From assembly GCF_901538265.1 (NCBI RefSeq), contig NZ_LR593886.1, positions 8,515,738 to 8,579,737 of the forward strand: a stretch of DNA of 64,000 nucleotides, in the 5' to 3' direction. The DNA comes from Gemmata massiliana (GTDB lineage Bacteria; Planctomycetota; Planctomycetia; Gemmatales; Gemmataceae). The notes under the pieces are model-generated. The model searched no databases, was not told the DNA's origin, and saw only the letters and a program-made list of their open reading frames with translations. Positions 1-64,000 of the stretch are shown here, in pieces; the first letter of the stretch is position 1; every line of letters begins with the position of its first letter. The position numbers and the translations under genes were made by a program.

Positions 1-605
1 ATGCCGCTCCCATCACCGGTGGAGAGGTAGAGAAAACCGTCCGGCCCGAACCGCATGCACCCGCCGTTGTGACCACCGGACGGCCACGTGAAGACCACTT
101 TTTCGCTCTTGGGATCGGCCGTCATCTTCTCGCGATCGGTCACGGTATAGCGCGAAATGCGCGTGCCGTCTGGCTTGTCACCGGCCGTGATGGACGACAC
201 GTAGAAGTAACCGTTCTCAGCGAATTTCGGGTGCAGAGCGAGTCCGTAGATCCCGCGTTTCACGTCGAGCACGAGCTTCTTCTCGGTCTTTGCAGAGTCC
301 ATATCGAACACGTAAAACTTGCCGGGCCGTTCCGCGAGTGCCCACAGTTTCTGGCCCGGCACCGCAGTCAGTTCGAGTGCCTCGTTGAAACTCAGTTTGG
401 GGTACGCCTTCACCATGACGAACGGGTCCGGCGGTTCTGGCGAGCCGGCAACTTTGGATGTTGTCCAGAGTTCCCGCTTCTCGATGCCGGTGGCCTTGCG
501 GACCGGTTCGGTTTCAGTCGGGCGCGCGGACGAACGCGGTCCGAGCACGAACGCACCGCCGATCAGCAACCCGGCTACGACTATCGCGCACGAGGTGACA
601 CGCAT
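1..605 (-). CDS. PQQ/glucose-sorbosone dehydrogenase-type protein, 3' part outside the window
   Basis: Reading the minus strand from ATG at 605 gives a hydrophobic N-terminal segment (about residues 4-21, a signal peptide or anchor), then about 180 residues that run off the window at position 1 with no stop. The visible sequence has the start of a six-bladed beta-propeller of the glucose/sorbosone dehydrogenase family: a strand around GIYGLALHPKF (the propeller GLA..HP element), then PSGGHNGGCMRFGPDGFLYL followed by STGDGS, the family's signature loop. Such proteins are periplasmic or membrane-bound quinoprotein-like oxidoreductases and in planctomycetes often carry a C-terminal cytochrome c domain, which cannot be checked here. 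The gene diverges from the riboswitch-controlled gene to its right. The family call is firm; substrate and cofactor are unknown. Confidence 0.8.
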   Translation of the reverse strand, partial: MRVTSCAIVVAGLLIGGAFVLGPRSSARPTETEPVRKATGIEKRELWTTSKVAGSPEPPDPFVMVKAYPKLSFNEALELTAVPGQKLWALAERPGKFYVFDMDSAKTEKKLVLDVKRGIYGLALHPKFAENGYFYVSSITAGDKPDGTRISRYTVTDREKMTADPKSEKVVFTWPSGGHNGGCMRFGPDGFLYLSTGDGSG

Positions 606-741
606 GAGGAGAATTCCTTGGGAGAGAAATGCGTGGCCACACTGTACCCGCCGGAGAAGTGCATTTCACGAACCTTAGTACGAATTTCCCGTTCCACCCC
701 GGCGCGCGTTGCCGCGCGGTTCGGGGTCGCTATGCTGTAAG

Positions 742-928
742 TTCGCCAGACGGGTTCCGCGGCGGGTGCTTCTGCTGCGGACGAAAAGGGAAGCCGGTGC
801 GATTCCGGCGCAGGGCCGCTGCTGTATTCGGCCAGAGATTCGCGCTCCCACGCCACTGCGGGCAACCGCGGGAAGGCTGCGCGAGACTCGCTAAGAGCCG
901 TGAGCCAGAAGACCTGCCCGTTGGCGAT
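742..928 (+). promoter_or_regulatory. Cobalamin (B12) riboswitch aptamer
   Basis: The conserved blocks of the Cobalamin riboswitch are present in order: AAAAGGGAAGCCGGTGCGAT at 784-803, then TCCGG and a GCTGCTGTA element in place of the usual GCxACTGT, CCACTGCGGG, GGGAAGGC, and the 3' core GAGCCGTGAGCCAGAAGACC followed by CTGCCC up to 919. A closing stem is formed by 743-754 with 917-927 (11 pairs and one bulge). The element lies in the leader of the DUF1559 gene starting at 1069, on the same strand, and is followed by a terminator-like hairpin. From the family one expects adenosyl- or methylcobalamin binding to turn the downstream gene off. The aptamer call rests on motif order and the closing stem; ligand class is not resolved. 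Confidence 0.85.
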
Positions 929-947
929 TCCAACGTTCGTGGCCCCG

Positions 948-980
948 GACCGGGCCGGTGAACGGGCCGGTCTCGTTTCT
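948..980 (+). terminator. Terminator-like hairpin of the riboswitch expression platform
   Basis: Positions 948-957 and 963-972 pair as a 10-bp G+C-rich stem with one G-G mismatch around a GTGAA loop. The stem is followed by TCGTTTCT, a short U-rich run. It sits 20 bases after the aptamer closing stem and about 90 bases before the gene start, where a transcriptional expression platform would be. The U-run is short, so termination efficiency is uncertain; a competing antiterminator was not identified. Confidence 0.5.
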
Positions 981-1068
981 CCGCTGCGCGCGCAGCAACC
1001 CGCCCGCTTCCACACGCTCGGTCCGCCCGAACGCACCACTCGCCCGACCCGGCGAGAAGGAGCGAACC

Positions 1069-1866
1069 GTGCATCTGTTCCGTTTCTGGGGGCACCGGTC
1101 CCCCACCCGTCGTGCGTTCACATTGATTGAGCTGCTGGTGGTGATCGCGATCATCGCGGTACTCATCGGACTACTCTTGCCCGCCGTGCAAAAGGTGCGA
1201 GCTGCGGCCACGCGGCTGAAGTGCCAGAACAGCCTGAAGCAGCTCGGGCTCGCGCTGCACAACCACGCCGAAACGAACGGCGGGAAGTTCACCGTGTCGT
1301 CGATGAAATCGGCCCCGACCATGACCTACACCGACTGGTACTGGTTCGGGCAGATCACGAACAACACCTCGACCCCGCGGGTCATGAATTCGAGTACCGG
1401 CATCCTGTCGCCGTATTTGGAGGGCAACCGCGCGATCGTGCAGTGCCCGATGTTCGCGCCGGAGCGGTTCGCGCTGCGGTTCGATATCCCGGTGGCGAGC
1501 TACGCCTACAACGACCAGTTCAGCGCCTCGAACGGGATCGCGGGCCAGGCGATCGTGGTCGTGAGCAACCGGCGCGGTACGTCCGCGACGATCGCGTTCG
1601 CGGACTCGGCGAACGTGCCCTACAGCGCGCCGTTCGACAAACTCACCGAGAACTGGTACCTGTCGGCCCCGTCCCAGGGGTTCCCGAACGTTCACTTCCG
1701 GCACGACGGGATCGCGAACGTGTGTTTCGCCGACGGGCACGTGGAGACGCGCCAGCCGACGATCAACGGCGCGCCGTCGTGGGAAGACCCGCTCGCGACC
1801 GCGCTCCGCAAGAAAGAAGTCGTCTGGGACATCGGCACCACCGACGTCGAGTTCGGGAAAGATTGA
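1069..1866 (+). CDS. DUF1559 pseudopilin-like protein under B12 riboswitch
   Basis: 265 residues. A type IV pilin-like N-terminus is visible ([20 protein letters not shown]: prepilin peptidase site before F, Glu at +5, hydrophobic helix), followed by the DUF1559 region and the C-terminal H-X9-DG signature ([12 protein letters not shown]). DUF1559 proteins are a large paralogous, probably cell-surface or periplasmic family typical of planctomycetes; their function is unknown. I chose GTG at 1069 because AAGGAG lies 6 bases upstream (1057-1062); the longer reading frame from GTG 958 would start inside the terminator hairpin and add a non-family N-terminus. Being downstream of a cobalamin riboswitch is unusual for this family and suggests a link to B12 status. 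Confidence 0.85.
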
Positions 1867-1921
1867 CGCCCCGCGAACCCGTCCGCGTCGGGTAGCATCC
1901 TGACACGGGCGGGTTCGCGCT

Positions 1922-1962
1922 CTTTCCTGGAGCGCGGGTATTTGACCCGCGCTCCAGGAAAG
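1922..1962 (+). terminator. Perfect 18-bp hairpin between DUF1559 gene and SGNH gene
   Basis: Positions 1922-1939 and 1945-1962 are perfectly complementary (18 bp, 5-base loop). It follows the DUF1559 stop by 55 bases and probably ends that transcript. There is no clear U-run after it. Its right arm ends in GGAAAG, and the AAAGGG ribosome-binding site of the next gene (1959-1964) is partly inside the stem, so it could also limit translation of the SGNH gene. An outer imperfect repeat (about 1869-1882 with 1907-1920) flanks it. Confidence 0.6.
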
Positions 1963-1970
1963 GGTCGGCC

Positions 1971-2655
1971 ATGAGTCACGTCGTTCTGCTCGGCGATTCC
2001 ATCTTCGATAACGCGCGATACGTACCCGACCGCCCGCCGGTCATCGAGCAAGTGCGCCGAGGACTGCCGCCGGACTGGAAGGCAACTCTTGTTGCAGTGG
2101 ACGGCCACACGGTCACGGGCATCGCGACGCAGTTACCGCGCGTTCCCGCCGACGCAACTCACCTCGTTGTGAGCGTTGGTGGGAACGACGCCCTATTAGC
2201 GAGTGGGCTACTGCGCGAACCGGCCGTCACCGTGGGCGACGCGCTCGCGACCGGTCGCGGAGTCGCTGAGTGAGTTCCGTGCGGCTTACACGACGATGCT
2301 GAAGAACGTGCGTGCGCTGGGGAAGCCAACGGCGATTTGTACCATTTACGACGCGATCCCCGTTCTGGGGGACGCCGAGCGTGCAGCACTTGCCGCGTTC
2401 AACGATGTGATCTCGCGCGCGGCTATTAGTGCGGGGCTCCCGCTCATCGATCTGCGTGTGACGTGTGCCCACGTCGACGACTACTCACCGATCTCGCCCA
2501 TCGAGCCGTCGGTCGTGGGCGGGGCCAAGATCGCCGACGCGATCTGTCGCATGGTCGCCGTCCACGATTTTCGGTCCGCGCACGGTCGTGTGGGTGTGAC
2601 CGCGGCTCACGCCGGGTCCGGGACCGCGGCGGCGAACGCCTTCGCGGTGTCGTAA
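1971..2655 (+). pseudogene. SGNH/GDSL-family hydrolase, broken by a frameshift
   Basis: Two overlapping frames make one SGNH hydrolase. The first (from ATG 1971) starts MSHVVLLGDSIFDN, with the GDS block and nucleophile serine, and continues through VVSVGGNDAL (block III with GND). It stops at 2273. The second frame, entered near 2240-2270, reads SLSEFRAAYTTMLKNVRALG and continues to YSPISPIEPSVVGGAKIADA, the C-terminal block of this subfamily. Moving from frame 0 to frame +1 implies one extra base (or two missing) around 2230-2275. The last about 30 residues of the second frame overlap the opposite-strand gene and are probably not original. Either a true pseudogene or a sequencing error; the family identification of both halves is good. 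Confidence 0.7.
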
Positions 2656-3044
2656 AATTCAAAAAACTCGACCGCCAAATCGTTGTGGAACCGCCAGCGG
2701 TTCACAATAGCGGACTCGGCCGCCTTTCCCGTCTTGCGGTTGCGGTACGCACAGCGCCCGAACACGACCACGCGATTCCCGTCGACGACGAACTCGTCAA
2801 ACGTGTAGTGAATCATTTCCCAGTCGGCCCGTAGCCCGGAGAAGTAGCCCCGAATGGTGTCTTTGCCCTTGCGCGGCACGGAGAACTCCATGCCCGGCGC
2901 CCCGTCCGCGATGGACCGCATCTCGATGTCGTCGGCCATGAGCGCGATCCACGTATCGTCGCTCGTGCCACGGGTATCGTGCCACGCCGTGTAAGCGCGG
3001 CGCAGTTTTTCGAGGAGCTCGGCACTGACAACGGTCTGACTCAT
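2607..3044 (-). CDS. SnoaL-like / NTF2-fold protein
   Basis: 145 residues, starting MSQTVVSAELLEKLRRAYTA at ATG 3044 with AGGAGA upstream; the frame is open further but only this start has a ribosome-binding site. The pattern is that of an NTF2-like SnoaL domain: an N-terminal helix, W.ALMADDIEMRS, a middle section GKDTIRGYFSGL, then strands VVVFGRCAYRN and FFEFYDTAKAF. Members are small polyketide cyclase-like or steroid isomerase-like enzymes, or non-catalytic binding proteins. The active-site residues cannot be assigned to a reaction from sequence alone. The 3' end overlaps the tail of the frameshifted SGNH frame on the other strand. Confidence 0.7.
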   Translation of the reverse strand: MSQTVVSAELLEKLRRAYTAWHDTRGTSDDTWIALMADDIEMRSIADGAPGMEFSVPRKGKDTIRGYFSGLRADWEMIHYTFDEFVVDGNRVVVFGRCAYRNRKTGKAAESAIVNRWRFHNDLAVEFFEFYDTAKAFAAAVPDPA

Positions 3045-3218
3045 GTTCGCGTCTCCTGAAATGACCCGCGCCCGATGGTATTGGCGCGAGAGGGCGTTCA
3101 GTTTAACTGCCGAACAAGTGTACCGCGAGGTGATAGTTCCCGAGACTCGAACGTTACGGTTCACACAGAAATCGGACCGAATCGCGATCCGCGCTGCGTT
3201 TCTGCGTGCAGCGCACCG

Positions 3219-3255
3219 AAAAATGACAGAGGGCGGGGAATCGTCCCCGCCCTCT
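3219..3255 (-). terminator. Rho-independent terminator of the 1711-residue gene
   Basis: A perfect 12-bp stem (3228-3239 with 3244-3255, loop ATCG) lies 17 bases past the stop of the large minus-strand gene. Read on the minus strand it is followed within a few bases by five U residues (A-run 3219-3223 on the plus strand). Confidence 0.75.
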
Positions 3256-3272
3256 TCAGAAATCACTGACAA

Positions 3273-6200
3273 CTAGTGGTCGTGACCGGTGCCGAAGAGC
3301 TTACTCTTCGGATCGGCCCGGCCCCAAACGTAGGCGAGCAGGTCGAGGACTTCGTCGCGCGAGAGCTTGTCGAGCAGCCCCTTCGACATCATCGATGTGG
3401 GGGCCTTCTTCTGCTCGGCGATGTCCGCGCGCTTGATCTCCCGCGGCTTCGCGCTCGCCAACGGGTTCTCGATGATCTTCACGACCCCGTCCTTCTCCTC
3501 CACGATCATCCCGAGAATCACTTTGTCGTCGGTCAGCACGAAGCGGTACGCGGCATACTTGTCATCGATCTTCTTCGCGGGGTCGAGGACGTGTTCGAGC
3601 ACATCGACACCGTTCTTGAACACCTTCGGATCGAGCTTCATAAGGTCCGGGCCGAACTCGGTGCCCTGCCCGCCGAACTTGTGGCACGCGATGCACGTGC
3701 CGACCGTAAACATCTGCTTGCCGTTCGCGAAGCTCCGCCCGCCCTTCATCTCCATTTCCTTCACCGCATCGGCCAGCTCTTCGAGCTTCCACTCGGTGCG
3801 CGGGCGGTTGAACTTCAGCAGATCGTCCTTCACGGAGAGCGGGTTCTTCGCGAGGTACGCTTCCGGGTTCTCTTGGTAAGCTTCGAGGTCGGCCACTACG
3901 TAGAGCGCCCCGTGCATCCGGCGCCAGTGGCCCGGATAGGTGCAGACATAGGGGTAGATCCCCGGCTCTTTGGGCGCTGTGAACTTCAACTGCTCGGACT
4001 GCCGCGTTTGGAGCAGCTTGCTCTTCAGGAGCACGGCCCCAGCGGGCATGCTGGGAACGTACTGAGCCGCGGCCGCACCCGGTTCGAGCGCGAACGCCTC
4101 GGCCGCGTTGCCGACCTTTTCGAGGTTACCCGGCGCCACGATCACAAAGTTGTGCGGCATGATGTCGGTGTTCTCGAACGCGAACTCCACCGGCTTCCCG
4201 GCCTGCACGATGATGCGCTCCTTGTCGAAGCTCATCTGATCGAACAGTGTGCCGACGCGGATCACGCGGACGCCGATGTCGGCCAGTTCCTTGCGCGCGG
4301 CCTTCGCTTCGGCCGGGGCGAGGAGCCCCGCGAGCCCCTCACCGAGTTGCATGAAGTCCAGCGCGACGGTCGAGGTCCGCTCCGCGACCGGCACCGAGCG
4401 GATGAACTTCATCACCGTATCGAGCGTGGCCTTCGCATCGTCCTTCGGCCAGTCGCGGGCCGGGATGCGCAGGAGCGCTTGCACCGCGGGTTCACGGTCG
4501 TTCTCTTCGGTGAGGTACTTCGCAATCCCCTTGAAGGCGTCCGCCTCTTGCCCGCGCACGGTCGCGAGCGCGAACATCGCGGACCGCCGGATCACGCGCT
4601 CCGGCGCGCCGGTACCGACTTTGATCTCGGCCTTCTCCTTCGGTGCCGGGTTCTTCAGCGCCTCGAATACGGGCTTCTTGTCCGCACCGAGCACGCGCAC
4701 GTTGAAGTTGGCCAGCCGGTCCCCGAACGCGCCGTCGGTGCGGTTCCACACCACGATCTTCTCGATCGACACCACCCGCCCGAGGTCGACCTCCCACCAC
4801 GGGTTCACGGTCCCCTCTCGGGTGTGGGTCGACGCGCCGTCGCTGTACGCGCCGTTGGTCTTGCCATCAATGGCCCGGATCGCGGGGCCGTCGTAGGCGG
4901 TGCTGCTCTGGGTCGCCTTCCCGCGAGGGGCCACGTTCACGTTGTCGCTGAACACTTGCACTTCGGCGAGCGTGAGCGTGCGCTGCGGGCCGGGCAGTTC
5001 AATACGCACGAACCGCCCGCTGACGCTCTTCCCGCCCTCCACGGTCTTCGCGAGGTCCGGCGGCAGCCCGTCGAGCAGTGCCTTGACCTTCGGGTACAGC
5101 GCGGCGCGGGCGGCCGGGTCGCGCACCATCGGCACCGCAGAGATGTAGTCCTTCAGCGCCGCGACCGATTTGGTCGCGAGCGCCCACGACTTCTCGATAT
5201 CGCCGTCCGCGGCAATGAGCGCTGTGTACCCCATTTGCCGCGTTTCGAGGGCGCGGCCCTTCGTGGCCAGGGCCTCAAGGTCGCCCCGAGCGGCCACGAG
5301 TTCGGCTTGCGGGCGTCCGGAGAGCAACCGAGCCAGGTCGAACGCGACGCTTTCCTCCGTAACCGCGGCCTCGTCGTGTTGCCGGATCGCGCTCACGAGG
5401 AGCGCGAGTTCCGACCGATTCTCCTGTTTCGCAAGCGCAGTTAAAGCTTCGCGGCGGAACTCATCCCGCACCCCCGGCCGGAACAGCAGTTCCAGGTAAA
5501 CGGCCGAAGTACGCTCCATCTTCAGCAGGTCGTCGGTGGTGACCGACTTCAGGAAGTACCGCGCGCCCGCGGCCGTGGTGAACTTGATTGGGCGCTTCTC
5601 CGCGATCGCCTGGCGCACGATCGGGTCAAGCGCCCGCATCGTCTCCCGCGCGACGTGGGCAACGAACAGGTCCGTGGGCTTGTCCTGCGCGACGAAGACG
5701 ACCTCGGCCGCTTCGGGCACGGTGAAGAAGCTCGCGGCCCGGACCGCTTCCATCCGCACGCGCGGGTGTTCGTCGGCGGCCAGTTGTTTCAGCATCTCGA
5801 GCGAATTGGGCACGCGGTCGCGCCACTCGCACAGCACCCGCACCGCAGCAGCGCGGGCGCGGAAGTCCTTCGCCGCGAGCATCATCTTGAGCAAATCGAC
5901 ATCGACGACGTTGTGGTACTGGTGGACCCACAGCGCTTCGAGGATGTGGTGCGTCGGGTCCGCGCCGCCCCAAGGCTGGCCGGCCCACTTCTTCGCCGCG
6001 GCGACCACCTCTTCGGTCTTGCGGGCGCCGAGTTCGATCTTCACCCGATAGCGCACGCGGTCTTCCGGGTGTTCGAGCAACTTCATCAGAGCCTCGGTGC
6101 TCTCGCCCGCGATCTTGGGCGACTGCGAGAGCGCCCGGCCGTCGTAGGTGACCTTGTAGATGCGCCCCTTCGTGCGGTCGCGGCTGGGGTCGCGGAGGTT

Positions 6201-8408
6201 GTGCTGCATGTGCCCGATGATCGGGTTCTGCCAGTCGATGAAATACAGCGCGCCGTCCGGGCCGGTCTTCGCGTCCACGGGCCGGAAGTTCGGATCGCTG
6301 CTCGTGAGGATCGGCTCCTGTTCCTGACCCGAGAGGCTCCCCCCGAAGTCCGAGAGGCGGTAGCGCAGAATGCCCTGCACCCCGATGCAGTTCGTGACGA
6401 TCAGGTTCCCGTCCCATTCCGACGGGAAGTGCTGACTGGAAAGAACCTCGATACCACCGCACGGCCGCGTGCGCTGCTGGTACACTTGCGGCGGGGTGAC
6501 GTGCTTGCCGGTCGGGTACCCGTTCAAGTTCGGACCGGGCAAGTAGCCGCTGAACAGCGGGGCGTGGTACGGCTGGGCGCCGGTCCCGTCCACCACAATG
6601 TCCTGCCCCCAGTGGTCGAAGACGTGCCCGTGCGGGTTGGCGAAGCTGTGCGTGACGTACACGTCGAGCTTCTGCGTGCGCGGTTCGTAGCGGAACACCC
6701 CGCCGTCGCCCAGGCGCTTGCACCGACCGTAGGGGTCTTCGATCTGCGAGCGGTGAAACGTGCCCTCCTGCCAGTACAGCGCACCGCCCGGATCGAGCAC
6801 GAAGCTGTTCGCGGTGTGGTGCGTGTCGGCGGTGTCGAGCCCGTGGAGGACGCGCTCGCGAATGTCGGCCTTGTCACCGCCCTTCGAGTCCTTCAGGAAG
6901 ACGAGGTCCGGCGCCTGCGCCACGAGCACGCCGCCGTTGTAGAACTCGAACCCGGTCGGGTTCTGCAACCCGTCGGCGAACGTGATCATCTTGTCGGCCT
7001 TGCCGTCGCCGTCGGTGTCTTCAAAAATCAAAAGCTTGTCGTTGTACGGTTCACCCGGCTTCCAGTGCGGGTAGCTCGGCCACACCGCGACCCACAGCCG
7101 CCCCTTCGCGTCCCACGCCATTTGCACGGGCTTCGCGAGTTCCGGCCACTTCTCCTCGCTCGCGAACAGACTGACCTTCAGCCCCGTGCCGATCTTCATC
7201 TTCGTGATCGCGTCCTCGCCGGTGAGGAACAGGTGCGTGCCGTTCGGCCCCGCGCCGGGCTTGTTCGTCGTGACCGGCACGGACTTCGGCACGTTGCTGT
7301 CGTCCGGCTTCGCGTCCTGGCCCTTCGCGACCTCCCAGATGACCTTGTCGCGGTTCGTCGTCATGATGTCGAGCGTTTCCAGCTCCTTCTGTACGACCTC
7401 GTAGTTGGTCTGCTTGCCGACGAACTGGAGCCACGCGCGGCCGCCGTAAGTGGAGTACCCGTCGGTCACGCGGTACCGCTGGTACCAGTGGAACGCTTTG
7501 TCCTGCACCACGGGGCGGATTTTCGCCATGAGGTTTTCGTCCGGCGGTACGTACTGCCCGCCCACCGGGTGGATGACGTTGTCAATCACCTCGGCGAGCT
7601 TGCGGTGCCCCTCTTCCGTCAGGTGAACGCCGTTGATCGTGAGCGGCTTCCCACCGTTCTTGACGCTCTCGTACCTGACTTTCATCGGGTTGTAGAGATC
7701 GACGAACGACGCGCCGTTCGCTTGCGCGACCTCGCGCATCGCCTGCGTGTACAGTTCGATGTTCTTGTTGGTGCTCGCGACGGCCGCCCCCGTCAGCAGA
7801 TTCGGCGACTTGTGGTCCTCGAACGGGATCGGCGAGAACAGCGTGAGCCGCGGGGCCGACTTCCCGTTGTACTTTTGGGAGAGGGTGTGCTTGATGAACG
7901 CCGCAAGTTCGGTCTTGAACTTGGGCAGCCCGGCCTCGCCCGCGAACGACTCGTTGTAGCCGAAAAACGCGAAGATCGCGTCGGGCTTCGTGTTCGCCTT
8001 CTCGAAACGGTTCGGGTTCACGACGCTCTTATCCGCGACCAGTTCCGGCTTCGGAACCGGGGCGCTGGCGCTGAGCCACTGGTCCGGTGTACCGAACGCC
8101 TCGGACCGGATCCGCAGGCTCACCTCGTCGCCCGAGAACCCGAGGTTCCGGATCGTGAGGTCGTGTTTCGGGAAGCGCGCGTAGAGGAACGTTTCGACCC
8201 AACCGTCGTGCTGCATCCGATCGGCAAGCGTGTTGCCGATGATGCAGACGTGATCGCCCTGTTCCAGTTTGAGTTCACCGGGCGGCAGCTCGCCCGGTTG
8301 TGCAGCAACAGTTCTGGTAGGGGGGGCTGGGGGAGCGAGTACAGCGAGCAGCGCGGCGGCCGACCCCAGCAATAGGCCGACGGAGAGGAGAGAGCGCCCG
8401 GCGGGCAT
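3273..8408 (-). CDS. Giant SGNH / PQQ-propeller / HEAT / discoidin / cupredoxin / cytochrome c protein
   Basis: 1711 residues, exported by an N-terminal signal peptide (about 1-36). Domains in order: SGNH hydrolase-like (about 50-280; GNTL replaces GDSL, with FFGYNESF and GVHLTEEGH), membrane-bound-dehydrogenase beta-propeller of the PVC type (about 400-760; HTANSFVLDPGG, FANPHGHVFDHWG), HEAT-like repeats (about 770-1100), an F5/8 type C discoidin domain (ATQSSTAYDG, NPWWEVDLG), a cupredoxin with all four type-1 copper ligands (MPHN, YVCTYPGHWRRMHG) around 1380-1500, and a planctomycete cytochrome c with haem motif CIACH near 1572. Probably a periplasmic electron-transfer oxidoreductase acting on carbohydrate; substrate unknown. 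Start chosen at ATG 8408 with CCGGAGA upstream and a signal peptide. Probably last gene of the minus-strand run that begins with the CobW gene. Confidence 0.9.
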   Translation of the reverse strand: MPAGRSLLSVGLLLGSAAALLAVLAPPAPPTRTVAAQPGELPPGELKLEQGDHVCIIGNTLADRMQHDGWVETFLYARFPKHDLTIRNLGFSGDEVSLRIRSEAFGTPDQWLSASAPVPKPELVADKSVVNPNRFEKANTKPDAIFAFFGYNESFAGEAGLPKFKTELAAFIKHTLSQKYNGKSAPRLTLFSPIPFEDHKSPNLLTGAAVASTNKNIELYTQAMREVAQANGASFVDLYNPMKVRYESVKNGGKPLTINGVHLTEEGHRKLAEVIDNVIHPVGGQYVPPDENLMAKIRPVVQDKAFHWYQRYRVTDGYSTYGGRAWLQFVGKQTNYEVVQKELETLDIMTTNRDKVIWEVAKGQDAKPDDSNVPKSVPVTTNKPGAGPNGTHLFLTGEDAITKMKIGTGLKVSLFASEEKWPELAKPVQMAWDAKGRLWVAVWPSYPHWKPGEPYNDKLLIFEDTDGDGKADKMITFADGLQNPTGFEFYNGGVLVAQAPDLVFLKDSKGGDKADIRERVLHGLDTADTHHTANSFVLDPGGALYWQEGTFHRSQIEDPYGRCKRLGDGGVFRYEPRTQKLDVYVTHSFANPHGHVFDHWGQDIVVDGTGAQPYHAPLFSGYLPGPNLNGYPTGKHVTPPQVYQQRTRPCGGIEVLSSQHFPSEWDGNLIVTNCIGVQGILRYRLSDFGGSLSGQEQEPILTSSDPNFRPVDAKTGPDGALYFIDWQNPIIGHMQHNLRDPSRDRTKGRIYKVTYDGRALSQSPKIAGESTEALMKLLEHPEDRVRYRVKIELGARKTEEVVAAAKKWAGQPWGGADPTHHILEALWVHQYHNVVDVDLLKMMLAAKDFRARAAAVRVLCEWRDRVPNSLEMLKQLAADEHPRVRMEAVRAASFFTVPEAAEVVFVAQDKPTDLFVAHVARETMRALDPIVRQAIAEKRPIKFTTAAGARYFLKSVTTDDLLKMERTSAVYLELLFRPGVRDEFRREALTALAKQENRSELALLVSAIRQHDEAAVTEESVAFDLARLLSGRPQAELVAARGDLEALATKGRALETRQMGYTALIAADGDIEKSWALATKSVAALKDYISAVPMVRDPAARAALYPKVKALLDGLPPDLAKTVEGGKSVSGRFVRIELPGPQRTLTLAEVQVFSDNVNVAPRGKATQSSTAYDGPAIRAIDGKTNGAYSDGASTHTREGTVNPWWEVDLGRVVSIEKIVVWNRTDGAFGDRLANFNVRVLGADKKPVFEALKNPAPKEKAEIKVGTGAPERVIRRSAMFALATVRGQEADAFKGIAKYLTEENDREPAVQALLRIPARDWPKDDAKATLDTVMKFIRSVPVAERTSTVALDFMQLGEGLAGLLAPAEAKAARKELADIGVRVIRVGTLFDQMSFDKERIIVQAGKPVEFAFENTDIMPHNFVIVAPGNLEKVGNAAEAFALEPGAAAAQYVPSMPAGAVLLKSKLLQTRQSEQLKFTAPKEPGIYPYVCTYPGHWRRMHGALYVVADLEAYQENPEAYLAKNPLSVKDDLLKFNRPRTEWKLEELADAVKEMEMKGGRSFANGKQMFTVGTCIACHKFGGQGTEFGPDLMKLDPKVFKNGVDVLEHVLDPAKKIDDKYAAYRFVLTDDKVILGMIVEEKDGVVKIIENPLASAKPREIKRADIAEQKKAPTSMMSKGLLDKLSRDEVLDLLAYVWGRADPKSKLFGTGHDH

Positions 8409-8422
8409 AGAGGTCTCCGGAA

Positions 8423-8647
8423 TTAAGTGCGCGGGAGCGGGCGGGTGTGCATCAGTGTTGTACCGGACACACCGCACAAGGGAAACGGGAGGCGGGTGAC
8501 ACTGCGTTCCACGGCCGCCCGCCGACGCTTGCACGCCTCGAACGCCCGCGTGTACGCTTCGGCCTTGCCCTTTGCGCAAATCCCGTGCCCAATTGCACCG
8601 AGCGTAACGACGATTCCGAAGAGGGGGAAGATGAATTTGGCGATCAC
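8423..8647 (-). CDS. Small predicted membrane protein
   Basis: 74 residues from GTG 8647. One strongly hydrophobic segment near the N-terminus (IAKFIFPLFGIVVTLGAIGH) followed by a basic tail with several Arg/Lys. No family recognised. The GTG start overlaps the TGA stop of the upstream SHOCT gene (GTGA), which suggests translational coupling and supports both genes being real. It ends 15 bases before the start of the giant cytochrome gene. Confidence 0.45.
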   Translation of the reverse strand: MIAKFIFPLFGIVVTLGAIGHGICAKGKAEAYTRAFEACKRRRAAVERSVTRLPFPLCGVSGTTLMHTRPLPRT

Positions 8648-8745
8648 AAGAGGACCACGACCTTCGTTTGTGCGAACTCGGTTTCCGTCAGCGTGCCCGC
8701 GCGGCGCAATTCTTCCAGTTTTATGAGATCGTCCGCAAGGCTCAT
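8644..8745 (-). CDS. SHOCT-domain mini-protein (33 residues)
   Basis: Minus-strand ATG 8745 gives a 33-residue product with the SHOCT (short C-terminal) pattern: DDLIKLEELRRAGTLTETEF, where LxxLxxLxxxGxLTxxEF is the family signature. SHOCT normally occurs at the C-terminus of longer, often membrane-associated proteins and is thought to mediate oligomerisation. Here it stands alone, 9 bases after the CobW gene stop, with GAGAGG as ribosome-binding site, and overlaps the next gene by GTGA. It may work together with the small membrane protein encoded next, as a split version of the usual TM-plus-SHOCT arrangement. Confidence 0.6.
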   Translation of the reverse strand: MSLADDLIKLEELRRAGTLTETEFAQTKVVVLL

Positions 8746-8754
8746 GGGTGCCTC

Positions 8755-9855
8755 TCATTGTGGCGCGAGCACGCACGCACACAGCTCGCGCTCGAACCGG
8801 TCCCAATCAAGACCGTCGGCGAACACTTCGACGCGGCTGTCGCGGCGGTACGCGGTCGGCGCGACGCTCATCGCGGTGCCGGCCCGGTTCACGGTCGCCC
8901 ACTCGTCGGCGAGGTGGAACACGCCCTTTAACCGCGTCACCTCTTTCGTGTTCGCTAACAGCGCGAGGAGCTTGGCTTCGTCGAACACATCGGCGGGATC
9001 GAACACCCACCCGCACGCGGGCGGAGTGAGGTAGCGCTTGGGGAGGGAAGTAAGCAACCCCTCCCCAACCCCTCTCCGCTTAGGGGAGGGGCTTAAAACC
9101 GCCTCTGGTTCTGTTCCCCCTTCCTTCTTAGGGAAGGGGGTTAGGGGGTTAGGTTGTCTTTGTTCCTCCCCCTTCCCTTCAGGGAGGGGGGACGGGGGGG
9201 TAGGTTGCCTTTCGAGGCTATGCGCCTGCGGGTACAGCGGCAGGCGCTCGTCGTTCGCACTGAGGTCGAGCCACGCGGGGTCGAGCCGCCCCTGCGTGGT
9301 CCCGGCGATCAGCAGTTTCGGCGGGAACAGCCCGTTCGCCCACGACTGGAAATCGGCCACGAGTTCCGGGGTGGCGGTGTCGAGCTTGTTCATCACAAGC
9401 ACGTCGGCCATCTGGATCTGGTCGATGAAGATGGGGTTGTCCCGCATCTCCGGCTTCGCGAAATCGTGCGGGTCAACGATTCCCAGTGTGGCGCGCACGT
9501 CCAGGCGCCCGTGATAGCTCATCCGGAGCGAATCGAGGAGCCGGGCCGGGTGCCCCAAGCCCGTCGTCTCGATGATGAGTCGTTCGGGCCGCGCTTCGAG
9601 TAACAAAAAGTGGATCGCGACCGGCAAGAACGGCGCGCTCGCGCAACACACGCACCCTCCGCCCACTTCCTTCACTGTCACGCCCTCGGGGGCGCTCCCC
9701 TCGATCAGCGCGTCATCAATCGACACCGCGCCGTACTCGTTCACGAGCACCGCCCAGCGCGCCCCGGGCTCTTTGCGCTGGAGCAGGTCGATCACGGCCG
9801 TCGTCTTCCCGACACCGAGGAACCCGGTAATCAAATTGGTCGGAACAGATTGCAT
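8755..9855 (-). CDS. CobW/COG0523-type GTPase (metallochaperone) with a repeat-derived insert
   Basis: 366 residues from ATG 9855 (AAGGA upstream). Visible motifs: Walker A GFLGVGKTT (11-19), the metal-binding CxCC motif GGGCVCCAS (68-71), switch-like ETTGLGHPARLL (96-107), guanine-specificity NKLD (156-159), and a CobW C-terminal region (about 275-366). COG0523 proteins deliver Zn, Co or other metals in a GTP-dependent way; which metal cannot be told. Residues about 214-274 are a Pro/Lys/Gly-rich low-complexity stretch encoded by a palindromic repeat array, located in the linker between the GTPase and C-terminal domains, and the frame is kept through it. First gene of a tight run with the SHOCT gene. 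Confidence 0.85.
   Translation of the reverse strand: MQSVPTNLITGFLGVGKTTAVIDLLQRKEPGARWAVLVNEYGAVSIDDALIEGSAPEGVTVKEVGGGCVCCASAPFLPVAIHFLLLEARPERLIIETTGLGHPARLLDSLRMSYHGRLDVRATLGIVDPHDFAKPEMRDNPIFIDQIQMADVLVMNKLDTATPELVADFQSWANGLFPPKLLIAGTTQGRLDPAWLDLSANDERLPLYPQAHSLERQPTPPSPLPEGKGEEQRQPNPLTPFPKKEGGTEPEAVLSPSPKRRGVGEGLLTSLPKRYLTPPACGWVFDPADVFDEAKLLALLANTKEVTRLKGVFHLADEWATVNRAGTAMSVAPTAYRRDSRVEVFADGLDWDRFERELCACVLAPQ
9050..9205. repeat. Array of three REP-like palindromes inside the CobW-type gene
   Basis: Three adjacent hairpin units: 9069-9077 with 9083-9091, 9116-9124 with 9132-9140, and 9167-9178 with 9181-9192. Each is a C-rich arm followed by a G-rich arm with a TTA- or TTC-containing loop. 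Such pyrimidine/purine palindromes look like dispersed intergenic repeats rather than coding sequence, yet here they are read in frame as a Pro/Lys/Gly-rich linker. Exact ends of the insertion are estimated. Confidence 0.7.
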
Positions 9856-9950
9856 TTGGTCCTTCGCGGCGCGCGGCACGGGCGATCAGACCCGTTCACG
9901 ATACCGAATCGTGCGCCCCGATACGACCCACCATTCCACGGGTACGTTCC

Positions 9951-10610
9951 TCACAGAATCCCGAACTTTTTGAACGCCTCGGTCGTGGTCATTCCGCCCG
10001 CGAGCTCCTTCCGCACGAGGTTCTCGCCGCTCACCTTCTCTTCAGCCAGCCGCAACGTTTCTTCCGCGGCGCTGGACGGGATGACCACGATGCCGTCGTG
10101 ATCGGCGAGGATCAGGTCGCCCGGGTACACCAACACGTCCGCACAAGAAATGGGGACGTTGTGGGTCACCACGTCCAGGCGCCCGAGGCTGTCCGCGGGG
10201 TGGAAGCCGACGTGGAACACCGGAAACCCCATCTCCTTGATCGCCAGCGAGTCGCGCGTCGGGCCGTCGAGGACCACCCCGCGGCACCCGCGGTAGGTCG
10301 CGGCCGTCGAGAGCAGTTCGCCCCAGAAGCTGCACGCGGACTCGGACACCACGAGCACGTCGCCGTTCTGGAGCGAATCGACCGCGGCGAGTTCGCCCGC
10401 GTAGGGGTGCGGCGGGGCCACATCGCGAGCGGGGACGGTCTGCACGGTGAGGGCGAACCCGGCGGCCTTTGCCTCCGGCCCCAGCGGGCGCACCCGAGGA
10501 TTCATGCACTGGTTGCGGTACCCGAGCTTGTCGAGAACGTCCGCGACGACGGGCGTGTAGAGTTTTGCGAGCCGGTCGACCCATTCGAGCGCGCGAGGCG
10601 GGGTGGTCAT
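9951..10610 (-). CDS. RraA-like family protein (HMG/CHA aldolase fold)
   Basis: 219 residues from ATG 10610 (GAGGG upstream). The RraA/4-hydroxy-4-methyl-2-oxoglutarate aldolase fold is recognised from YTPVVADVLDKLG near the N-terminus, the central GELLSTAATYRGCRGVVLDG with GPTRD (metal/substrate-binding RD), and ADVLVYPGDLILADHDGIVV at the C-terminal half. Family members are either class II pyruvate aldolases or RNase E inhibitors; the G-x(20)-R-D pattern of catalytic members appears present. The gene lies between the CobW gene and a phosphoesterase, with no pathway partner nearby, so the substrate is unknown. Confidence 0.8.
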   Translation of the reverse strand: MTTPPRALEWVDRLAKLYTPVVADVLDKLGYRNQCMNPRVRPLGPEAKAAGFALTVQTVPARDVAPPHPYAGELAAVDSLQNGDVLVVSESACSFWGELLSTAATYRGCRGVVLDGPTRDSLAIKEMGFPVFHVGFHPADSLGRLDVVTHNVPISCADVLVYPGDLILADHDGIVVIPSSAAEETLRLAEEKVSGENLVRKELAGGMTTTEAFKKFGIL

Positions 10611-10710
10611 CAGAACCCTCAAACAAAAAACGGCGGGGGAACCCGAAGGTATCCCGTCCGCCGTGAATGGGCAAATGATTCTGTCGCCCGACTCGTAAAT
10701 GTGGCCGCGC

Positions 10711-11667
10711 TCAGTCCTTCAGTTCCTTACCCTGCCACTTGCGGGCCTTCCACCCGTAGTCCACGAAGTCGTAGCTGAAGGTGCCGTCGGCAAAGAGGTC
10801 GAGTTTGCCGTAGCACGGCGGGAACCCGTACTCGCTGCCACCCCACCACGCGCCGCACGCGGCCCCGCCGCAGATGTACCACACACCGCGGTACTCGCAC
10901 CGGTCGCACGTGTGCATGTGCCCGCTGAGGCAGAGCTTCACGTGCGGGTTCTTGCGGAACACTTCGCTGATGGCCCAGCAGTCCGCGTGGTGCCACACGC
11001 CCGGCACCACGTTGTCGTTGTTCTTGCGGCACCCGTCACCGTACACCTGCGACGTCACACTGAGAATGGGAACGTGGCTGAGCACGACCGTCGGGAGCTT
11101 CGTCTTCGCGAGGTCGGCCTTCAGCCAGTCGAAGTGTTCGGGCGAAAGCGTGGCGTACTTCGGCCAGTTGCACATGCTGTTGAGCGATACGAAGTGCCAG
11201 CCGTTCTTGTCGAAGCTGTAGTACGGCGCCGGCATCCCGAGCACACCGGTCATCAGCGCGAAGCCCTTTTTCTCGGCCGGGATCGCGTCGGTAGGCTCGT
11301 TGCCGTCCCACACGTCGTGATTGCCCAGGCACGAGTAAATCGGGGCCGGTGCGCCCTTCACCGCTTCTTTCCACACGGCGATGTGTTCCGCGGCCTTCGC
11401 GCCGGTCGTTTTGCCATCCACGGACATCACCGCGTCGCCGGTATTCAGGATCAGTTCGGGCTTACCGTCTTTCTGACTCGCCATGTGCGAGAACATGGCG
11501 GCCACGCCTTGGGGCGCTTCACGATCCTTCGTGATGTGGACGTCGGTGATGTGTGCGGCGCGCAGCACCGGTTTACGGTCGACCGCTCGTGCGGTAGAGA
11601 TGAATCCGGGAAGCGCTGCGGCGCCGATCGCCGCGCCGAACAGATCGCGTCGGGAGGGAGAAGTCAT
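10711..11667 (-). CDS. Tat-exported calcineurin-type metallophosphoesterase
   Basis: 318 residues. N-terminus MTSPSRRDLFGAAIGAAALP carries a twin-arginine signal (SRRDLFG). The calcineurin-like metal-binding blocks follow: ITDVHI (DxH), LNTGDAVM (GD), CLGNHDVW (GNHD), VLSHVPI and SGHMHTCDR (GHxH). The enzyme should act in the periplasm on phosphodiesters or phosphomonoesters with a dinuclear metal centre; substrate is unknown. A repeat-like palindrome sits just upstream (11698-11761). Confidence 0.9.
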   Translation of the reverse strand: MTSPSRRDLFGAAIGAAALPGFISTARAVDRKPVLRAAHITDVHITKDREAPQGVAAMFSHMASQKDGKPELILNTGDAVMSVDGKTTGAKAAEHIAVWKEAVKGAPAPIYSCLGNHDVWDGNEPTDAIPAEKKGFALMTGVLGMPAPYYSFDKNGWHFVSLNSMCNWPKYATLSPEHFDWLKADLAKTKLPTVVLSHVPILSVTSQVYGDGCRKNNDNVVPGVWHHADCWAISEVFRKNPHVKLCLSGHMHTCDRCEYRGVWYICGGAACGAWWGGSEYGFPPCYGKLDLFADGTFSYDFVDYGWKARKWQGKELKD

Positions 11668-11697
11668 TATGGAACACCGAATTGCGTAGAGGATGGT

Positions 11698-11761
11698 GAA
11701 CGGCTCGGCGTAAGCCGGCCGGTACTTACAGGAAGCACCAACCGCTTACGCCGAACTGTTC
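11698..11761. repeat. Imperfect inverted repeat, GTAAGCCGGCCGGTAC family
   Basis: Arms 11698-11714 and 11745-11761 (17 bases, two mismatches) enclose a spacer containing GTAAGCCGGCCGGTACTTAC. The spacing and core resemble the perfect 28-bp repeat at 24663-24766 (GTGAGCCGGCCGGTAC), so this is probably a second, degenerate copy of a dispersed element. It lies between the phosphoesterase start and the upstream lipoprotein stop. Confidence 0.55.
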
Positions 11762-11790
11762 GCAAAAAGGCTTGGCCCGTACCGAAGGCT

Positions 11791-12246
11791 TTACTTCAGG
11801 TCAACCGACCATTCCTGGTCGGGTTCCTTCAGGTCGAACGAGAGCCCGGACTTGTCCGCGTCGGCAAAGCGCGCGGGAAGCATCGGCCCCGCGACCTTGC
11901 TCACCTCCGCGGACGAGGACTTCTTGCCGGCTTTCTCGTCCGTGACGCCCTTCGCCTGACTGCTGGGCGGGTCGAACTCGCCCTTCACGGCCGAGCGCGG
12001 CGCTACCGTTTGAATGGACACCTTGATCGGGCCGAGGGCCACGCCGCTCACGTCGTAGGTGCCGTCCGGTTTGACGTCCAGCACGTGCGTTTTGGAGTCC
12101 TGGGCGATGAAGATTACCGTGGCGCCGATGAGCGGCTTGCCCTGGTACTTGATCGTGCCGTGAACGCGCCCGCGCGGCACGTCCCCGCCGCACCCGGCCA
12201 GAACAACCGCGACAGTCGTGGCCGCCGCGAAGAAGATCGCTCGCAT
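11791..12246 (-). CDS. Lipoprotein with carboxypeptidase-regulatory-like fold
   Basis: 151 residues from ATG 12246. Lipoprotein signal with lipobox VLAGC (Cys about 19). The body GRVHGTIKYQGKPLIGATVI and DGTYDVSGVALGPIKVSI has the beta-sandwich pattern of planctomycete lipoproteins that accompany DUF1559 genes. Only 14 bases separate it from the upstream DUF1559 gene, so the two are probably co-transcribed; the same lipoprotein/DUF1559 pairing occurs at 30775-32341 in the opposite order. Function unknown, likely envelope-associated. Confidence 0.75.
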   Translation of the reverse strand: MRAIFFAAATTVAVVLAGCGGDVPRGRVHGTIKYQGKPLIGATVIFIAQDSKTHVLDVKPDGTYDVSGVALGPIKVSIQTVAPRSAVKGEFDPPSSQAKGVTDEKAGKKSSSAEVSKVAGPMLPARFADADKSGLSFDLKEPDQEWSVDLK

Positions 12247-12260
12247 GGGATTCACTCCGG

Positions 12261-13175
12261 TTACCAGTTGCTGCTGAGGACTTCGCCGCCGTCCGGGGTG
12301 CAGGCCCACCACCACGTGTTCGGGTCGACTCCGGCGGACACCATCCTCCCGCTCCCGTCACCGAGCGCGACCAGGATGCCGGCCGAGCGCGGCGAGCTAG
12401 CCAGGCGCGGGTCACAGCTCGAGTTGGTCGCCGCCCACGTCGGGTTCACCTGGAACTTGGACGCGGCGCCGGTGATCTGGTAGCCGAACACCGGGTTCCA
12501 CTCGTTCCACGAGGTCCGCCCGTAGGCCCAAATGTTGTACTTCGCCCCGCTGTAGCCCGACGGGATCGCGTTGTTCAAGCACACCGCGGTCTTTTCGGCG
12601 TAGAAGATCGTGTTCGAGGTGCCGTCACTGAGGGAGGTCATCCGCATGACCTTGTTGTTGCTCGTCTTGAACCACCACCCAAGGGCCTGGAAGTTAGCCG
12701 CGTAGCTGGTGACGCCGTAATTGCCCCAGCCGGCGTCGTTGTACAACCCGTTCGACGGGCACGACGGATCGGACGGGCTCACGAAGGGCTTCACACCGTA
12801 GTTGGTGTAGACCGACCAGAAGTAGTTCGTGGAGCCCTTGTTCGCCACCTTCGCCAGGTTGTCTTGCTCGATGTACGGCAGGATGTAGAAGAGCGCCGAG
12901 CCGGCCTTGTTCCACATCGCGGCCGAGTCGCTGCCGTCCCAGTCGTTCCACGCGAGCGGGAACTGGTTGTTCGCGTCGTGGTAGTTGTGCGTCGCCAGCG
13001 CCATCTGCTTGAGGTTGTTCTGCGACGTCATGCGGGCCGCGGCCTCGCGCACCTTCTGCACCGCGGGGAGCAACAATCCGATCAAAATCGCAATGATGGC
13101 GATAACAACGAGCAACTCGATGAGTGTGAAGCCGGACGGAACTCCGGCCTTCGACTTTTGGCGTGCGTGCGCCAT
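12261..13175 (-). CDS. DUF1559 pseudopilin-like protein
   Basis: 304 residues with type IV pilin-like N-terminus ([20 protein letters not shown]), [15 protein letters not shown], and [20 protein letters not shown], all typical of DUF1559. At the C-terminus the H-X9-DG signature is altered: Arg occupies the expected His position before [11 protein letters not shown]. The gene is divergent from the regulator at 13433 with a 257-base gap, and is followed by a lipoprotein gene. Confidence 0.9.
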
Positions 13176-13432
13176 GACGTTACTCCACGGGATTGGATGA
13201 GAGTGTCCGAACAGATAGCCCGTCTGTGAGGGAACAATAACGACACAGAAGAGTAATTGCCATTCGATCTGTGTTAAGAAATGACGAATTTGATCGAATC
13301 TGTAGCAATCAGAAATTCTTGCCTTCTACAAAAGTGGTTGCACATCGCGTAAACTCTGGTAAATTCCCTTACAAGAGGCGGATCTGTCTCGCAATTGACT
13401 CGCTCAGAGACAATCCCGCCGACTCTGATTGA

Positions 13433-14605
13433 ATGGTACAGACAGCCGACTTCCCGCCGGAGCGATCTGTGTCTCGTTCTGAAACGCCCCCCGACGACTC
13501 GTCGCCCAAATACGTTCACCTTGCGGAGCAACTCGCCGCTCGCTTGCAAGCCGGCGAGTGGGGACTCGGCAAGGTGCCGACCGTGCGCGACATCGCCGGG
13601 ACGTATGACGTGTCTTCGTTCACCGCGTCGCGTGCGCTGCAACTGCTCCGCGACCGTGGACTCGTGGTCACACGCGACCGGTCCGGGTCGTATGTCGCGA
13701 ACGAGCGATCCGCTCCCGCTCCGGTAACACCAGCGGGTCGGTGGGCAGTGGTCACGCGGGTGTCCCCGGGACCGTGGCAGAGCGCGTCCGAGGCGGTGGT
13801 GAAGGTCGGTTTCGAGCGCGTGGCGACGGAAGGTTCGTTCGCGGTTCACCCGCTCGAACTGTCGCCCGGGAGCGGGCGCGTTGAAGCCGAACTGATCGCC
13901 GGGCGCATCGCGGACAACGGTGCGAAAGGCGTCTTCTTCCTCCCCTCGCGCGTCTCGGAAGAAGCGTGCCGACAGGACGAATGGTTCCTGGCCGGGTGCC
14001 GGAGAGTCGGGTTACCCGTGGTACTCCTCGACCGCAACCTACGCGGCGTAGACCGTCCCTTGGAATACGATCTCGTCGCGTCGGACCATTTCGACGGCGG
14101 GCTGCGCTGCACCGAGCACCTGTTAGGGTTGGGGCGAAAGAACGTGGCGTGCGTGATCGCGTCGCCGACGAGCACCCACACCGACCGGCTCGCGGGGTAC
14201 CTCTCCGCACTTCAGAAGGTGGGTGACGGGTATTCTCCGCGGGTCGTGCGGGTGCCCGAGCACCTTGACGCGCGCGAGGCGTACCCGTGGATCGCGGACG
14301 AACTCGTCCGGATCGGGGTCGACGGCGTGATCTGCTATCAGGATTACGTCGCGGTCGGGGTGATGCTGGAACTGTTCCGCCGCGGGCTGAACGTCCCGCG
14401 CGACGTGGCGGTGGTCGGGTGCGACGATCTCCCGATCGGGCAGAGCTTCGCGCTCGGCGTCTCGTCCTACAGCTACCCGTCCGAAGCCATCGCGCGGACG
14501 GCACTACGAGTCATAGCGAACCGCATTGCGCACCCCAACGACCCGCTCGCGAAGGTTATGCTCGCCGGCCGACTCGTGGTACGCGACAGCACGGTCACGG
14601 GCTGA
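13433..14605 (+). CDS. GntR-HTH / LacI-type sensor transcription regulator
   Basis: 390 residues. N-terminal winged helix of the GntR class (about 25-90: LAEQLAARLQAGEW, VPTVRDIAGTYDVSSFTASR, ALQLLRDRGLVV) joined to a periplasmic-binding-protein-like sensor of the LacI/GalR type (about 105-388: GVFFLPSRVSE, DHFDGGLRCTEHLLGLG, AVVGCDDLPIG, YSYPSEAIARTALRVI). This architecture is that of AraR-like sugar regulators. It is convergent with the alpha/beta hydrolase at 14632 and divergent from the DUF1559 gene. Ligand and targets are unknown; a carbohydrate is the usual ligand. Confidence 0.85.
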   Translation: MVQTADFPPERSVSRSETPPDDSSPKYVHLAEQLAARLQAGEWGLGKVPTVRDIAGTYDVSSFTASRALQLLRDRGLVVTRDRSGSYVANERSAPAPVTPAGRWAVVTRVSPGPWQSASEAVVKVGFERVATEGSFAVHPLELSPGSGRVEAELIAGRIADNGAKGVFFLPSRVSEEACRQDEWFLAGCRRVGLPVVLLDRNLRGVDRPLEYDLVASDHFDGGLRCTEHLLGLGRKNVACVIASPTSTHTDRLAGYLSALQKVGDGYSPRVVRVPEHLDAREAYPWIADELVRIGVDGVICYQDYVAVGVMLELFRRGLNVPRDVAVVGCDDLPIGQSFALGVSSYSYPSEAIARTALRVIANRIAHPNDPLAKVMLAGRLVVRDSTVTG

Positions 14606-14631
14606 GGTTTGCAGCCTTAATCCGTGGGTGA

Positions 14632-16914
14632 TTACTTCGGGTAATCGAGTTTGGCCTTCAGGAACGCGAACGTCCCCTTCGCGTTGATCTGGTGGCCGCC
14701 GGGGAAGAATTCGATCGTGGTGTTGTCCGGGATCTTCAGTCGGTTCGCGTACAGGTACCGTACCTTGGCGAACTCGTAAGCCACCATCTCGTCCGTCCCC
14801 ACGCCGTCGTCGTGCCCGCGCTCCACCATGAACGGGCGCGGGGCAATTAAATAGGCCATTTCTGCGTAATTGAATGTGTTGCCGAGGTCGAACTCGTACA
14901 TCTCGTACTCGCGCGTCCACATGTAGCTGCGGTCCAAATCGACCGACACGTTCTTACCGATCCACTCGTTGAAGTCACCGGAGCAAATCGAGAGGCAGTA
15001 GCGCTTCTCGACAGCCGGTACGCGCATCGCGGTCTTCCCGCCGTAGGAGAGGCCGTAGAACGCGATCCGCTTGGGGTCCACATTTGGAAGCGTTTCGAGC
15101 CAGTCGAGCGTGCGCTGGTGCTGCCGGATGATGAAGCTGAACAGCGAGAGTTTGAGTGGGTTCGCCTTCCGTTGGAGCTGGCGGAACACGTTCTCGCCGT
15201 AGTACGGGTTCTGCGGCGCGTACACGATGTAACCAAGTTCCACGAGCCGGCGCGAGAAGTGGTTGTAGACGGTGCGCTGTTCGACGTCGATCGTGTGCCG
15301 CGGGGTGCCTTCGAGACCGTGCTGGCACACCACGACCGGCCGTTTCTCGCCGGGCTTCAAATCTTTGGGGAGGAGCAGGATGCCGTATGCGAACACGTCG
15401 TCGTACACATCGAGCACCACTTCGTACCCGGTCCACGTTTTCTCGTCGTAGACGCGGCGCGTGCGCGGGTTGAGTGGCCCCTTCGGGTCGGGCAACTTGC
15501 CGATCACTTCCGTGTGGAAGTAGTCGCGGTACCAGTCGCACGACTTCTCCCACGCCTCGGGTGAACGCGCGTCGGCCTTCTTCCAGAACTCTTTCCGCAC
15601 CGCCTCCGAGTCGCGCCAAAGCTTCTGCGTGTAGGTAACGAGTTGGTCGAACTGCCGCTTGTGGCGCGCAACGGGATCGGGGAATTTCACGTCGGGCGGC
15701 GTCGGGCGTACTAAATCGATCCGCTGGACACCAAGTCCGTGTAGGAACTCACCAATCTCGACGGTGACTCGGACCGGACCGCCGATATCAATTGCGGCAT
15801 CTTTCTTCAGCGTGGGGTCGGAGAAACTGCGGTAGCGGTGATCTTCAGTAAAGCCCCCGAAACCCGCTCCGAGCTTTCCCGGAGCGGCCCCGCTCCGGCC
15901 CGATTTGTATTGCGTAGGACCATCCCATGTTGGAGCACTGTAGTGCAGATCACGGCCAAAGTGCCGTGGGTAAATTATTGCCCCGATTTCGGCGTCACCG
16001 AACTCGTTGAGCAAGCCCCACACGTTGCGATCAATCGGCTCTTCGTGGAGTTTCTCCCGTTGATCGAAATAGCCCGCAACTTGAACGGAAGCGATGCGAT
16101 CGTCCAGGGCGCCGGAATACAGCGCGATCATTCCGCCGTCGCCGTACCCGATCACCCCGACCTTCAGTTTGTCGTCTTGAGCTTTGTACCAATCGACCGC
16201 GGCGAGCACCTTTTGCACCTCGTAACCGGTGAGTGTTCGGCCCATCTCGTAGGCCATCCGGTACAGGAATTCGCGGTGCGGGAGGTTCGTCAGCCGCTTG
16301 AGTTTGGCGTTTCCCGATAAATCGTCGCGCCGGTTGATGAGCGTGGGAACCAAGACCCGGCAACCATTGTGAGCCAACCGAAGCCCAAAGTCATCGCCTG
16401 CGGTTAACCCGGCGACTGTCTCGGGCAATTGATCGGTGTGGGGTATCGCGACCACGTTTGCATCGGGCTTCCCTTTTGGCTCAATGAGGAGCCCTTCTGC
16501 ATCCACGCCCGGCAGTACGGCCCAGCGCACCGCGCGGATCTTGCACCCGTCGATCTCGGCAATCAGCGATGCTCGTCCCGGTTCCGCAACGTATTCGAGC
16601 TTCGGTGGCAAGCGCTCGTCGATCACGCCGAGCATTTTCCGCAAACGATCGCGCTTCGCGGGCAGTGACTTCACGAGCGCGTCTTTCGACGCGAGATCGG
16701 CTTTCCACAATTCGTCCCGCACGGCGGGGGCGTTCTTCAGCGCACGGTCGAGGTACTTGTGCATCCCCGCGACCATCTTTTCGGACAGGTTCCCGTCCTC
16801 GGTCAGCGGTTTGGTGTCCGGGAGCGTGACGGGATCAGCAGCAAAAAGAGGCGCCACGGATAACGCAGATACGGACACGATCAGGAACAGAATTCGGCGG
16901 GAAGCGGGCTTCAT
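14632..16914 (-). CDS. Two-domain alpha/beta hydrolase (acetyl-xylan-esterase/dienelactone-hydrolase-like), exported
   Basis: 760 residues with signal peptide (ILFLIVSVSALSVAPLFAAD). Two alpha/beta-hydrolase units: the N-terminal unit (about 90-390) has GVIGYGDGGMIAL, in which Asp replaces the nucleophile serine; the C-terminal unit (about 480-760) has an intact nucleophile elbow GLSYGGKTAMR and a candidate catalytic His in PGGHQINAKG. It is probably a secreted esterase acting on plant or algal polysaccharide esters, with the first unit catalytically dead. Start at ATG 16914 chosen because it gives the signal peptide; the frame is open for 270 bases more. The first codons lie inside a dispersed repeat (16853-16948). 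Confidence 0.85.
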   Translation of the reverse strand: MKPASRRILFLIVSVSALSVAPLFAADPVTLPDTKPLTEDGNLSEKMVAGMHKYLDRALKNAPAVRDELWKADLASKDALVKSLPAKRDRLRKMLGVIDERLPPKLEYVAEPGRASLIAEIDGCKIRAVRWAVLPGVDAEGLLIEPKGKPDANVVAIPHTDQLPETVAGLTAGDDFGLRLAHNGCRVLVPTLINRRDDLSGNAKLKRLTNLPHREFLYRMAYEMGRTLTGYEVQKVLAAVDWYKAQDDKLKVGVIGYGDGGMIALYSGALDDRIASVQVAGYFDQREKLHEEPIDRNVWGLLNEFGDAEIGAIIYPRHFGRDLHYSAPTWDGPTQYKSGRSGAAPGKLGAGFGGFTEDHRYRSFSDPTLKKDAAIDIGGPVRVTVEIGEFLHGLGVQRIDLVRPTPPDVKFPDPVARHKRQFDQLVTYTQKLWRDSEAVRKEFWKKADARSPEAWEKSCDWYRDYFHTEVIGKLPDPKGPLNPRTRRVYDEKTWTGYEVVLDVYDDVFAYGILLLPKDLKPGEKRPVVVCQHGLEGTPRHTIDVEQRTVYNHFSRRLVELGYIVYAPQNPYYGENVFRQLQRKANPLKLSLFSFIIRQHQRTLDWLETLPNVDPKRIAFYGLSYGGKTAMRVPAVEKRYCLSICSGDFNEWIGKNVSVDLDRSYMWTREYEMYEFDLGNTFNYAEMAYLIAPRPFMVERGHDDGVGTDEMVAYEFAKVRYLYANRLKIPDNTTIEFFPGGHQINAKGTFAFLKAKLDYPK

Positions 16915-16948
16915 GTCTGATCCTTCTTCGCTCTGCGTTATCCGCGGC
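16853..16948. repeat. Inverted repeat of the CCACGGATAAC family spanning a start codon
   Basis: Arms 16853-16869 and 16932-16948 (17 bases, one mismatch). The left arm codes for about residues 16-21 of the hydrolase signal peptide, and the hydrolase start codon lies in the spacer. Sequence between the arms (ACGGACACGATCAG) resembles the interior of the 34-bp repeat at 41591-41714, so they appear to belong to one family. Confidence 0.55.
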
Positions 16949-16961
16949 AGGATTCCTTGAC

Positions 16962-18062
16962 TCAGAACAGTTCCGCGACCGGCGCCCCGGGGTATACCGC
17001 GACGGGCGCGCCACTCGGTCCCGGAATGGTCGCGTTGTGCGGAACACCGAGCGCGTGGAAGATGCTGCTCACGAGTTCTTGCGGTGAAACCGGTCGGTCG
17101 CTCGGCTCGCTCCCCGTGCGGTCCGACGCCCCGATGACGCGCCCGCCCTTCACACCGCCACCCGCAACCAGTGCGGTCCAGCACCCGGCCCAGTGGTCGC
17201 GCCCGCCGTTGGAGTTCAGCTTCGGGGTGCGCCCGAACTCACCCGTCGCGACCACCAGCGTCGATTCGAGCAACCCGCGATCTTCAAGATCCGTGATGAG
17301 TCGTGCGACCGCTGCATCGAAACTCGGCGCCACCGCATCGCGGACATCCCCGAGCGTCGTGCGGAGCGACCCGCCGTCCGCGTGGCAATCCCACGAAGGC
17401 GCGTCGAAAACGGTAGAGAACTGGTTGATGGTGATGAATCGTGCGCCCGTGCGGATAACCGCAGAAGCGGAATCGCAGGCGATCTCAAACGGGTAGCGGC
17501 TCAAATCGGGTCGGTACGGCCAGTAGTCGGGAATTGGCAGAAAGCCGGCCCCTTGTCCGTGGCTCACGCTGATACCCGTTACCACATCACCGTCCGAATA
17601 GTGCCACCACGGAGGGCAATAGTCACGTTCGCCAAATAGCTGCGTTACCACCGCGCCCATACTCGGCCATTCGGGGCCGTCGCGAAAGAGGCGGCCGGTG
17701 TTCAGCAGTTGGAACCCGCACTCGTGGACCGGCGGGGCGTCGTGGTACATCGAGCGAATCAGGCTGAACTTGCCGGTCAATTTCGCGAGTTTGGGAAACA
17801 ACTCGCTGAGGTGCGTTCCCGGCGTCGCGGTCTGAATGGGCCGGAACGGTCCGCGCACGTCACTCGGCGCATCCGGCTTCGGGTCTAAGGTATCGAGGTG
17901 CGCCGGACCGCCCACCATGTTGATAAAGATGCAGCTCTTCGCGTTCCCGAGTGCGGCCGGTGCATTTGCGTTTCCGCTCGCAGCGCCAGCCAGTGCGAGC
18001 CCGGCGGCGCCGGCTACCGTGGTGCGGAGGAAGTCGCGACGTGTGGGGGTCGTCTCGGACAT
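16962..18062 (-). CDS. DUF1501 Tat-exported protein
   Basis: 366 residues with a Tat signal (TPTRRDFLRTTVAGAAGLAL) at the ATG 18062 start. The DUF1501 family (alkaline-phosphatase-like fold) is recognised from SCIFINMVGGPAHLDTLDPK, SWDCHADG, LLESTLVVATGEFGRTP and GRDHWAGCWTALVAGGGVKG. These planctomycete proteins are periplasmic and normally paired with PSD1/DUF1549 cytochromes. This copy stands without such a partner; the upstream neighbour in transcription direction is a DNA stretch before the glycan locus. Function of the family is unproven, sulfatase-like hydrolysis has been suggested from fold. Confidence 0.85.
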   Translation of the reverse strand: MSETTPTRRDFLRTTVAGAAGLALAGAASGNANAPAALGNAKSCIFINMVGGPAHLDTLDPKPDAPSDVRGPFRPIQTATPGTHLSELFPKLAKLTGKFSLIRSMYHDAPPVHECGFQLLNTGRLFRDGPEWPSMGAVVTQLFGERDYCPPWWHYSDGDVVTGISVSHGQGAGFLPIPDYWPYRPDLSRYPFEIACDSASAVIRTGARFITINQFSTVFDAPSWDCHADGGSLRTTLGDVRDAVAPSFDAAVARLITDLEDRGLLESTLVVATGEFGRTPKLNSNGGRDHWAGCWTALVAGGGVKGGRVIGASDRTGSEPSDRPVSPQELVSSIFHALGVPHNATIPGPSGAPVAVYPGAPVAELF

Positions 18063-18137
18063 GATTGCGATCCGGTGAGGACGAAGCGGCGAAGTGGCCT
18101 CATCGTACCGGACCCGCACGCAGATGCAATTAGCTGC

Positions 18138-19322
18138 TTACTTCTTCGCGCTCAGGGACTTCGCGAGCCCCTCGCTCGCGGTGCGGGCGGCGGCGCCCCA
18201 ACTGTGCCGCTCGATCACCCACCGCCGAACCGATGCGCCGGCAGTCGTGCGCTGTGCCGCGTCCAACCACAACGTCCCCAGCGCCCGCACCCAATCTTCG
18301 GGCGAACTGGCGACGAGCGCGCCGCTCTCGGTCGGGTGGCGCAGACCGTTCAGCGCTACGGACGAACACACGATCGGCTTGCCCATCGCGGCAGCTTCGA
18401 GGAACTTGTTCTTGATGCCCCCTCCGCTCACGAACGGGAACACCACCGCCTGATGTGTGGCCACTGCCGCACGCAGATCCGGCAAGTCGGGGATCAGTTC
18501 GACTCCGTCGCGCCCAACCAGGGCGCGAACCGCGGGCGTGGGGCTGAAGCCATAAACCGTAAAGGATGCATTCGGGTATGCGGCTCGAACGCGCGGCCAC
18601 ACGCGCCCGCAGAACCATTCGAGCGCCTGCACGTTCGGCCCGAAATCGAGTCGACCCCAAAAAGTACAACTGTGTTCGCGCTGCGGCACGTCGAGCGGGC
18701 GGAAGTGCTCCGCGTCCACGCCGTTGGGCACCACATCGATTCCGCGAACGCCCGCGACCCAACGCATCGCCCGTTTGTCGGCATCGGTGACGACCCACAC
18801 ACGATCGAGCATCGGCCGGTACGCGCGCTCGTAGATCCCCTTAATCAGCGCCTGTTTCATCTCGCCCCACGTGCGCGGGTGGAACGCGCTTACCTGCGAA
18901 ACATGGTGCCACGCCCATTCGTCGGCCGCGTACCACACCCGCAATCGGTCCTTCACCGCGCCGAGGTACGGCAACACGTTCAACCCGACCACAACCACGC
19001 CGTCCGCCTTCATATCGAGCGCAGCTTGCCCGACCGCGCGCACGCGGTTCTCGTCAACGCCCCAATAGCTCTGAAACTTCCGCTGCAACCAACGAAAGGT
19101 CGGCTCTGGGCCAACAGCCTGCTCACCTCGTTTCGGGTACGTGTGCTGAAACGCGAGCGGCAACCCGGCGACCGCTTCGGGGTGCGGTTCGCTCGCGGTG
19201 AGCAGGCCCACCTCGTGGCCGAGCTTCGCCAGCGCCTGCATCATGTGGAAGCAGTGAACATCGTGCCCGCTCGAACGCGGCCAGGAGAGTGAATCTTTGA
19301 CGAATAGCAATCGGAGGGACAT
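18138..19322 (-). CDS. GT4-type glycosyltransferase
   Basis: 394 residues from ATG 19322 (a slightly longer MVLM start at 19331 is possible). GT-B fold with the N-terminal domain MSLRLLFVKDSLSWPRSSGH and DRVWVVTDADKRAM, and the C-terminal donor-binding domain NGVDAEHFRPL, WGRLDFGPNVQALEWF, and PFVSGGGIKNKFLEAAAMGK, the GT4 E-x7-E-like region. It should add a sugar to a surface glycan using a nucleotide-sugar donor. Last gene of the minus-strand glycan locus. Confidence 0.85.
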   Translation of the reverse strand: MSLRLLFVKDSLSWPRSSGHDVHCFHMMQALAKLGHEVGLLTASEPHPEAVAGLPLAFQHTYPKRGEQAVGPEPTFRWLQRKFQSYWGVDENRVRAVGQAALDMKADGVVVVGLNVLPYLGAVKDRLRVWYAADEWAWHHVSQVSAFHPRTWGEMKQALIKGIYERAYRPMLDRVWVVTDADKRAMRWVAGVRGIDVVPNGVDAEHFRPLDVPQREHSCTFWGRLDFGPNVQALEWFCGRVWPRVRAAYPNASFTVYGFSPTPAVRALVGRDGVELIPDLPDLRAAVATHQAVVFPFVSGGGIKNKFLEAAAMGKPIVCSSVALNGLRHPTESGALVASSPEDWVRALGTLWLDAAQRTTAGASVRRWVIERHSWGAAARTASEGLAKSLSAKK

Positions 19323-19351
19323 CAAAACCATCTTTCGTGAGCAAAACGCCA

Positions 19352-20326
19352 TCAACCGCGTTTCAACCGGCGCCCCAACTCGAACGCGCCGCGTAGTACC
19401 GGAACGCCCCAACGGTTCCGGGCACGGTACGGCCCCGTGCGCCGGGCGGCGGCGTCGATGAGACCTTCGAGAACCGCGTCGGCCGCGTCGCGTTGCGCGG
19501 CTTCGCGCTCGTGGCAGTACCGGTGGTACGCATATCGCAGATACGTGGTATACGCCGAGAGCAACCCGCGCCCGCTCCCCACTCGGTGCTTCCGCAGCAG
19601 CAGCGACAGGTTCCGCGTGTCGTAGTACCGCTGCCACTTCTTCCCGGCGCGCTTGAACGCGGTCGACCCCTTGTGCCACACGAGCGGCTCGGCCAGCACG
19701 CCGCACCCGAAGCCGGCCTCCTTCACCCGCAGACAGAAATCGGCTTCCTCGTGAATGAGGAAGAAATGGTCGTCGATCAGCCCGATGCGCTGGAACACGT
19801 CCGCGCGCACCATCATGCAGCAACCGTTTACGATGTCGGTCTCATCTACCGCGGGCGGATCGGCCCGGCGCTCGGGCACAATCTTGCGCTGGAAGAACCC
19901 CGGAAAGCGCGGCGGGTTGAACGTCACGCCATCGGTCATCACCACATCGGGTTCGTCCATGTAGCGGATCACAGGGCCGATCACGCCGAACTGTGGGTGC
20001 GCCTGAAACGCACTTAGCAGGCGCTCGACGATATCGGGCGCAACGGTCGTGTCGTTGTTCAGCAACATCACGAAGTCGGCGCCGCGATCCAGTGCGTACC
20101 GGATGCCGGTATTGTTCCCACCGGACCAACCGAGGTTCTCGGCGTTACGAACAACGTGGACCCACGGGAACTCCGACGCGAGCGCCGGCGTCGGGTCCGG
20201 GTGCGAAGCGTTATCGACGAGCACCACGTTCGCGGGGGTCGAAAGCCCCGCGAGCGAGCGCAGGCACTTCTGCGTGTCGTCGGTCCCGTTGTAGTTAACC
20301 GGCACAATCCACACGTTCGGGGTCAC
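19352..20326 (-). CDS. GT2 glycosyltransferase (rhamnosyltransferase-like)
   Basis: 324 residues. GT-A fold of family 2: VPVNYNGTDDTQKCLRSL, VVLVDNASHPDPT, ENLGWSGGNNTGIRYAL, MLLNNDTTVAP (the DxD-like metal site), and HEEADFCLRVKEAGFG (catalytic ED). The pattern matches WbbL-type rhamnosyltransferases. The start ATG 20326 overlaps the stop of the upstream GT2 gene by 4 bases, so the genes are probably translationally coupled. Confidence 0.88.
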   Translation of the reverse strand: MTPNVWIVPVNYNGTDDTQKCLRSLAGLSTPANVVLVDNASHPDPTPALASEFPWVHVVRNAENLGWSGGNNTGIRYALDRGADFVMLLNNDTTVAPDIVERLLSAFQAHPQFGVIGPVIRYMDEPDVVMTDGVTFNPPRFPGFFQRKIVPERRADPPAVDETDIVNGCCMMVRADVFQRIGLIDDHFFLIHEEADFCLRVKEAGFGCGVLAEPLVWHKGSTAFKRAGKKWQRYYDTRNLSLLLRKHRVGSGRGLLSAYTTYLRYAYHRYCHEREAAQRDAADAVLEGLIDAAARRTGPYRARNRWGVPVLRGAFELGRRLKRG

Positions 20327-21318
20327 GCGCGGCCCCCCGGTGCGGCCGTGTGCTTCAGTCTGCGTACCCGGCGGGCGAGTGCGCCCGGAAGCTGACAGAA
20401 GGCCGCGAGCGCGAGCGTGACCGGGTGGATGTCCCCCGCACGCACGGACCGCCGGAAGCGCGTGCGAGCTTCCGCGATGTCGCCGCGATCGTAGGCGAGG
20501 TAAGCGTGGCTAAAGAGGTGCGCGCGAAGTTGAGTGCGGATGAACCGCCGATCGAACGACGAGAGCGGGCACTTCGTCAGCACGTTCCGGAGCGACTGCA
20601 CGAACTCGGCAATCATTTTGTCGTGGTTGCTCGACATGTTATCGAGGTGCCGCATGTACTTCGCGAGCGGCTCGGCCATGTACGCCCAGGTGAACCGGTG
20701 CGCCATCCGCAACCACAGTTCCCAGTCCGCAGCGCCACAAAGTTGAGGATCGAAACCGCCGATCGCGGCGAACGCCTCGCGCCGCACAATCGTTGCGCCA
20801 ATGAACACCGGATTCCGCACGGCCATCCGGCGGAAAAACGGTCCGCGCTCCAGAACGCGGAACCCCGGCTCCGGCTCCACATGCGGCAATCGGAAAAATG
20901 CTTCTTGTCCCGCGGACTCGATCCACGAAACGTAACCCTCTTGCGGGTCGCCCATTTTCGATTCAGCGAACAGCGCGTCCACTTCCGGGTGCGCGTCGAG
21001 ATGCCGAACCGCACGGGCCGGCGCGTCGGGGAGCCATTCGTCGTCGCAGTCGAGGAAGCCCACGAAGCGCCCGCGGCTCACCGCGAAGGCCGCGTTGCGT
21101 GCGGTCGCGGGCGTTCCGCTGTTCGGCTGCCACAAGTATTTCGCGTCCGGGTTCGTGGCCGCGACGACTTCGCGCGTGTCGTCCGTCGAACCATCGTCGG
21201 AAACGATGATCTCCAGGTCCGGTACGCCGCTCGCCCGCAGCGCGACGAGACACTCGCGCACGTAACTGGACCGGTTGTACGTCGGGATGATGACGGTCAG
21301 CGAGCAAGGTTGAGTCAT
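20323..21318 (-). CDS. GT2 glycosyltransferase
   Basis: 331 residues. Canonical GT-A family 2 N-terminus: LTVIIPTYNRSSYVRECLVA, IIVSDDGSTDDT, ATARNAAFAVSRG, VGFLDCDDEWL (DxD), then GGFDPQLCGAADWELWLRM with the catalytic ADWE. C-terminal about 80 residues are helical. Overlaps both neighbours by 4 bases (ATGA at each end). Confidence 0.88.
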   Translation of the reverse strand: MTQPCSLTVIIPTYNRSSYVRECLVALRASGVPDLEIIVSDDGSTDDTREVVAATNPDAKYLWQPNSGTPATARNAAFAVSRGRFVGFLDCDDEWLPDAPARAVRHLDAHPEVDALFAESKMGDPQEGYVSWIESAGQEAFFRLPHVEPEPGFRVLERGPFFRRMAVRNPVFIGATIVRREAFAAIGGFDPQLCGAADWELWLRMAHRFTWAYMAEPLAKYMRHLDNMSSNHDKMIAEFVQSLRNVLTKCPLSSFDRRFIRTQLRAHLFSHAYLAYDRGDIAEARTRFRRSVRAGDIHPVTLALAAFCQLPGALARRVRRLKHTAAPGGRA

Positions 21319-22409
21319 GGCGCGCCGACCTCCGCAGTTCGCGGCGCACGAACGGGACACGTCCGGTGGAACCACTCTGTGACCGGGCGCACGACCTCGC
21401 CCCACGGCACGCGGTCCGCAATTCGCCGGGCTGCGTGGTGACGCGCGGGTACGTCACCAGCAAAGAACGCACGCACGGCGTTGCACAGTCCTTCAACCAA
21501 GCCGACCGGAAAGCACACCCCGGCATCCGGCTCCTGCGCGAGCGCGGCCCGAAAGTATGGTAGTTCCGACGCGACGAACCCGCGCCCGAGCGTGGCCGTG
21601 GTAAGCAAGCTCCCGCTCCCGGTAATCTTCGCGTAGGGAAGCAAGAAGCAATCCGCCGCTGCGAACAAATCGCTCACGACTTGGTCCGACTGGCTCCCCA
21701 GAAGCAACGTCACGTTTGCTGTACCGGCCGCGGTTCGGCGCAGCTCATCCGCGAAGGCCGGGTCTGGTGGACGGCCCGCAACGATGAGGTGGTACTCCGC
21801 GCCGAGGCGCTTAGCTGCTTCAATGGCCAAGTCGAAGCGCTTGTATGGCCTGATGTTCCCCTGGCACAACAGTACGCGGCGCGCCGGGTCGATTCCGAAG
21901 CGGGCGAGGGTTTCCGCTCGCGACGCAGCAGCCGGGAACACGCCGTCGTAGTTCCCGTGTTCCATGACGCGCACGCGCTCGCGCGAGCCACCGAACCGCC
22001 GCACGAACTGGTCCGCGGCCCACTCGTCGTGAACGATACACAGGTCCGCGAACCGCGCGAGCAACCGGTAGCCGAGTTCGTCAAGTCGCCCGCTACCTTC
22101 GTGGTGCTCCACATCGTGAAGTGTCCAGACGATGCGAATCCCGAGCGATCGTGCGAGGCGCAGGTACTTCCAGAAACCGGCCAGTCCGCGTGCGCGCGCC
22201 CACAACGAGGTTCCGCGGCAGCGCCAGATCTGCTCCGGTGCCCACTGAAACTGGATCGCGTCGATCGTGCCCGCGTGCGCGCGCAAGAAGTCGTCGCGCA
22301 CTTCGCACCCGGGGCCGAGAGTCACCCCGTGTGCCGCCAGCGCGCCGTAGTACAGGTCGAGGTAACGGTTCTCGATCCGCACGTTCGGCCAGTTGGAAAC
22401 GATCGGCAT
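21315..22409 (-). CDS. GT4-like glycosyltransferase
   Basis: 364 residues from ATG 22409 (MPIVSNWPNVRIENRYLDLY). GT-B pattern: IVWTLHDVEHHE, FADLCIVHDEWAADQFV, VLLCQGNIRPYKRFDLAIEA, YHLIVAGRPPDPAF, and DLFAAADCFLLPYAKITGSG, the donor-site region. Similar to GT4 or GT1-like surface polysaccharide transferases. Overlaps the downstream GT2 gene by ATGA. Confidence 0.85.
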   Translation of the reverse strand: MPIVSNWPNVRIENRYLDLYYGALAAHGVTLGPGCEVRDDFLRAHAGTIDAIQFQWAPEQIWRCRGTSLWARARGLAGFWKYLRLARSLGIRIVWTLHDVEHHEGSGRLDELGYRLLARFADLCIVHDEWAADQFVRRFGGSRERVRVMEHGNYDGVFPAAASRAETLARFGIDPARRVLLCQGNIRPYKRFDLAIEAAKRLGAEYHLIVAGRPPDPAFADELRRTAAGTANVTLLLGSQSDQVVSDLFAAADCFLLPYAKITGSGSLLTTATLGRGFVASELPYFRAALAQEPDAGVCFPVGLVEGLCNAVRAFFAGDVPARHHAARRIADRVPWGEVVRPVTEWFHRTCPVRAPRTAEVGAP

Positions 22410-22423
22410 GGCGCGACTCGCGG

Positions 22424-23344
22424 TCACCGGCGGAACAGGAGGTTCAGCATCTGGGCATCGGGCACGACCGAGTTCAGCGGCGGAAGGTGATCGTCCACGC
22501 GCTCGATAGCCACGGGAGTCGGACTGCAATCCGCGCCGATCAGGGAGCACTCGAACCCGCGTGCGCGGAACCATTCCAGGTACGCGGTCGGATCTCCCCC
22601 TGCATTGCGAATGCCGATGGGCCAGTACTCGGTGAGGATTGCCCGCGGTCGGTCCGTGCGAATCAGACCGTCCAGCCCCGCGATCACGTGCGGTTCGTAA
22701 CCCTGCACGTCGATCTTGATGAAGTCCGGCGCGGGCCAGTTATTTGCGGTGAAAAGATCATCGAGCCGCACGACCGGCACTTCCACGAACGCGCGCCCAG
22801 CGGAATCACCGTCGGTGTAGAGCCGGTGATCGCCCAGATTACCGACCGACTTGAAGAGTTTCGCGGTTCCTGGTGCGCCGCCCGCAGCGACGTTCACGGC
22901 GATTCCCCCGCGTGTACTCAGTTTCAAATTCTTCTGAAGCAGTCCGAAGTTGTACGGCTCCGGTTCGATCGCAATGACGCGGCCGGTGTCGCCGACCAGT
23001 TTCGCCGCGAGTGTGGCGAGGTACCCGAGGTTCCCGCCCACATCGAGGTACGTCATCCCGGGTCGGAGCCGCGCACACAGCGTAGCGGCCTCTGGCTCCT
23101 CGTAACGACCGTGAATGAAGATCCGGCGGCCCACTCCGAAGTCGCGCAGATCGACCCACAGCCGGCCGTGTGGCACGCGCACCGTTCGCACGGCCCCGCC
23201 CAGCGACACGAGCCGGCGCGCGAGCCACTCACCGCGCGCGGCGGGGGTCATCACGAGCGCTGCGGCCCACTCGCGCCAGTGGTACAGCGGGCCGCGCACG
23301 AACGCGGGGACCAGAGTTTGGTACGCTTGCACGATCACCGACAT
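22424..23344 (-). CDS. FkbM-family methyltransferase
   Basis: 306 residues. FkbM pattern: YLDVGGNLGYLATLAAKLV (SAM-binding motif I), VIAIEPEPYNFGLLQKNLKL (motif with acidic residue binding the ribose), PDFIKIDVQGYEPHVIAGL and AILTEYWP. In glycan loci these enzymes O-methylate a terminal sugar, sometimes to end chain growth, which would fit with the Wzt-type exporter encoded next. 16 bases separate it from the ABC gene upstream. Confidence 0.88.
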   Translation of the reverse strand: MSVIVQAYQTLVPAFVRGPLYHWREWAAALVMTPAARGEWLARRLVSLGGAVRTVRVPHGRLWVDLRDFGVGRRIFIHGRYEEPEAATLCARLRPGMTYLDVGGNLGYLATLAAKLVGDTGRVIAIEPEPYNFGLLQKNLKLSTRGGIAVNVAAGGAPGTAKLFKSVGNLGDHRLYTDGDSAGRAFVEVPVVRLDDLFTANNWPAPDFIKIDVQGYEPHVIAGLDGLIRTDRPRAILTEYWPIGIRNAGGDPTAYLEWFRARGFECSLIGADCSPTPVAIERVDDHLPPLNSVVPDAQMLNLLFRR

Positions 23345-23360
23345 CGGGCCTCCACTCGGG

Positions 23361-24599
23361 TCAATCTCCGATTCGTTCCTCGGTCCACTCCAGCAGCGGC
23401 ATCACCACGCCGAGCCGGTTCTCGATCTGTTGAAGTGAGCCGATCGCGGACACCTCGAAGTCGAGCACCGATTCGAGCAGATCGTGCCCGCGGTCACCGA
23501 CTTGGTTCGCTGCCACGAGCAAGTGATAGCGGCCCGGCGCGAGCAGGTGCGCCGGGAACCCCACCCGCGCCACGAACCGCCCGGGCCGGCGCGCGGTGCA
23601 GAACGCGCGTTTCGTGTCGTTGTCCGCGGTAGTGAGCACCGTTTGCCCGTCGTCGCGGTTCAAGCGGAACGCGATCTGAGTGCTCGCGGGCGCGGCCACC
23701 TCGTACTCGATCTCAATGGCGAACGACTGGTCCGGGAGTATCGCGGGGGCGATCGTCCCGTCTGCCCGGCGCACGCGGACCGTCTTGAGCGTCACGCGCC
23801 GGTTCGCGCTTGGCTCGCGCGTGTCGGTCCACTCGGCCGCGAGGTCACCGCGCTGCGTGAGATACGAACGAACGGCTTCCGCGGGCGGCCCATCCGTCAC
23901 CACCTTACCCTCGGCCAGCACAATGGCGCGCGAGCACAGGTTCTGCACCGCGGTCATATTGTGGCTGACGAACAGCACCGTGCGCCCGCCGGCCGAGACT
24001 TCGCGCATCTTCCCCAAACACCGGTTCTGGAACTCCGCGTCGCCAACCGCGAGCACCTCGTCGATTATGAGGATCTCGGGGTTCAGGTGTGCCGCGACCG
24101 CGAACGCGAGTCGCACGTACATGCCGCTCGAGTACCGTTTCACCGGTGTGTCGAGGAACCCCTCTACGCCCGCGAACGCGACGATCGCGTCGAAGCTCCG
24201 GGTGATCTCGCGGCGACTCATGCCGAGCACGCTGCCGTTCAGGAAGATGTTCTCGCGCCCGGTCAGCTCCGGGTGGAACCCGGTGCCCACTTCGAGGAGG
24301 CTCCCGACGCGCCCGCGCAGCTCCACGCGCCCGCCGGTCGGGTCCGCGATCCGCGACAGGATCTTCAACAGCGTGCTCTTACCGGCCCCGTTGCGGCCGA
24401 TGATGCCGACCACCTCGCCGCGCTTCACCTCGAACGAAACGCCCTTCAGCGCCCAGAATTCCTCGGCTTCGGATGAGGTCGAAGCGCCCCCCGAACGCAG
24501 TGCGGATGCGAGCCACTCCGTGAGGTTCAGCCCGCCCTTCGGCCGACCGCCCAATCGGAACTGTTTCGTCAGATTCTCGACGCGGATCGCCGGGTGCAT
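23361..24599 (-). CDS. Polysaccharide ABC exporter ATP-binding protein (Wzt type)
   Basis: 412 residues from ATG 24599 (GAGG upstream). ABC domain about 1-235: Walker A GRNGAGKSTLL, signature YSSGMYVRLAFAV, Walker B ILIIDEVLAVGDAEF, switch His in VLFVSHNM. About 260-410 is a beta-sandwich of the Wzt C-terminal type, with AIEIEYEVAAPASTQIAFRL and PGRYHLLVAA, which in O-antigen exporters recognises the glycan's terminal modification. It forms the exporter with the permease at 24786-25700. A 28-bp inverted repeat separates the two genes. Confidence 0.9.
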   Translation of the reverse strand: MHPAIRVENLTKQFRLGGRPKGGLNLTEWLASALRSGGASTSSEAEEFWALKGVSFEVKRGEVVGIIGRNGAGKSTLLKILSRIADPTGGRVELRGRVGSLLEVGTGFHPELTGRENIFLNGSVLGMSRREITRSFDAIVAFAGVEGFLDTPVKRYSSGMYVRLAFAVAAHLNPEILIIDEVLAVGDAEFQNRCLGKMREVSAGGRTVLFVSHNMTAVQNLCSRAIVLAEGKVVTDGPPAEAVRSYLTQRGDLAAEWTDTREPSANRRVTLKTVRVRRADGTIAPAILPDQSFAIEIEYEVAAPASTQIAFRLNRDDGQTVLTTADNDTKRAFCTARRPGRFVARVGFPAHLLAPGRYHLLVAANQVGDRGHDLLESVLDFEVSAIGSLQQIENRLGVVMPLLEWTEERIGD

Positions 24600-24662
24600 G
24601 GCCTCAACTACTGTTCGTCCACAGGGGCGGAACACTTACGTAGGTACCAATCCACGGTGCCA

Positions 24663-24766
24663 GGCGAACGGCCGGTGTGAGCCGGCCGGTACGGGCAGCA
24701 CGTCCCGAGCGCCCCAGTGTGAAATCCGGAAGCCTCTCACCGGCCGGCTCACACCGGCCGTTCGCC
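24663..24766. repeat. Perfect 28-bp inverted repeat between Wzm- and Wzt-type genes
   Basis: Arms 24663-24690 and 24739-24766 are perfectly complementary over 28 bases, with a 48-base spacer. The core is GTGTGAGCCGGCCGGT. It lies in the gap between the permease stop and the ATPase start, so a strong RNA hairpin would form within an otherwise compact operon. It looks like an intact copy of the element seen in degenerate form at 11698-11761. Confidence 0.8.
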
Positions 24767-24785
24767 CAGAGCTACTCGGCACTTC

Positions 24786-25700
24786 CTAAATCGTGTCCGC
24801 GAAGGATCGCTCCACGCGGCGAAAGTACAGCACGCCCGCAACCGCGAGGATCGCGCCCACGGCCGATGACACGCCGAGCGCGTACCAGTCAATCGCGCCA
24901 CCGAGCGCGGATTGGCGGAACGCGAGCACCAGCCCGTAGGCCGGGTTCAACGGGAGGTAGGTCTGCGCCGTCGGTCCCAGTGCTTCGGTCGGCAAATAGA
25001 TGCTCGGCGTCGCAAACATCCACAACTGCACGCCGAACGTAAGCACGTACTTGAAGTCGCGCTGCGACACAATCAGCGCCGCGAGCAGCACGCCCACCCC
25101 GGCCGACGCGACGGCAAGCATCAGCACCACGAGCGGCATCGCGAGTATCGACCACCCGGGCACGACGCCAAACGACAGAGCTATGACCGCGAGCAGGCCC
25201 GACGCGATGACCAAATCGAACACACTGACCCCAACCGTACTGAACGGGATCACGAGGCGCGGGAAGTAGATTTTCGTTACGAGCCGCTCGTTCGCGACCA
25301 CGCTACCAGCCGCCGTGGTTACGGTGCTGCCGAAGAACGTCCACGCGACCATCCCGGCGAATACGAACAACGGGTAGTGCTCGATGCCGTTCGACGTTCC
25401 GGCCATCTTGCCGAGGAACAGCACGAACACGGCCATCGTCGCGAGCGGCTGCGCGACCGCCCAGCCGAGTCCGAGGACCGTTTGCTTGTACCGAACCTTG
25501 ACGTCGCGCAGCGCGAGGAAGAACAGCAGTTCGCGGTAGCGCCAGAGTTCCCGCACGTCGGGCAGCGCCCAGCCGCGTTGTGGTTCCAGTACGGTGAGAG
25601 GCGGTTCTGCCTCGGGTGGCGGCGCAGAGGCACCCACTGCCGGCTCCGGAACTTCTCCGCGCGCGGTATCGGCTTCGGGTTGCGCATCGGTGACCACCAT
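24786..25700 (-). CDS. Polysaccharide ABC exporter permease (Wzm type, ABC-2)
   Basis: 304 residues. After a Pro/Ala/Glu-rich cytoplasmic N-terminus (about 1-45), the ABC-2 polysaccharide permease motif ELWRYRELLFFLALRDVKVR is followed by KQTVLGLGWAVAQPLATMAV and six hydrophobic segments; FKYVLTFGVQLWMFATPSIY and LPLNPAYGLVLAFR are typical of Wzm/TagG proteins. Pairs with the Wzt-type ATPase downstream to move a lipid-linked glycan across the inner membrane. Confidence 0.9.
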   Translation of the reverse strand: MVVTDAQPEADTARGEVPEPAVGASAPPPEAEPPLTVLEPQRGWALPDVRELWRYRELLFFLALRDVKVRYKQTVLGLGWAVAQPLATMAVFVLFLGKMAGTSNGIEHYPLFVFAGMVAWTFFGSTVTTAAGSVVANERLVTKIYFPRLVIPFSTVGVSVFDLVIASGLLAVIALSFGVVPGWSILAMPLVVLMLAVASAGVGVLLAALIVSQRDFKYVLTFGVQLWMFATPSIYLPTEALGPTAQTYLPLNPAYGLVLAFRQSALGGAIDWYALGVSSAVGAILAVAGVLYFRRVERSFADTI

Positions 25701-25709
25701 ACCCTACCT

Positions 25710-27047
25710 TTAGCACACGGCGGACCGAGGCGTTCGCGCTGGCGAACTGCCGCGTCGCACACAAGTTAAACTCGAACCGACTACACCGACCGCCGCGCCG
25801 AGTCCGCCGAGCAACACGTCGGTGATGCAGGGCGTGTGCGTGTCGTACCAGCGCTGCCCGTTCTCGAAGAACGCGGAGACGGCCAGCCCCAGAACAACAG
25901 CAATCACCGCGGCGACGCTAACCGACCCGTGCGGGCCGCGCCTGTGGCGCGGGGGCAAGCGCCAGGCTGCAACAAGCACGCCGAGCAGCCCGAACAGCAC
26001 CAATTTCGTGAGTATCTCTTCGAGTGTAAAGAGCGGATCACCGCTTTCGAGCGGGCGCCCGGGCATCCAGTCGAACGGGCGGGGCACGTCGAGTCGCGGG
26101 GTGTTCGCAGGAGGCTGCGTGACGGGCGTCATCCCGGCGAACCACACGGTTCCCCAACTCATGGCGAACAGGAGCGCCAGCCCCTCGTAGTGAACGCGCC
26201 CCGCGTACCACCCGGCGATCACGGCCAGCGTGCCGACGACCGCGTCCGTTGTGCTCGGAGTGCGCGACTTCACAACCAACTGCGCCGATTCCAAGCACAG
26301 CGCAACAGCCCCGGCCGCGAGCGCAATACGAATCACGCTCCACGACCGCACCCGCCCCCCGAGTCGCGCCGCGAGCAACCCAAGAGGAAAGTACAAGCCC
26401 GCGAGTTTCGCCAGCTTCGCGATCTGCTCCCACCGCTCGGCGTCGCTCAGCCCCTCGAAGGTACCGAACGGCACGAACCGAACCGTGTCGCGTATCTTCC
26501 GATACAGCTCGGCCGGACTCGCACTGAGATCGAGCGGGAGTACCTGAATGAATGCGAGCAGCGCGAAATACGCAATGAGCACTTTTCCAGCGGCGTTCAC
26601 ATCGGCCCGCGCCCACATCAGGCGGACATGGTCGGTGAGTTTCTGGCCCCACAACACCCACGCAGCCAACCCCGCGAAGGCGCCCAAGCCCTGCGCCACG
26701 ATGTCCGATACCGAGCAAGTGCGTTCAATGGTGTAGAGTTGTGTGAACTCGACCGCGCTGGAAAACAGCAGACAGACAGGTAAGAGGAGCGCGCCGCACA
26801 CCGCGACCTTGCGCCGCGACCAGTGGCAATCGGCGGCGACCAGACCGAGGAGCACGAACCCGAGGGGCATTCCGAGCATCACGTTCGCGATCGCGTCGGA
26901 CCGCGATGTGATCTTCACGCCGTCGGCCAAGACGCGCCCGAAGCTGTTCGTGCGCGGACCGAAGTGAAACGGCACGAGGCTGCCGTACACGATGAACGCG
27001 GCCACTCCGACCAAGGCCCACGCATACACCCCGCGCACGGACTTCAC
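25710..27047 (-). CDS. VanZ-like multi-pass membrane protein
   Basis: 445 residues from GTG 27047, which overlaps the exosortase stop (GTGA) and has GAGGGGG upstream. About 10-11 hydrophobic segments. Two VanZ-like halves: YGSLVPFHFGP with IANVMLGMPLGFVLLGL and SSAVEFTQLYTIERTCSVSD (N-terminal half), and again LCLESAQLVVKSRTPSTTDA (second half), the E-x2-Q-x9-11-D pattern of VanZ. A third, partial repeat occurs near the end (DTHTPCITDVLLGGLG). VanZ-like proteins often accompany exosortases in polysaccharide loci. Activity unknown. Confidence 0.8.
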   Translation of the reverse strand: MKSVRGVYAWALVGVAAFIVYGSLVPFHFGPRTNSFGRVLADGVKITSRSDAIANVMLGMPLGFVLLGLVAADCHWSRRKVAVCGALLLPVCLLFSSAVEFTQLYTIERTCSVSDIVAQGLGAFAGLAAWVLWGQKLTDHVRLMWARADVNAAGKVLIAYFALLAFIQVLPLDLSASPAELYRKIRDTVRFVPFGTFEGLSDAERWEQIAKLAKLAGLYFPLGLLAARLGGRVRSWSVIRIALAAGAVALCLESAQLVVKSRTPSTTDAVVGTLAVIAGWYAGRVHYEGLALLFAMSWGTVWFAGMTPVTQPPANTPRLDVPRPFDWMPGRPLESGDPLFTLEEILTKLVLFGLLGVLVAAWRLPPRHRRGPHGSVSVAAVIAVVLGLAVSAFFENGQRWYDTHTPCITDVLLGGLGAAVGVVGSSLTCVRRGSSPARTPRSAVC

Positions 27048-28117
27048 CGACTCGCCCCCTCGGACGGGGCCGGTTGGGGAACCGCGGCGGACTTTGCCGG
27101 CTGCGCCGCGGTCGGGAGTGCGGCGGGTGCCCGCGTGCTGCCCTTCCCTGGTGCGGGCGCGGTCATGATGAGGTATGCCGGGTTCGCCGAATTCATTTTG
27201 AGCATTTCCTCGCGGCTCGCCTTTCCGCCCTCGTCCACGAACACCCAGTCCAGGAGCTTCAACTCGCCCCACAACACGGCCAGCGCCAGGGGCATCATCA
27301 TCCACCCCGCGAAGTCGTGGAACACGCGGTCCCCGAGTTCCTTACCGGCTTCGTTATACAGCACCCCGGTGAGCGCGATCCGCAACACGTTCGAGAGCAC
27401 CGCGACGGGCACGGCCGACACGAGGATCAGCCCGCGATCGAGCCACGGGCGCTGCACGAGCATCGCCATCCCGGTCGCGAGCGCGGCGAACGTGAGCAGC
27501 ATGCTCAGCCCGCTGCACGCTTCCTCGACCCGCAGCACGTGGTCTTTCACGTGCAGGATGATCCCCTCACGGTACGTCGGGTACCCAATGGTTTGAAGTA
27601 CGAACTCGGACGCGATCGACGCGACCTTCTGGAGCTGCCAGCCAAGGGCGTGCTCGACCCGCCAGGGCAGCGGGAACATGAACAGCAGGAACGCGAGCGC
27701 CGGCCACAGCCAGCGGAGCGCCTTCCACCCGCCCAAAAGTAGAGTTACGCCGCACAGGTTCAGCACGAACGACAGCCCCTGCATCCACTCTTTACCGACG
27801 TTGCGGTCGCCGAATACGACGAACAGCCCGCCGCCGACCGCGAGGAACGCGAGCCCCCACGGTTCCGGCCAGCGGACGCGCTCGGGCGCCCACGAGCGCC
27901 AGCGCCACGCCAGGTACGCCGCGAAGAACGGCACGAGGAACCCGTGCGAATAGTCCGGTTTCAGCCACTCCCCGTAACAGTACCGGAACAGAGCGGCGTA
28001 AACGAACACCAAAACCCCGACGAGCGCGACCAGGGCCGCGATCCAGCCGGGCGTGCGAACCACTTCAGCGGCGAGAGCGGAACCGGACCGCGACGGAGAA
28101 GGGGAGGCTGAACTCAC
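27044..28117 (-). CDS. Exosortase (XrtA/PEP-CTERM-type transpeptidase family)
   Basis: About 357 residues with eight hydrophobic segments. The exosortase catalytic residues are present: Cys in VEEACSGLSMLLTFAALATG, Arg in LSNVLRIALTGVLY, His in VFHDFAGWMMMP. Exosortases cleave and anchor PEP-CTERM-type proteins and are linked to exopolysaccharide loci, as here. A C-terminal extension of about 40 Ala/Pro-rich residues follows. Start: GTG 28117 has GGAG about 10 bases upstream; a GTG at 28240 gives 41 more residues but no good ribosome-binding site. No obvious sorting substrate is encoded in the window. Confidence 0.85.
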   Translation of the reverse strand: MSSASPSPSRSGSALAAEVVRTPGWIAALVALVGVLVFVYAALFRYCYGEWLKPDYSHGFLVPFFAAYLAWRWRSWAPERVRWPEPWGLAFLAVGGGLFVVFGDRNVGKEWMQGLSFVLNLCGVTLLLGGWKALRWLWPALAFLLFMFPLPWRVEHALGWQLQKVASIASEFVLQTIGYPTYREGIILHVKDHVLRVEEACSGLSMLLTFAALATGMAMLVQRPWLDRGLILVSAVPVAVLSNVLRIALTGVLYNEAGKELGDRVFHDFAGWMMMPLALAVLWGELKLLDWVFVDEGGKASREEMLKMNSANPAYLIMTAPAPGKGSTRAPAALPTAAQPAKSAAVPQPAPSEGASR

Positions 28118-28367
28118 TGATGCGGTCTCCAGACGAGCGGTGGGCAGTTCAACATATACCAGAATCGGGCACCGCGGGGCAGGCCGATTTCCGGGGCGCG
28201 TGCAACCGTAGGACACGTTCGCGGGCCGCGATTCTCGCACAAAGTTCCCACGAAGAGTGCGAAGTGTGTTAGCGTAAACTATGGTTATCGGTCGGATTGG
28301 GGTGTATACTCACTAGCGCTCCCTCTCCGGTACTTGCCCCGCATCCGTCCCGGCAGGGCTTCGGTCC

Positions 28368-29885
28368 GTGAACGATCCTCTAATCGCCCGGTTCGCCGGC
28401 GCCTGCGGCGCGACTGCCCCGCTGGACCTGCGCGTTGATCTGGCCGGCGGTGGCCTGCTCGCCGAAGGCTCGGTCGACCAACCATTCACGCTCGTCGGGC
28501 GCGACGACTCCTGCGACGTCACCCTTTCCGACCCCGACATCAACCCGAGACACGCCTGGCTCCAGACCCTCGGCGGGCGCGTGTTCGCCGTCGATCTGGG
28601 GAGCCGCACCGGGCTCGTGTGGCCGAGCGGAACCCGTGGGTCCGGTTGGCTCGATGCGGGGGTCGCCGCGAAGGTCGGGCCGTTCCTGCTCCGGCTCCGC
28701 GTGCCCGTCACCGACCGTCCCAGCACGTTCCCCCCGGACTACAACCCGCTCGTGGCCGATACGGGGGCCAAAGCGCGCCCGACGGTGTCACTGGAGTTCC
28801 GGAACGGGAAGCGGGCCAAGGACCGCTGGGTGGTGAACCGGCTCATTACGCTCGTCGGGCGCTCGCCCGATTGCAAAATCCACCTCACGGCCGACGACAT
28901 CTCCCTGTACCACTGCGGGCTCGTGTCCACGCGCGACGGGTTGTGGGTCGTGGACCTGTCCGGGCGCGGGGTCGTGGTGAACGGGGAGCGCATGCGCGTG
29001 GCGCCGCTCACCAACGGCGCGGAACTGTGGGTCGGGCGGTTCCTGATCGGGTGCCAATACCAGGCCTCGTCCCCGCCGTTCGCCAGTTCCGCGGGTGCGC
29101 CACCCGGCGACCACGGGGTCATGAACTCGGCCTCGACCTCGAAGAACTCACCGGTACTCCCGTCTGAAACTCCCGCCCCGAAACCGGCCCAGGGAACGGA
29201 AGACGAAGTCGAACTCGGGGCCACGCCCGAATCGGCCGACGATCTGCCGAACTCGCACATCATGGCCGATGCGTTCCGGCTGCCGATGGGGGCGAACACG
29301 AGCGGCCCGGCCTCGAACCCGATCACCGTCTCTAACTCCGGCCCGCCCCCCAACTTAACAACTCCCCCGATTACTCCGGAAGCGCTGTTCGGCTCTCTCG
29401 GGCTTGAGCCGTCCGGCGACGGAACTGTCGTACCCGTTTTGCGACAAATGGCCGACCTTCACACCCGGGCGATCAGTGAGTTCGAGCAGTGGGTGCGCCT
29501 AGCCGCCCGGCTGCTCGGTCAGGTGGAGCGCGAGCACGTACACACCGTTCAAAACGAGCTGAACCGGATCGAGGCCCTGACGATCGAAATCGCGTCCGTT
29601 CAGTCAGAAATTTCGCGCCAGGTACTCGCCCGCGCCACGACGGGCGGCGTGCCGGTCCCCTCGACCGATGGCGCCGCGTTCCCCCGACCGACCGCGGATC
29701 TCGGTGCGGCGCGCCCGGAAGCGTGGGTGCCGCCGTCCGCGCGCACTCCCATCCCTGATCCCCCGATGCCGCGCGGCCTCGATACGACACCCGCGCCGGT
29801 ACAAGGTTTGGACCGACTGCACGCGCTCCAACAAGAGCGCACCGCCCGGTGGCAGGCGGTCATCGCGCTCTTCTCACACGGCTGA
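28368..29885 (+). CDS. Double FHA-domain protein
   Basis: 505 residues from GTG 28368. Two FHA domains bind phosphothreonine peptides: the first about 40-105 (FTLVGRDDSCDVTLSDPDIN, PRHAWLQ) and the second about 155-225 (ITLVGRSPDCKIHL, SLYHCGLV, GVVVNGERM). In the second domain the usual SxxH is SLYH. A Pro/Ser-rich linker (230-335) leads to a helical region with coiled-coil character (about 350-410, DLHTRAISEFEQWVRLAARL onward) and a Pro-rich tail. It probably acts with Ser/Thr protein kinases, which are abundant in these bacteria. The divergent upstream region contains TATACT at 28305-28310 as a possible -10 box. Confidence 0.85.
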   Translation: MNDPLIARFAGACGATAPLDLRVDLAGGGLLAEGSVDQPFTLVGRDDSCDVTLSDPDINPRHAWLQTLGGRVFAVDLGSRTGLVWPSGTRGSGWLDAGVAAKVGPFLLRLRVPVTDRPSTFPPDYNPLVADTGAKARPTVSLEFRNGKRAKDRWVVNRLITLVGRSPDCKIHLTADDISLYHCGLVSTRDGLWVVDLSGRGVVVNGERMRVAPLTNGAELWVGRFLIGCQYQASSPPFASSAGAPPGDHGVMNSASTSKNSPVLPSETPAPKPAQGTEDEVELGATPESADDLPNSHIMADAFRLPMGANTSGPASNPITVSNSGPPPNLTTPPITPEALFGSLGLEPSGDGTVVPVLRQMADLHTRAISEFEQWVRLAARLLGQVEREHVHTVQNELNRIEALTIEIASVQSEISRQVLARATTGGVPVPSTDGAAFPRPTADLGAARPEAWVPPSARTPIPDPPMPRGLDTTPAPVQGLDRLHALQQERTARWQAVIALFSHG

Positions 29886-30007
29886 CCCCAATTTGTTGGC
29901 GAAATTCACAAATCAATTGACGGGTCTGGAATCCGTTTCCGAAAACGATTACGCTAGTGTTTCACTTGTGCGCTTCGTGCCCAGGAGCCAACGCGAAAGA
30001 CGGAGTT

Positions 30008-30463
30008 ATGCGTCGAACTTTGGGCACCGGGCTAGTGGTTGCGCTCCTCGTGCTCGCGACCGGGTGTGGTAAAAAAGCCGATCCGCCACGCAGCGAGAGC
30101 CTCGAAGGCACGTGGCTCCTCGTCCAGTTGGAAGCCGGTGGCGCGGTCCAGGACAAGTACGTCAGCGCGATGCCGGAAGGGGAAAAGACGATCAAAATCA
30201 CCGCGAACCAGTTAACGTTCCCCGGGGGCAATAAGGACGCGCCACTGAGCTACACGCTCGATTCCTCGAAAAGCCCTAACGAAATCGACATGAACGGAAC
30301 GAACCCGAACGGCCAATCCGAAAAGATGTACGGTGTCTGTAAGCTCGAAGGCGACAAGCTCACGATCTGCGCCGCGAAATCCGAAAACCCCGCGGACCGC
30401 CCGAAAGAGTTCAAAACCTCCGCAACCGTTCAAGCGCTGCTCATGGTTTTTGAGAAGAAGTAG
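30008..30463 (+). CDS. TIGR03067-type planctomycete lipoprotein
   Basis: 151 residues from ATG 30008 (GGAG 2 bases further upstream of TT). Lipoprotein signal with lipobox LATGC. The body SLEGTWLLVQLEAGGAVQD, LDSSKSPNEIDMNGT, YGVCKLEGDKLTICAA and RPKEFKTSA matches the planctomycete TIGR03067 domain, a lipocalin-like repeat of unknown role. It stands alone downstream of the FHA gene. A weak hairpin (30486-30506, 7-bp stem) follows. Confidence 0.8.
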   Translation: MRRTLGTGLVVALLVLATGCGKKADPPRSESLEGTWLLVQLEAGGAVQDKYVSAMPEGEKTIKITANQLTFPGGNKDAPLSYTLDSSKSPNEIDMNGTNPNGQSEKMYGVCKLEGDKLTICAAKSENPADRPKEFKTSATVQALLMVFEKK

Positions 30464-30774
30464 TTTTTTGAGACGATGAACCACCGCACGGGCCTCGCAC
30501 CCGTGCGCTACTCTCCGCCCCTCATAAACGGGGCACGCCCATCTCTCCCCAACCGCCCATTCGCCCACCGGGGGCAACAGGGTCCTCGTCCAAAATCTCG
30601 AATCCGTCCGTTCGACGGATATCGAGTCAGCGCGCACCTGTGCATCACAAGTCATATCAACCACTTCAACTGCCGAATATAATTCCACAATTTTCGCTTG
30701 ATCGCCACGCGGATACGTGAGATATATTCACAAGCTCTTCATCACCCCTCTCTCGCTCATCTTTAGAGGCTCTC
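30464..30774. other. Gap of 311 bases without a gene
   Basis: No credible coding sequence. It contains a 7-bp hairpin at 30486-30506, probably a weak terminator of the lipoprotein gene, then A+T-richer sequence from about 30640 to 30740 (for example GATATATTC at 30721) that probably holds the promoter of the lipoprotein/DUF1559 pair that follows. Confidence 0.5.
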
Positions 30775-31209
30775 ATGTTCTCGTCCCGCGGGTTCGTCCC
30801 GTTATTTGTCCTTATTGTTTTTTCGACCGGGTGTTCCGACCCGTATGCCGGGCGGAAGGAAATCTCCGGCGCGGTCAAGTTCAAGGGCCAATCGCTCAAA
30901 GAGGGAACGGTGTCGTTCGAGCCACTCGACGGACAACCGACCCGGGCGACCGCGCTACTCCTGAGCGCGGGGGAATTCACGATCCCCAGACAAACCGGCC
31001 TGATGCCGGGCCGGTACCTGCTCCGCGTGTCGGCCGGCGACGGCAAGACCGCGGTCAACCCGATCGACGCCGACAAGCCGCCCGGCCCCGGCGGGGGGGC
31101 CAACATCATCTCCAAGGAACTGATCCCGGCCGACTGGAACGTGAAGTCCAAGCAGGAACGCACGGTTGCTGCGGACGGTCCGAACCGGTTCGAGATCGAG
31201 ATCCCTTAA
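30775..31209 (+). CDS. Lipoprotein paired with DUF1559 gene
   Basis: 144 residues. Lipobox FSTGC after a hydrophobic signal; the body [20 protein letters not shown] and [16 protein letters not shown] has the carboxypeptidase-regulatory-like beta-sandwich pattern seen in the lipoprotein at 11791-12246. The next gene, a DUF1559 protein, starts 79 bases downstream. Function unknown; likely envelope-associated partner of the DUF1559 protein. Confidence 0.75.
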
Positions 31210-31288
31210 AAATCGCCCTTCTCCTTGTTCCGCCGTGGGTTTTTCGTCTGTCCTCTCTCATTTCTGTTTTTCAGAAAGGAAGACGCTC

Positions 31289-32341
31289 ATGTACCTCCGG
31301 TCCCGTTCTCGTTACCTCGGTCGCGGGGCGCCCCCGACTCGCGCGTTCACGCTGATCGAACTGTTGGTGGTGATCGCGATTATTGCGATCCTGATCGGGC
31401 TGCTGTTGCCGGCCGTACAAAAGGTGCGCGAGGCCGCTGCGCGTATGAAGTGCAGCAACAATCTCAAGCAGATCAGCCTCGGGAACATGAACTACGAGAG
31501 CTCGAACGGCACGTTCATCCCCGGCGTCAGCCGAACGGGGTGCTGCTGGGGCACCTGGCAGGTTCCGATCCTGCCGTTCATCGAGCAGGACAACATCTTC
31601 AAGATCTACACGAACTTCGGCGGGTTGGATAACACCGGCGTGCGCTACGCGGCCGGTGGAAACGCGGAGGTCGCGAACAAGCGAATCCCGACGTTCACCT
31701 GTCCGAGCGATGTCCAAGGCACGGTTGGGTCCATTACGCAACACAACTACGTGCTGAACGCTGGGAACACCAGCCTCTACCAGTCGCAGATTCCGATCGG
31801 GTGTACCGGTGGGTCGGTCACCAGCACCACCTGCACGAGCTTCGGCGGCGCCCCATTCGGGTGGTACGAAGACCCCGCGACCCTGGCCGCGGGCGGAGAC
31901 TCTTCGCCCGTGGATTACGGCGCCGGTAATGCGTCCCTCGGGCGCTGCGGGCGCCCGCGCAAGATCACCGAGATCACCGACGGGACGAGCAACACGCTGA
32001 TGGGCTCGGAAGTGTGCCAGGGCCAGGGCGGGAGCGACTACCGCGGGTTCTCGTGGTGGGGCGGGGCCGCCGGCTTCACCGCGTACAGCCAGCCGAACAG
32101 CACCGACCCCGACGTGCTGACCGGGGCCGGGTGCAACAGCACGCCCCCGAACGCGCCCTGCACCACCACCTCCACGGCCTCGCGCCCGCGCATGCAGGTG
32201 GCCCGCAGCCGGCACACTAACGGCGTCACCGTGGGCATGTGCGACGGGAGCGTCCGTTTCATACCGAACTCGATCAGTCTGATTACGTGGCGCGCCCTGA
32301 GCACCTCCCAGGGCGGTGAAGTCATTGGTAACGACGGGTGA
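31289..32341 (+). CDS. DUF1559 pseudopilin-like protein
   Basis: 350 residues from ATG 31289, with AAAGGAAG just upstream. Pilin-like N-terminus ([20 protein letters not shown]), then [20 protein letters not shown] and a central region with many Gly/Thr/Cys, including [12 protein letters not shown] and [18 protein letters not shown]. The C-terminal H-X9-DG signature is intact ([12 protein letters not shown]). Start chosen by ribosome-binding site and by the family N-terminus. Confidence 0.9.
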
Positions 32342-32520
32342 TCGAATGCCCCAACGGGCGGCGTACCCGCGCTGCCCGTTGACTCCCGCGTTCCGTTCGG
32401 TTAGCACTGTCATTTCCGTCGCACAACCGGCGAGTTTTCACACTCGGAACGTCTTCTTGTAGTGCGGCGAATCGCCCGCGGCGGACGCGGCGAGCGCCCG
32501 TCATTCACAAGGACACCCCG

Positions 32521-34392
32521 GTGCAACGCCGCTGCTTCATCACCTCGGTCGGGCAGTTTCTCCCCGGCGAACCGGTCACGAACGAACAGATGGAAGCGCG
32601 ATTGGGACAAATCGGCCCCAAGCCCTCGGGCCTGCGCGAGCGCGTGCTGCGTCAGAACAGGATCGAGCAGCGTTACTACGCGATCGACAGCAACCAGCAC
32701 ACGACGCACACCAACGCTCAAATGGCGGCTCACGCTGTCCGCGACGCGATCGCTCACGGCACGCTCGACCTGAAGGACGTGCGACTCCTCGTTGCGGCCA
32801 CTTCGCAGGGCGACTTACCGCTCCCCGGCTTCGCGAGCATGGTCCACGGCGAACTCGACATGCCACCGTGTGAGGTCGCCACGATCCACGGCATCTGCGC
32901 GAGCAGCGTCGTCGCGCTGCGGCACGCCGCGCTCGCCGTCGGGTCGGGTGAGGTGCCCAACGCGGTGTGCGTCGCCAGTGAGTTCGCTAGCCGGTTGCTC
33001 AAAGCGTCTCGCTTTCGCGCCCAGGGGTACGGCGAAGGTAAGCGCCTGCCCTTCGAGACGGAGTTCCTGCGGTGGATGCTCTCGGATGGTGCGGGGGCGC
33101 TCCTCCTGGCGAATGAACCGGCCCCCGCTGGCCTGTCGCTCGAAATCGAGACGATCGCGCTGAAATCCTACGCGAGCCAGTTCCCGCCGTGCATGTTCGT
33201 CGGTAACCGCGACGAGGTACTCGCCGACCCGCAAGTCGGCTGGCTGGACCACGCAGACTACGAAACGGCGTCGCGGGCGGGGGCGATTAACCTGCACCAG
33301 AGCACCGAGCTACTCACCGACGTGGTGCGATTGTGCGTGAACGGCGTGTTCGAGTTGATCGAGGAGGGCAAACTCGACCCGAAAGGTGTCGACTGGTGGG
33401 TTACGCACTACTCGTCGCACCTGTTCCGCGAGCAGGCGAACGAGCTGTTCGTTCGAGGCGGGTTGACGATCGATCCCGAGCGCGTGTTCACAAACCTCTA
33501 CACGAGCGGAAACGTCGGTTCCGCGTCGTTCCCGCTGATGCTCGGCGACCTCTTCCGCAGCGGGAAACTGGAACCCGGTCAGCGCATCGTGTGCATCGTG
33601 CCCGAGAGCGGCCGGTTCATGTTCGGCTATGTGATCCTGCGCGTCGTCGGAAGCGCTAGCCCCGATGTGCGCCTAACTGCTGTCGCTCCCACCGTTTCTG
33701 AGCCGCCCGACATCAAAACTAGTGGTTCGCCCCTCGAAGAGTCACTGGTGCGGCAACTCGCGGGGGTGTGGACCGCGTTCGAGACGCGCCTGAACCGCGT
33801 GCCGATCGTGGCGAAGATGTTCGACGGGCGCGTGACACTTCAAGACTACCGCGATCTGCTGTTCAACTTGCGGCAGCAGGTGATCGACGGGTCGCGGTGG
33901 ATCTCGCGGGCCGCGTCGAACGTGACGCGCGAGCACTTCCCGATCCGTTCCGCGTTTATCAGCCACTCGCGCGACGAACACCGCGACTTCGAGATGATCG
34001 AGCGTGATTACGTATCGGTGGGCGGAAGCGCTGAGGAGATCCGCGCGGGCCAGAAGAACATCGGCAGCACGGCGCTTTCGGAATACATCCTGAGCCGCGC
34101 GAGCCGCGAGAACCCGTTCGACCTGATCGGCGCGATGTTTATCATTGAGGGTTTGGGGCGCCGGGTGGCCGCGCGCTGGGCCGAACTGATCCGCACCCAG
34201 TTGAACCTCGACCCGCGCCAAGTATCGTTCCTCGCGTACCACTCCGCGAGCGACGACGTCCACTTCGAGCGCCTCGACGCCGCGGTGCAGTCCGGCATCC
34301 TGACCGAAAAGCTGGTCGACGAGATCGTGACGGCCGCCAAGGTGGTGGCCCGGCTGTACGTTCTGCAACTCGAAGAGATCGGGAACTTCTAA
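32521..34392 (+). CDS. Ketoacyl-ACP synthase III fused to a haem-oxygenase-like (HDO/TenA-fold) domain
   Basis: 623 residues from GTG 32521 (AAGGA 9 bases upstream). Residues 1-380 form a KAS III-like condensing enzyme with Cys126 (HGICASS), His296 (WWVTHYSSH) and Asn331 (SGNVGSAS), the expected catalytic triad, so the domain should be active; the opening VGQFLPGEPVTN recalls StlD/DarB-type ketosynthases. Residues about 410-620 are all-helical with HSRDEHRDFEMIERD (482-496), IIEGLGRR (541-548) and YHSASDDVHFERL (573-585), matching the haem-oxygenase-like diiron oxidase/oxygenase superfamily (TenA, PqqC, UndA). His, Glu and Asp residues for metal binding are available but I cannot assign them firmly. 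Probable role: condensation followed by oxidative processing of an acyl chain. The next gene starts 2 bases later. Confidence 0.8.
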   Translation: MQRRCFITSVGQFLPGEPVTNEQMEARLGQIGPKPSGLRERVLRQNRIEQRYYAIDSNQHTTHTNAQMAAHAVRDAIAHGTLDLKDVRLLVAATSQGDLPLPGFASMVHGELDMPPCEVATIHGICASSVVALRHAALAVGSGEVPNAVCVASEFASRLLKASRFRAQGYGEGKRLPFETEFLRWMLSDGAGALLLANEPAPAGLSLEIETIALKSYASQFPPCMFVGNRDEVLADPQVGWLDHADYETASRAGAINLHQSTELLTDVVRLCVNGVFELIEEGKLDPKGVDWWVTHYSSHLFREQANELFVRGGLTIDPERVFTNLYTSGNVGSASFPLMLGDLFRSGKLEPGQRIVCIVPESGRFMFGYVILRVVGSASPDVRLTAVAPTVSEPPDIKTSGSPLEESLVRQLAGVWTAFETRLNRVPIVAKMFDGRVTLQDYRDLLFNLRQQVIDGSRWISRAASNVTREHFPIRSAFISHSRDEHRDFEMIERDYVSVGGSAEEIRAGQKNIGSTALSEYILSRASRENPFDLIGAMFIIEGLGRRVAARWAELIRTQLNLDPRQVSFLAYHSASDDVHFERLDAAVQSGILTEKLVDEIVTAAKVVARLYVLQLEEIGNF

Positions 34393-34394
34393 CG

Positions 34395-35315
34395 ATGCCG
34401 TCCACCGACGCGACGCAGAAACTCCAGAGCATCAAGCACAACCCGCTCGACCCGAACCCGTGGCTCGCGCTCTACATGGACACGAGCGTGCCGCTCCACG
34501 CGGTCGCGAAGGCGAACTTCCTAGTGGACGTGGCCTCCACGTCGCGCCAGTGGTTCCTGCCGATGATCCGGCCGTTCTGCCGGCTCACGATCTGCGGGTT
34601 CAAGGTGCTGAAAACGGTAATGCCGCGGTTCCTCACGTCGTCGTGGTTGCTGCACCACTCGATTTACTGGGGGCTGAAGTGGTTCGTGTCGCCCTACGCG
34701 AACTACCTCGTGATGCGCCACTTCCACATTGGCACGGAGCTGCTCCAGTTCATCGCGAAGAACGCGAAGGGCGTGAACATGGAGTTCGTGGGGCTGCGCC
34801 CGGAGAAACTACACGACCTGACACAGAACGTGTTCCTGCAACACGACTTGAACATCTTCAACTTTATCATTGAGATCAACCGGCAACTCAACGAACAGGA
34901 GTTGGAGCTCCAACCGAAGGGCGAACTCGACTTCAGTTGCATCACCGACGGCGAGTTCCCGATCGAGGACATGCCGCACGGCTGGTTCAACCTCATTGAT
35001 CTCGAATCGGCGATTGAGATGTACACGCCGATGTACCAACTGCTCCTGACCGACAGTGATTTCTGGCGCGCGTGCAACTCGCTCCAACTGGACGAGACGA
35101 TCGCGCTCTACGCGACCACTCTCCTGAACGACCACCGGTACTTGGGGCTGGTAAACAATAAGCACCCGATCGTCCCGAGTTCCACGCTCGGCGCGGCCCA
35201 CCGCCTCATGCTCCACGGCCTCGCGGCCGAATTCCTGCACGCCTTCTTGGTCCGTCAGAAGCGCGTGCGCGAGAACAAGGCCGACGCCGTGAAGCAGGAC
35301 CGACCACCGCAGTAG
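34395..35315 (+). CDS. Unrecognised protein coupled to the ketosynthase-HDO gene
   Basis: 306 residues, starting 2 bases after the stop of the ketosynthase-HDO gene. No family is recognised with certainty. Mostly helical prediction, rich in aromatic residues: MIRPFCRLTICGFKVLKTVM, WLLHHSIYWGLKWFVSPYAN, MRHFHIGTELLQFIAKNA. His residues at HH, RHFHIGTE, LQHD and HRLMLHG are candidate metal or substrate ligands. No signal peptide. The tight spacing says it works with the fused enzyme, perhaps as an accessory or a second oxidase. Confidence 0.6.
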   Translation: MPSTDATQKLQSIKHNPLDPNPWLALYMDTSVPLHAVAKANFLVDVASTSRQWFLPMIRPFCRLTICGFKVLKTVMPRFLTSSWLLHHSIYWGLKWFVSPYANYLVMRHFHIGTELLQFIAKNAKGVNMEFVGLRPEKLHDLTQNVFLQHDLNIFNFIIEINRQLNEQELELQPKGELDFSCITDGEFPIEDMPHGWFNLIDLESAIEMYTPMYQLLLTDSDFWRACNSLQLDETIALYATTLLNDHRYLGLVNNKHPIVPSSTLGAAHRLMLHGLAAEFLHAFLVRQKRVRENKADAVKQDRPPQ

Positions 35316-35473
35316 CATGAGCTCGGCTCATATCCGAATACACATGCCCGTGGGTTACCTACTGAAATTGACTTTTCGCCATACGTGTTTAAAATAAATA
35401 CGCCGACTCAATATCAGATTAACCTCTTTGGTGATTCTAGAACCATTCGACCAACCGCAAATAACGCGGCCGA

Positions 35474-35563
35474 TGTTAGCCGAATGTTAGTGGCGCTGGT
35501 CATTTCCCCTGGCGAAAAATCAAATTAGGCGCTACCCGTCCCAAGATGTTAGCAATTGTTAGC
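35474..35563. repeat. Phased TGTTAGC motif pairs
   Basis: Two pairs of direct repeats: TGTTAGC at 35474-35480 with TGTTAG at 35485-35490 (offset 11), and TGTTAGC at 35547-35553 with TGTTAGC at 35557-35563 (offset 10). The surrounding gap (35316-35558, between convergent genes) is A+T-richer than its neighbours and holds no other feature I can see. Same motif and spacing recur at 55785-55821 and 60451-60585. Confidence 0.5.
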
Positions 35564-36659
35564 CACCCGGGGAGGCGGCGTTGACCAACTCCGGCGCTTC
35601 GAGCTTCGGTAGCTTGTACTCCTGCTTGAGCGACGGGCGCGGTTTGGAGGGCGCCGGGTTGAGTCGGACCGCGCGGCCGGTCGCGCACGACTTCTCGATG
35701 GCCTCGATGATGGTGAGGTCGATCAACCCTTCAAGGCCGTTCGGTTCCGGTTCGCGGTTGTTCAAAATGCAGTCGGAGAAATATGCGATTTCGGCCCCAA
35801 CTTGGTCGCGTTCCGGGAACCGCGCTTCCTTCGTTTTGCCCTCTTTATCCGTGAGGCGCATGGTGATGTCGCCGCGGAACGTGTAGGCGAGTTCCATTCC
35901 CAGGTTGCCTGTCGTACCGACGACACGGTATTCGGACACGTTGGCTTCGCCGAACCCGCAGGTGAACGTCGCGAGCCGCTCCTTCGGGAACCGCATCACC
36001 GCGGTCACCAGTTCCGGCACCTCGCGGAACCGTGTTTCGCGGTTGCTCGCACTGAACGCTGCGACTTCGATAGGGTCGTCCTGGAACAGGTAGCGGGCGG
36101 CGTTGATACAGTAGATCCCGATGTCCATGAGTGGGTGACCGGCGAGGTCCGCTTCGAGTCGCGTGTTCCCCTCTTGCACCTGTTGGGTGAATACCGAGTT
36201 GAACACACGTGGTTCGCCGATCTTGCCGCTCTTGATGTGTTCGATGGCGATGAGGTTCGCGGACTCGAAGTGCAGCCGGTACGCGATCATTAGCTTCACG
36301 CCGGTGTCGTTACAGGCGTCGATCATCGCGCGGCACTCGGCCGCGGTTGCGGCCATCGGCTTCTCGCAGAGCACATGAATGTGCTCTTTTGCGGCCCGAA
36401 CCGTGTACTCCTTGTGCATGGAGTTGGGCAGCGCGATGTACACCGCGTCGATAGTACCGCTCTCGAGCAAGTCGCCGTACTGCTCGTACCCGTAAGCTGG
36501 GACATCGTACTGTTCACCGACCTCCTTCTGTTTCACCGGGTCACCGGAAACTATGGCGGCGAGTTTCGCGTTCTCCGCGTTCGGAAACGCAGGCAGAATA
36601 GCCTCTTGTGCAAACCACCCGGTCCCGACCACCGCGAACCGCACCTTTTTCGTGCTCAT
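35559..36659 (-). CDS. Gfo/Idh/MocA-family oxidoreductase
   Basis: 366 residues from ATG 36659. N-terminal Rossmann domain VRFAVVGTGWFAQEAILPAF, with DAVYIALPNSMHKEYTVRAA and the family's EKP motif in VLCEKPMAATAAEC. C-terminal alpha/beta domain includes EADLAGHPLMDIGIYCINAA (catalytic D and H region). NAD(P)-dependent oxidation or reduction of a sugar or cyclitol is the usual activity; resembles glucose-fructose oxidoreductase-like members. No signal peptide, so cytoplasmic. It is divergent from the PSD1 gene. Confidence 0.9.
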   Translation of the reverse strand: MSTKKVRFAVVGTGWFAQEAILPAFPNAENAKLAAIVSGDPVKQKEVGEQYDVPAYGYEQYGDLLESGTIDAVYIALPNSMHKEYTVRAAKEHIHVLCEKPMAATAAECRAMIDACNDTGVKLMIAYRLHFESANLIAIEHIKSGKIGEPRVFNSVFTQQVQEGNTRLEADLAGHPLMDIGIYCINAARYLFQDDPIEVAAFSASNRETRFREVPELVTAVMRFPKERLATFTCGFGEANVSEYRVVGTTGNLGMELAYTFRGDITMRLTDKEGKTKEARFPERDQVGAEIAYFSDCILNNREPEPNGLEGLIDLTIIEAIEKSCATGRAVRLNPAPSKPRPSLKQEYKLPKLEAPELVNAASPGG

Positions 36660-36791
36660 CAGGGGCACCTCGTGCTCGGGGCGAAGGTGATCAAGGAGGT
36701 GCACCGCGCGTGCCGAAGGGCGCCCGTCGCTTCCCTTCGCGGCTGCGTGCTGGTAACTTCTGTGAATATCCCGCCCGCCGAGGATCTGCTG

Positions 36792-39700
36792 ATGCGCATT
36801 TCGACCTCTCTCCGCGCTGCACTTTTCGTAGTCGTGTTCGCTCTCGCCGCTCGCGCCGTACCCGCCCCGGTCGCCGATACCTCCAACACGCAATCCAAGG
36901 ACAAGGGCCAGGAAAAGGTCGATCCGGACCACGTCGCGAAGATGGCGAAGGGGACGGACCTCTTCAAAACGAGCGTGCGCGCCGTGCTCCAGGCGAAGTG
37001 CGTGAGGTGTCACAGCGGGGAGCGCTTAGAGGGCGGGTTCGACATGAACACGCGCGAACTCGCGATGAAGGGCGGCGAGCGCGGGGCCGCACTCGTGCCC
37101 GGGGACCACAAAAAGAGCCTTCTGTACCAACTCACGGCGCACCAGAAAGAACCGCACATGCCTTACGAGCGGGCCAAGCTCGCAGACGCGGATATCGCCA
37201 AAATTGCGGAGTGGATCGACTTAGGCGCGCCCTACGACAAGCCGTTCATCGCGATTGATGAAACCGCGTGGACCAAGAAGGTCATACCCGCAGAGGGGAA
37301 AAAGCACTGGGCCTATCAGCCGCTTTTGAAGGACATCAAGAAACCCAAGCCGGACACAAAGAACCCGATCGACGGGTTCGTGCTCGCGAAGCTCGAAGCA
37401 GCGGGCATCAAACCGAACCCCGTGACCGACAAACGAACCCTGATTCGCCGTGCCTATCTCGGCCTCATCGGGCTGCCGCCGACGCCGGAACAGGTCGGTG
37501 CGTTCCTGAAGGACGAAACGCCCCAAGCCTACGCGAAGGTCATCGACGGGTTGCTCGCGTCCCCGCACTTCGGCGAGAAGCAGGCGCGGCACTGGCTCGA
37601 CCTCGTGCGGTTCGCCGAGAGCCACGGCTTCGAGCACGACTACGACCGCCCCACCGCGTACCACTACCGCGACTTCGTGATTAAGGCCCTGAACGCCGAT
37701 CTGCCGTTCGACACGTTCGCGAAGTGGCAACTCGCAGGGGACGAGATCGCCCCGAATGACCCACTCGCGATGATGGCGACCGGTTACCTTGCGGCCGGGG
37801 TTCACAGCACACAGATCACGAAAAACGAGGTCGAAAAGCACCGGTACGACGAACTTGACGACGTGCTCGCGAACGTCGGCACCACGTTCCTGGGGCTCAC
37901 TATCGGCTGCGCCCGGTGCCACGACCACAAGTTCGACGCGATCCCCGCACGCGACTACTACCGGATGCTCGCGGCGTTCACCACGACTGTCCGCACCGAA
38001 GTGGATCTCGACCTCGATCCACAAGGTTATCTGAAGGCAAAAGCGGCTTTCGATGCGAACCACAAGCAGTTCACAGACGCGCTCGCGAAATTCGAGAAGG
38101 AACAACTGCCGGTGCGATTCGCGGCCTGGGAAAAGGAAAAGAACGGTAAAGTCATTCCCACGGATGCCTGGATGTTGCCGAAGATCGCGGCGAGTAAGTC
38201 TGCAGGCGGAGCGACGCTCGCCACACAACCCGATGGTAGCGTGTTGCTCTCGGGCAAAAACCCGATCACCGAAACGTTGACCTTTGAGGTGACTACCACT
38301 CTGGAAAGCATCAAGTCCCTGCGACTCGAAGCACTCGCGCACCCGTCGTTCGTGAAAAGTGGTCCGGGACGGGCTGCGAACGGCAATTTCGCGCTATCCG
38401 ACATCCGCGTGCTTGCTGAGGCGCTCGAACAGAAGGAATCGCAACCGGCGGTTCGCGTGAAGCTCACCAGTCCCCGCGCCACTTTCGAGCAAAAGGGCCT
38501 CGGAGTCGCGAACGCGATCGACGACAACGTGACGACCGCGTGGGCCGTCGATCCGCAGTTCGGCAAGGATCACGCTGCGGCGTTCGCGTTCGAGAAGCCG
38601 GTCGGTTTCTCGGGTGGAACGAAACTCACGATCACGCTGGCCTTCAACAACAACACGGGTCACGGAATCGGGCGCCCGCGCATCAGTTTGAGTGCGAGCG
38701 AGAAGCCCGACCTCATCGGTAGCGCGACGAGCGAAATCGTGCGCACGGCACTCGCACGTTCAGCCGATAAGCGAACTCCCGAACAAACCGCGGCCGTTTT
38801 AGCGTGGTACGCGCCCCAAGACGCGGAGTTCCAGAAGCTCGAAAAGGCCGAACGCGACCATCTCGCGACCGCGCCCAAACCCAGCAAGGTGAAGACTCTC
38901 GTATCGAGCGAGGGCCTCCCGGCGATCCGGCTCCACACTCAGGGCGAGGATTTCCTGAAGGAAACGCACTTCCTGCGCCGCGGCGATCCGGCCCAGAAGT
39001 CGGGCGTCGCATCGGTCGCGTTCCTGCAAACACTGATGCCCGAACCGGAGGCGCAAACCAAGTGGGTGAAGCCCGCGCCCGCGGGTTCGCGCCTCAGTTA
39101 CCAGCGCACCGCGTTCGCGAACTGGATGACGGACGCGGAAAACGGGGCCGGGCACCTCGTCGCTCGCGTCATCGTGAACCGTCTCTGGGCGCAACACTTC
39201 GGTAAGGGGTTGGTTACCACGACGAGCGACTTCGGTGTTCGCGGGGAACCGCCCAGCCACCTGGAGTTGCTCGACTTCCTCGCCAGTGAACTCATCCGTA
39301 ACGGTTGGAAGCTCAAGCCGATTCACAAGCTGATCGTGACGAGTGCCGCCTACCAACAAAGCTCCGCACGCGACGAGGAAAAGGCGCGTCTCGACCCGGA
39401 CAACAAGTTCGTGTGGCGCCAGCCGGTGCGCCGGCTGCAAGCCGAAGTGATCCGCGACAGTATTCTGGCCGTCGGCGGGCGGCTCAACACAACCATGTAC
39501 GGCCCCGGCACGCTGAGCGAAGAAAGCCCGCGACGCAGCATCTACTTCACTATGAAGCGGAGCAAGTTAATCCCGTCACTGGTAGTGTTCGACGCACCCG
39601 ACGGCACCACAGGCGTCGGCGACCGACCGAGCACAACGGTCGCGCCCCAAGCTCTTCACCTGATGAACAACCCGCATGTGCGCGCGGCGGCCTACGGCCT

Positions 39701-39911
39701 CGCCAAGCGCGCAACGGCCGACAGCAAAGCCAGTGACACGGATGCAGTCACGCTGGCGTACAAGCTCGCCTTGTGCCGCGAACCAACGAAGGACGAACTC
39801 GCCGACGCGACCGCGTTCTTGAAGGGCCACACCGGAACTGCCCGCGAAACCGCAATGGCCGACCTGTGCCAGGTACTATTCTGCTTGAACGAGTTCTTGT
39901 ACGTGGAGTGA
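36792..39911 (+). CDS. PSD1 / DUF1549-DUF1553 planctomycete cytochrome c protein
   Basis: 1039 residues with a signal peptide from ATG 36792 (GAGGA upstream). Order: planctomycete cytochrome c (PSCyt1) with haem site CVRCH at 70-74; DUF1549 (about 195-400; PIDGFVLAKLEAAGI, LTLIRRAYLGLIGLPPTP-like region, HWLDLVRFAESHG); a second CxxCH in IGCARCHDHKFDAI; a beta-sandwich insert (about 480-650); and DUF1553 (about 770-1035; RTAFANWMTD, ARVIVNRLWAQHFGKG, TSAAYQQSS). These large periplasmic proteins are always found with DUF1501 partners, as here 146 bases downstream. Their reaction is not established; electron transfer or polymer degradation is suspected. Confidence 0.92.
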   Translation: MRISTSLRAALFVVVFALAARAVPAPVADTSNTQSKDKGQEKVDPDHVAKMAKGTDLFKTSVRAVLQAKCVRCHSGERLEGGFDMNTRELAMKGGERGAALVPGDHKKSLLYQLTAHQKEPHMPYERAKLADADIAKIAEWIDLGAPYDKPFIAIDETAWTKKVIPAEGKKHWAYQPLLKDIKKPKPDTKNPIDGFVLAKLEAAGIKPNPVTDKRTLIRRAYLGLIGLPPTPEQVGAFLKDETPQAYAKVIDGLLASPHFGEKQARHWLDLVRFAESHGFEHDYDRPTAYHYRDFVIKALNADLPFDTFAKWQLAGDEIAPNDPLAMMATGYLAAGVHSTQITKNEVEKHRYDELDDVLANVGTTFLGLTIGCARCHDHKFDAIPARDYYRMLAAFTTTVRTEVDLDLDPQGYLKAKAAFDANHKQFTDALAKFEKEQLPVRFAAWEKEKNGKVIPTDAWMLPKIAASKSAGGATLATQPDGSVLLSGKNPITETLTFEVTTTLESIKSLRLEALAHPSFVKSGPGRAANGNFALSDIRVLAEALEQKESQPAVRVKLTSPRATFEQKGLGVANAIDDNVTTAWAVDPQFGKDHAAAFAFEKPVGFSGGTKLTITLAFNNNTGHGIGRPRISLSASEKPDLIGSATSEIVRTALARSADKRTPEQTAAVLAWYAPQDAEFQKLEKAERDHLATAPKPSKVKTLVSSEGLPAIRLHTQGEDFLKETHFLRRGDPAQKSGVASVAFLQTLMPEPEAQTKWVKPAPAGSRLSYQRTAFANWMTDAENGAGHLVARVIVNRLWAQHFGKGLVTTTSDFGVRGEPPSHLELLDFLASELIRNGWKLKPIHKLIVTSAAYQQSSARDEEKARLDPDNKFVWRQPVRRLQAEVIRDSILAVGGRLNTTMYGPGTLSEESPRRSIYFTMKRSKLIPSLVVFDAPDGTTGVGDRPSTTVAPQALHLMNNPHVRAAAYGLAKRATADSKASDTDAVTLAYKLALCREPTKDELADATAFLKGHTGTARETAMADLCQVLFCLNEFLYVE

Positions 39912-40057
39912 GGTGTGAGCGACCGCCCACTTAAAGTGCGCCAACTCACCGATGCAGATGCGGTTGAGATGTTTTCAACGCGATCGAAACCGCACCCGAT
40001 CTCGATACGCTCCGCAAAATGCTTCCGCCGCAAGCCTGACCCTACCGCGAGAACCTC

Positions 40058-41515
40058 ATGCTCGACCTCCCCCGCTGGTTCGCGTCCCCGGAAGCCGCAT
40101 ACCCCTCTCGGCGCGCGTTCCTGAGTCGCGCCGGTGGCGGATTCGGTATGCTCGCGCTCGCCGACCTTCTGCGCGCGGAAGAAAAGTCTGTGGCCCGCGC
40201 AGAAGACCCGCTCGCGGCCAAGAAGCCGCACTTCGAGGCGAAGGCCAAGTCCGTCATTTGGTTGTTCATGAACGGTGGGCCGTCGCAGGTCGACACCTGG
40301 GACTACAAGCCCGAACTCGAAAAGCGCGACGGCCAGGAACTAAAGGGGTTCGACCCGAACACCGGGTTCTTCACCGGCCAAGTCGGGCCGCTCATGAAGT
40401 CACCGTTTAAGTTCACGAAGCACGGGCAGTGCAGGAAGATGGTCAGTGACCTGTTCCCGCACATGGCCAAGCACGTGGACAAGATGGCGTTCATTCACTC
40501 GCTCTGGAGCGACTCGAACAACCACTCCCCGGCGCTGTTCAAGATGAACACCGGCATGGCGCGCATGGGGTTCCCGTGCGTCGGGAGCTGGGTCACTTAC
40601 GGTATGGGGAGCGAGAGCCGCAACTTGCCGGCGTTCTGCGTGATGTACGACACGCTCGGGCGCGGCATCCCGAAGGGCCACTCGCTGAACTGGGGCGCGG
40701 GCTTCTTGCCCACTGTGTACCAGGGCACCGCGTTCAAGCCGCAGGGCGATCCGATCGACAACCTCACGCGCCCGACCGACATCACTTCCGAGCGCCAGCG
40801 CAGGCAACTCGACCTGCTCGCGAAGCTGAATCAGAAGGGCATGGACAAGCACCCCGGCGAGGCCGACTGGACCGCGCGCGTCGAGTCCTACGAGCTCGCG
40901 TACCGGATGCAGATGGCCGCACCGGACGCGCTCGATCTGTCGAAGGAGACCGAGGAGACGAAGAAGCTCTACGGCATCGACAACCCGAAGGCGACGCACT
41001 TCGCGAAGCAGTGCCTCATCGCCCGGCGGTTGGTGGAAAAGGGCGTCCGCTTCGTGCAGATTTACAGCGGAGGCATGGAGAACGACCTGAGCTGGGACGG
41101 GCACAACGACATCGCGAAGAACCACGGCGGGTTCGCGAAGGAAACCGACCAACCCATCGCGGCGCTACTCGAAGACCTCGCGCGCAAGGGACTACTCGAT
41201 AGCACGCTGGTCATCTGGGGCGGCGAGTTCGGTCGGCTTCCCATCGTTCAGAAGGGCAACAACGGGCGCGACCACAACCCGCACGCGATCACGTACTGGA
41301 TGGCCGGTGGGGGAGTGAAGGGCGGTACGAGCTACGGCGCGAGCGACGAGATCGGCTTCAAGGCCGCAGAGAACCGCGTGAGCGTCAACGACTTCCACGC
41401 GACCGTGCTTCACCTGATGGGGCTCGATCACAAGAAGTTGACGTACCGCCACAACGGTCGTGACTTCCGGCTCACGGACGTGGCCGGCACCGTGGTGAAA
41501 GACATCTTGGCGTAG
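40058..41515 (+). CDS. DUF1501 Tat-exported protein, partner of PSD1
   Basis: 485 residues. N-terminal Tat-like signal (PSRRAFLSRAGGGFGMLALA). DUF1501 motifs: VIWLFMNGGPSQVDTWDYKP, LWSDSNNHSPALFKMNTG, ERQRRQLDLLAKLN, VIWGGEFGRLPI, GRDHNPHAITYWMAGGGVKG and DFHATVLHLMGLDH. Alkaline-phosphatase-like fold with conserved Asp/His metal-binding candidates. Forms the usual two-gene unit with the PSD1 cytochrome upstream. Followed by a long inverted repeat before the convergent desaturase gene. Confidence 0.92.
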   Translation: MLDLPRWFASPEAAYPSRRAFLSRAGGGFGMLALADLLRAEEKSVARAEDPLAAKKPHFEAKAKSVIWLFMNGGPSQVDTWDYKPELEKRDGQELKGFDPNTGFFTGQVGPLMKSPFKFTKHGQCRKMVSDLFPHMAKHVDKMAFIHSLWSDSNNHSPALFKMNTGMARMGFPCVGSWVTYGMGSESRNLPAFCVMYDTLGRGIPKGHSLNWGAGFLPTVYQGTAFKPQGDPIDNLTRPTDITSERQRRQLDLLAKLNQKGMDKHPGEADWTARVESYELAYRMQMAAPDALDLSKETEETKKLYGIDNPKATHFAKQCLIARRLVEKGVRFVQIYSGGMENDLSWDGHNDIAKNHGGFAKETDQPIAALLEDLARKGLLDSTLVIWGGEFGRLPIVQKGNNGRDHNPHAITYWMAGGGVKGGTSYGASDEIGFKAAENRVSVNDFHATVLHLMGLDHKKLTYRHNGRDFRLTDVAGTVVKDILA

Positions 41516-41590
41516 ATCAAGAAGGGCAGCCAGAAGAATTAGCCGCGGATCAACGCAGATGAAAACACGATCCGAACGGGGCCAAGAAGA

Positions 41591-41714
41591 GCCACGGATA
41601 AACACAGGGAACACGGATCAGAACCGGAGTAAACCGAAACCAGAATCGTGTCGCTTCTGCCATTCGGCCGATGCTCGTCTGTTCTGATCCGTGTTCCCTG
41701 TGTTTATCCGTGGC
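41591..41714. repeat. Perfect 34-bp inverted repeat between convergent genes
   Basis: Arms 41591-41624 and 41681-41714 match perfectly over 34 bases, with a 56-base spacer. Arm core is GCCACGGATAAACACAGGGA. A third related stretch (GCCGCGGATCAACGCAGATG) lies just before, at 41542-41561. It may act as a bidirectional terminator for the DUF1501 and desaturase genes; the sequence family, also seen at 16853-16948, suggests a non-autonomous dispersed element. Confidence 0.8.
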
Positions 41715-41741
41715 GGATTTACTCTTCTACGTGGTCGCGAG

Positions 41742-42518
41742 CTAATCCGCGGCGCACACTTCTTCCGCCGCGAGCGTTTTGCTGTTCAGTGCCTTTTCGG
41801 TTGGTTCGCGGATGTCCCACACCAACCCGACCACGCCCAGCGCGCGGATGATGTAGTAACTCATGTCGATCTCCCACCACTTGAAGCCCTGGCGGGCACA
41901 GCTCTGGTAGTGGTGGTGATTGTTGTGCCAGCCCTCGCCCATCGTCAGGATCGCGGCCCACCAGCAGTTCTTGCTCTGGTCGGTCGTTTCGTACCGGCGC
42001 GTCCCGAACAGGTGGCACGCGGAGTTCACCAGGAACGTCGCGTGGTACAGCAACACGGTGCCAACGAGGAAGCTCCACACCACGCCGCTCCAGTCGGCGA
42101 GGGCGTAGCACAGAACCGCAAGCGCGAGACCCGGCACCCACGTGAAGAACGTGTCCAGGATTCGCAGTTCGGGATACTTCTCGAAGTCTTTCAGTGCTGG
42201 GGCGTCACGAAAGCGGCCGGAGATCACCCAGCCCACGTGTGCCCACCACACCGTGCGGACGATCGGCGAGTGTGGGTCGTCTTCTTGGTCGGAGTGCTTG
42301 TGGTGGTGGCGGTGGTGCCCGGCCCACCAGAGCGGCCCCTTCTGCATCGCGGCGCAGCCGATCCACGCGAGCACGAACTGGAACCACCGGCTCGTCTTGT
42401 AGGCCCGGTGCGCGAAGTACCGGTGATACACGCCCGTAATGCCGAACATCCGCACGACGTAGAACAGTAGCCCAAACCCTACGGCTTCCCAGGTGATCGG
42501 CACGAAGAACGGCGTCAC
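41742..42518 (-). CDS. Acyl-CoA/acyl-lipid delta-9 fatty acid desaturase
   Basis: At least 258 residues from GTG 42518. Membrane desaturase with all three His boxes: HRYFAH (HxxxxH), HHRHHHKHSD (HxxHH) and GWHNNHHHY (HxxHH), plus hydrophobic segments between them. It introduces a double bond into a saturated acyl chain using a diiron centre, oxygen and reduced electron carrier. Family-like sequence continues upstream of GTG 42518 (WYARLRALPFIGLHVAAVV, the first membrane helix) up to a stop at 42714-42716, but that stretch has no ATG, GTG or TTG, so the real start may be a rare codon or lie at 42518 with a shortened first helix. Confidence 0.85.
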   Translation of the reverse strand: MTPFFVPITWEAVGFGLLFYVVRMFGITGVYHRYFAHRAYKTSRWFQFVLAWIGCAAMQKGPLWWAGHHRHHHKHSDQEDDPHSPIVRTVWWAHVGWVISGRFRDAPALKDFEKYPELRILDTFFTWVPGLALAVLCYALADWSGVVWSFLVGTVLLYHATFLVNSACHLFGTRRYETTDQSKNCWWAAILTMGEGWHNNHHHYQSCARQGFKWWEIDMSYYIIRALGVVGLVWDIREPTEKALNSKTLAAEEVCAAD

Positions 42519-42820
42519 TACCGCCGCGACGTGCAGCCCAATGAATGGGAGCGCCCGGAGCCGGGCGTACCAGCCGACCGGCGGGCGCGGGAGCTTCAGC
42601 GCGGGGACGTGCAGAGCGGGAACGACGCCCGATTGCGGTGCGGCGGTCGAAATGGGAGCGGCTCCGTGGTGTCCGGGCGTGGGTGCTGGTTTGGGTCCAA
42701 AATAAAATAGGACTCACAGGTGGCAAATGCTCGCACGAAATCTCGATTTGTGCAACGCGGATACAATGGGCGAAATCCCCGCGGGCGCACCGTCCGCGAG
42801 CAATCTTCAGTGAGCCCATC

Positions 42821-43267
42821 ATGATTCACTTTGAAGGTAACCAAGCTATTCCCCTGCCACCCGCCGAGGTTGCGGCCAAGCTCTCCGACGCCGGGTTCCT
42901 CGCGAACTGCGTGCCCGACGCGCAGGTGTCCGAAGCGACGGCGGACCACTCGGTAGGCAAGATCAAGCCGAAGCTATCATTCCTCACGGGCAGCCTGACG
43001 CTCGACGCGACCGTAACCGCGCGCGAGCTGGGCAAGTCAGTGACGTACAAGATCGACACCAAGACGATCGGTGCGAGCAGCACCGTGGAGACGAAACTGG
43101 AGTTCAAGGACGGCGAAAACGGTGGCACGCTCGTCCACTGGACCGGCGATTTGGTGGCCGTTACCGGGTTGCTCAAGATGGTGCCGAAGGGACTACTCGA
43201 AGGCACCGCTAAAAAGGTGATCGAAGACGTGTGGGCCGCGGTTGCTGCGCGGCTGACGGCGGGGTGA
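42821..43267 (+). CDS. SRPBCC/CoxG-like protein
   Basis: 148 residues from ATG 42821. Pattern of the SRPBCC (START-like) CoxG subfamily: FEGNQAIPLPPAEVAAKLSD, FLANCVPDAQ, TVTARELGKSVTYKI, and LVHWTGDLVAVTGLLKMVPK with the C-terminal helix LLEGTAKKVIEDVWAAV. Binds a hydrophobic ligand in other families; no ligand can be named. It is divergent from the desaturase gene, and could share its promoter region. Confidence 0.75.
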   Translation: MIHFEGNQAIPLPPAEVAAKLSDAGFLANCVPDAQVSEATADHSVGKIKPKLSFLTGSLTLDATVTARELGKSVTYKIDTKTIGASSTVETKLEFKDGENGGTLVHWTGDLVAVTGLLKMVPKGLLEGTAKKVIEDVWAAVAARLTAG

Positions 43268-43348
43268 GTGTTCAGATTGGAGATTGCCGATTTACGATTG
43301 GAGGCAAGTCGCGCGACGGCCTCCGGTTTACCAACCGACGATCACAAC

Positions 43349-43960
43349 TCATCGCGCGGCTTCGTACCGTGCCGTCTGAACTGTCTTCACGAGTTTGTCC
43401 ATTGTGGGTTGGTCGAGCGCGCCATTGAGTTTCAACCGCAGTTTACCGGCCGCATCGAGGACGATCACGTTCGTTTCGCCCGCTGTCAGGCCGAACGATT
43501 CCTTCATCTTGTCCGCAAAGTCGAGCCACACCACGACGTCCGGCGAACCTTTTGCGATCTGCTTGCTGATGGCCGGGCGGATCGCCCCGGGCACCTTCCC
43601 ACAGCACGCGACCGGCACCACAATCACGTTCGGCGACACCTGCTCCGGCTTCAGCCCTTCGAGTGGCGCGACCGGCGCGGCTTGGGCCTTCGCGGGCGTT
43701 TGGCCCTTCGCGTCCGGGTGCCAGTACACGTGAAGTTGCTCACCGAGAGCGCGACACGCCTCGTTCCCCTTGCGGTCACCGAACACCATGACGACCACGT
43801 GCCCGCGCAGGTCCGCGACGTCCGTTTTCCGATCGAACTGGTCTTCGAGCGCAAGTTCGATCGTTTTCTGAGCCGGTCCGGGCATCGCGGCCGGAGGTTG
43901 TGCGAGAGCCGGCACGACGGCGATCAGTGCGACGAACCCGGTCCACATCAATCGCTTCAT
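43349..43960 (-). CDS. Exported thioredoxin-like-fold protein
   Basis: 203 residues with signal peptide (LMWTGFVALIAVVPALAQPP). The order of elements DLRGHVVVMVFGDRKGN, VIVVPVACCGKVPGAI, PDVVVWLDF, TNVIVLDAAGKLRLKLNGAL is like a peroxiredoxin/TlpA-type thioredoxin fold, but the CxxC site is absent; the only cysteines after the signal are Cys in NEACRAL and the adjacent pair ACCG. Thus probably not a classical disulfide reductase. 13 bases after it (upstream in transcription, permease gene ends at 43974). Confidence 0.55.
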   Translation of the reverse strand: MKRLMWTGFVALIAVVPALAQPPAAMPGPAQKTIELALEDQFDRKTDVADLRGHVVVMVFGDRKGNEACRALGEQLHVYWHPDAKGQTPAKAQAAPVAPLEGLKPEQVSPNVIVVPVACCGKVPGAIRPAISKQIAKGSPDVVVWLDFADKMKESFGLTAGETNVIVLDAAGKLRLKLNGALDQPTMDKLVKTVQTARYEAAR

Positions 43961-43973
43961 CGGGATTCCCCCG

Positions 43974-45158
43974 CTAGATTTTTCCTTGCCGCAAACGCAA
44001 TTCCGCGAACCGTAATCGCAGCGCGGCGATCGTTAGCAGCAACACTGTGCAACCGGCGACGACCACAATGCTGGGTACAACGGCCCAGAAACCACCGGCC
44101 TGCCACGTGGCCGTTTCAAATCCGCGTAGTGCCCACGTCGTCGGGAGAACCAGCGAGATGTCGCGTGCCCAACCGGGCAGTAGGAACGCCGGCACCCACA
44201 ACCCGCCGAGCATCGATACGCCCAGAATCACCAAAATACTGATGTTCCGCGCCCGTGCCTCGGTTCCACCGAGTGCGGCCACGAGCAACCCCGTAGACGC
44301 GGCGAGTCCACACGCGACCACAGCGAGGAGTACGAAGCCGATCAAGGACCCGTCGATCTTCACACCGAACGCAAGATAGCCGACACCGAACGTAACCAGC
44401 ACTTGCAGCAGCGCGATCATCCCAGTCGCGAGTGCCTTACCCGCGATCACGCAAGAGAGCGGCACCGCTGCGGCTCGCACACGGGTCCACACGCTCCGCG
44501 AGCGCTCGCGGAGCAAGAGCAGCCCGCTCTCCATGCCCCAAAACAGCAGGTACTGCAACGTCATTCCGCAGAAGCTGTGCGCGTAAGAGTTGAACTGCGC
44601 CCCGGCGAACGGGGCCGCGGTCACAGTTTCGATCTTGAACGGTGGGGCTAATGTTTCCTCAGTGCCGTCTTTCAGAACGTCCCGGAATGCTTCGCGCGTA
44701 ACCCGCTTCATAACGGCTTCGGTGACGATCCCCTGCGCCATCTGGCGCTCGGCAGTCGCGTTCGGGTGACACAGTAAGAGAAGTTCAGGTTGCTCGGTAG
44801 TGACACCCGGCTGCCAGTTCTTGAGGTGCTCGAAACCGGTTGGGAGCACGACAGCCACGATCTTGCGGGCGGCAACCGCAGATTCGGCTTCCGAACGAGT
44901 GACTTCCTTGACATCTAAACGCGGCGAAGCAAGCAGTTCGTCGGCAACGTGGCGCGTGAACGGTCCGTCGTCCTCGATGACGATAACCACGGGCAATTTC
45001 GTTGCAGTACCAGATACGGGCCGAGAGAAGATCGTACCGAACGCGGACGCGAGCAGCACCGGCACAATGAAGCACAGCGCGGCCGCGCGACGGTCGGCCC
45101 AAAAGAGCCACCAATCCTTGCGGGCGAGCACCAGCGCCAGTGATACCTTGCTCCTCAC
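43974..45158 (-). CDS. ABC-2 type transporter permease
   Basis: 394 residues from GTG 45158, which overlaps the ATPase stop (GTGA) with GGGAG upstream. First membrane helix about 28-48 (AALCFIVPVLLASAFGTIF), a large extracytoplasmic loop (about 55-200), then five helices in the C-terminal half (LQYLLFWGMESGLLLLRERS, ALATGMIALLQVLVTFGVGY, FVLLAVVACGLAASTG, NISILVILGVSMLGGLWVP, FWAVVPSIVVVAGCTVLLLT). This is the ABC-2 (YhhJ/NatB/DrrB) topology. It pairs with the ATPase encoded immediately upstream; substrate unknown. Confidence 0.88.
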   Translation of the reverse strand: MRSKVSLALVLARKDWWLFWADRRAAALCFIVPVLLASAFGTIFSRPVSGTATKLPVVIVIEDDGPFTRHVADELLASPRLDVKEVTRSEAESAVAARKIVAVVLPTGFEHLKNWQPGVTTEQPELLLLCHPNATAERQMAQGIVTEAVMKRVTREAFRDVLKDGTEETLAPPFKIETVTAAPFAGAQFNSYAHSFCGMTLQYLLFWGMESGLLLLRERSRSVWTRVRAAAVPLSCVIAGKALATGMIALLQVLVTFGVGYLAFGVKIDGSLIGFVLLAVVACGLAASTGLLVAALGGTEARARNISILVILGVSMLGGLWVPAFLLPGWARDISLVLPTTWALRGFETATWQAGGFWAVVPSIVVVAGCTVLLLTIAALRLRFAELRLRQGKI

Positions 45159-46108
45159 GCCCGCTCTCCCGTTTCGCACTCTTCCGAACGCAGTGCTCGC
45201 TCCAGCGCGCCCGCGGGCGTGCGGAACGATTCCAGTTCAAGCCCTTCCACCAACAGCGCCGCAAGCGCGGTACCGAGCTGTTCGCTCGTGTCCGCAGAAA
45301 GGCGCAACCGGCGACCGGTAATCTCCAGTTCCACGCGCGCGTTGAGGCGCTGACGGATCGCCCGTTCGAGGTACTTGGGCGGGCGCGTGCGGAGGTGCCC
45401 GTACAAAACAGCGCGATCGATTCGGTGCGTGTGGAGCAGTTCCGCCGGCGGACCACTCGCGGCGAGCCGTCCGCCCTCCAAAACCGCGATGCGATCGCAT
45501 CCCGCTTCGGCTTCGTCCATGTGGTGCGTGGTGAGCAGGATCGCGTGCCCGTCGTCCCGGAATCGCGTGAGATCGGCGAAAAGAGCGTCGCGGCTCGCGG
45601 GATCGAGCGACGCGGTCGGTTCATCGAGGAGCAGTACGGGCGGGTCATGGAGCAGCGCAACTGCGAGATTCAAGCGCTGCCTCATACCGCCGGAAAATGC
45701 GGAAACGCGGTCCTGGGCGCGATCGGTGAGTTTCACGCGAGCAAGCGCCCGAGTTACGCGCCGGCGCAAGTCGTGACCGGTCAGGCCGTATAGTTGGCCG
45801 AAGAACGTGAGATTGGCCGCGGCCGTGAGTTCTTCGTAAACAGCCGGTTCTTGCGGAACCAACCCGACGCGCTGGGCGAACCCGACCGGGTCCGCGGTCC
45901 GCGTGTGCTCGTCAACTGTAACCGTGCCACCTACCGGGTCGAGTACACCTGCGGCGACCGCGAGCGTGGTGCTCTTACCGGACCCGTTCGGGCCGAGCAG
46001 ACCGACGATTTCCCCGCGCCGAACGTCGAGTGACACGCGCTCGATGGCGGTGCGCGCACCGTAGCGCACGGTCACGTCAACGAGGCTAAGGGCCACCGGC
46101 AGCGGCAT
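45155..46108 (-). CDS. ABC transporter ATP-binding protein
   Basis: 317 residues. ABC motifs: Walker A LLGPNGSGKSTTLAVAAG, Q-loop VGLVPQEPAVYEEL, signature FSGGMRQRLNLAVALL, Walker B VLLLDEPTASLDP, switch LLTTHHMDEAE. The C-terminal about 90 residues form an extra domain of DrrA/NatA type. Drives the ABC-2 permease whose start overlaps this gene's stop by 4 bases. Confidence 0.92.
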   Translation of the reverse strand: MPLPVALSLVDVTVRYGARTAIERVSLDVRRGEIVGLLGPNGSGKSTTLAVAAGVLDPVGGTVTVDEHTRTADPVGFAQRVGLVPQEPAVYEELTAAANLTFFGQLYGLTGHDLRRRVTRALARVKLTDRAQDRVSAFSGGMRQRLNLAVALLHDPPVLLLDEPTASLDPASRDALFADLTRFRDDGHAILLTTHHMDEAEAGCDRIAVLEGGRLAASGPPAELLHTHRIDRAVLYGHLRTRPPKYLERAIRQRLNARVELEITGRRLRLSADTSEQLGTALAALLVEGLELESFRTPAGALERALRSEECETGERA

Positions 46109-46186
46109 GTGTGAACCCCGGCTTAGAAGCTTTAGTGGCCGGGGAATAGCGACGGGTCAAAAGAGTTGCAAGGCGAACGGCGCCGG

Positions 46187-46767
46187 TCAGCGTTTGAGTT
46201 CTTCGACGCGCACGCGGACGTCCTTGAATTGAGCATCCTGTTTGTTGGGAACGATCTCAACGACCACGTCACGGAACCCAGCTTTTTCGAGTTTGATGCG
46301 AGCCTCTTCCAACACGGGGTAGCGCAGCACCTCACCGGGACGAATGCCGATCATATCGAGAATTCTCTTCTCGTCTTTCTCAGCGGTCCCTCAAGAAGAA
46401 TGCGCCCCACACGGTCCGGCTCTCCGGGCTTCACATCCTTCGGTGTAACACCCAGTTTCTGAAGTCGTTCGGTTTGTAACTGGAGCCTCTTGCGAAGAAC
46501 GGCCTTCAGTTCCTGTTCCTTCTTCTCCAAATCGGCCTTTTGTGCGTGCAGGCGTTCCAGTTCGGCAATCAGGTCGTCGACCGTTTTTTCCAACGGAATT
46601 GGCGGCAGAGGAACCGGCGGGAAACCGGGCAACGGAAGTCCCGTCGGAGGGATCAGTGGACTGCCCGGGTTCGGGATCGGCTGTGGCGCCGGTTGCTGCG
46701 CACGCACCTCGCCACAGACGTACAGTAAGCCGACCGACACGAGTAACGCTCGGGTGCTCACGTTCAC
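46187..46767 (-). pseudogene. POTRA-domain exported protein, frameshifted
   Basis: From ATG 46767: signal peptide, Pro-rich segment (IPNPGSPLIPPTGLPLPGF), a coiled coil (DDLIAELERLHAQKADLEKK onward), then DRVGRILLEG, the start of a POTRA domain. The frame then leaves the family and stops at 46351. The other frame reads AEKDEKRILDMIGIRPGEVL, then RYPVLEEARIKLEKAGF and VRVRVEELKR, stop at 46187: the rest of the same POTRA. One base appears to be missing at about 46382-46391. In present form the second part could start at ATG 46354, overlapping the first stop (ATGA). POTRA domains act in outer-membrane assembly, mostly N-terminal to beta-barrels; here no barrel follows. Confidence 0.75.
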
Positions 46768-46941
46768 CTCCTCGGTTAGACAGCGCGGAGGTTAATCGTG
46801 CGCAAAGGAGACGGTCAAGTGCGACCCAGAAAAAGCGCGGCGCGGAGTTCGGAATGTGGAACGGAAGACGGGGAAGAAGCGCGATCGGAGCAGGCATAGC
46901 GTTTCGGCTTTCACTCCGCGTTCCGCGCTCCACACTCCGCG

Positions 46942-47334
46942 TTACCCAAACGGATCGGGGTTATCGTCGAACCGTTCGAGATCGCGGTCGGACCAGCCGA
47001 AGTGGTGAGCAATTTCGTGAACGACGGTTTTTCGGATCTCGATCTGCAACTCGTGCGGATCGGGAAAATCGTCTTCGAGCGGGTTGCGGAAGATCAGGAT
47101 GCGGTTCGGGTTCTCCAGCATTTCACTGGCTTGCACGCCCTCCATCGGCATGAAGTACCCGTACAGTGAATCGCCCGCCTCGATCTCCTCGTCCGTGAAC
47201 CCCGCGTCCCGCAGGAACTCGACCGACGGCTCCTCTTCCACGTCGATGACGACGTTTTCGAGGTGCTGCTTGATCTCGTCCGGCAGCGAATCAATGGCGC
47301 TACGAACGACGGCCGCGAACTTCTTCATGCTCAT
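46942..47334 (-). CDS. Zincin-like metallopeptidase family protein
   Basis: 130 residues from ATG 47334 (AAGGG 7 bases upstream; further in-frame ATGs at 47340 and 47328). The zinc-binding site is HEIAHHFG (HExxHHFG), followed by WSDRDLERF, the hallmark of the small bacterial metallopeptidase family PF06262. The N-terminal half FAAVVRSAIDSLPDEIKQHL, ENVVIDVEEEPS, GYFMPMEGVQ also matches. Cytoplasmic; substrate unknown. An imperfect inverted repeat lies just downstream (about 46833-46941). Confidence 0.9.
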   Translation of the reverse strand: MSMKKFAAVVRSAIDSLPDEIKQHLENVVIDVEEEPSVEFLRDAGFTDEEIEAGDSLYGYFMPMEGVQASEMLENPNRILIFRNPLEDDFPDPHELQIEIRKTVVHEIAHHFGWSDRDLERFDDNPDPFG

Positions 47335-47371
47335 GCCCATGCCCTTATACTCGCGGAAGCACGGGCGCGGG

Positions 47372-48631
47372 TCAACCGAACGGATCGGGTACCACGAACA
47401 CAACCGCGGCGCCGAACTTCTTCACCAGTGCGGCACGGCTCTCGGGGCTCAGTGAGTCTCGGTCGAGCACAAGGGCGGTCAGATCCGGTGGCACCGGGGC
47501 ATTGAGCAGGTGCTTCACACCGATATGAGAAAGCGAGTTCCGCCGCAGGACCACTTCCACCAAGTTCTCCCACCACTTCGCCTGGGTAACGTGTCGAACG
47601 CCCTTGTCTCCGATGTGGCACCCGGACAAATCAATCGCGCGCAGCGCGGTCAACGAGTGCGTCAGCGAGAGCACCTTCACCGCGCGTGGGGTGAGCGCGT
47701 TGCCGTGAAGTGTCAGTCGGCGCAAGTTCGTGAGGCGGTCGCTGCGTGCGAACGCCTCTAATCCGTCCGGGCGCATCCCCACGCTAATGAGCGTGAGATC
47801 GCGGAGTCCAGGTGGAAGCGTACCAGCCAGTACACGCAGCCCGTCGTCCGACAGCGGTTCGTTGACAAAATGGAGTTCCGCCAGTTTGTGCGCAATCGGG
47901 CCATCGAACAGCCTACGCAACGAATCTGCCGCGAGCCCCATAACGGAGAACGAGAGTCGTTCAAGTGAAGGGCCGGTGTTGAGCGCGTCGAGAAGTGCGT
48001 CCCGCGATTCGTACCCCATGTGAAAGTGTAGCCCGCGAACAGCTCGACCGAGGTACGAGCGGAACAGGTCTTCGATGACCTCCGGCATTCCGGCGCCACT
48101 CGCGCGGTTGAAATGCAGATCGGTGACACGCTCGATACCCACCGCATCACGTATGGCGAACAATGGCTCGATGGGGCTGATAGCGAACACGATCTCCCGC
48201 AGACGGCTCAAGCGATCGGACTCTGCTACATGGCGCCAGTCATCGAGAAGGGCGCCGCGCAAGGTCACCTTCCCAATCGGTGCGCGATCGAACAGCGGAG
48301 TGATGCGTGCGTCCCATTCCGACGCCATCAGAACGTCGATCCACCAACCGAACCCGCGACGGAACGGGGCCGGCGCCCACTCAACAGCCGAGGAAAGCTT
48401 CGGAAGCGTGGGGCGAAACGCTTCGCCGTTCAGCACGTTCGGTTCGCGCCATTTGCACCGGACCGCGAACGGCTCCCACGGCGCGGTGTGCGCGAGTTCG
48501 ACCTGCGCGCGGATGAAAGCCGCGTGCGCGGGTTCGTCGTGTTCGTCCAGGTAGTCCGCGAATATGAGTCGCGGGGTGTCCTCATCGGGCTGGTCACAGA
48601 TGGCGCTCACGAGCGCGTCGCGGTCAGACAT
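47372..48631 (-). CDS. TIGR02996-domain leucine-rich repeat protein (paralogue 1)
   Basis: 419 residues. N-terminal TIGR02996 domain (about 1-50): DALVSAICDQPDEDTPRLIF, ADYLDEHDEPAHAAFIRAQV. Then an aromatic linker APFRRGFGWWIDV found in all four paralogues, and leucine-rich repeats (about 130-400) of the ribonuclease-inhibitor type, e.g. LTNLRRLTLHGNALTPRAVK, LTALRAIDLSGCHIGDKGVR. C-terminus KKFGAAVVFV. No signal peptide. Probably a protein-interaction scaffold; function unknown. First from the left of four tandem minus-strand copies. Confidence 0.85.
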   Translation of the reverse strand: MSDRDALVSAICDQPDEDTPRLIFADYLDEHDEPAHAAFIRAQVELAHTAPWEPFAVRCKWREPNVLNGEAFRPTLPKLSSAVEWAPAPFRRGFGWWIDVLMASEWDARITPLFDRAPIGKVTLRGALLDDWRHVAESDRLSRLREIVFAISPIEPLFAIRDAVGIERVTDLHFNRASGAGMPEVIEDLFRSYLGRAVRGLHFHMGYESRDALLDALNTGPSLERLSFSVMGLAADSLRRLFDGPIAHKLAELHFVNEPLSDDGLRVLAGTLPPGLRDLTLISVGMRPDGLEAFARSDRLTNLRRLTLHGNALTPRAVKVLSLTHSLTALRAIDLSGCHIGDKGVRHVTQAKWWENLVEVVLRRNSLSHIGVKHLLNAPVPPDLTALVLDRDSLSPESRAALVKKFGAAVVFVVPDPFG

Positions 48632-48664
48632 GGAGGCATTTTACTCGCGACACGGCACAAAAAA

Positions 48665-49915
48665 TCACGCACGCACGCGGTCGCCCATTTTTGCCTTGAG
48701 CAACTCTTTCGACTCTCCGGACGCGGGTGAACCGGTCAGATCGAGGAACACCAGCCCGTCGGCGAGCGGAGATTCGAGGATCGCCAACACGCCCTCGTCC
48801 CCAACCATGCAATAGCTGAGATTCAGAACAAGTAGCCCCGCGAAGTGGGGCGACCGGGCGATTGCGATCGCGCCGGCGTTTCCGATAGCATTCGAGGCCA
48901 GATCAAGAACGCGCAGGTTGCTCACCTCGTAACAGCTCGCGAGTTCGGCAGCGAGCACCGCGTTTACGCCGTTTTGCCGGTACACGAGCCGACGTAACCG
49001 CGACAGAGTAAGCGACGTCGACAGTACGCGCAGCCCGGCCGGTCCTGCCGCAGTTTCACTCAGGTCGAGATCGTGCAAATGTTCGAGCGGTAACCGAGCA
49101 ACCGCTTCGTGCAGGCCCGTAGCGCCCGATCGATTACCACTCAGTCGCAAGCGCTCGACACCAACAACCGCAGATGCGGTAAGCAGGCGCCGCACGTCCT
49201 CGCCGGTCAATCCCGACCGGGCAAACGACAATTCGCGAAGGCGAACCGGTCCGGCGGAATCCGCAATCGCGCGCACAACGAGCGGCCCACCCGCCACGCT
49301 ATCCAGTTCCAGGCGCGCGAGTCGTGGAAACAAAGGAGAATGCAGTAACGAGCCGACCGCGTCGGGCGACAGCCCGTTGTCGCTCGCGTTCAGTTCTTCG
49401 AGGACCGGCGCATCGGCGAGTCGCGCCACTACGCGCTCGGGCAGGTGGGCGCGATGCACTCGCAGCCCCCGCAATCGGGCGAAGTGCGGTGACCGGAATA
49501 ATTCGCCTGCCGCACCGTCATTGCTTGCAAATGCGAGTGTCGCGACCGGAGTTTCGGCAAACAGGCGGTCGGCTTGAGCCAGAAATTGCCGCGGGTTCAA
49601 GCGAATGCCCCACGGGAACCCGCGGCGCAAGAGCGGCCCGTTCAGCAGCTCAGTAACCCACGGAAGGCGACGTACCCACCCATCCCCCTCGCGGCGTGGT
49701 TTCTCGATCAGCCCCCACCGCAGGCGTTCGGGCGCGAACTCATCAAGGTGGGACATCGCGATGTCACCGCGAATAAAAGCGGCCCGGTCACGCGCGCCGA
49801 CCGGATCAGGGAGCGCGCTCGCGTTCTCGTCGAGCCAGTCCGCGAACATGAGGCGCGGAGTATCGTCCGCCGAGTTCGCGCAGATCGCACGCAATAGAGC
49901 GTCGTGATCGGTCAT
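48665..49915 (-). CDS. TIGR02996-domain leucine-rich repeat protein (paralogue 2)
   Basis: 416 residues. TIGR02996 domain DALLRAICANSADDTPRLMF, ADWLDENASALP, AAFIRGDIAM at the N-terminus, linker GPLLRRGFPWGIRL, then LRRs such as VLEELNASDNGLSPDAVGSL, LRVLDLASNAIGNAGAIAIA and LLVLNLSYCMVGDEGVLAIL. It diverges strongly from its neighbours except in the N-terminal domain and LRR consensus. Spacing to paralogue 1 is 33 bases, to paralogue 3 24 bases. Confidence 0.85.
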   Translation of the reverse strand: MTDHDALLRAICANSADDTPRLMFADWLDENASALPDPVGARDRAAFIRGDIAMSHLDEFAPERLRWGLIEKPRREGDGWVRRLPWVTELLNGPLLRRGFPWGIRLNPRQFLAQADRLFAETPVATLAFASNDGAAGELFRSPHFARLRGLRVHRAHLPERVVARLADAPVLEELNASDNGLSPDAVGSLLHSPLFPRLARLELDSVAGGPLVVRAIADSAGPVRLRELSFARSGLTGEDVRRLLTASAVVGVERLRLSGNRSGATGLHEAVARLPLEHLHDLDLSETAAGPAGLRVLSTSLTLSRLRRLVYRQNGVNAVLAAELASCYEVSNLRVLDLASNAIGNAGAIAIARSPHFAGLLVLNLSYCMVGDEGVLAILESPLADGLVFLDLTGSPASGESKELLKAKMGDRVRA

Positions 49916-49939
49916 TCGCAGGGTGGAATGCGTTGTGCG

Positions 49940-51181
49940 TTAGAGGAAAACGCGGTCGCCGAAGCGTTTCCGCAAGCGCCCCACCGGAGCGGGGTCGATC
50001 GCGTTACCGTAGAGATTGAGGTACATCAGGTTGCTCAAGTGTTCGCTGCGAGCCAGTGCTTCGGCACCCGCGTCCCCAATGTGTGCTTCCGCGACATCGA
50101 GCACCAGTAATCCCACAAGATTCGCACTTTTCGCAAGCGACTCCGCGCCACGGTCCCCGACTCGGTTTTCGTGCAAATTGAGGACACGCAGGTTCGAGGC
50201 AGGCGCACCCGCGATCCACGTCGCGGCCGTCGAAGCGAGATTATTGCCGCCGAGCGAAAGGCTCCGCAATTCGGGGAAGAAGCCGGCGCCGACCAGTGCC
50301 GCGACGCCCTCAACGGTTGGTCGAGTTCGCAAAAGGTGTAAGGCGCGCAAGTTGGGAAGTGTTGCACCGGAGAGCACGGTCAAACCTTCTGCACCAAGGT
50401 TGTTATCGCTCAGATCAAGTTCTTCAATAGTTCCCAGTACGGCAGATGCAGTGAGTCGGTCAAGCGATTCGGCCGTAAGTCGGTTACTCGACAAATCGAG
50501 ACGCTTGAGTTTGGGCGGTGCGGCGAGTCGAGATAGTTCACCAACGAACGAACCGCCCCCGCGTCGATCCTCGTGAACGCTCAAATCCGTAAGCCGACCA
50601 AAAACGCGGCTCCGCACAGTCGCGGCGACGGTCGCGCTAGTGGTCAATTCCGGACCAAGGTGAATTGCAGTTAGTCGCTCGAAATGTTCCGAATCGAGGA
50701 GCCGGCGAACCGCCGGGCCGCTGGCGCCTTGAACGAGAGCCAGATGCCGAATTCGGTTCAACCAGTGGCACGCCGCGAGTTCGGCCGTGTCCACCAACCG
50801 CGTATCCGAGAGTTCGAGCGACTCAATGGGGTACAACTCAAAAAGTTCATCCGCGTTGGCAACGAACGCGGCCCCATTTGTTGCTTGAATTGTCCCCAAC
50901 ATTCCGCGGCGAAACGGATCGCGCCCCCACGAAAGCCCGTCGGGAAGTGACGGTAAGTCTGGAACCCATCGCTCACCAGTCGTTTTTTTCTTTTGGTTGT
51001 GGCGCCGCGCGATCGAAGCCGGGTCGTATTCCGGTATGCGGCTTAGCTCGACGTGCGTGCGGATGAACGTGGCCCGGCGCGGGTCACCGCTCTCTTCGAG
51101 CGCGTCCGCGTAGACCAGACGCAGTGTATCGTCGTCGGGGTTATCGAGAACGGCACGGTAAAGTGCATCGCGGTCATTCAT
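49940..51181 (-). CDS. TIGR02996-domain leucine-rich repeat protein (paralogue 3)
   Basis: 413 residues from ATG 51181 (MNDRDALYRAVLDNPDDDTL), chosen because the TIGR02996 domain starts there; the frame is open 54 bases more. Domain continues RLVYADALEESGDPRRATFI. Linker RDPFRRGMLGTIQA, then at least seven LRRs including LKRLDLSSNRLTAESLDRLT, IEELDLSDNNLGAEGLTVLS and LLVLDVAEAHIGDAGAEALA. C-terminal GRLRKRFGDRVFL resembles that of paralogue 4, so these two are the closest pair. Confidence 0.85.
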   Translation of the reverse strand: MNDRDALYRAVLDNPDDDTLRLVYADALEESGDPRRATFIRTHVELSRIPEYDPASIARRHNQKKKTTGERWVPDLPSLPDGLSWGRDPFRRGMLGTIQATNGAAFVANADELFELYPIESLELSDTRLVDTAELAACHWLNRIRHLALVQGASGPAVRRLLDSEHFERLTAIHLGPELTTSATVAATVRSRVFGRLTDLSVHEDRRGGGSFVGELSRLAAPPKLKRLDLSSNRLTAESLDRLTASAVLGTIEELDLSDNNLGAEGLTVLSGATLPNLRALHLLRTRPTVEGVAALVGAGFFPELRSLSLGGNNLASTAATWIAGAPASNLRVLNLHENRVGDRGAESLAKSANLVGLLVLDVAEAHIGDAGAEALARSEHLSNLMYLNLYGNAIDPAPVGRLRKRFGDRVFL

Positions 51182-51289
51182 GACAAAACGGAACGGGTCC
51201 GGCGAGACAACGTAAACGCGATGAGTTCGGGACACCGCGCGGGCTTGGATTCTGTTCTATCCCGTTATCCCATCGAAAACTCGCCCGCC

Positions 51290-52555
51290 TTACAAGCACA
51301 CGCGGTCCCCGAACCGCTCGATCAGTGCGGCGCGGGCAGCGTCACCGAACGCGCGGCCGGAACGGGTACGCAAGTCGAGCCGAATCAGGTGATTCAGGTG
51401 CGGCGATTCAGCGAGCGCGAGGGCACCCGTGTCACCGATTCCCGTTTCGCACAGATCGAGTTCGAGTAGCCCCGCCAGCGCACTCGATCCGGCGAGACTC
51501 ACGCCCCCGGAATCGTGCACGTGGTTGTTCGAGAGATTCAGTACACGCAGCCCGCGGAATCCGCTGCACGCAGCCACCGCTTTCACGGCTGTCGGCCCCA
51601 GCGCGTTGTGGGACAGGTCGAGCAGGCGCAGCCCCGCCAGCCCACCGGCTTCTGTCAGCGCCTTCACCCCGGGCACGCCGGGCCGCGTTCGGCTGAGGTT
51701 CAGCGTGCGCAGGCCGCGAACGATTCCACTCTCGGCGAGCTCCCTGATTCCCTCCCCAGCGAGCGGGTTGTCGCTCACATCCAAGTGTTGAAGATCCTGA
51801 AGCGCGGGGAGCCGAAATAGAGCTTCGGCGTCGTTGCGGTCCACGCGATTGTTCGGAAGTGACAACCGCGATAGTTCCCCCGCACTCGGGGCCGCACCGA
51901 GCGCGTCGATCAGTAGGGCAGGCGGGAAATTGTTCGCGCTCAATTCGAGTGCTTTCAGGCGACCGAATAGTGGTGACGCGGCTAGCGCACCCAATCCCTC
52001 CGAGGAGATGCTCTCGAACTCGAATCCGAGTTCCGTGACGTTGCTTATGTGCGGGGACTCAGCGAGTCGAGCGACATCGGTCGGACCGAACCAACCGGTA
52101 GAAAACGTGAGCCGGTGCAGCCGGGTCAGGTGAGGCCATTCGGAGAGTGAGGCGAGGTCGGGGCGGTCGCGCGGGTCCAAATCAATGGCCTGAATCGGGG
52201 CCATATCGAACACCGCGTCGCCGCTTTCCAGGAACGCGGCCAGCGACCGCACGCCGATTTTCCACGGAAACCCGCGGCGGAACTCGAACCGATTCCACTC
52301 GCACCCGGGGGACGGTGGTTTCGGGAGCTGTTCGGTCATGCACCAACCGGTCGCCACGGCAGGGTCGTGCTGGCGCACGCTCACCCAGCCCGGGTCGTAG
52401 GCGGGAAGGCGCGCGAGGGCAATCTGCGTGCGAATGAACGCGGCGCGCCGGTTCTCGCCGTTCTCATCAATGAGATCGGCAAAGGCGAGGCGGGGAGTGT
52501 CCTCGTCCGGGTGCGCGCAGATGGCGCGGTACAGTGCATCGTGCGAGCTGGTCAT
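51290..52555 (-). CDS. TIGR02996-domain leucine-rich repeat protein (paralogue 4)
   Basis: 421 residues from ATG 52555 (MTSSHDALYRAICAHPDEDT). TIGR02996 domain PRLAFADLIDENGENRRAAF, linker FRRGFPWKIGVRSL, and LRRs such as LQHLDVSDNPLAGEGIRELA, LRLLDLSHNALGPTAVKAVA and LRVLNLSNNHVHDSGGVSLA. Ends in ERFGDRVCL. First transcribed gene of the array; the divergent region before the CNNM gene should hold its promoter. Confidence 0.85.
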   Translation of the reverse strand: MTSSHDALYRAICAHPDEDTPRLAFADLIDENGENRRAAFIRTQIALARLPAYDPGWVSVRQHDPAVATGWCMTEQLPKPPSPGCEWNRFEFRRGFPWKIGVRSLAAFLESGDAVFDMAPIQAIDLDPRDRPDLASLSEWPHLTRLHRLTFSTGWFGPTDVARLAESPHISNVTELGFEFESISSEGLGALAASPLFGRLKALELSANNFPPALLIDALGAAPSAGELSRLSLPNNRVDRNDAEALFRLPALQDLQHLDVSDNPLAGEGIRELAESGIVRGLRTLNLSRTRPGVPGVKALTEAGGLAGLRLLDLSHNALGPTAVKAVAACSGFRGLRVLNLSNNHVHDSGGVSLAGSSALAGLLELDLCETGIGDTGALALAESPHLNHLIRLDLRTRSGRAFGDAARAALIERFGDRVCL

Positions 52556-52908
52556 CGGCTCCAGTTCGTCCTCCGTGGCGATTCCACCAGCGCAGTCTAC
52601 GCGGGCCGCACCACCCGCGCCTATGCCAGTGGCGGAACTGGTTCCGCTCACGAGTCAAGATGGGATATCGACCGTTTTTGGAGTGCTCCTCGGCATTATT
52701 TCGCTCGGTGGCAATCTGTACGACCCAGTTTTGTAGACATTTCTCCCGGTCCGGCTTCTGTTTCGGTCACTGCGCCGGGCGCGGATAGAATACTCAGCGC
52801 CCGAAGCCACACTGTGCGGTTCCGGGCCGCTTCAAGATTTAGGGAATCTCCAAAGTGGCTGCGTGGTCCGCTGATTCTCTCGCACTTTTGGCCAACGCCG
52901 AGGGCGAG
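52556..52908. other. Divergent promoter region without a gene
   Basis: 353 bases between the TIGR02996 paralogue 4 (minus) and the CNNM-type gene (plus). No coding sequence that I would support and no strong hairpin. It should contain the promoters of both flanking genes, but no clear -35/-10 pair was recognised. The first 54 bases before 52909 could be coding if the GTG at 52855 is used. Confidence 0.4.
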
Positions 52909-54066
52909 ATGAGCCAGACGCTCCTGATCGTGGGGTTGGTCGCGATTCCATTGTTAGTGGCGATCAATGGGTTCTTTGTCGCGGCCGAGTTCGCGCTGGT
53001 CGCGGTCCGCAAAACGCGGGTCGAAGAACTGGTAAACCAGGGGCGCCCCGGCGCCCCTGGTTTACTCGCGGCTGTGAACGACCTGAACCGGAGCGTTGCC
53101 GCGTGCCAGCTCGGGATCACGGTCGCCAGCCTCGCGCTCGGGTTCGTCAGCGAACCGGCCATTCACCGGCTCATTCACCCGCTCCTGTCTGGGCTCCCGG
53201 GTGAGTGGTCGCGGGTACTGTCCATTCTCATCACACTGTCACTCATCACGTACATGCACGTCGTGTTCGGCGAGCAGATGCCGAAACTCGCCGCACTGCA
53301 AGAGAGCGAGTGGGTCGGGTTGTGGGTGGCACGACCGGTGTACCTGTTCGGGCGGGCGATGTCGCCGATCATCCAGCTCATGAACGGGTCGAGTAACTGG
53401 TTCCTCCGGCGCCTGGGCTACCACGGGGACGGTGAGGAGGGCGAGGTTCACACCGTGGACGAATTGCGCCTGTTGGTCGAGGACAGCGAAGAGGCGGGCG
53501 AGATCGACCCGGACGCCGCGGACATGGTGCTGGGTGTGTTCGCGCTTGCGGACAAAGTGGTGCGCGACTGCATGGTGCTGGCCGAAAAGATGGCCGCGCT
53601 CGACGTGTCCACCTCGCCCGACCGGGTGCTCGAAATCGCCCGGCTCGGCGCCCACACGCGCATGCCGGTTTTCGATGGCACGCCGGACAAAATTGTCGGC
53701 ATCGTGAACACGAAGGACTTGTTCTTCCTGTTCAGCACGTCCGGCGCGGTGGTGCTCGAAGACGCACTGTACCCGGCTACGTTCCTCAGCCCCGACGAAC
53801 CGGTCGCGAACGCATTCCGCCTGTTCCGCAAGTCGCACCGCCCGATGGCGATCGTGCGCGACGCGGAAGGGAAAGTGCTGGGGTTGATTACTCTCGAAGA
53901 CGTGCTGGAAGAGATCGTGGGCGACATCGAGGACGAGCACGACGTGCCCGTTCCGAAGCTGAAGCTCGCCCGCCGGCGCACGGTCAGCGCGCCGAACAAG
54001 TCCGGCACCCACCAACCGTTGAAACCGCGCACCCCGGAAACACGCGACAAGCCGGCTGGAAGTTGA
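52909..54066 (+). CDS. CNNM/CorC-HlyC family transporter-like protein (DUF21 + CBS)
   Basis: 385 residues from ATG 52909 (GAGGG upstream); GTG 52855 gives 18 more. DUF21 membrane domain (about 1-165): VAINGFFVAAEFALVAVRKT (the conserved NGFFVAAEF), NDLNRSVAACQLGITVASLA, MHVVFGEQMPKLAALQ. Then EVHTVDELRLLVEDSEEAGE and two CBS domains (about 225-345: THTRMPVFDGTPDKIVGIVN, HRPMAIVRDAEGKVLGLITL). The C-terminal CorC-HlyC domain is missing; instead about 45 basic residues end the protein. Members are implicated in Mg or Co ion transport and resistance. Confidence 0.9.
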   Translation: MSQTLLIVGLVAIPLLVAINGFFVAAEFALVAVRKTRVEELVNQGRPGAPGLLAAVNDLNRSVAACQLGITVASLALGFVSEPAIHRLIHPLLSGLPGEWSRVLSILITLSLITYMHVVFGEQMPKLAALQESEWVGLWVARPVYLFGRAMSPIIQLMNGSSNWFLRRLGYHGDGEEGEVHTVDELRLLVEDSEEAGEIDPDAADMVLGVFALADKVVRDCMVLAEKMAALDVSTSPDRVLEIARLGAHTRMPVFDGTPDKIVGIVNTKDLFFLFSTSGAVVLEDALYPATFLSPDEPVANAFRLFRKSHRPMAIVRDAEGKVLGLITLEDVLEEIVGDIEDEHDVPVPKLKLARRRTVSAPNKSGTHQPLKPRTPETRDKPAGS

Positions 54067-54081
54067 CAAAGAAATGACGGG

Positions 54082-54540
54082 TCACCACCCCGCGTCCTCG
54101 TCGTCGTAGAGCGACGGGCGCTCGTCGATGTCGGCGAGGCTCGCGCCGAGTATCCCGACCTTCACTCCGTGTTTGCGCAGCTCGGCCGTTGCGTACCCGC
54201 TCACCAGCGTGAGGACGAGTAATCCCATACAGGGCACAACCGTCGCGAAACCGAAGACGAGTGCGGCGAACGCGCCCCGCAACTCCCACGACAACAAGAA
54301 AACGAAGATCCCGCCGACGCTGCCGAGTATAAGCGTGAGAACGAACGGGAATTGCATGTTCGGTTCACGTCCCCGCGCCAGGACGGTCAGCGCGATGAAC
54401 CCGGCCCACAGCGCCAGTTGCGCCAGCACGACCGCAATTAGCCACCGGTGGTAACGGGCGATCCGCTTCAACCCTTCGACCGGGCGCTCGTAGCTCGGCC
54501 GGTCGAACTCGTCCCACGCGGCCATGTCCGCTCTCCACAT
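54082..54540 (-). CDS. Small membrane protein of unknown family
   Basis: 152 residues from ATG 54540 (GGGGGAT upstream); ATG 54525 with GGAG is an equally good start. Four hydrophobic segments: LIAVVLAQLALWAGFIALTV, FVLTLILGSVGGIFVFLLSW, AFAALVFGFATVVPCMGLLV and the adjoining LVLTLVSGY. The cytoplasmic tail ADIDERPSLYDDEDAGW is acidic. Convergent with the CNNM gene 15 bases away. No function can be given. Confidence 0.6.
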   Translation of the reverse strand: MWRADMAAWDEFDRPSYERPVEGLKRIARYHRWLIAVVLAQLALWAGFIALTVLARGREPNMQFPFVLTLILGSVGGIFVFLLSWELRGAFAALVFGFATVVPCMGLLVLTLVSGYATAELRKHGVKVGILGASLADIDERPSLYDDEDAGW

Positions 54541-54611
54541 TGCGATCCCCCGTCTCGCCGGATAGGGGGACGGCACCTGTTAAACACACTTCGGAGAGGA
54601 GAGGCCAACAC

Positions 54612-55607
54612 CTACACTTTTCGCAAAACCAGTAAGCGCGCACATCCCGCGGCGCCAATGAACCCCGCGTCCGAACCGAGGCTCGCGAACCCGATCTTCA
54701 CGTTCTTCGTCGGGAACGGGAGGCCGAAGCGCTTCACATACGCATCAATCTTCGACCGGAACCACTCGCCCGCAGCGACCATTCCGCCCCCGTACACGAT
54801 CATCTCCGGGTCCACGGCCGCGATCACCGCGCACGCCCCGAGTGCCAGATAATAAGCGGTGTCGTCCACCACCTTCTGGGCCAGCTCGTCGCCCTCGGCC
54901 GCGTGCCGGAAGATCACCTTCGCGGTGAAGTCCTCATCGTTGGCCGTGTAATAGTCGCGTAACTTGCTCGCTGGTCCGCGCCAGCACGCCATGTCCTCGC
55001 GTGCCCGGCGCACCACGTTGGTAGCGCTCGCGTAAGCTTCGAGACACCCGCGTGCGCCACACCCGCACTGCCGACCGGTGTCGGGCATCGCGATCCGCAA
55101 GTGCCCCAGTTCCCCGCCGTGGCTGTGTTCGCCCTCAATGATTGTGTCGTCGAGGATGATGCCCCCGCCGACGCCGGTCCCCAACGTGAACAGTACCATG
55201 CTTTTCGCGTCGCTGGCGGCCCCCACCCAGAACTCACCGTAGGCCGCGGCGTTCGCGTCATTCTGGTACGCGGTCGGTTTATTGAATGCCTTCGCGACGT
55301 GGTCCCGCACCGGAACGTTCTTCCACGGCTTCAGATTCGGTGGGTCGAGAATCAGACCCGCTTTGATGTCCATCAGCCCCGGAGTCGCGACCCCGATTGC
55401 GGTAATGTCGGCGAGAGTGAGGTTGGCGGCTTCGATCGCCTTGCGGATCGTCGCGCACATCGTTTCCAGTCCCTCCTCCTGTCCGCGCTCGGGATTGGTG
55501 TCCATCACCACCGGCGCGGACAGCGGGCGCCCGTCGCTCGTCACAACGGCGGCCTTCATCGTGGTTCCGCCCACGTCTAAACCGACGAAATTTTCCTGTG
55601 CGGCCAT
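54612..55607 (-). CDS. ROK-family sugar kinase (glucokinase-like)
   Basis: 331 residues. ATP-binding phosphate-1 motif VGLDVGGTTMKAAVV, catalytic Asp region YQNDANAAAYGE, TLGTGVGGGIILD (phosphate-2), substrate His in HGGELGHLRI, and the ROK zinc site CGCGARGCLEAYAS with three cysteines. Also VIAAVDPEMIVYGGGMVAAG. It should phosphorylate glucose or a related hexose with ATP in the cytoplasm. Start ATG 55607 directly precedes the family N-terminus. Confidence 0.92.
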   Translation of the reverse strand: MAAQENFVGLDVGGTTMKAAVVTSDGRPLSAPVVMDTNPERGQEEGLETMCATIRKAIEAANLTLADITAIGVATPGLMDIKAGLILDPPNLKPWKNVPVRDHVAKAFNKPTAYQNDANAAAYGEFWVGAASDAKSMVLFTLGTGVGGGIILDDTIIEGEHSHGGELGHLRIAMPDTGRQCGCGARGCLEAYASATNVVRRAREDMACWRGPASKLRDYYTANDEDFTAKVIFRHAAEGDELAQKVVDDTAYYLALGACAVIAAVDPEMIVYGGGMVAAGEWFRSKIDAYVKRFGLPFPTKNVKIGFASLGSDAGFIGAAGCARLLVLRKV

Positions 55608-55946
55608 TATTGCCTCAGTGAACTGCGTTTATGTGCGTGCGTACTTCGCGCCGGGATTTCATGTGTGACCTTCATCCCGCTCCCGGGAATACGGTGCGGG
55701 GAGCGAAATACAAACCGCGAAACGCGAAATAGCAAACACTTTCCACAAGTTGTACCGATAGCGCCAGATTGTGACAGGTGAAGACGTTAACGTGTGTTAG
55801 CGCCGACCCCAGAGTGTTAACTACCCGCGCTTCGGTGCGCAAATCATTCGAGTCGGGGCGCTCTTTCGTTCGGTAATGATCTACGGTTGCCAGAAGGAAC
55901 ATCCCCTGCGATCGCCCGCTGGTCGCCCCGCCCAGAAGCGCACATT
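55608..55946. other. Gap with three phased YGTTARC motifs
   Basis: No gene in these 339 bases. Three motif copies lie on one face of the helix: CGTTAAC 55785-55791, TGTTAGC 55795-55801 (offset 10) and TGTTAAC 55815-55821 (offset 20 from the second). The gap separates the ROK kinase (minus) from the HEAT protein (plus) and must hold promoters for both, so the motif cluster may be an operator or upstream promoter element. Confidence 0.5.
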
Positions 55947-56603
55947 ATGGAACCGCTCACGCCGCAAGTGATGCACAAGCTGGTCTTCACCATCCTCGTC
56001 CACGGGCTGCCGGACGCGCAGACGAACGTGGCCTACGATGTGCTCCTTGAAGCCCAAAATAACCCGAACCCGCAAGTGCGCGAGCTGGCCGTGGTCGCGC
56101 TCGCCGAATTGCCGGTGCCCGCTCCCAAGCGGGTCACGGCTCTGGCGAAGGGGCTGCGCGACGCTTCGGCCCGTGTTCGGCGCCGGGCGGCCCGTGCGCT
56201 GGGCGATTTCGGCGCCCAAGCTATTCCCGCCGTTCCCGCTCTCGTGACCGGTCTGCGGGACGTTGATACCAGCGTGCGCCGCGACTGCGCCGGGACACTC
56301 GGGCGCCTCGGACCGGCGGCTGGCCCGGGAGCGCAAGGATTGGTCAACCTGTTGTCCGAACCGGAAACCCGCAGCCGCGTGGTGGCAGCGACCGCACTCA
56401 AGCGCATCGGGAACGAAGCCGTCCCGGTGCTCATGGCCGGTCTGCGCAACGCGGACGCCGATTTCCGCTCTCGGTGTGCAAAAGTGCTGACCCACATCGC
56501 ACCAGACGATAACGAAGTGACCGAAGCAATTCGTGTTGTCGTGGCCGAAGACGAAATGTCCAGAACCACCGAATTTGTCCCGCTCGCGATGGCCGTGAAC
56601 TGA
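55947..56603 (+). CDS. HEAT-repeat protein
   Basis: 218 residues from ATG 55947 (a TTG at 55887 would extend it by 20). At least four HEAT/PBS-lyase-type repeats: NPQVRELAVVALAELP, ASARVRRRAARALGDFGAQA, DTSVRRDCAGTLGRLGPAAG, ETRSRVVAATALKRIGNEAV and ADFRSRCAKVLTHIAPDD. No catalytic motif. Probably a scaffold or regulator of protein interaction, cytoplasmic. A terminator-like hairpin follows the gene. Confidence 0.8.
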   Translation: MEPLTPQVMHKLVFTILVHGLPDAQTNVAYDVLLEAQNNPNPQVRELAVVALAELPVPAPKRVTALAKGLRDASARVRRRAARALGDFGAQAIPAVPALVTGLRDVDTSVRRDCAGTLGRLGPAAGPGAQGLVNLLSEPETRSRVVAATALKRIGNEAVPVLMAGLRNADADFRSRCAKVLTHIAPDDNEVTEAIRVVVAEDEMSRTTEFVPLAMAVN

Positions 56604-56648
56604 TCTTCCAGAAGGAGATGAAGGGGTGAAAGAGCGAGCGGGTGAAGA

Positions 56649-56685
56649 GGTGAAAAGACAGCTCTCAGGCGGTTGTCTTTTCACC
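56649..56685. terminator. Hairpin between HEAT and SDR genes
   Basis: Perfect 12-bp stem (56649-56660 with 56674-56685; arms GGTGAAAAGACA and complement) with a 13-base loop. It separates convergent genes and could end both transcripts. On the plus strand the right arm itself carries CTTTT rather than a following U-run, so it may instead be a repeat-derived palindrome. Confidence 0.45.
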
Positions 56686-56698
56686 CTGCTCCTCAGAT

Positions 56699-57496
56699 TC
56701 AAAGTCGCCGACTCATCATCCACTTCACTGCACGAATCACCACACCGCGCGGGGCGAATCGCTCCAAAAATAGCATTATCTTGTTCCGCCAGCCCGGAAC
56801 GACCATCCGGCGACCCGCTTTCATCGCGTTCAGACCGGCTTCGGCCACCGGGCGCGGTCCCATCGCCTGGCCCGCGCTGAACACGCGCGTTGTTTGCATC
56901 CCCGAAGCCGCCGCGAACTCTGTCGCGACCGGTCCGGGGCACAGGACGGTCACCGTAATCCCGGTCTTGCGCAGTTCGCTGTGAAGCGCTTCAGAGAACG
57001 AGTTTACGAAGGCTTTGGTGGCGTAGTAAACGGCCATGAATGGACCGGCTTGAAACCCCGCGATCGAACCCACGTTCAGAATGCGCCCGTAGTTACGCGC
57101 AACGAATGAAGGCAAAAATAGTCCCGTCAGTTCGGTGAGCGCGGTGATGTTCACCTGAATCATTCGCAGCGTTTTACCGAGGTCTGATTTCGTGAACGGG
57201 CTGAGATCCCCGAATCCGGCGTTGTTCACCAGCACATCGATCGTAATCCCCGCCCCTTGAACGGCATCGAACAGTTGCCGCGGCGCGGCCGGGTCCGCGA
57301 GGTCCGCGGGAAACACGTGACACGCGGACCCGTGCTTTTGCTTCAGTTCGTCCGCAAGTGTGCGGAGCTGTTTGGCTCGGCGCGCGGTGAGAACGAGGTC
57401 GTGATCGACCGCGAGCAGGCGCGCGAGTTCGACGCCGATCCCGGCGCTGGCCCCGGTGACGAGCGCGACCGGCCGCGGGGACGGTGGCGTGGACAT
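56699..57496 (-). CDS. Short-chain dehydrogenase/reductase
   Basis: 265 residues. Classical SDR: cofactor-binding VALVTGASAGIGVELARLLA (TGxxxGxG), LVLTARRAKQL, VLVNNAGFGDLSP (NNAG), catalytic Ser in ILNVGSIAGFQAG, and YYATKAFVNS (YxxxK). Arg after the second strand suggests NADP(H) preference. Substrate unknown. Monocistronic between convergent HEAT gene and scpA. Confidence 0.9.
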   Translation of the reverse strand: MSTPPSPRPVALVTGASAGIGVELARLLAVDHDLVLTARRAKQLRTLADELKQKHGSACHVFPADLADPAAPRQLFDAVQGAGITIDVLVNNAGFGDLSPFTKSDLGKTLRMIQVNITALTELTGLFLPSFVARNYGRILNVGSIAGFQAGPFMAVYYATKAFVNSFSEALHSELRKTGITVTVLCPGPVATEFAAASGMQTTRVFSAGQAMGPRPVAEAGLNAMKAGRRMVVPGWRNKIMLFLERFAPRGVVIRAVKWMMSRRL

Positions 57497-57563
57497 AACG
57501 GTACTCGCTGTAGTGTGACGACCGATGTTTCGAGCGGTCCGTCACACGAATCGACCGTCTCGT

Positions 57564-58319
57564 TCAAGACAGGATAGGGTCCGCGACCGACTCGACCTCT
57601 GCCGGTGCGTCGGGAAGGGTGACGAGGAAGATGCCGCCATCGAGTTCGGGCTGTTCCAAACCCAAACCGCGGTGCCGGATCAGTTCGAGCACCGCGAGGA
57701 AGATGCCGATCAGTCGCGCTTTGTAATGTGGGGGCGGGAACGCCTCGCGGAACGGCAACCGACCGCCGGACGCGGCCACGCGCTCCAAGAGTTGCGCTTC
57801 GTACACGTGCTGTGGAGTGTCATCCACCGCGATCGTGGTCGGCTGAAGCGCCTGCGTTTCGCGCATGAGCCGGGCGAACGCACTGACCAAGTCCCACAAC
57901 TCGACCGGGCGCACCTTGGGTTCGTGCTCGCGCGCCGGTTCGGGCGGCTCCAGGCGCGAGAGCCGAGTACCGGCCTCTTCCGCCTTCGCTTCGAGCGCCG
58001 CGGCTGCGTCCTTGAACTTCCGGTATTCGAGCAACTGCCGCACGAGTTCGCGACGCGGGTCCGGCTGGTCGTCGGTGACGTGGTGCTCGTCAACGGGAAG
58101 CAGCGACCGGACCTTGATCTCCATCAGCGTGGCGGTCATCACCAGAAACTCGCCCGCGGCTTCGATGTCCAAATCCTTGACGGCCTGAACATAAGCGAGG
58201 AACTGGTCAGCGAGTTCGGCGATGGGGATGTCGAGAACGTCCACCTCGTTCCGCTTGACCAAATAGAGGAGCAGGTCGAGCGGACCGTGAAAAGTGTCGA
58301 GTGCGACGAGGTGTGACAT
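57564..58319 (-). CDS. scpA: Segregation and condensation protein A (kleisin)
   Basis: 251 residues. ScpA N-terminus VALDTFHGPLDLLLYLVKRN, EVDVLDIPIAELADQFLAYV, and AAGEFLVMTATLMEIKVRSL, all well conserved; the C-terminal winged-helix region (FLAVLELIRHRGLGLEQPEL) binds the SMC head. ScpA bridges the two SMC subunits and with ScpB compacts and segregates the chromosome. scpB is not next to it. ATG 58319 gives the exact family N-terminus. Confidence 0.93.
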   Translation of the reverse strand: MSHLVALDTFHGPLDLLLYLVKRNEVDVLDIPIAELADQFLAYVQAVKDLDIEAAGEFLVMTATLMEIKVRSLLPVDEHHVTDDQPDPRRELVRQLLEYRKFKDAAAALEAKAEEAGTRLSRLEPPEPAREHEPKVRPVELWDLVSAFARLMRETQALQPTTIAVDDTPQHVYEAQLLERVAASGGRLPFREAFPPPHYKARLIGIFLAVLELIRHRGLGLEQPELDGGIFLVTLPDAPAEVESVADPILS

Positions 58320-58467
58320 GGGAACCGGACCGCAACCTTCGGGCGTTCACGCGCTCGGAGTATAGCGGCCCCCGGGAAAGAAACCTAGCCGGGTAGTCCG
58401 GCCGCACCAGCCCGCCGCTTGCCTAACCGGGATAGAATGGGCACCTCGAACGAGAAAGGTCCGTGCC

Positions 58468-59490
58468 ATGTCGCGGTTCTGGCAGCACTTCATTACGAAT
58501 GGCGGGGAGGATACCGACGCGCCCGGCGAACCGAAGGGCGAATCTACTCCCGAGCCGGAAGACGTACTCGATGCGTTCTCGCGCGCCGTTGTCGGCGTCG
58601 CAGACAAACTCCGCCCGGCCGTTGTAAACCTCCGAGTTGGTAAGGGAATGAGAGGCGGGAGCGGCTCCGGCGTGTTGTTCACGCCCGACGGGTTCCTGCT
58701 CACGAACCACCACGTCGTCCAGGGGCACGAAAAGGTCCGCGTGCGCCTCAGTGATGGCGCGGAGATGAGCGGCCGCGTGGTCGGTAACGACCCGTGGACC
58801 GACCTCGCGGTGGTGCAGGCGGAGGGCGGGTCGTTCCCGTTCGCCACGTTCGGCGATTCGGCGAAGATCAAGGTCGGCCAGCTCGCCGTTGCGATCGGCA
58901 GCCCGCTCGGGTTTGAATCGACCGTCACCGCGGGAGTGATCTCCGCGCTCGGGCGCACGCTCCGCAGCGTGTCCGGCCACTTAGTCGATAACGTCATCCA
59001 AACGGACGCGGCCCTCAACCCCGGTAACAGCGGGGGACCGCTCGTGGATTCGCACGGTCGCGTGATCGGTATCAACACCGCGGTCATTCAGCCCGCGCAG
59101 GGTATCTGCTTCGCGGTGCCGATCAATACCGCAAAGACGATCCTGCCGCAACTGCTGAAACACGGTCGGGTGATCCGCGGGTACCTGGGACTGCATGTGC
59201 GCCAAGTGCCAGTCGCGCCGGAACTTCGCGAGAAGTTCGAGCTGGAGCAAAAGAGCGGCGTCGAGATCCTGATGCTCGAAGAAGAAGGACCGGCGCAGAA
59301 CGCGGGATTATGGATCGACGACATCATCGTTGGCTTCGGCGGTAAGACCGTGGCGAGCGTGGACGACCTGCACCGCGCGCTCACGCAACTCCCGGTCGGA
59401 ATCCCCGCGAAAGCCGCGGTGTTACGCGAGGGGCGCCGGGTCGAGCGCGCGGTGGTGCCGGGCGAGTACCCCAGCCCGGTGCGCGGGTAG
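58468..59490 (+). CDS. HtrA/DegP-like trypsin-type serine protease with one PDZ domain
   Basis: 340 residues from ATG 58468 (GAAAGG upstream). Protease domain about 40-235 with catalytic His in LLTNHHVVQG, Asp in NDPWTDLAVVQA, and Ser in LNPGNSGGPLVD; all three are present. One PDZ domain about 240-330 (GYLGLHVRQVP, AGLWIDDIIVGFGGKTV). There is no signal peptide or membrane segment, so it is probably cytoplasmic, unlike typical DegP; the N-terminal 35 residues are acidic. Divergent from scpA. Confidence 0.92.
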   Translation: MSRFWQHFITNGGEDTDAPGEPKGESTPEPEDVLDAFSRAVVGVADKLRPAVVNLRVGKGMRGGSGSGVLFTPDGFLLTNHHVVQGHEKVRVRLSDGAEMSGRVVGNDPWTDLAVVQAEGGSFPFATFGDSAKIKVGQLAVAIGSPLGFESTVTAGVISALGRTLRSVSGHLVDNVIQTDAALNPGNSGGPLVDSHGRVIGINTAVIQPAQGICFAVPINTAKTILPQLLKHGRVIRGYLGLHVRQVPVAPELREKFELEQKSGVEILMLEEEGPAQNAGLWIDDIIVGFGGKTVASVDDLHRALTQLPVGIPAKAAVLREGRRVERAVVPGEYPSPVRG

Positions 59491-59498
59491 TTCACCTC

Positions 59499-59531
59499 TC
59501 CTCGGAACTGTGAACTGCACAGTTCCGAGGA
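59499..59531 (+). terminator. Terminator hairpin of the HtrA-like gene
   Basis: Perfect 14-bp stem (59499-59512 with 59518-59531, loop AACTG) 9 bases past the stop. It is followed by AGAACATTT, not a continuous U-run, so termination is likely but may be partial. Confidence 0.6.
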
Positions 59532-59853
59532 AGAACATTTCAGGTTCCCGCAGAATTGCTCTTTTTATTCTGTAACCGCGGTGTATTATTCCTCACACTG
59601 ATGTGGCGGGTGCCACTCAGTCCAGGAGCTACGAATCGCTTTGCTGCCATCTGCTTCGACACTTCTTGGTCTTTCGACTCTGAGCTACCCTCACAGCCTC
59701 CAAGACAGTCAAGCCAGCATCGTTGCAGAGGAACTGTGGGACGCGACCATTCCTTGCGAATGACGTGCCCTCAGCCACTCGTCAGTCCTGTCCTCAGCGC
59801 GGGGGGTTCCGCGCAGCGTTCTATCGGGCCACCGGCCCAGAGTAAGAAGACTA
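59532..59853. other. Long leader region before the RRM gene
   Basis: 322 bases with no supportable gene. An A+T-rich stretch at 59558-59590 (CTCTTTTTATTC, then TGTATTATT) could hold the promoter; this would leave a 5' untranslated region of roughly 250 bases before the RRM gene, with several short G+C-rich inverted repeats near 59800-59835. Such long leaders are known for cold-regulated RNA-binding protein genes, but nothing here proves it. Confidence 0.35.
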
Positions 59854-60222
59854 ATGGCGAAGAAGTTGTACGTCGGTAACATCTCGTTCCAAACCACCAG
59901 CGACGACTTGGTGCAAGCGTTCTCCCAGTACGGCACCGTGCTGGGCGCGCAGATCGTCAGCGACCGTGAAACCGGCCGCAGCCGCGGGTTCGCGTTCGTC
60001 GAAATGCACGACGGTGGCGACGAAGCGATCGCGGCCCTCAACGGCGCCCAACTCGGCGGCCGCACCCTGACCGTGAACGAAGCCAAGCCCCGCGAAGAGC
60101 GCCCCCGCACCGGCGGTGGTGGCTACGGCGGCGGTGGTGGCGGCGGCTACGGTGGCGGGCGTGGCGGCAGCGGCGGCGGCTACGGTGGCGGGCGTGGCGG
60201 CAGCGGCGGTGGCCGCTACTAA
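59854..60222 (+). CDS. RRM RNA-binding protein with glycine-rich tail
   Basis: 122 residues. One RNA-recognition motif about 1-80 with RNP2 KLYVGNISF and RNP1 RGFAFVEM, both with the aromatic residues needed for stacking on RNA. The tail (about 87-122) is GYGGG/RGGSGGG repeats, like plant and cyanobacterial glycine-rich RNA-binding proteins, which are often cold-induced. The DNA of the tail is repetitive (60112-60205). Cytoplasmic; likely RNA chaperone. Confidence 0.92.
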   Translation: MAKKLYVGNISFQTTSDDLVQAFSQYGTVLGAQIVSDRETGRSRGFAFVEMHDGGDEAIAALNGAQLGGRTLTVNEAKPREERPRTGGGGYGGGGGGGYGGGRGGSGGGYGGGRGGSGGGRY

Positions 60223-60690
60223 GTAACCGATCACGACCGTGGGCCGGCGCTCACTGGCTACGAACTCCCTTCTGCACCGCACGAAGCGTGTTGACCACCT
60301 TCTGTGCGGGTCGCGGGGCCGACTTCGGGACCAAGAAGAGGGATTCTTCTTCGCCCGGACGAATGGCACCCGCGCCGCGGACGCGAGTACGTGGTCAGCG
60401 AGCGCCGGCCTCGGCGTTTTCTGATGCCACCCAATGGGCGATTGACCGCTGCTAACATTTGCTAACATTCTGGCCCCGGAGAGCCTCGCGGACCCATTAA
60501 CCGAGCAAAAACACTTGTTTTTGCGGTCAAAATAGCAAAATCACACGACCTCACTGACCGGTGTTGTGGGTAACAATCACTAACATTTCCCCAGCACTCA
60601 CACTCACCAAACGATTCCAAAGCCCGCTACTACGGATTATACGCCAGGTAGTGGACAAAAATCCATAAAATTACCTACCATACCCGCGCC
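60223..60690. other. Gap with phased TAACA motifs upstream of rpmA
   Basis: 468 bases with no supportable gene. It contains a 7-bp hairpin (60333-60339 with 60345-60351), possibly ending the RRM transcript, and two motif pairs: GCTAACA at 60451-60457 and 60461-60467 (offset 10), and GTAACA 60570-60575 with CTAACA 60580-60585 (offset 10). These are the complements of the TGTTAGC motif found at 35474-35563 and 55785-55821. The sequence is clearly A+T-richer than the window. Confidence 0.5.
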
Positions 60691-60718
60691 TTGCCCGCCC
60701 CCGCAGGACCACTACAAT
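60691..60718 (+). promoter_or_regulatory. Candidate sigma-70-type promoter of rpmA
   Basis: TTGCCC (60691-60696) and TACAAT (60713-60718) are separated by 16 bases, close to consensus -35 and -10 boxes. It would place the transcript start near 60725, about 37 bases before the bL27 start codon. Confidence 0.5.
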
Positions 60719-60761
60719 ACTCCATCCTGCATAAAAAACAGAAATTCAGGAGAATAAAGTC

Positions 60762-61031
60762 ATGGCACACAAAAAGGGTCAGGGGTCGGTCCGCAACGGT
60801 CGCGATTCACTGTCGAAGCGCCGCGGGCTGAAGGCCTACGGCGGTCAAGCGGTCACCATCGGCAGCATCATCGTGACGCAGTGCGGCACCCGATACTCAC
60901 CCGGTCGGTTCGTGCGCCTCGCGAAGAACAGCAGCATCTTCGCACTGGTGGCGGGTAAGGTGTATTTCGACCAGGGCGGTAAGCGCATCAACGTGCTGCC
61001 CGACGACGCGACGGCCACCGCGATCGGCTAA
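60762..61031 (+). CDS. rpmA: 50S ribosomal protein bL27
   Basis: 89 residues from ATG 60762 (AGGAG upstream). N-terminus MAHKKGQGSVRNGRDSLSKR is the conserved tail reaching the peptidyl transferase centre, then GLKAYGGQAVTIGSIIV, CGTRYSPGRFVRLAKN and IFALVAGKVYF. Divergent in places from the usual (for example TQCGTRYSPG for RQRGTKFHPG). It is not next to rplU (bL21), its normal operon partner; its own promoter and terminator bracket it. Confidence 0.92.
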   Translation: MAHKKGQGSVRNGRDSLSKRRGLKAYGGQAVTIGSIIVTQCGTRYSPGRFVRLAKNSSIFALVAGKVYFDQGGKRINVLPDDATATAIG

Positions 61032-61050
61032 AGCAATCCGAGTAACACAA

Positions 61051-61091
61051 AACGAGCCGGGCCGCACGTTCCACGCGCGGCCCGGCTCGTT
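61051..61091 (+). terminator. Terminator after rpmA
   Basis: Perfect 15-bp stem (61051-61065 with 61077-61091) 20 bases after the rpmA stop, followed by TGTTG. On the minus strand it is followed by TTTTGTGTTAC, so it may also serve the convergent proS gene. Confidence 0.75.
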
Positions 61092-61197
61092 TGTTGAGCA
61101 AGTTGGCACTTCCACAACTCGAACGACACGAACCACCGCGTCGTTCGAGCCGCACTTTTTGGCCGAGGGAGATTCCACCGATCGATCCGGCCCCGAT

Positions 61198-62739
61198 CTA
61201 GTACGCCCGTGCAAACACCACGGGGCGTGCGGACGACTTACCGGTGAAAATACACGTGCCTGGTTCCTGCGGGCCGTCGAACGGCAGGCACCGGATCGTC
61301 GCCGCGAATTCTTTTTGGATGCTCTCTTCCGTCTCGCGCGTACCGTCCCAGTGGGCGTACACGAACTTCAGCGGCTCCGTGCCCGCTTCCGCGGCCTCCT
61401 CTCGTGCGGGGAACAGAGCCTTGAACTCGTCGAGCGTGTTCGCGGTTACGATACGCGAGTCGCGGAACGCCTTCGCCCGGTTGTACAGCGATGCCTGGAT
61501 GTCGCGGAGCAGCTTCGAGATGTGCTCGGCCGCACCCGTGAGCGGGATACCGAACTGCTTCCCCTCTTTTCCGGGTACGTCGCGCCGGGCAACGGCGCAG
61601 GCGCCTTTCTCGATGTCCTTCGGCCCGATCTCCACGCGAACCGGCACTCCGCGGACCTCGTGCTCCGCGTACCGGAAGCCGGGCTGCTTATCGAACAAGG
61701 TGTCGATTTTCACGCTGATCGGATCGTAACCGAAGAAGTCGTCGCGGGGCAACGCACGCAGTTCGGCCGCGAGCTTTTCTGCCGCGGCGATCGAAGGGCC
61801 GCGTTCCGCGTCGTTTTTGCCCAGTGGCACAATGACGACGTGCGTGGCCGCGAGCCGAGGGGGGATCACGAGCCCGTTGTCGTCGGAGTGCGTCATGATG
61901 AGGCCACCGATGAGCCGCGTGCTCACGCCCCAACTCGTTGCCCAGGCGAACTCTTCCTTGTTCTCCTTGTCTTTGAACTTCACATCAAACGCCTTCGCAA
62001 AGTTCTGCCCCAGGAAGTGCGACGTTCCGGCCTGGAGTGCTTTACCGTCCTGCATCATCGCTTCGATGCAGAGCGTGTACACCGCGCCAGGGAACTTCTG
62101 GCCGTCGGTCTTGGGACCGACCAGCACGGGCATCGCCATCCATTCTTCCGCAAACTTCTGGTACACGCGAACCATCTGAAGCGTTTCGGCCTCGGCCTCT
62201 TCCGCGTTCGCGTGGGCGGTGTGCCCCTCTTGCCACAGGAACTCCGCGGTGCGGAGGAACAGTCGCGTGCGCATCTCCCAGCGCACCACGTTGGCCCACT
62301 GGTTAATGAGTAGCGGTAGGTCGCGATAGCTCTGAACCCACTTCTTGTAGGTGTTCCAGATGATCGTTTCGGACGTGGGACGGATGATGAGCGGTTCTTC
62401 GAGTTCGGCCGCGGGATCGACGTGCAGGGGCTTACCGGGTTCCGCTTTCAAGCGGTAGTGCGTGACCACCGCGCACTCCTTTGCGAATCCCTCCGCCATC
62501 TGCTCTTCCTTCGCCAGGAAGCTCATGGGGATGAAGAGGGGAAAGTAGGCGTTGACGTGCCCGGTATCCTTGAACAGCCGGTCGAGAGCGCGCTGCATCT
62601 TTTCCCAAAGGGCGTACCCGGTCGGCTTGATGACCATGCACCCGCGAACGTCCGAGTTGTCCGCGAGCCCGGCTTCCTTGACGATGTCCAGGTACCACTG
62701 GGAGTAGTTCCGGGCGCGGGGCGTAATCACGTCGGCCAT
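61198..62739 (-). CDS. proS: Prolyl-tRNA synthetase, class 3 (archaeal/eukaryal-like)
   Basis: 513 residues from ATG 62739 (AAGGAA upstream). Class II synthetase motifs: motif 1 in [20 protein letters not shown], motif 2 region [32 protein letters not shown], motif 3 [17 protein letters not shown]. The anticodon-binding domain follows, and the protein ends in a C-terminal Zn-like domain finishing with Tyr (VFARAY), the class 3 hallmark. It lacks the INS editing domain of the usual bacterial class 1 enzyme. Charges tRNA-Pro. Confidence 0.93.
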
Positions 62740-62917
62740 GAGAGATTCCTTGACAAATGAGGCGCACGCCCGGGTTTAACGCCGGGCGGCGCGTGTGGTC
62801 ACGATTATAGATAGGGACGGCCCCGCGATCGAAAGGTGATCGGGGCAACAAGAAAGTCGCGGAAGGGTCAGTCGCTTGAAGTCACCCGAACGACGTGAGC
62901 CGCCACACTACCAATTG

Positions 62918-63196
62918 TCAACCCACAGTGAGCGGGCTCACCGAATCGGACACCGCCCCACTAACCGTTACGACAACCGAGGCCCCCGTATAGGCTTGGT
63001 TGGCACTGACATTCGAGTACCAAGTCCCGCTAGTAGCCGTGACGAGAGCTCCCGTTGCCACCGTTGCACCACCAGAATCTTTTAGCACAACACTAATTTG
63101 TGACGATGTAACCGTCGCCTCGCACGTGCCGCTCACCGTAAACGAGCGGGCGACTGTTGCTCCATCGGTCGGCTGAGAAATCGTGATCCAGGACAT
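62918..63196 (-). CDS. Small bacterial Ig-like domain protein
   Basis: 92 residues from ATG 63196 (AGGAACC upstream). The whole protein is one beta-sandwich: SWITISQPTDGATVARSFTV, SGTCEATVTSSQISVVLKDS, GALVTATSGTWYSNVSANQA. It resembles bacterial Ig-like (Big/Gmad2) modules. No signal peptide. Its codon use includes more A/T third positions than its neighbours, suggesting recent acquisition. It starts 21 bases after the stop of the gene at 63218-64000, so could be co-transcribed. Role unknown. Confidence 0.55.
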   Translation of the reverse strand: MSWITISQPTDGATVARSFTVSGTCEATVTSSQISVVLKDSGGATVATGALVTATSGTWYSNVSANQAYTGASVVVTVSGAVSDSVSPLTVG

Positions 63197-63217
63197 TCGA
63201 GGTTCCTGACTCCAAAA

Positions 63218-64000
63218 TTAAGGAAGGGGGGTAAGGGTCACGTTCCGGACGGCAACCACCGATCGGTACCCCCAAACTCCGATCGCGCCTCGCGCGTTCC
63301 ACGCGGGGTATTTAATGCCGTTGTCGGGGATCAAATTGTTCAGTTCTTCGTGCGGCTTGGAATATTTCGTCTGAACTTCGGCAATAGGCAACGGTCGAAA
63401 CTGAGCCTCGGTGTTGTCCGGTCGAATCCACCGGGCCGCAATACCCGCCGGGGTCACGTCGACCTCGATCGTGCGCCACGGCCCCGGAGTTTGATTCGCT
63501 TGAGTGAACGGAACGGAAGCCGAACCCATGTAACGGGGAAGGGGCGAAACGGTTGGCGATTTCGGAACGCACACGTGAACGAGACGCGCTGCCTCTTGCC
63601 CCGGGGGAGGAAATCCCGGAGGTGTCGGGCGCGAGAATTCGGTGAACTTAATCAGGAACGCGACTTGAGACCGCCAATCATTGTCGCCAAGGGCAGTCTG
63701 CCGGCCGAAGTACAGCCCAATTTCGTGCCCCCCGGGATCGCGCGTTCGGCCGTCCGGGGTACGAATCACATCTGCCTGCGACAGTTCGGCGCGGATACGA
63801 TAGCGATCGACCATCGTATCGCGACACAGATCGAGCATGGACAAATCCCGCGTGCTAAATGCGCACGGAGCATTAGCCTTGTCGGGCACAAATTCGGCCG
63901 AATCGAGCACCCACTTGTGCCACACAGGTTTTCCCGAGTCTTTCACGAGCGTAACCGGTTGACGGGCAGCAAGCTGCGCCTCTATGTACTCGATCGAATC
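63218..64000 (-). CDS. C-terminal part of a large protein, possibly a planctomycete Ser/Thr kinase
   Basis: The frame is open to the window edge (IEYIEAQLAARQPVTLVKDS onward), so only the last about 260 residues are seen. The order QPVTLVKDSGKPVWHKW, YRIRAELSQAD, EIGLYFGRQTA, FLIKFTEFS, GPWRTIEVDVTPAGIAARWI, GAIGVWGYRSVVAVRNVTLT recalls the lectin-like C-terminal domain that follows the kinase domain in many Gemmataceae Ser/Thr protein kinases. The kinase domain would lie outside the window, so the call is tentative. Confidence 0.45.
   Translation of the reverse strand, partial: DSIEYIEAQLAARQPVTLVKDSGKPVWHKWVLDSAEFVPDKANAPCAFSTRDLSMLDLCRDTMVDRYRIRAELSQADVIRTPDGRTRDPGGHEIGLYFGRQTALGDNDWRSQVAFLIKFTEFSRPTPPGFPPPGQEAARLVHVCVPKSPTVSPLPRYMGSASVPFTQANQTPGPWRTIEVDVTPAGIAARWIRPDNTEAQFRPLPIAEVQTKYSKPHEELNNLIPDNGIKYPAWNARGAIGVWGYRSVVAVRNVTLTPLP

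Follow-up and report, generated by a model that had tools for sequence, protein, structure and literature searches.

A compact cassette of two adjacent genes lies in the window, i.e. the 64,000-nucleotide stretch of Gemmata massiliana DNA that was analysed. The first gene encodes a ketosynthase (KS) fused to a haem-oxygenase-like (HDO) domain, and the second encodes a DUF6999 protein. The cassette is recognised by its gene set and gene order, by the protein families involved, by conserved catalytic and metal-type residues and, in other hosts, by linkage to membrane oxidase genes. It probably builds and oxidises a fatty compound. The set is kept in seven bacterial phyla, and its product is probably a lipid used by many bacteria, which is unnamed as far as our searches show. 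The cassette also provides a first functional context for DUF6999 and draws attention to a membrane protein family that has no name. Its HDO domain shows a naturally occurring ligand change and is open to direct testing.

A ketosynthase-HDO fusion gene is followed within two bases by a DUF6999 gene

All coordinates are positions in the window, on the plus strand unless stated. Gene A (32521..34392; GTG start, TAA stop), which is supported by its open reading frame, its relatives and purifying selection, encodes the 623-aa KS-HDO fusion. Gene B (34395..35315; ATG start) encodes the 306-aa DUF6999 protein. The initial annotation had described a condensing enzyme fused to an HDO-type helical domain, with a second gene following at once. 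Both points are borne out: gene A has an StlD/DarB-type profile match, a PF14518 match and an HDO fold in its predicted model, and two bases separate its stop codon from the start of gene B. When compared with three relatives, genes A and B have dN/dS values of ~0.04-0.15, indicating that they are more than chance open reading frames and are under purifying selection. A PADLOC search with both proteins returned no match, and a PHROGs search with gene B alone returned two, at just E 0.29 and 0.33. We also rejected cassette membership for a desaturase gene at 41742-42518 (minus strand), which is 6.4 kb off and on the opposite strand. Only genome G302 has this desaturase close to its cassette; it is absent from the 19.9-kb stretches that were read of G304, G344 and G311.

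The cassette is conserved in seven phyla

Absence of the pair from other genomes had been set in advance as grounds for abandoning the idea of a biosynthetic cassette, and the pair was found in many. Among 80 loci fetched with the HDO domain, a ketosynthase is present in 80/80 and DUF6999 in 78/80, both misses being contig ends. Conversely, KS and HDO accompany DUF6999 in each of nine loci fetched with DUF6999 (L015 and L113-L120). The cassette occurs in seven bacterial phyla, a count that reflects the query and the limit of 80 loci retained out of 101 confirmed; many loci are close relatives of one another and not independent. Its hosts include Paenibacillus, Halomonas and Myxococcus strains. 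In 398 sampled Pseudomonadota genomes, DUF6999 was found in nine, and the same nine have an HDO profile score of at least 168 bits, the next best being 84.7 bits. DUF6999 is also matched in Caulobacter vibrioides, and a DUF6999 match in G205 is below cut-off. The pair is flanked in the window by genes for a DUF1559 protein (upstream) and a Gfo/Idh/MocA oxidoreductase (downstream), which show no apparent pathway, as might be expected if functionally unrelated genes had come to lie side by side by chance in this planctomycete. That explanation, to which we give practically no credence, is already refuted by the linkage described above, i.e. the same 9/398 genomes reached from both directions and the 78/80 and 9/9 loci.

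Pairwise distances between relatives are correlated (r 0.91 for KS/HDO, 0.84 for KS/DUF6999 and 0.82 for HDO/DUF6999, with L028 and L029 excluded), although shared descent alone could yield such values. The alignment set omits two short KS rows (L028 and L029) and two short DUF6999 rows. In gamma-proteobacteria, KS and HDO are encoded by separate, adjacent genes.

The ketosynthase domain is an StlD/DarB relative with a complete catalytic triad

Residues 5-377 of gene A (32533..33651, profile limits) form a KS domain of StlD/DarB type within the KAS III group. As assessed by an NCBIfam scan, the StlD/DarB model NF005293 matches with E 1.9e-110, versus 1.7e-23 and 4.1e-20 for FabH models, and StlD is matched in the PDB (5gk0 with E 1.9e-76, and StlD with E 6.3e-77 in a second comparison). 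The Cys-His-Asn triad typical of KAS III, which had been reported as complete, is indeed present, each residue being found in 89/90 relatives with one gap. It consists of Cys126 (32896..32898, codon checked), His296 (33406..33408), which aligns with a His replaced by Ala in the StlD entry 5gk2, and Asn331 (33511..33513), which lies in a GN.GSAS motif and aligns with the Asn of the KAS III motif GN.(S/A)AS. Glu154 was rejected as an StlD signature; Glu also occurs in a FabH-type KAS III and is thus not diagnostic.

The NF005293 score of 369.5 bits is below the NCBIfam cut-off of 450, so that the domain is clearly related to the family but falls beyond its curated limits, and the score with the DarB model is likewise below its cut-off (317.4 versus 550 bits). 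The reaction catalysed may therefore differ from those of StlD and DarB. In a tree of 53 KS rows, from which L028, L029 and rows >85% identical to another had been removed, the window KS groups among planctomycete cassettes with 95-99 SH-aLRT support. The two KAS III outgroup rows are badly placed (L012 is apparently a wrong open reading frame), and long branches lead to the three remaining StlD/DarB rows. The tree is silent on whether the KSs of cassettes are monophyletic, and nothing here rests on it.

The HDO domain has a predicted haem-oxygenase-like fold and an altered candidate metal site

Residues 409-620 of gene A (33745..34380) match PF14518 in Pfam with E 1.9e-8 (34.8 bits versus a cut-off of 28.9). 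The AlphaFold2 model, built from 40 aligned rows, has a pLDDT of 93.4 and a haem-oxygenase-like helical fold with a conserved candidate metal site, in line with the initial expectation for this region. Its structural matches include 3dde from Shewanella (Z 25.8, rmsd 2.0 over 217), CADD 1rcw (Z 25.1), TenA (Z 21.7), PqqC (Z 21.4) and UndA (Z 20.1). The fold shared with the HDO superfamily (UndA, HrmI, FlcD, CADD and 3dde) spans the whole cassette domain, at Z 20-26. A point against the oxidase reading proposed below is that PF14518 misses an unfused Pseudoalteromonas HDO protein even at E 10.

Candidate ligands, each present in 90/90 relatives, are H482, E486 and D489 on helix 1 (33964..33987), as aligned to 3dde and four other HDO proteins, E543 (34147..34149), and H574-x3-D578-x2-H581 (34240..34263). 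They depart from the canonical set of three His and three carboxylates on three core helices. The first-helix His of five comparators, i.e. 3dde, L011 and the three best matches below the cassette group (L137, L138 and L139), is replaced by Asp489 in all 90 cassette relatives, whereas the remaining five canonical positions, the Glu, Glu and His-x3-Asp-x2-His of 3dde, are kept. Judging from the alignment, H482 could supply the third His. Of the ligands originally proposed (487, 543 and 578-581), E543, D578 and H581 stand, and H487 is rejected: it is Gln in 6/90 relatives and so is probably not a ligand.

Given Asp489 in place of the helix-1 His, ordinary oxidase activity is not to be assumed. 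The domain might even do without metal or have a structural, helping role, a possibility that PqqC and TenA illustrate for this fold; both proteins match the model at least as well as UndA does, lack of the comparators' first-helix His points the same way, and a 2026 HDO review describes the two proteins as functioning metal-free (PMC13108848). We nevertheless hold a non-oxidase role to be very improbable, because H482, E486, D489, E543, H574, D578 and H581 are invariant across seven phyla and the H-x3-D-x2-H motif is kept whole.

Gene B encodes a full-length member of DUF6999

The initial annotation had assigned gene B to no recognised family. This does not hold, as a profile search identifies the named Pfam family DUF6999 (PF22523) with E 4.8e-119 and 396.9 bits, versus a gathering cut-off of 27, over profile positions 1-275 of 275. 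DUF6999 is a family of unknown function, which is newly tied here to the KS-HDO pair; its name was not found in the literature that we searched, most subscription journals being outside that scope. Eight residues (D29, R51, R108, H109, N123, H150, D151 and D202) are invariant in 88/88 relatives, and four more (D233, N255, H274 and E279) are present in 86/88, with two gaps. These twelve His/Asp/Arg/Asn/Glu positions, unvarying wherever filled, suggest that DUF6999 catalyses another step of the pathway, which may take place at the membrane surface. A model built from 44 aligned rows (pLDDT 92.0) has no confident match in the PDB. The best Foldseek match has E 0.047 and TM 0.10, and the best VIA match has Z 5.5 over 77 residues, which is too low to mean kinship and does not by itself make the fold new.

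The cassette may form and oxidise a condensed acyl lipid

We propose that genes A and B form the core of a cassette for lipid biosynthesis that has spread horizontally and consists of a ketosynthase, an HDO-fold oxidase and DUF6999. Our favoured, tentative reading is that the module is lipid-forming: the KS would link a pair of acyl chains, with a cyclic dione as a possible outcome, and the product would be oxidised by the HDO domain. By analogy with StlD/DarB, the KS would condense two acyl thioesters, one probably a beta-ketoacyl chain, to give either a cyclic 1,3-dione or a beta-keto lipid equivalent to it. This product would then pass to the fused HDO domain and be oxidised with O2 at the putative metal site, by oxidative decarboxylation, aromatisation or hydroxylation; a resorcinol-like product is possible. 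In doing so the HDO domain would perform the job of DarA, a separate protein in dialkylresorcinol pathways. DarB is given as a cyclase and DarA as an aromatase in Table 1 of PMC3949708, and a statement in PMC3992019, citing earlier work, is that expression of darB and darA gives dialkylresorcinol.

The StlD/DarB systems with DarA (stilbene, dialkylresorcinol and flexirubin pathways) share the KS family and the Cys-His-Asn triad with the cassette. They differ in that the cassette KS is below the curated cut-offs, its HDO partner is fused or adjacent, and DUF6999 is next to it. The cassette HDO in turn differs from its superfamily both in Asp489 and in being joined to a condensing enzyme. A Streptomyces sp. 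NBC_00008 plasmid cluster (L125) encodes a 40.6%-identical KS III together with ACPs, a FAD monooxygenase, a P450, FabF and FabG; it is a plain biosynthetic cluster, and the annotation of the 15 kb inspected lists neither HDO nor DUF6999.

In olefin synthesis by OleABCD, OleA is a KAS III-like enzyme that condenses long acyl chains. An acyclic route is conceivable for the cassette too, in which the KS would join two acyl chains head to head or make a beta-keto acid. The HDO domain would then cleave a C-C bond in the manner of UndA, releasing a hydrocarbon-like product, namely a long-chain ketone or alkene. We consider this unlikely: the KS profile is that of StlD/DarB, no OleA model appears among the NCBIfam matches up to E 1 (a collection that may lack such a model), and the HDO residues are unlike the comparators' set. 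It would fit the desaturases linked to the core in other hosts, which would suit unsaturated chains, and the structural match to UndA, described as a fatty-acid decarboxylase in PMC13108848.

The order of action could also be reversed, the HDO domain acting first on an acyl-thioester or amino-acid-derived starter (by desaturation, hydroxylation or N-oxygenation) that the KS then extends, to give a signal or a membrane lipid of another class. Section 4 of PMC13108848 includes desaturation and N-oxygenation among known HDO reactions, and the separate KS and HDO genes of gamma-proteobacteria fit either order. We regard this route as rather improbable, since the analogy with DarA and the location of the fused domain after the KS are weak indications that it acts on what the KS makes, and the 40 largest neighbour clusters, inspected without profile annotation, included no recognisable gene for amino-acid activation.

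Section 4 of the same review counts about a dozen validated HDOs, and the words ketosynthase, fusion and fused are absent from the review's text. No description of a KS-HDO fusion was found among the literature matches listed, with most subscription journals outside the scope. It is conceivable, albeit doubtful, that the cassette represents a natural-product system, so far undescribed and extending across phyla, that makes a lipid class not yet known from bacteria. Such a system would comprise a condensing enzyme joined to an HDO oxidase whose metal site is altered (helix-1 His changed to Asp, leaving two His and four carboxylates or a rearranged three-His set) and DUF6999, an enzyme family for which no fold has yet been matched. 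In gamma-proteobacteria it would also include the His/Glu-rich membrane proteins that have no family name.

Membrane oxidase genes are linked to the core in other hosts

In 60/90 loci, the window not among them, the core is linked to a gene with PF04116 or PF00487 or of MEM type, as identified using profiles seeded from members that were read or Pfam-scanned. These genes encode a membrane desaturase, a hydroxylase, or the unnamed His/Glu-rich membrane protein (MEM) adjoining the core. In the other 30 loci, among them that of the window and all 14 from Bacillota, none of the membrane oxidase types sought is linked to the core, which counts against the proposed pathway. Where present, a membrane desaturase or hydroxylase of di-iron type would modify the alkyl chains after the HDO step.

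A Pfam scan of 19 MEM members at E <=0.1 matched TLC in two (best E 0.0023) and Baculo_11_kDa in one, and comparison with PDB profiles matched an ADP/ATP carrier over MEM positions 107-169 (E 8e-5, 25.8 bits). We take these matches as likeness between hydrophobic stretches, which leaves room for a distant tie to the ADP/ATP carrier family. A search of eight genomes for MEM found none in G000, G302, G304, G311, G344, G390 and G619, and in the eighth, Myxococcus G391, a single copy that is unlinked, as judged from its neighbours by eye.

An adjoining pair of genes encodes a ketosynthase-HDO fusion and a DUF6999 protein

The single-contig, 10.1-Mb genome of Gemmata massiliana contains two genes separated by 2 bases: gene A (32521-34392, + strand), an ORF with a GTG start encoding a 623-aa protein, and gene B (34395-35315, + strand), an ORF encoding a 306-aa, full-length member of the DUF6999 family (PF22523, E 4.8e-119). 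A full-length gene A and a DUF6999 match each occur once in this genome. Gene A fuses a KAS III-type ketosynthase domain (KS, residues 5-377) to a haem-oxygenase-like domain (HDO, residues 409-620; PF14518, E 1.9e-8). The KS is closest to StlD/DarB, matching NF005293 with an E of 1.9e-110 (369.5 bits, for a cut-off of 450 bits) and StlD in the PDB with an E of 1.9e-76. A PDB sequence search with gene B gave zero matches up to E 10.

Gemmata sp. IIL30 and Limnoglobus roseus are the nearest relatives listed in a scan of named genomes. Gene A differs from its counterpart in the sister genome G302 at 10, 8, and 90 first, second, and third codon positions, respectively, and dN/dS is ∼0.04-0.15 for the two genes across three relatives. 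Because third-position differences dominate and dN/dS is low, both genes are under purifying selection. The L. roseus copy (L008/L018, genome G344), otherwise conserved, has an in-frame TAG ∼11 residues ahead of the usual C terminus of the fusion protein.

KS, HDO, and DUF6999 are linked across seven phyla

The full fusion was found at ≥83% identity in 5 of 95 genomes of the host's family, and DUF6999 scored above the cut-off in a single genome, the host's own, in a sample of 294 from the phylum; the pair is therefore patchily distributed. Scanning named genomes with the HDO domain yielded 101 confirmed stretches, 80 of which were taken for analysis. HDO is present in these by construction, being the search query; KS was found in all 80 and DUF6999 in 78, and in the remaining two (L033 and L042) the contig stops inside the following gene. 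Adding the window and one Pseudoalteromonas replicon reached via DUF6999 gave 82 loci which, as counted from the record titles for this HDO-based subset of 80/101 stretches, belong to Pseudomonadota (41, gammaproteobacterial as read from genus names), Bacillota (14), Planctomycetota (9), Acidobacteriota (7), Myxococcota (7), Verrucomicrobiota (3), and Cyanobacteriota (1).

Linkage was also assessed in both directions in 398 Pseudomonadota genomes. DUF6999 is present in nine: KS and HDO adjoin it in all eight neighborhoods L113-L120, and both also occur in the ninth genome (G393, the source of L056). The HDO profile matched 71 of the 398 genomes, the top nine (≥168 bits) being the DUF6999-positive ones, with a best score of 84.7 bits elsewhere; no DUF6999 was found in the remaining 62. 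In 14 control genomes, the DUF6999 search matched one, Caulobacter vibrioides. Including eight more Pseudomonadota loci, the final set of 90, many of which are near kin of one another, contains KS in 90, HDO in 90, and DUF6999 in 88.

Cassette layout and linked membrane protein genes

KS and HDO are fused in 46 of the 90 loci and separate in 44, the latter including L029, a broken contig fragment apparently of a fused form. The commonest order in separate-gene loci is MEM-KS-HDO-DUF6999, where MEM is a protein with about four hydrophobic segments and no convincing match in Pfam. MEM adjoins the core in 42/44 separate loci (exceptions L029 and L119) and in 3/46 fused loci, those of the Verrucomicrobiota. 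Thirteen of its residues are invariant (each 44/44: D29, H33, E46, H50, H84, E85, H89, D91, E105, H107, H109, E175, and E176), an Asp/His/Glu pattern resembling a metal site. MEM was seen in L015 (9663-10226) and 44 other loci, and an unlinked copy occurs in Myxococcus G391. No other complete locus with separate KS and HDO genes in the set of 90 lacks MEM besides L119 (genome G619), whose unfused cassette has a long-branch KS.

Other linked genes were called by Pfam scans of ten proteins and, for the remainder, by profiles seeded from those ten. Fused loci have linked PF04116-type hydroxylases (8/46) and PF00487-type desaturases of two profile groups, FAD (8/46) and DES (9/46); at least one hydroxylase, desaturase, or MEM gene is linked in 18 of the 46, and in 60 of the 90 loci overall. 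In the planctomycete locus L021, a hydroxylase and a desaturase immediately follow DUF6999. The profile search found no linked gene of these types in 30 loci, including the window and all 14 from Bacillota. The window does encode a desaturase (41742-42518, - strand; PF00487, E 2.9e-22) adjoining a CoxG/polyketide-cyclase-like protein (42545-43267, + strand), and among four relatives read near the cassette it lies close by only in G302.

Structural predictions for HDO and DUF6999

The predicted HDO structure (pLDDT 93.4) superposes on the Shewanella HDO protein 3dde (Z 25.8, rmsd 2.0, 217 residues), CADD (1rcw, Z 25.1), and UndA (4wwj, Z 20.1), and also on the metal-free TenA (Z 21.7) and PqqC (Z 21.4). 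Seven residues are conserved in 90/90 loci (H482, E486, D489, E543, H574, D578, and H581), position 456 is Asp in 33 and Glu in 57, and H487 is replaced by Gln in 6/90. A gapless alignment with 3dde places His, Glu, and His at the positions of H482, E486, and D489. Four other HDO proteins (L137, L138, L139, and L011) have Glu and His at the positions of E486 and D489, with one His and three Tyr at that of H482. Cassette HDOs therefore have an Asp in place of the His of all five comparators. If D489 is a ligand, the candidate set would be two His and four carboxylates; H482 could be an added ligand, giving three His. By offset, E81 and H88, which we take to be CADD ligands, would correspond to H482 and D489. 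The ligand sets described in a 2026 review of HDO enzymes include 3-His/3-carboxylate, 3-His/4-carboxylate, and a mononuclear variant (PMC13108848).

For the high-confidence DUF6999 model (pLDDT 92.0), Foldseek returned nothing below E 0.047 and a second structural comparison nothing above Z 5.5. D29, R51, R108, H109, N123, H150, D151, and D202 are invariant in 88 sequences, and D233, N255, H274, and E279 are found in 86/88 (two gaps). With such invariant residues, DUF6999 reads as a putative enzyme, and a mildly hydrophobic helix suggests that it may act at the membrane.

A possible biosynthetic role

In dialkylresorcinol synthesis, DarB is termed a cyclase and DarA an aromatase (PMC3949708, Table 1), and expression of darB with darA, cited from earlier work in PMC3992019, yielded a dialkylresorcinol. 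On the simplest reading, the KS of gene A would join a pair of acyl chains to give a product that the HDO domain would then oxidize. We rate this combined account at slightly less than even; far more likely is that the genes are parts of a single biosynthetic module. The parts are of known kinds, save the unassigned DUF6999 and MEM families. The literature matches listed, which covered few subscription papers, contained no description of the KS-HDO-DUF6999 combination, of its linkage, or of the replacement of His by Asp.

Elsewhere in the window, an exosortase (PF09721, E 3.3e-64; 27044-28240, - strand) and an adjoining VanZ-family protein (PF04892, E 3.1e-31; 25710-27305, - strand) likely form an exopolysaccharide or protein-sorting locus. 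On two plasmids from oral and gut Bacteroidota (L126, Prevotella; L127, Phocaeicola), StlD/DarB-type KS genes immediately follow a TetR-family regulator, with no aromatase annotated within the stretch shown. A related KS on a plasmid of Streptomyces sp. NBC_00008, typed as mobilizable, is clustered with ACPs, an FAD monooxygenase, a P450, FabF, and FabG (L125, 6706-15113).
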